NCBI GenBank assembly: GCA_027031875.1
Contig: JALVPH010000074.1
Span: forward strand, 1-8,800
DNA: 8,800 nucleotides
Direction: 5' to 3'
DNA from: Candidatus Parcubacteria bacterium
Lineage (GTDB): Bacteria; Patescibacteriota; Minisyncoccia; Phycocordibacterales; UBA1006
The notes under the pieces were generated by a model. That model had not been told where the DNA came from, did no database searches, and was given only the letters and a program-made list of their open reading frames with translations. The translations under genes were made by a program, and so were the position numbers. Positions 1 through 8,800 of this stretch are shown here, piece after piece (position 1 is the stretch's first letter; every line of letters begins with the position of its first letter).

Positions 1-67
1 GCCCCGCTTTGGGTAAAGTATGTCACACCTCACCATCTATGTATTCCGTATACCCACCAACATAAAA

Positions 68-94
68 GCAATGAGAATAATCCACTCTCATCAC
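68..94 (-). terminator. Possible distal terminator hairpin (left copy)
   Basis: A 6-bp stem, atgaga (71-76) with tctcat (86-91), is flanked on the minus strand by a downstream TTTTAT run at 62-67 and an upstream A-rich run. It is the shorter counterpart of the hairpin at 184-252. It probably acts as a second terminator behind the dnaX-tRNA transcript. Confidence 0.35.
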
Positions 95-295
95 TCTTTT
101 TCTACTTACTTTTATGAGCGTCTTGCTGCACAGACTCCTAGTCTAACAACAAAAACCATACATAGTATAAGCGTATAAAGAAAGCGATGAGAAAAATGTT
201 ACTCCTTCGCCGTATCCCGATACGGCTTAATCGTAGACATGTTCCTCATCGCCTTTTTCTCCACTTACCTTTGTGAGCGTTTTTGCTGCCAGACT
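87..295. repeat. Diverged direct repeat (87-136 and 245-295) including the tRNA 3' end
   Basis: Positions 87-136 and 245-295 align over about 50 bases with few differences, at an offset of about 158 bp. Shared blocks are ctcatc, tttttct, acttac, gagcgt and tgctgc followed by agact. In the right-hand copy the last block is the 3' end of tRNA-Gln, so the left-hand copy ends in a tRNA 3'-terminal remnant of about 12-14 nt. The simplest reading is an old tandem duplication of tRNA tail plus terminator, followed by loss of the second tRNA body. An integration-type duplication of a tRNA end is an alternative, but no integrase gene is visible. Confidence 0.5.
178..252 (-). terminator. Terminator-like hairpin after tRNA-Gln
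   Basis: The outer arms gcgatgag (184-191) and ctcatcgc (245-252) pair. An internal perfect hairpin, GCCGTATC/GATACGGC, lies near 209-226. Read on the minus strand, an A-rich run precedes the hairpin and TTTCTTT follows it, as expected for an intrinsic terminator of the dnaX-tRNA transcript. The two-tier structure is larger than a usual terminator, so a processed small RNA cannot be excluded. Confidence 0.5.
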
Positions 296-356
296 AGGAT
301 TCGAACCTAGATAGCCAGGACCAAAACCTGGAGTCCTACCATTAGACGATCTGGCA
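286..356 (-). tRNA. tRNA-Gln (anticodon UUG)
   Basis: The sequence folds into a full cloverleaf. It has a 7-bp acceptor stem (287-293 with 350-356), a 4-bp D stem, a 5-bp anticodon stem CCAGG/CCTGG closing the loop TTTTGGT (anticodon TTG, reading CAA), a 4-nt variable region, and a T arm CTAGG-TTCGAAT-CCTAG. The discriminator base is G at 286, the known identity base for glutaminyl tRNA. CCA is not encoded (CAA follows), so it must be added after transcription. The gene starts 11 nt after the dnaX stop on the same strand, so it is probably cut from the dnaX mRNA by RNase P. Confidence 0.95.
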
Positions 357-367
357 ATATGAGAAAG

Positions 368-1423
368 CTATTTGCTTTCCACCCCCTCCTTTTTATCAAA
401 AAAATCAAGGATTGCAAGTTCAAGTGGAATGTAAGGATCTTGTGCAAGCTGGAAGAGTCGCTGGTTTTCAAGAAGTTTTTGAAGCAGGCTTGCACGAAGC
501 ATATTTCTCTCTCTCGCAAGCGTATTAAAGAACACATAACTCTCCTCCCCTTGTTCCCTCTTCACTTTTTCTCCAAACGAAGGGGAAAAACGGAGTTGAA
601 GAATTCTCCTTAGAGATTGAATGAGAAGCTTCATAAAGAGCTGTGCATCAAACTCTTCTTCTTTCGCACGTTGGATATGCTCAATTGCTTCTCCTGCATC
701 CCCTTTTGCAAGTGCAGAGATAAGAGAGTGGATGAGCTGCGTTGAGGGAACACGGAGAAAGCGTCCCGCCTCATTGAGTGAAATGGTTGATTCCCCTTTT
801 GCGCGAAAGAATGCAATGAGCTTCTGGAGCACCGTTTGCGTATCACGAAATGACCCGTCTCCAAGGAAACTTACTACATCAGATACACCTGCTTCTAACT
901 CCATCCCTTCTTTCTGTGCAATATCTTCTACCATTTTTTTGAGCGTTAGGATATTTGGGCGCTTAAACTGAAAGATTTCACAACGAGAACGTATCGTTTC
1001 AGGGATTTTGTGCGGTTCAGTTGTTGCGAGGATAAAAATCGTATGTGATGGCGGCTCTTCAATTGTTTTGAGAAGCGTGTTAAACGCTTCGGTAGTGAGC
1101 ATATGAACTTCGTCAATAATATACACCTTCTTCTCACTATGGAATGGGAGGTTGCGTACAGATTCTCGCAAGGTGCGAGCATGTTCTACCTTCCTATGAG
1201 ACGCCGCATCGATCTCAATGATGTCTTCCGGAGCACATCCGAGCTTGTTCGCGACAATCCGCGCAATACTCGTCTTCCCTGTTCCTCGTGGACCCTCGAA
1301 AAGGTAGGCGTGAGAGAAATTTCCCGATTCAATCGTCTTTTCGAGAATGGAGGTAACGTGATCCTGCCCGTATACTTCATTAAAATCTTTTGGGCGATAC
1401 TTTTGATAGAGAACTTGATTCAT
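368..1423 (-). CDS. dnaX: DNA polymerase III clamp-loader subunit (DnaX, gamma-like)
   Basis: This is the AAA+ ATPase of the clamp loader, which opens the sliding clamp and places it on primed DNA. Visible motifs in the 351-residue protein are an N-terminal MNQVLYQKYRPKDF typical of DnaX, Walker A GPRGTGKTS (44-52), Walker B IIDEVH (102-107), sensor 1 ATTEP (133-137), arginine finger SRC (146-148) and sensor 2 FRD (192-194), then a helical collar domain. The four-cysteine zinc module that normally follows Walker A is missing: only Cys63 remains and the chain runs directly into EIDAAS. There is no tau extension. The ATG at 1423 is chosen because family homology begins there; an in-frame TTG at 1486 would add 21 unrelated residues. 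An extended -10 lies just upstream, giving a nearly leaderless mRNA. tRNA-Gln follows in the same transcript. Confidence 0.95.
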   Translation of the reverse strand: MNQVLYQKYRPKDFNEVYGQDHVTSILEKTIESGNFSHAYLFEGPRGTGKTSIARIVANKLGCAPEDIIEIDAASHRKVEHARTLRESVRNLPFHSEKKVYIIDEVHMLTTEAFNTLLKTIEEPPSHTIFILATTEPHKIPETIRSRCEIFQFKRPNILTLKKMVEDIAQKEGMELEAGVSDVVSFLGDGSFRDTQTVLQKLIAFFRAKGESTISLNEAGRFLRVPSTQLIHSLISALAKGDAGEAIEHIQRAKEEEFDAQLFMKLLIQSLRRILQLRFSPSFGEKVKREQGEESYVFFNTLARERNMLRASLLQKLLENQRLFQLAQDPYIPLELAILDFFDKKEGVESK

Positions 1424-1434
1424 ACTCACTTGCA

Positions 1435-1443
1435 ATGATAGCA
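1435..1443 (-). promoter_or_regulatory. Extended -10 promoter of dnaX
   Basis: On the minus strand TGC-TATCAT fits an extended -10 (TGn plus five of six bases of TATAAT). It predicts a transcription start about 5 nt before the dnaX ATG, which leaves no room for a Shine-Dalgarno site. No good -35 is seen. A second weak -10 (TATAAG, 1489-1494) could give a longer leader. Confidence 0.5.
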
Positions 1444-1576
1444 CAGGAAAGAGAAAGAGGAATGCACCTTTACGTACTCTTCGCAAATCTTATAACCTAC
1501 GATTGTGAGGCATAAAATTAGTTTTTCGAAATTGCGTACCTTTTACAAAAATATGCTAGAATCCATTATCATATTT

Positions 1577-1605
1577 TTAACTTAACTGGTGTAAACACCT
1601 ATAAC
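1577..1605 (+). promoter_or_regulatory. Promoter of the phosphoribosyltransferase gene with a palindromic spacer
   Basis: A -35-like TTAACT (1577-1582), a 17-bp spacer and a -10 TATAAC (1600-1605) predict transcription starting at about the ATG at 1613, a leaderless mRNA. The spacer holds the 12-bp inverted repeat GGTGT-AA-ACACC (1588-1599), well placed for a repressor. An alternative upstream promoter is TTGCGT (1532-1537) with the extended -10 TGC-TAGAAT (1554-1562). Confidence 0.5.
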
Positions 1606-1612
1606 GCGATCT

Positions 1613-1999
1613 ATGAAAAAAGTGAGATATTCATTCCAGGAGATGAAAGAAGATGTAGAAAAGCTCGCAGGCTTTCTTAAAGGGAAAAGAGTGAAAAAGG
1701 TGTACGGGGTGCCAAGGGGTGGACTCATACCGGCAGTAATGCTCTCACACCTTCTTAGTCTTCCGCTTATTCTCAACAAAGAAGAGATTGATGAGGAAAC
1801 CGTTATCGTTGATGATATTGTAGATACAGGGAACACAATTTTGAAGCTCCCACAAAAAGGCCTCATTGTTTCTCTCCTCTACAAGCCACACGCGATGATT
1901 GCTCCAGATTTTTACGCTCGAGAGGTTGCAAATAACGAGTGGGTCATCTTCCCTTTTGAAACAAATGAATCGAGCAGATATGATGGAACAGAAATCTAG
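1613..1999 (+). CDS. Phosphoribosyltransferase, Gpt/xanthine-guanine type
   Basis: This enzyme transfers a nucleobase to phosphoribosyl pyrophosphate (PRPP), most likely in purine salvage in the cytoplasm. In 128 residues it has a PRPP-binding signature VIVDDIVDTGNT at about 64-75, an upstream GVPRGGLIPAVM (about 32-43) that fits the substrate loop of Gpt-like enzymes, and a C-terminal WVIFPFE resembling the W-x-x-x-P-W/F-E end of xanthine/guanine phosphoribosyltransferases. It is short but complete for a minimal type I fold. Base specificity (xanthine, guanine or hypoxanthine) cannot be read from the sequence, so no symbol is given. It is monocistronic, divergent from dnaX, and has no Shine-Dalgarno site. 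Its stop codon lies inside a hairpin. Confidence 0.85.
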   Translation: MKKVRYSFQEMKEDVEKLAGFLKGKRVKKVYGVPRGGLIPAVMLSHLLSLPLILNKEEIDEETVIVDDIVDTGNTILKLPQKGLIVSLLYKPHAMIAPDFYAREVANNEWVIFPFETNESSRYDGTEI

Positions 2000-2027
2000 G
2001 TAAGCATATAAAATGAACTTACCTAGA
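1995..2027. other. Perfect 10-bp inverted repeat over the stop codon of the phosphoribosyltransferase gene
   Basis: TCTAGGTAAG (1995-2004) pairs perfectly with CTTACCTAGA (2018-2027) across a 13-nt loop. The left arm contains the TAG stop. No T-run follows, so it is not a classical terminator. It could stabilise the mRNA 3' end or be a protein-binding site. Confidence 0.65.
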
Positions 2028-2075
2028 GCTTATTACATGTGGGGTATTTTTGTGTGGAATAAATAGTATTATAAG

Positions 2076-2113
2076 TCAATGCTCTATTTCACGATCGTGA
2101 AATAGGGCATTGA
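2076..2113. promoter_or_regulatory. 38-bp near-perfect palindrome, core TTTCACGATCGTGAAA (copy 1)
   Basis: The arms 2076-2094 and 2095-2113 are complementary except at one pair (T2083 opposite G2106), which would be a G-U wobble in RNA. The 16-bp core is at 2087-2102. The core recurs at 2224-2239 with different flanking arms. The length, zero-base centre and recurrence suggest a dimeric protein-binding site. TTTCAC/GTGAAA equals the inner half-sites of the ParB site parS (TGTTTCACGTGAAACA), but here GATC separates the halves, so parS is not claimed. Confidence 0.6.
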
Positions 2114-2215
2114 TAAATAGATGATGATATGATGCGGTGTTGGGTGGAGAAAAAGTAAATAGCTCTTCCATCAAGATGAAATAACAAAGATCACATATTT
2201 ATATGCTTTCAGATG

Positions 2216-2247
2216 AGTTCACGTTTCACGATCGTGAAAAGTGAACT
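2216..2247. promoter_or_regulatory. 32-bp palindrome, core TTTCACGATCGTGAAA (copy 2)
   Basis: The 16-bp core at 2224-2239 is identical to copy 1. It is flanked by its own 7-bp arms, AGTTCAC (2216-2222) and GTGAACT (2241-2247), with one mismatch (G2223/A2240). The centre lies 137 bp from that of copy 1. The arms differ between copies while the core is constant, as expected if the core is the recognised part and the outer symmetry is separately maintained. Confidence 0.6.
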
Positions 2248-2299
2248 GTTACTATTATTACTGAGTGGTGTCTATTTGGATAGGGAGAGGAAGGGAGTG

Positions 2300-2341
2300 A
2301 AAAAGTGGGGAGTGTTTAACCTTAAACACTCCCCACTTTTT
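2300..2341. terminator. Bidirectional intrinsic terminator, perfect 20-bp stem
   Basis: Arms 2300-2319 and 2322-2341 are perfectly complementary around a 2-nt centre (CC). The stem begins with five A and ends with five T, with a GC-rich GTGGGGAGTG block between, so it works as a terminator on either strand. It would end any transcript coming from the phosphoribosyltransferase side and insulate the HNH gene. The sequence beyond it remains loosely complementary (purine-rich left, pyrimidine-rich right). Confidence 0.85.
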
Positions 2342-2380
2342 CCATTTTCCCTCCTTCTCATATACCTTTACAAAAATTTC

Positions 2381-2386
2381 TATAAG
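2381..2386 (+). promoter_or_regulatory. Possible -10 for the HNH gene
   Basis: TATAAG is the best -10-like hexamer between the terminator and the HNH start and would give a leader of about 48 nt. No convincing -35 sits at 16-18 bp. TTTACA (2367-2372) is close but its spacing does not fit this -10. Confidence 0.25.
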
Positions 2387-2440
2387 TGTTAGCTTCAGAG
2401 TAAGCAAAAAAATTAAATATGTCAAAAAAACTAAAGAATA

Positions 2441-2794
2441 ATGGGCAGGAGACGTAGAAAGAGAGGTCCACGGGGTCCCAAATACGGAACCTGCCCCGTA
2501 TGTGGTATCCACGGTCGATTGACCGTGCACCACATACTCCCCAAATCACTATTTGGGGAGACGGGGGAGCATGTGCTCCTCTGCCGCTCCTGCCACGATG
2601 CAGTTGAGCGGCAAATCCAGCACGTAGAAAGAAAAGAAATACGTGCTGGAAAAAGACCTCATAAAAACGGGAGAGTAAAACTCTCCCGAGAGGTCTACTG
2701 GAACATCGTGTTCCAGTTCGCCGACCGCGGTACGACGGATACGACTCAGAGAAAAAGGAGGAGTCGAAGAGACCGTCGTCGTGGTCGGCGATAA
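2441..2794 (+). CDS. Small arginine-rich HNH/zinc-finger protein with hairpin-tiled coding DNA
   Basis: The 117-residue product has a basic N-terminal tail (RRRRKRGPRG, 3-12), a C-x2-C pair (18 and 21), HH (30-31), a second C-x2-C-H (48, 51, 52), and a very basic tail (104-117, almost all R/K). The four cysteines plus HH and CH match a zinc-stabilised HNH (beta-beta-alpha-metal) nuclease core with a shortened HH-to-CH segment; H44 sits where the central Asn usually is. Nuclease activity is inferred and not certain; the tails suggest nucleic-acid binding. ATG 2441 is the first start in frame, since TAA lies at 2432. No Shine-Dalgarno site is seen. The gene is convergent with the metallopeptidase-like gene. 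GC is about 55% by hand count, well above its neighbours, and the coding DNA is almost all hairpins. Functional family unknown. Confidence 0.8.
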   Translation: MGRRRRKRGPRGPKYGTCPVCGIHGRLTVHHILPKSLFGETGEHVLLCRSCHDAVERQIQHVERKEIRAGKRPHKNGRVKLSREVYWNIVFQFADRGTTDTTQRKRRSRRDRRRGRR

Positions 2795-2817
2795 AAACAG
2801 GATTCACGTCCTGTTTT
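2470..2817 (+). other. Array of about ten contiguous hairpins inside the HNH gene
   Basis: Stems read by eye (arms): H1 2470-2475/2494-2499; H2 2498-2506/2529-2537 with inner 2510-2516/2521-2527; H3 2537-2546/2551-2560 (10 bp, loop cact); H4 2566-2570/2575-2579; H5 2582-2589/2606-2613 with inner 2590-2593/2600-2603; H6 2616-2626/2640-2650 (11 bp); H7 2654-2660/2690-2696 with inner 2668-2676/2680-2688; H8 2697-2705/2709-2717; H9 2718-2726/2783-2791 with inner 2732-2738/2773-2779 and 2742-2747/2761-2766; H10 2794-2802/2809-2817. All listed stems are perfect Watson-Crick. H1 and H2 share two bases, and H2 and H3 share one. Gaps between successive hairpins are 0-7 nt. The stems do not resemble each other in sequence, so this is not a repeat family but repeated selection for local self-complementarity within a protein-coding frame. 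Confidence 0.85.
2794..2817. terminator. Shared bidirectional terminator between convergent genes
   Basis: AAAACAGGA (2794-2802) pairs with TCCTGTTTT (2809-2817) across a 6-nt loop, with A/T tracts on both outer sides. The left arm begins at the last base of the HNH stop codon. The TGA of the convergent minus-strand gene (2804-2806) lies within the loop. It can end both transcripts. Confidence 0.75.
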
Positions 2818-3715
2818 CTTTTCGTTTCAACTTTTCCACGTAATCTCGAAAGTGTTCTCTTGAAGAGACAATGTGAGGAATATCTTCCTCGTGGAGTTCC
2901 CCTTTTTTTATAAGCTCATTCAATCGAATGAGAAACCACAAAAAATCCTCCCCGTAGAACTTCTGAAAATCTCTCAAAAAGAAGAGCTTTCCGTTGAAGT
3001 AGGCACGCTTTACCTTCTCCCAGAAAGAATCAATATCCATTCCTGTCTCCTTCGAGACTCTCGCAACAATAAGGGAGAGTGCGTGCCGTAAACTTTCATA
3101 GGTTCTATTTTTCTCCACATACGAATCTATTTCCTTCTGTGAAATATGAAGGAGTGAACTCAATTCTTTCTTGTGTTTGAGGAGTATTTCATTCGTCAAC
3201 TTTTCTGTAACTGCTTCATTGAATGCCTCCAACTTCTCCCCGATGCTATACCCCACTTTTATCTTTGGTGACTTATCTGGATGAAGGTATACCTCTGAAG
3301 AAGAAAAGAGATGGAGCATTTCGTGGAGGAGCGACGCGTAGTCGTGTAATTTGTTCCCCGTAAGGTAAATCTCAATATTCCTCGTATCCCCATGGAAGAA
3401 GCCTGATTGGCACTTGTTCCTGCTTTTAAGAAAGTGAATTCTTTGTATGAGCTCTCCTAAGTCATGTTCAGAAAGCTCTCTTTCTTCTAGCCCAAGATGT
3501 CTCATTTCTTCGATTACGAAGGCAACGAGATGGGATATTACCTCCATATCCTCTTGAGTTTTTTCTACTTCTCGTGCTGTCGGATCACTCGGCTCAAAGT
3601 AGTATATTGCATCACGTGCATCTTCGTTAAATTCTCCCACCGTTTTCTCGAGCTCTTCCTTCTCTGTCCCTTTCTGTGGAACAAATTCTTCTTTTTTAAA
3701 ACGAAAACGTGACAT
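2804..3715 (-). CDS. Putative zinc metallopeptidase-like protein (HExxH)
   Basis: I do not recognise a named family. The 303-residue product is charged, has no signal peptide or membrane helix, and contains HEMLH at 131-135 followed by FNEAVTE at 165-171. HExxH plus a Glu about 30-36 residues later is the ligand pattern of gluzincin-type zinc peptidases: two His, a catalytic Glu132, and Glu167 or Glu171 as third ligand. Residues 1-60 are acidic/basic and probably flexible; the C-terminal half is helical with a hydrophobic segment around FFLRDF and FLWFLIRL. ATG 3715 is preceded by a good promoter that would start the mRNA about 6 nt upstream, and there is no Shine-Dalgarno site, so translation is probably leaderless. 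The stop lies in the shared terminator loop. Enzyme activity is inference from the motif alone. Confidence 0.7.
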   Translation of the reverse strand: MSRFRFKKEEFVPQKGTEKEELEKTVGEFNEDARDAIYYFEPSDPTAREVEKTQEDMEVISHLVAFVIEEMRHLGLEERELSEHDLGELIQRIHFLKSRNKCQSGFFHGDTRNIEIYLTGNKLHDYASLLHEMLHLFSSSEVYLHPDKSPKIKVGYSIGEKLEAFNEAVTEKLTNEILLKHKKELSSLLHISQKEIDSYVEKNRTYESLRHALSLIVARVSKETGMDIDSFWEKVKRAYFNGKLFFLRDFQKFYGEDFLWFLIRLNELIKKGELHEEDIPHIVSSREHFRDYVEKLKRKENRT

Positions 3716-3727
3716 AGTATCGTGTTA

Positions 3728-3756
3728 ATTGTATGTGTTCGTTATAAAAAAAGCAA
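3728..3756 (-). promoter_or_regulatory. Promoter of the metallopeptidase-like gene
   Basis: On the minus strand -35 TTGCTT (3751-3756), a 17-bp spacer and -10 TACAAT (3728-3733) predict a start near 3721, 6 nt before the ATG. The -35 overlaps the 3' arm and T-run of the rnc terminator, so termination and initiation share bases. Confidence 0.6.
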
Positions 3757-3769
3757 GTTATTCACTTGC
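3746..3769 (-). terminator. Intrinsic terminator after rnc
   Basis: On the minus strand GCAAGT (3764-3769) pairs with ACTTGC (3753-3758) across a 5-nt loop and is followed by seven T (3746-3752). It lies 24 nt after the rnc stop and separates rnc from the downstream metallopeptidase-like gene. Confidence 0.75.
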
Positions 3770-3793
3770 AGGTGGAATAAAAAATACTCTCAT

Positions 3794-4513
3794 TTAATTA
3801 CCCCTATCGCTTAACACACCCTCTTTCTTGAGAGCTCTTTTCGCAGCGTCTTGCTGTGCTTGCTGTTTACTCTTCCCTTCTCCTTGTGCGACTTCTCGTT
3901 CCCCAAAATGAACAGAAACAACAAACTTCTTATCATGGTCGGGACCTGTCGCAGAGAGAATTTCATAGTGAGGAGTCTTCCCATAGGTTTCCTGCGCATA
4001 CTCCTGAAGGCGAGACTTTGGGTCTTTCCATGAACCACTCCTAATGATTTCCTCGAGCTCTTGAAAGAGGAGTTTCCCGACAAGTTTTTTCACCACCTCG
4101 TAACCCTGATCGAGGTGGAGTGCACCTAAAAATGCTTCAAACGTATTTGCGAGGATATAATCGCGCGCCTTTCCCTCATCACGTGACTCTCCCTTTGAGA
4201 GTTTAAGAAGCTCATTCATCCCCATTCTCCGTGCAACGCGGGAAATCGTTTCCGTGCGCACGAGCGCAGAACGATAGGCAGTGAGAATCCCCTCATTCAC
4301 CTCCGGGAATTTTTCAAAGAGAAATTCTGTCACGATGAGCTCAAGGACTGCGTCCCCAAGAAACTCTAAACGCTCATTATGGGAAAGTCCCGAGTTCTTA
4401 TTCTCGTTAATGTAGGAACGATGCGTAAACGCTTGTTCAAGGAGCTTCTTGTCGTGAAATGAAATTCCGAACCGTTTTTCAAATTGTGTGTACTTGTCTT
4501 CCATACGCCTCAT
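3794..4513 (-). CDS. rnc: Ribonuclease III
   Basis: This endonuclease cuts double-stranded RNA; it matures rRNA precursors and processes or decays structured mRNAs. The 239-residue protein has the complete signature HNERLEFLGDAVLE (45-58) with metal ligands Glu50 and Asp54, the second active-site segment ANTFEAFLGA (122-131) with Glu126, and a C-terminal dsRNA-binding domain (about 164-232: DPKSRLQEYAQ, GEGKSKQQAQQDAAKRAL). The position equal to E. coli Asp114 is Asn123, a substitution I believe occurs in other bacterial RNase III but could not check. ATG 4513 is used; ATG 4504 (three codons in) is preceded by GAGG and is a real alternative. It lies 30 nt after nusB-nudix and is probably cotranscribed with it. 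Confidence 0.95.
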   Translation of the reverse strand: MRRMEDKYTQFEKRFGISFHDKKLLEQAFTHRSYINENKNSGLSHNERLEFLGDAVLELIVTEFLFEKFPEVNEGILTAYRSALVRTETISRVARRMGMNELLKLSKGESRDEGKARDYILANTFEAFLGALHLDQGYEVVKKLVGKLLFQELEEIIRSGSWKDPKSRLQEYAQETYGKTPHYEILSATGPDHDKKFVVSVHFGEREVAQGEGKSKQQAQQDAAKRALKKEGVLSDRGN

Positions 4514-4543
4514 TGGTAACTTATCTCATTTAGCTTATACCTC

Positions 4544-5497
4544 TTATACCTCTCTGTCTTCCTCCCCCTCATATGGTAAGAGTCCTTCCCTCTCAGAAAT
4601 GCGCATAATTGCCTTTACGAGCATCTTCGACACGTCATCGTAGAGGTTGAGGTCGAGAATGTCATCTAGCGAAAACCACGCGACATCATCAAGCCCTTTC
4701 GTATCACCTCCAAGGTGAGGAACGTGGTAGGGTGCTTTTGTGAGGTAGTAGGATACCTGTTTTCGCACCGACCCCCTCTCTGGAGGATACGCAATATATT
4801 CACTCTCACCGAGCTTCTCAATCACCTCAATATCCCAATCTGTTTCCTCTTTTACTTTCTTCACAAGCGACTGTTCCTCACCAAGATGTTCATCAACACT
4901 CCCCTTCGAAAGAGTCCAATACCCAAAGATATCGTGAACCATTCCTATACGGACATTCCCAGAATCATCGACTGAGTACACAACCGCAGCGACTTTTCTA
5001 TCGATTTCCATCTTCTCATAAGGGACATCAAAGGAGACTTTTTCTGCCTCTTTCTCATCATTATAGCGACGATGTGCCTCTCCAAGTATCCCGTTTACAA
5101 AACGATATGATTTTTTGCCCCCAAACTTTTTTGCGAGCTCTACTGCCTCATTAATAATGATACGTTCAGAAGGAACTTCTTCCCCAAAGAGGAGCTCATA
5201 AAGGGAAATACGGAGAATATTCTTATCTACAGTAGAAATTCGTTCAAGAGACCAACCGTCACTCAAATCATTTATGATTGTATCTAAATCTTCCTCTTTC
5301 ATCTCTATCTCGAAAAGATGGTGAAGGATTTCTCGAGATTCCTCTTCATTTAATGGGATTGGAACAAACACCTTGTAGAGATATTCAAGTTCACGCGAAA
5401 AAAAATAGCTATCTTTCTCTTTCTTATTCCTCAACTCTCTTGCGTAGAGAAGTTGAAGCATCATCGCTCGTTGTTGTCTTCTGTGTGTCATATTCAT
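4544..5497 (-). CDS. nusB: NusB antitermination factor fused to a Nudix-like domain
   Basis: Residues 1-145 are NusB, the RNA-binding antitermination factor that works with NusE (S10) on boxA in rRNA operons: HRRQQRAMMLQLLYARE at 5-21, W82, STVDKNILRISLYELL (88-103), IINEAVELAKKFGG (114-127), RFVNGILG (132-139). Residues about 165-300 are a Nudix fold with LSKGSVDEHLGE (196-207) and VKEETDW (215-221). Against the Nudix box G-x5-E-x7-REUxEE, the RE pair is KK (213-214), so the first catalytic Glu is missing and hydrolase activity is doubtful; the EE pair remains. One open frame spans both domains without a break. The start at 5497 is preceded by an extended -10 that places the transcript start on the ATG; an in-frame ATG at 5551 would add an unlikely hydrophobic 18-residue extension overlapping rpmF. 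It sits between rpmF and rnc. Confidence 0.85.
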   Translation of the reverse strand: MNMTHRRQQRAMMLQLLYARELRNKKEKDSYFFSRELEYLYKVFVPIPLNEEESREILHHLFEIEMKEEDLDTIINDLSDGWSLERISTVDKNILRISLYELLFGEEVPSERIIINEAVELAKKFGGKKSYRFVNGILGEAHRRYNDEKEAEKVSFDVPYEKMEIDRKVAAVVYSVDDSGNVRIGMVHDIFGYWTLSKGSVDEHLGEEQSLVKKVKEETDWDIEVIEKLGESEYIAYPPERGSVRKQVSYYLTKAPYHVPHLGGDTKGLDDVAWFSLDDILDLNLYDDVSKMLVKAIMRISEREGLLPYEGEEDREV

Positions 5498-5501
5498 GAG
5501 G

Positions 5502-5510
5502 AGTATAACA
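5502..5510 (-). promoter_or_regulatory. Extended -10 promoter of nusB-nudix
   Basis: On the minus strand TGT-TATACT (five of six -10 bases plus TGn) ends 4 nt before the ATG at 5497, so transcription would start at or inside the start codon. This decides the start and implies a leaderless mRNA. The -35 is weak. Confidence 0.55.
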
Positions 5511-5543
5511 GATATGAGAAAGAGAGGAAAGAAAAGAAGAATG

Positions 5544-5753
5544 CTATGCATCCTTCTTTTCTTTCTTTGAAACGAGCTTCTTTACCACGTCAATAATTTG
5601 TTTTCCTCGATACTTTCCTGTTTTAAGATCGAGGCGATGACGCACATGCGTACTCTTTGTGTCTTTATCGGCGGTAAGTGTTTTTCCTTTAATTGCATGG
5701 TGAGAACGTCGATTCCCAGTATGCGCTCGTGTATGTCTCATTCGAATAACCAT
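5544..5753 (-). CDS. rpmF: 50S ribosomal protein L32, zinc-free form
   Basis: This is a component of the large ribosomal subunit. The 69-residue protein starts MVIRMRHTRAHTGNRRSHHA, matching the basic L32 N-terminus (RxxKSRxxxRRSHxxL in most bacteria), and carries TGKYRGKQIIDV at about 49-60, matching the C-terminal YRGREVI. The two C-x2-C pairs that bind zinc in many L32 proteins are absent (no Cys at all), so this is a C-minus form. ATG 5753 is chosen by homology and because a consensus TATAAT lies 10 nt upstream; a longer frame to 5783 would start inside that promoter. It is followed by nusB-nudix after 46 nt. Confidence 0.9.
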   Translation of the reverse strand: MVIRMRHTRAHTGNRRSHHAIKGKTLTADKDTKSTHVRHRLDLKTGKYRGKQIIDVVKKLVSKKEKKDA

Positions 5754-5763
5754 AGTGCTCGCT

Positions 5764-5791
5764 ATTATAGAGATTTCTCGCATTCTTGCAA
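5764..5791 (-). promoter_or_regulatory. Promoter of rpmF
   Basis: On the minus strand -35 TTGCAA (5786-5791), a 16-bp spacer and consensus -10 TATAAT (5764-5769). The predicted start is near 5757, about 4 nt before the ATG, so no Shine-Dalgarno site fits. Confidence 0.7.
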
Positions 5792-5805
5792 GTAAATATC
5801 GTCTC

Positions 5806-5834
5806 TTACCTTTCCTCTCTCTTTCGTGTATACT
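5806..5834 (+). promoter_or_regulatory. Promoter of the Ig-like membrane protein gene
   Basis: -35-like TTACCT (5806-5811), 17-bp spacer, -10 TATACT (5829-5834). The start is predicted at about 5841, directly before the ATG at 5842. It is divergent from the rpmF promoter 15 bp away. Confidence 0.5.
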
Positions 5835-5841
5835 TCATCGT

Positions 5842-7731
5842 ATGGAAGACGATAAAATGAAAATTGATATTCTCAATCGTAAACTCTACGAAAAAAAGCA
5901 ATTACAAACTCACAAACGAAGAAGACTTCATAAGGAACGAATAAAAATTGCGGAGGATTTTAAAGATGGGGAATTTGAAGAATTAAAAAAAAGGAAAACA
6001 TCCTATTCACTCCCCTCTTCAGTATTTAAACGAATCTTCCTTATCACTTTTATCCTCTTCATTATTGCTGTAGCCACTACGTTCGTAAAATTTTACCGAG
6101 GAGGAGAGCGTGTCTCAAATGACCTTATCTCGATGGAACTCGTAGGTCAACCATTTATTGACGCAGGCGAACCTCTCCGTCTCGTTGTGAGGATTCAGAA
6201 CTTCAATGAAGTTCCACTTCAGATTCCAGATCTCGTTATTTCCTACCCTATTGATAGTGAGTCGGGAGAAGAAAAGGTAATACGAAGATCTCTCCCAGAG
6301 TTGAAGAAAGGAGCCCGAGCAGAAGAGGAATTCAAAATTCCTCTCGTAGGGCAAGAAGGGGAACAACGAAAAGTCACAGCGACGCTTGAATACCACATCC
6401 CTGGTTCGAGTTCTATTTTTACAAAGAGTGTAAGCGAAAATGTCATTATCCGATCTACGCCAACTCGTGTAACGATTGATGCGCCAGAAAAAGTAATTCA
6501 CAATCAAGATGTAATGTTCGACATACGGGTGGGGGCTAACACGACAGAAAGTCTGCGGAATATCCTCGTTCGGATAGAACTTCCTCCTGATTTTGAATTC
6601 ATTGGTGCAAATAGAGAAGCACTCTTCGGAAACGAAGTGTGGAATATTCCTAAGTTAAGCCCACAAAATGAATTTAGACTTCGCATAAAAGCAAAAGTTC
6701 ACAGTCTCCCGGGAGAATCACGATCCATTCACGTTTACGTGGGACAGCAAAAAGAAGACTCTCCTACAGAAATAAAAACCACCTTTAACCACGCCATCCA
6801 CACATTCGAAGTAGAACAACCATTCCTTGAAACACGAATTTTTGTCGATGGAAAGAGAGCAAGTGCGATCCCGGTGGAGGGAGATACCGACGTATCTATT
6901 GAGATAGATTTTAAGAATACGCTCGAAGAAGCGATTAAAAATGTACGACTCAGTCTCTACCTCGATGGAAATATCTATATTCCACAGAGCGTGCGCGTGC
7001 TCAATGCAGAGTACAACTCTCTCGCACGATACATTCTCTGGTCAGAAGATACCTATGAGAGACTTAAAGAGCTCAAACCAGAGCAGGAAGGAAGCGTACA
7101 GTTTACTTTCAACACAAAACCATTTCTCTCCTCAGAGATTCCAAAGAATCCTAAACTCCATATGTGGGTCTCTGCAACTGCACTCGGAGAAAATGGAAAG
7201 GAGTATAACGTGAAGCAAATCGATTCTACGGAACTCCGAGGAATAAGTGAACTCTCGGTGAGCGCATTCTCACAGTATTCAAGTGGACCATTTAAAAACC
7301 TTGGACCATACCCACCAAAAGCAGGACGAAAAACGAGCTACACTCTCACCTTCCAAATACGAAATCACCCAAATGACGTAGAAGATGTCATTCTCTCAAC
7401 TATTCTCCCAAGCTACGTTCGCCCTACAGGGAAGGTTTCCCCAAGCACGGAATCAAAGAATATCCACTACGTTGCATCGACCGGAGAGTTCACATGGAAA
7501 ATTCCAAAAATCCCCGCAGGAACAGGAGTGGGACGCCCTGCAAAGGAACTCTCTATTCAAGTGGAAGCAACACCTTCAATATCCCATATCGGTGAACTCC
7601 TCCAACTCACACGAAAGATAGACGTTACTGCACATGACCCATTCGCAAATGTGGATATCACCTATCACGCAAGCCCAATTAATAGCCACGTTCGTGATGC
7701 TGGAAATCAGGGAGGACTTGTGAAAGAGTAA
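5842..7731 (+). CDS. Membrane-anchored surface protein with Ig-like/DUF11-like domains
   Basis: I know no specific function. The 629-residue product has a lysine-rich cytoplasmic head (about 1-60), one membrane helix (about 61-83: VFKRIFLITFILFIIAVATT then FVKFYRGG), and a long outer part. That part shows four or five beta-rich segments with the hallmarks of cell-surface 'conserved repeat' (DUF11-like) domains: PFIDAGEPLRLVVRIQNFNE; NTTESLRNILVRIELPPDFE; EEAIKNVRLSLYLDGN; DVEDVILSTILPSYVRP followed by EFTWKIPKIPAGTG. The membrane helix acts as an uncleaved anchor (N-in, C-out) because no cleavage site follows it. ATG 5842 is chosen because a -10 lies 7 nt upstream and the 29 extra residues possible from 5755 would overlap the divergent promoter. 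It is monocistronic, followed by two terminators. Structural or adhesive roles are guesses. Confidence 0.8.
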   Translation: MEDDKMKIDILNRKLYEKKQLQTHKRRRLHKERIKIAEDFKDGEFEELKKRKTSYSLPSSVFKRIFLITFILFIIAVATTFVKFYRGGERVSNDLISMELVGQPFIDAGEPLRLVVRIQNFNEVPLQIPDLVISYPIDSESGEEKVIRRSLPELKKGARAEEEFKIPLVGQEGEQRKVTATLEYHIPGSSSIFTKSVSENVIIRSTPTRVTIDAPEKVIHNQDVMFDIRVGANTTESLRNILVRIELPPDFEFIGANREALFGNEVWNIPKLSPQNEFRLRIKAKVHSLPGESRSIHVYVGQQKEDSPTEIKTTFNHAIHTFEVEQPFLETRIFVDGKRASAIPVEGDTDVSIEIDFKNTLEEAIKNVRLSLYLDGNIYIPQSVRVLNAEYNSLARYILWSEDTYERLKELKPEQEGSVQFTFNTKPFLSSEIPKNPKLHMWVSATALGENGKEYNVKQIDSTELRGISELSVSAFSQYSSGPFKNLGPYPPKAGRKTSYTLTFQIRNHPNDVEDVILSTILPSYVRPTGKVSPSTESKNIHYVASTGEFTWKIPKIPAGTGVGRPAKELSIQVEATPSISHIGELLQLTRKIDVTAHDPFANVDITYHASPINSHVRDAGNQGGLVKE

Positions 7732-7733
7732 GG

Positions 7734-7763
7734 GCAAAAAGCGCACAAAATGTGCGTTTTTGC
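7734..7763. terminator. Intrinsic terminator after the Ig-like gene
   Basis: CGCACA (7742-7747) pairs with TGTGCG (7751-7756) across AAA, extended by AAAAA (7736-7740) and TTTTT (7757-7761) and closed by GC pairs, with one bulged G (7741). It starts 2 nt after the stop codon. Confidence 0.85.
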
Positions 7764-7797
7764 AGTAGAAAGACAAGAGAGTTAACAATGAGTAGAG

Positions 7798-7832
7798 GGC
7801 GGGGCGAGTGCTACGCACTCGCCCCGCCTTTT
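7798..7832. terminator. Strong GC-rich hairpin terminator upstream of groES
   Basis: A perfect 14-bp stem GGCGGGGCGAGTGC (7798-7811) / GCACTCGCCCCGCC (7815-7828) with a 3-nt loop is followed by TTTTCC. It is a second, much more stable terminator 34 bp after the first and isolates the chaperonin operon. The first bases of the window (gccccgcttt) resemble the 3' end of such an element. Confidence 0.8.
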
Positions 7833-7889
7833 CCTTTCTACCCCACCCATTTCCCCTAAATAGACAACAATTTCATACCTATGAAAAAC

Positions 7890-7917
7890 TTGTCAAAAAT
7901 TGTCTTCGCGTTACAAT
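7890..7917 (+). promoter_or_regulatory. Promoter of groES-groEL
   Basis: -35 TTGTCA (7890-7895, five of six), 16-bp spacer, -10 TACAAT (7912-7917, five of six). It gives a 44-nt leader to the groES ATG. TTGTC is repeated exactly 10 bp downstream (7890-7894 and 7900-7904), a possible same-face binding site. I see no CIRCE element (TTAGCACTC inverted repeat), so HrcA control is not supported. Confidence 0.65.
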
Positions 7918-7967
7918 ACTTTTGCTTTTATAAGATTATCCATTTAAGTAAAAGGTTATTTAGAGAT

Positions 7968-8264
7968 ATGAAGATACAGCCATTAGCAGATCGCGTTCTC
8001 GTAAAGAGAATAAAAAAAGATGAGGGGGAGAAAAAACTCTCATCCGGAATCTATGTAAAGAGTAAAGAGGAAAATACTCCAAGAAATATGGGAATTGTGG
8101 AGGAAATTGGTCCAAAACTTAAAGAAAAACAAGAGAAGGGAGAACTCAACTTCAAGGTAGGTGATAAAGTTCTCTTCTCTTGGGGAGAAAAGGTCGAGCT
8201 TGGAGATGAAACGTATGATATCATCTCCGAAACAAATGTTCTCGCAGTTGTGGAAGAGGAATAG
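7968..8264 (+). CDS. groES: Co-chaperonin GroES
   Basis: GroES forms the heptameric lid of the GroEL folding chamber in the cytoplasm. The 98-residue protein has MKIQPLADRVLVKRIKKDE at the start, the mobile loop region with SSGIYVKSK (about 25-33), then VGDKVLFSWGEKVEL and the C-terminal YDIISETNVLAVVEE. The length is usual for the family. ATG 7968 is chosen by homology; an in-frame ATG at 7881 would add 29 residues and would put the promoter inside the gene. AAAGG (7951-7955) lies 12 nt upstream, too far for a normal Shine-Dalgarno site. groEL follows after 33 nt. Confidence 0.95.
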   Translation: MKIQPLADRVLVKRIKKDEGEKKLSSGIYVKSKEENTPRNMGIVEEIGPKLKEKQEKGELNFKVGDKVLFSWGEKVELGDETYDIISETNVLAVVEEE

Positions 8265-8297
8265 TAATTATCCGTCATTAACCACGTATTAATCAGA

Positions 8298-8800
8298 ATG
8301 GCTATGGCAAAAGAAGTAATTTTTAAAGATGAAGCGCGCAAGCGAATGAAGCGAGGAATGGATATTGTCGCGGATGCAGTTCGCGCAACAATTGGACCTC
8401 GCGGAAGGAATGCAATTATCGATCGCGGATTCGGTGCTCCTACCATCACAAACGATGGGGTGAGTATCGCGAAAGAGATTGAACTCAAGGATAAAATGGA
8501 GAACCTTGGAGCTTCCGTCATTAAGGAGGTTGCAAACAAGACGAACGATAGTGCGGGAGATGGAACCTCAACCGCAACGGTACTCACCCACGCAATCGTA
8601 ACTGAAGGAATGAAGGTTGTCGCAATGGGAGCAAATCCGATGAGTCTCAAGACGGGGATTCAAAAAGCATCCGAACTCATCCGTGATGAGCTCACCAAGA
8701 GTGCAAAGAAGATAAGTTCTGACGAGGAAATCACTCACGTTGCATCTGTTTCCGCTGAATCTGAGGAAATCGGAAAGATTATTGCAGAAACGATTAAAAA
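8298..8800 (+). CDS. groEL: Chaperonin GroEL, 5' part (cut by the window edge)
   Basis: This is the ATP-driven folding chamber that pairs with GroES. The first 167 residues are visible and the frame is open to the edge. Family marks are KEVIFKDEARKRMKRG, TIGPRGRNAIIDRGFGAPTI, the ATP loop NDGVSIAKEIEL, ANKTNDSAGDGTSTATVL with the conserved Asp of DGT, and GANPMSLKTGI. ATG 8298 (MAMAKEV) is taken as the start; ATG 8304 two codons later is equally possible. TATTAA ends 7 nt before the ATG, but a separate promoter is not needed because groES is 33 nt upstream. No terminator lies between them. Confidence 0.95.
   Translation, partial: MAMAKEVIFKDEARKRMKRGMDIVADAVRATIGPRGRNAIIDRGFGAPTITNDGVSIAKEIELKDKMENLGASVIKEVANKTNDSAGDGTSTATVLTHAIVTEGMKVVAMGANPMSLKTGIQKASELIRDELTKSAKKISSDEEITHVASVSAESEEIGKIIAETIK

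Follow-up and report, generated by a model that had tools for sequence, protein, structure and literature searches.

Selected chromosomal genes of a Candidatus Parcubacteria bacterium are predicted to fold end to end into short mRNA hairpins

The coding sequence (CDS) of a small HNH gene from a Candidatus Parcubacteria bacterium is one of a class of genes that are folded end to end in prediction. The array of hairpins appears to be maintained by selection acting on the mRNA, most likely selection for shielding from ribonucleases that cut single strands, such as RNase J, which would make the message long-lived (we place the probability of this reading at roughly 0.45). It seems likely, more broadly, that the lineage writes distinct chromosomal genes in a second, structural code, in which every stretch of CDS lies in a short mRNA hairpin while letters and register are free as long as the row stays complete; these would be natural ‘super-folder’ messages, most of them beyond RNA-phage genes in their folding. 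The excess of structure, its restriction to few genes in the part of the genome read, its recurrence in seven genes, its retention in a relative and its sense-strand bias were all obtained by computation. We refer to the whole 8,800-nt stretch of DNA that was analyzed (contig JALVPH010000074.1) as the window.

The HNH gene (117 aa) occupies 2441-2794 on the + strand, and its predicted hairpin array covers the whole CDS. Positions 2441-2820 fold with a minimum free energy (MFE) of -198.6 kcal/mol, compared with -114.9 (sd 5.7) for 100 dinucleotide shuffles, none of which was as good (z = -14.8). For the ORF alone, the MFE was -187.2 vs. -113.4 (sd 6.0) in 300 shuffles that preserve both the protein and its codon usage (z = -12.3; best shuffle -131.0). 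The energy is thus far outside the range of codon-preserving shuffles, in keeping with the original prediction that protein and fold jointly governed the choice of codons. In the window, eight further genes (a count that leaves out groES) gave codon-preserving z values of +0.3 to -2.5, so the claim that the neighboring genes lack such folding also held, and we agree that the array is not a repeat expansion. Between 2441 and 2820, 128 of the 132 predicted pairs are Watson-Crick and 4 are G.U; stems described beforehand as perfect are therefore nearly so. An earlier hand count of about 116 pairs (232 bases) for 2470-2817 was close for the pairs, 115 of which lie fully inside (111 Watson-Crick), and low for the bases, 247 of 348 being paired in the predicted fold.

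The predicted fold of the gene and its terminator, read in dot-bracket form, consists of ten stem-loop domains lying back to back from 2443 to 2817 (+ strand throughout), as expected from the contiguous hairpins first noticed there. The array runs through the terminator as proposed, but it starts at codon 1 rather than codon 10: the outer stem of hairpin 1 (2443-2496; MFE and centroid folds) pairs 2443-2449 with 2490-2496 (7 bp) around an inner stem of 4 bp. Hairpin 2 (2499-2536; MFE fold) has 8 bp (2499-2506/2529-2536) and a nested 7 bp (2510-2516/2521-2527); the inner stem takes another register in L005, the corresponding sequence of the closest relative, a Parcubacteria metagenome-assembled genome of the same genus (G003, JALVJP010000010.1). 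In the same fold, hairpin 3 (2537-2560) is a 10-bp stem (2537-2546/2551-2560) whose register is shifted by 1 in L005, and hairpin 4 (2563-2582) is an 8-bp stem (2563-2570/2575-2582) with an identical register. Hairpin 5 (2583-2612) combines 7 bp (2583-2589/2606-2612) with 4 bp (2590-2593/2600-2603). The 11-bp hairpin 6 (2616-2650; 2616-2626/2640-2650) gives way in L005 to another stem, displaced by 8, and both arms carry amino-acid changes. In hairpin 7 (2654-2696), 7 bp (2654-2660/2690-2696) enclose 9 bp (2668-2676/2680-2688). Hairpin 8 (2697-2717; 9 bp, 2697-2705/2709-2717) contains one compensated pair between the species (2704/2710, CG to TA). Hairpin 9 (2718-2791) stacks 12 bp (2718-2729/2780-2791), 7 bp (2732-2738/2773-2779) and 6 bp (2742-2747/2761-2766), and spans the C-terminal tail to the stop; the hairpin that stands there in L005 is a different one. 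Finally, hairpin 10 (2794-2817; sequence and fold) is the intrinsic terminator, 10 bp and then a T-rich stretch, and its loop contains the stop codon of a convergent 303-aa gene.

As a protein, the product resembles other small HNH proteins and shows nothing out of the ordinary. HNH nucleases (PF01844) combine a beta-beta-alpha fold, zinc-binding Cys pairs and a catalytic His. PF01844 is the sole Pfam match, above its cut-off (E = 2.6e-6), and the expected residues are present (C18, C21, C48, C51, H30, H31, H44 and H52). The AlphaFold2 model (mean pLDDT 75) places strands at 24-31 and 44-48 before a helix at 49-68, a predicted order that matches beta-beta-alpha HNH. The protein thus has the features of a PF01844 HNH nuclease, with DNA cleavage a predicted activity. 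Foldseek with this model returned no PDB match at E < 0.001, and the HNH profile gave distant matches to a group II maturase (6me0, E = 4e-4) and an IscB construct (9nvu, E = 1e-3). No match was found among 50,697 phage records. Both termini are Arg-rich; the Arg-rich C-terminus is missing in P0001 and P0002. In P0001, a related HNH protein, Asp stands at the position of window C51, the expected fourth zinc Cys.

Upstream, an A-rich leader ORF of 12 codons, read from the sequence (2419-2457, + strand), overlaps the HNH start in another frame, and L005 has an equivalent A-rich leader of 8 codons (4940-4966) with the same frame offset relative to its HNH start; the overlap in both species may mark translational coupling or a frameshift. 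Downstream lies the convergent 303-aa gene (2804-3715, - strand), with an HExxH motif (HEMLH) and no hairpin array (z = -1.4 to -2.5 against shuffles). Its product has no match in Pfam or NCBIfam; three homologues were found in addition to the protein itself, of which two lie on short contigs, and a structure model (pLDDT 48.5) was too poor for use. This gene accompanies the HNH gene in both species, and the surrounding genes otherwise differ. The window contig carries dnaX-like and rnc genes as well as groES/groEL, named from their sequence. At gathering score, the Rfam scan of the window found tRNA and no other known RNA family.

The HNH gene is one of seven such genes in the 38% of its genome that was read. 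A first scan used 240-nt segments over sampled contigs and was later extended, with codon-preserving z values computed afterwards. The six further genes encode a 209-aa lipoprotein-like protein (lipo209; L030:964-1593, z = -12.0), a 97-aa lipoprotein-like protein (lipo_L032; L032:12632-12925, z = -12.8), a Thr/Gly-rich protein cut by the contig end (L031:11-478, z = -9.0), a Nudix protein (L060:1065-1535, z = -9.3), a ClpP-like protein (L048:3913-4401, z = -7.8) and a protein with a UVR motif (L032:1859-2416, z = -10.4 and -11.7). Family names come from Pfam, and ‘lipoprotein-like’ is our own reading of the N-terminus. Five such genes were found in the related species (L005, L064, L066, L086 and L095), where a 158-aa lipoprotein-like gene reached z = -8.3 and a 431-aa gene z = -7.0 with codon-preserving shuffles. 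A third genome of the family, from another genus (G015), has a 410-aa gene without a Pfam match whose whole CDS gave z = -15.2. In the related species, the start of a gene for an exported-looking protein, cut by a contig end (L125 2-190, - strand; z = -6.8), is probably a further member. Hairpin genes have atypical codon usage (low coding score). Several of their products are exported-looking or are enzymes possibly harmful in excess, and together the products point to no shared need for stability.

A scan without a coding filter covered 2,388 ORFs (about 1.0 Mb) in 25 genomes. Those that cleared a pre-filter, 55 in all, were compared with shuffles, and for long ORFs the final 390 nt were used. 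Eighteen places had z < -6. Eleven of these are in the genome of the window, 7 at the hairpin genes (two via an overlapping frame) and 4 at tRNAs, repeats or other sequences; 4 are in the related species, all at hairpin genes or orthologues; and one is in G009 and one in G366, each of them over tRNA genes, and one in G015 (the 410-aa gene). tRNAs account for the hits in L033, L053, L108 and L131, and other hits fell on REP-like repeats in L031 and on L062:10143-10418. An additional 1,401 ORFs (579 kb) gave seven places at z < -5, none a clear further case: a tRNA in L164, a hit in L176 with a tmRNA partly under it, the borderline L162:13186-13770 (z = -3.8 for the whole, -7.2 for the last part), and four places known only by z values between -5.0 and -5.7, of which L175 has two and L158 and L167 have one each. 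No hairpin-array gene was seen in the parts of G005 and G010 that were read.

Homologues of the array genes in other genomes are mostly unfolded. This was true for lipo209-like genes (L087, z = -3.3; L088, -1.4), Nudix (L084, -1.4) and ClpP (L090-L093, -1.2 to -2.4). Among 15 distant HNH homologues (weak or interrupted matches, L003/L014, L004, L006, L015 and L017, being left out), 14 had z between +1.7 and -3.2 and one was borderline (L022, -5.1). Thus, having an array is not characteristic of HNH genes as such. Several genes for ribosomal proteins and elongation factors in three species (L034, L058, L065 and L076) gave codon-preserving z values of -3.5 to -5, a milder form of the same folding tendency. 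The genome of the window also has near-perfect intergenic palindromes with the core CACGATCGTG (window 2080-2115 and 2214-2248; L032, about 12981-13020; L031, about 4701-4728; L035, about 1261-1273). Some are followed by T runs, and they look like a terminator family or site family of this genome. REP-like intergenic repeats of the types ATTCCCGC..GCGGGAAT and CCGGACTTGATCCGG occur at L030 1780-2060, L031 640-670 and 3850-4110, and L037 60-210; the hairpin genes in L030 and L031 adjoin such repeats.

We compared the strength of folding with known genes by one procedure, using up to 420 nt per gene. Forty E. coli K-12 genes had a median z of -0.15 and a minimum of -3.3 (lpp, -1.4), and two genes of phage MS2 were more strongly folded (coat, z = -6.0, MFE 24% below shuffles; first 420 nt of the replicase gene, z = -5.0, 26%). 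By the same measure, the window HNH gene reached z = -11.9 (67% below shuffles), UVR -11.7, ClpP -10.2, Nudix -10.1 and lipo209 -9.2; arrays of these five kinds ranged from z = -8.4 to -11.9 and lay 35-67% below shuffles. The weakest members in the stretch tested were the 431-aa gene (z = -3.6, 21%) and the Gly-rich gene (z = -6.3, 28%). Most class members are thus more folded in prediction than the two MS2 genes tested alike. The pairing is also more local, with a median span of 18-30 nt in hairpin genes vs. 36-56 nt in four in-frame controls.

The related species retains the array. A protein-level search across 5.8 billion sequences found two close homologues of the HNH protein, and among 148 genomes searched, one besides that of the window had a close match. 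The L005 protein is 73% identical to that of the window, and its gene is equally folded (z = -12.1 with dinucleotide shuffles, -8.6 to -10.5 with codon-preserving shuffles). For codons of identical amino acids (without Met and Trp), 40 of 73 differ in the HNH gene and 103 of 208 in the 303-aa neighbor; synonymous sites are therefore not frozen. Orthologues of lipo209 (74% identity, flanks shared in both species; z = -15.5) and UVR (66% identity; z = -7.3, with a second UVR-like copy at -4.7) are folded too, and across the three families present in both species (HNH, lipo209 and UVR), 37-55% of the codons for unchanged amino acids differ. We then simulated neutral recoding, preserving the related protein and the number of changed synonymous codons (200 simulations per family). 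The related sequence was more stable than every simulation for HNH (-131.8 vs. -84.1, sd 7.7; 6.2 sd below, 0/200), lipo209 (-308.7 vs. -215.0, sd 10.0; 9.4 sd below, 0/200) and UVR (-136.4 vs. -101.4, sd 7.0; 5.0 sd below, 0/200).

Hairpin positions were retained as well. In the aligned part, loop centers coincided within 4 nt in 16 of 17 cases for lipo209 (neutral mean 6.8, maximum 11) and in 7 of 8 for UVR (neutral mean 2.2, maximum 5); for HNH the figure was 7 of 9 (neutral mean 3.5, maximum 8), which taken alone is inside the simulated range. On one alignment, the window and L005 folds share 50 coincident pairs, 45 of them unchanged Watson-Crick, and other HNH stems keep their place but slip in register by 1, 4 or 8 bases. 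Homologues had been expected to show compensated stems. The hairpins do stand at the same places, but pair-by-pair covariation, judged from two sequences per family, is weak: changed HNH pairs remained pairable in 13/38 and 14/40 cases for the two sequences (slid controls, 8-22/38 and 9-18/40), with double changes kept or broken at 7:5 one way and 4:8 the other, and UVR was likewise not above slid controls (25/55 and 21/56; double changes 6:3 and 5:8). Only lipo209 leaned to compensation (17:10 and 21:9). The row of hairpins and the rough place of each are conserved rather than one fixed fold, and the differences in register between the species led us to abandon a covariance-model approach.

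The folding favors the sense strand. The difference between sense and antisense energies was below the shuffle mean in every one of the 13 hairpin sequences. The shift exceeded 2 sd in 10 of them and was strong in lipo209 (-62.6 vs. -18.1, sd 5.3) and Nudix (-56.7 vs. -22.6, sd 5.3); for the window HNH gene and lipo_L032 it was less than 1 sd. Among 26 other genes (4 in-frame controls and 22 non-hairpin homologues), 15 leaned to the sense strand and one by more than 2 sd, with three of the four in-frame controls leaning by 1.1-1.5 sd. The choice of genes is not the source of this bias, since the UVR and ClpP arrays were detected by folding the antisense strand. When G.U and A.C were treated alike as breaks in Watson-Crick palindromes, stem interruptions in 12 sequences comprised 13 G.U, 1 A.C and 12 others (20, 17 and 75 in 20 shuffle sets). 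This preference for G.U over A.C argues for a constraint placed on the sense mRNA, although strand-biased mutation could contribute. Palindromes serving at the level of DNA are disfavored by the same two results.

How might such messages benefit the cell? By analogy with delivered mRNAs, in which a folded CDS is reported to lengthen functional half-life (PMC6883848), the folded CDS would shield the message from single-strand-specific decay, as by RNase J. The array would fold in the cell, ribosomes would open its hairpins one at a time, and the benefit would be slower decay when the message carries few ribosomes. Predicted pairing in 10 hairpin genes and 7 controls was 0.40 vs. 0.57 over the 30 nt preceding the start, an openness that would suit a message intended for translation, and 0.68 vs. 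0.59 within the CDS. In the 30 nt after the stop it was 0.61 vs. 0.72, with no drop because terminators follow, so that this measure leaves the 3' border of the arrays undefined. The RNase J family was found in all five genomes searched (G000, G003, G005, G010 and G021), RNase_Y_N in one (G021), and RNase E/G and Rho in none of the five; these absences are to be read against the 86.5% completeness of the window's genome. RNase III prefers longer stems than most of these arrays have. Since G005 and G010 share the RNase result and no array was seen in the parts of them read, nuclease content alone is insufficient for the lineage and gene pattern. Evasion of Rho was set aside as a benefit, Rho having been found in 0/5 genomes.

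The main rival to protection from decay is a translational throttle, in which the array would be favored for slowing or limiting translation, or for timing protein folding and export, so that proteins such as a nuclease or lipoproteins stay low. We consider this doubtful. In its favor, the hairpins reach through the CDS to the stop, several products look exported or could be harmful in excess, and the members have atypical codon usage with a low coding score. But the stretch of 30 nt ahead of the start is more open, rather than less so, than its counterpart in controls; a brake could be had more cheaply from a few hairpins at the start; and ribosomal-protein and elongation-factor genes, highly expressed as a rule, in some cases lean the same way (z = -3.5 to -5). 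A mutational origin, in which palindromes were perfected by template switching with no benefit to the cell, would account for stems with 128 of 132 pairs Watson-Crick, for registers that slip between species and for the many near-perfect intergenic palindromes of the genome. Template switching, like the folded single-stranded DNA stage also raised in the original prediction, would treat both strands alike, and a sense bias above 2 sd in 10 of 13 sequences vs. 1 of 26, with interruptions of 13 G.U, 1 A.C and 12 others, speaks against both. Window neighbors lack arrays, moreover, and structure is kept beyond neutral recoding, in lipo209 and UVR with the hairpin places too; we therefore regard a purely mutational origin as improbable.

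About as improbable is a dual-function RNA, in which the HNH mRNA would double as a specific structured RNA that its Arg-rich product binds, in a guide-RNA-like or autoregulatory role, as first suggested from the sequence. The Arg-rich termini and the distant profile matches to 6me0 and 9nvu are in its favor; the suggestion fails to anticipate that lipoprotein-like, UVR-motif, Nudix and ClpP-like genes share the array, that much of the pairing register is unconserved, that Rfam finds only tRNA in the window at gathering score and that P0001 and P0002 do without the Arg-rich C-terminus. Similarly improbable is a mobile or viral gene class that has a folded single-stranded stage and was acquired as such. 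The HNH and 303-aa genes do stand in different neighborhoods in the two species, and codon usage is atypical and distribution patchy, yet lipo209 has identical flanks in both species, HNH and lipo209 are single-copy in both, and in IMG/VR the lipo209, UVR and 410-aa proteins have no close relatives. IMG/VR scans, sensitive to close relatives only, gave no hit with the HNH alignment or the 303-aa, lipo209, UVR and 410-aa proteins; one distant HNH relative appeared, and its gene is not folded. Very improbable, finally, is that the hairpins are themselves products, excised from the mRNA as stable small RNAs. The precedent is the decay-generated RNAs of E. coli, where stable structured fragments are reported to arise from CDSs (PMC6156199). 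Here nearly the whole CDS is folded, and the registers and stem sequences of HNH and UVR vary freely, a poor fit with specific regulatory RNAs.

Several known systems resemble the arrays in part. Genome-scale ordered RNA structure (GORS) of positive-strand RNA viruses is alike in that coding RNA is folded throughout by many local stem-loops. In GORS, individual pairs are little conserved. The excess of MFE along coding RNA and its retention between relatives are both found here, but in single chromosomal genes of a bacterium rather than in an RNA virus genome. The mRNA coding regions of MS2-type single-stranded RNA phages are strongly folded too; the HNH, lipo209, UVR, Nudix and ClpP arrays are stronger, the Gly-rich gene is about equal and the 431-aa gene is weaker in the tested stretch, and RNA replication or packaging is not known for these genes. 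IscB/HEARO consists of a RuvC plus HNH protein and HEARO (omega) RNA. Like other RNA-guided HNH systems, it sets a small HNH domain beside a structured RNA; the window protein lacks a Pfam RuvC domain, no HEARO was found at Rfam gathering score, and the structure here is the CDS itself and is common to unrelated genes. There is also a likeness to designed folded mRNAs such as the eGFP sets of Mauger et al. (2019; PMC6883848), in which the protein is kept and codons are picked for a folded CDS. Those mRNAs are engineered and delivered, whereas the present genes are natural and bacterial and their effect is predicted only. Among the titles and abstract openings listed from open PubMed Central papers, a library that leaves out most subscription papers and preprints, none described CDS-wide hairpin arrays in bacterial chromosomal genes.

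Selection on mRNA folding is commonly held to be weak in coding sequences. In this small-genome bacterium, the CDS of a few chromosomal genes appears to be folded throughout and to stay so despite heavy synonymous turnover, and the direction of the folding is the same as in therapeutic-mRNA design. If so, the effect of a fully folded CDS on decay, translation and export becomes testable in bacteria by comparing natural folded genes pairwise with relatives that are unfolded, and the codon usage and synonymous rates of such genes would reflect a second layer of selection.
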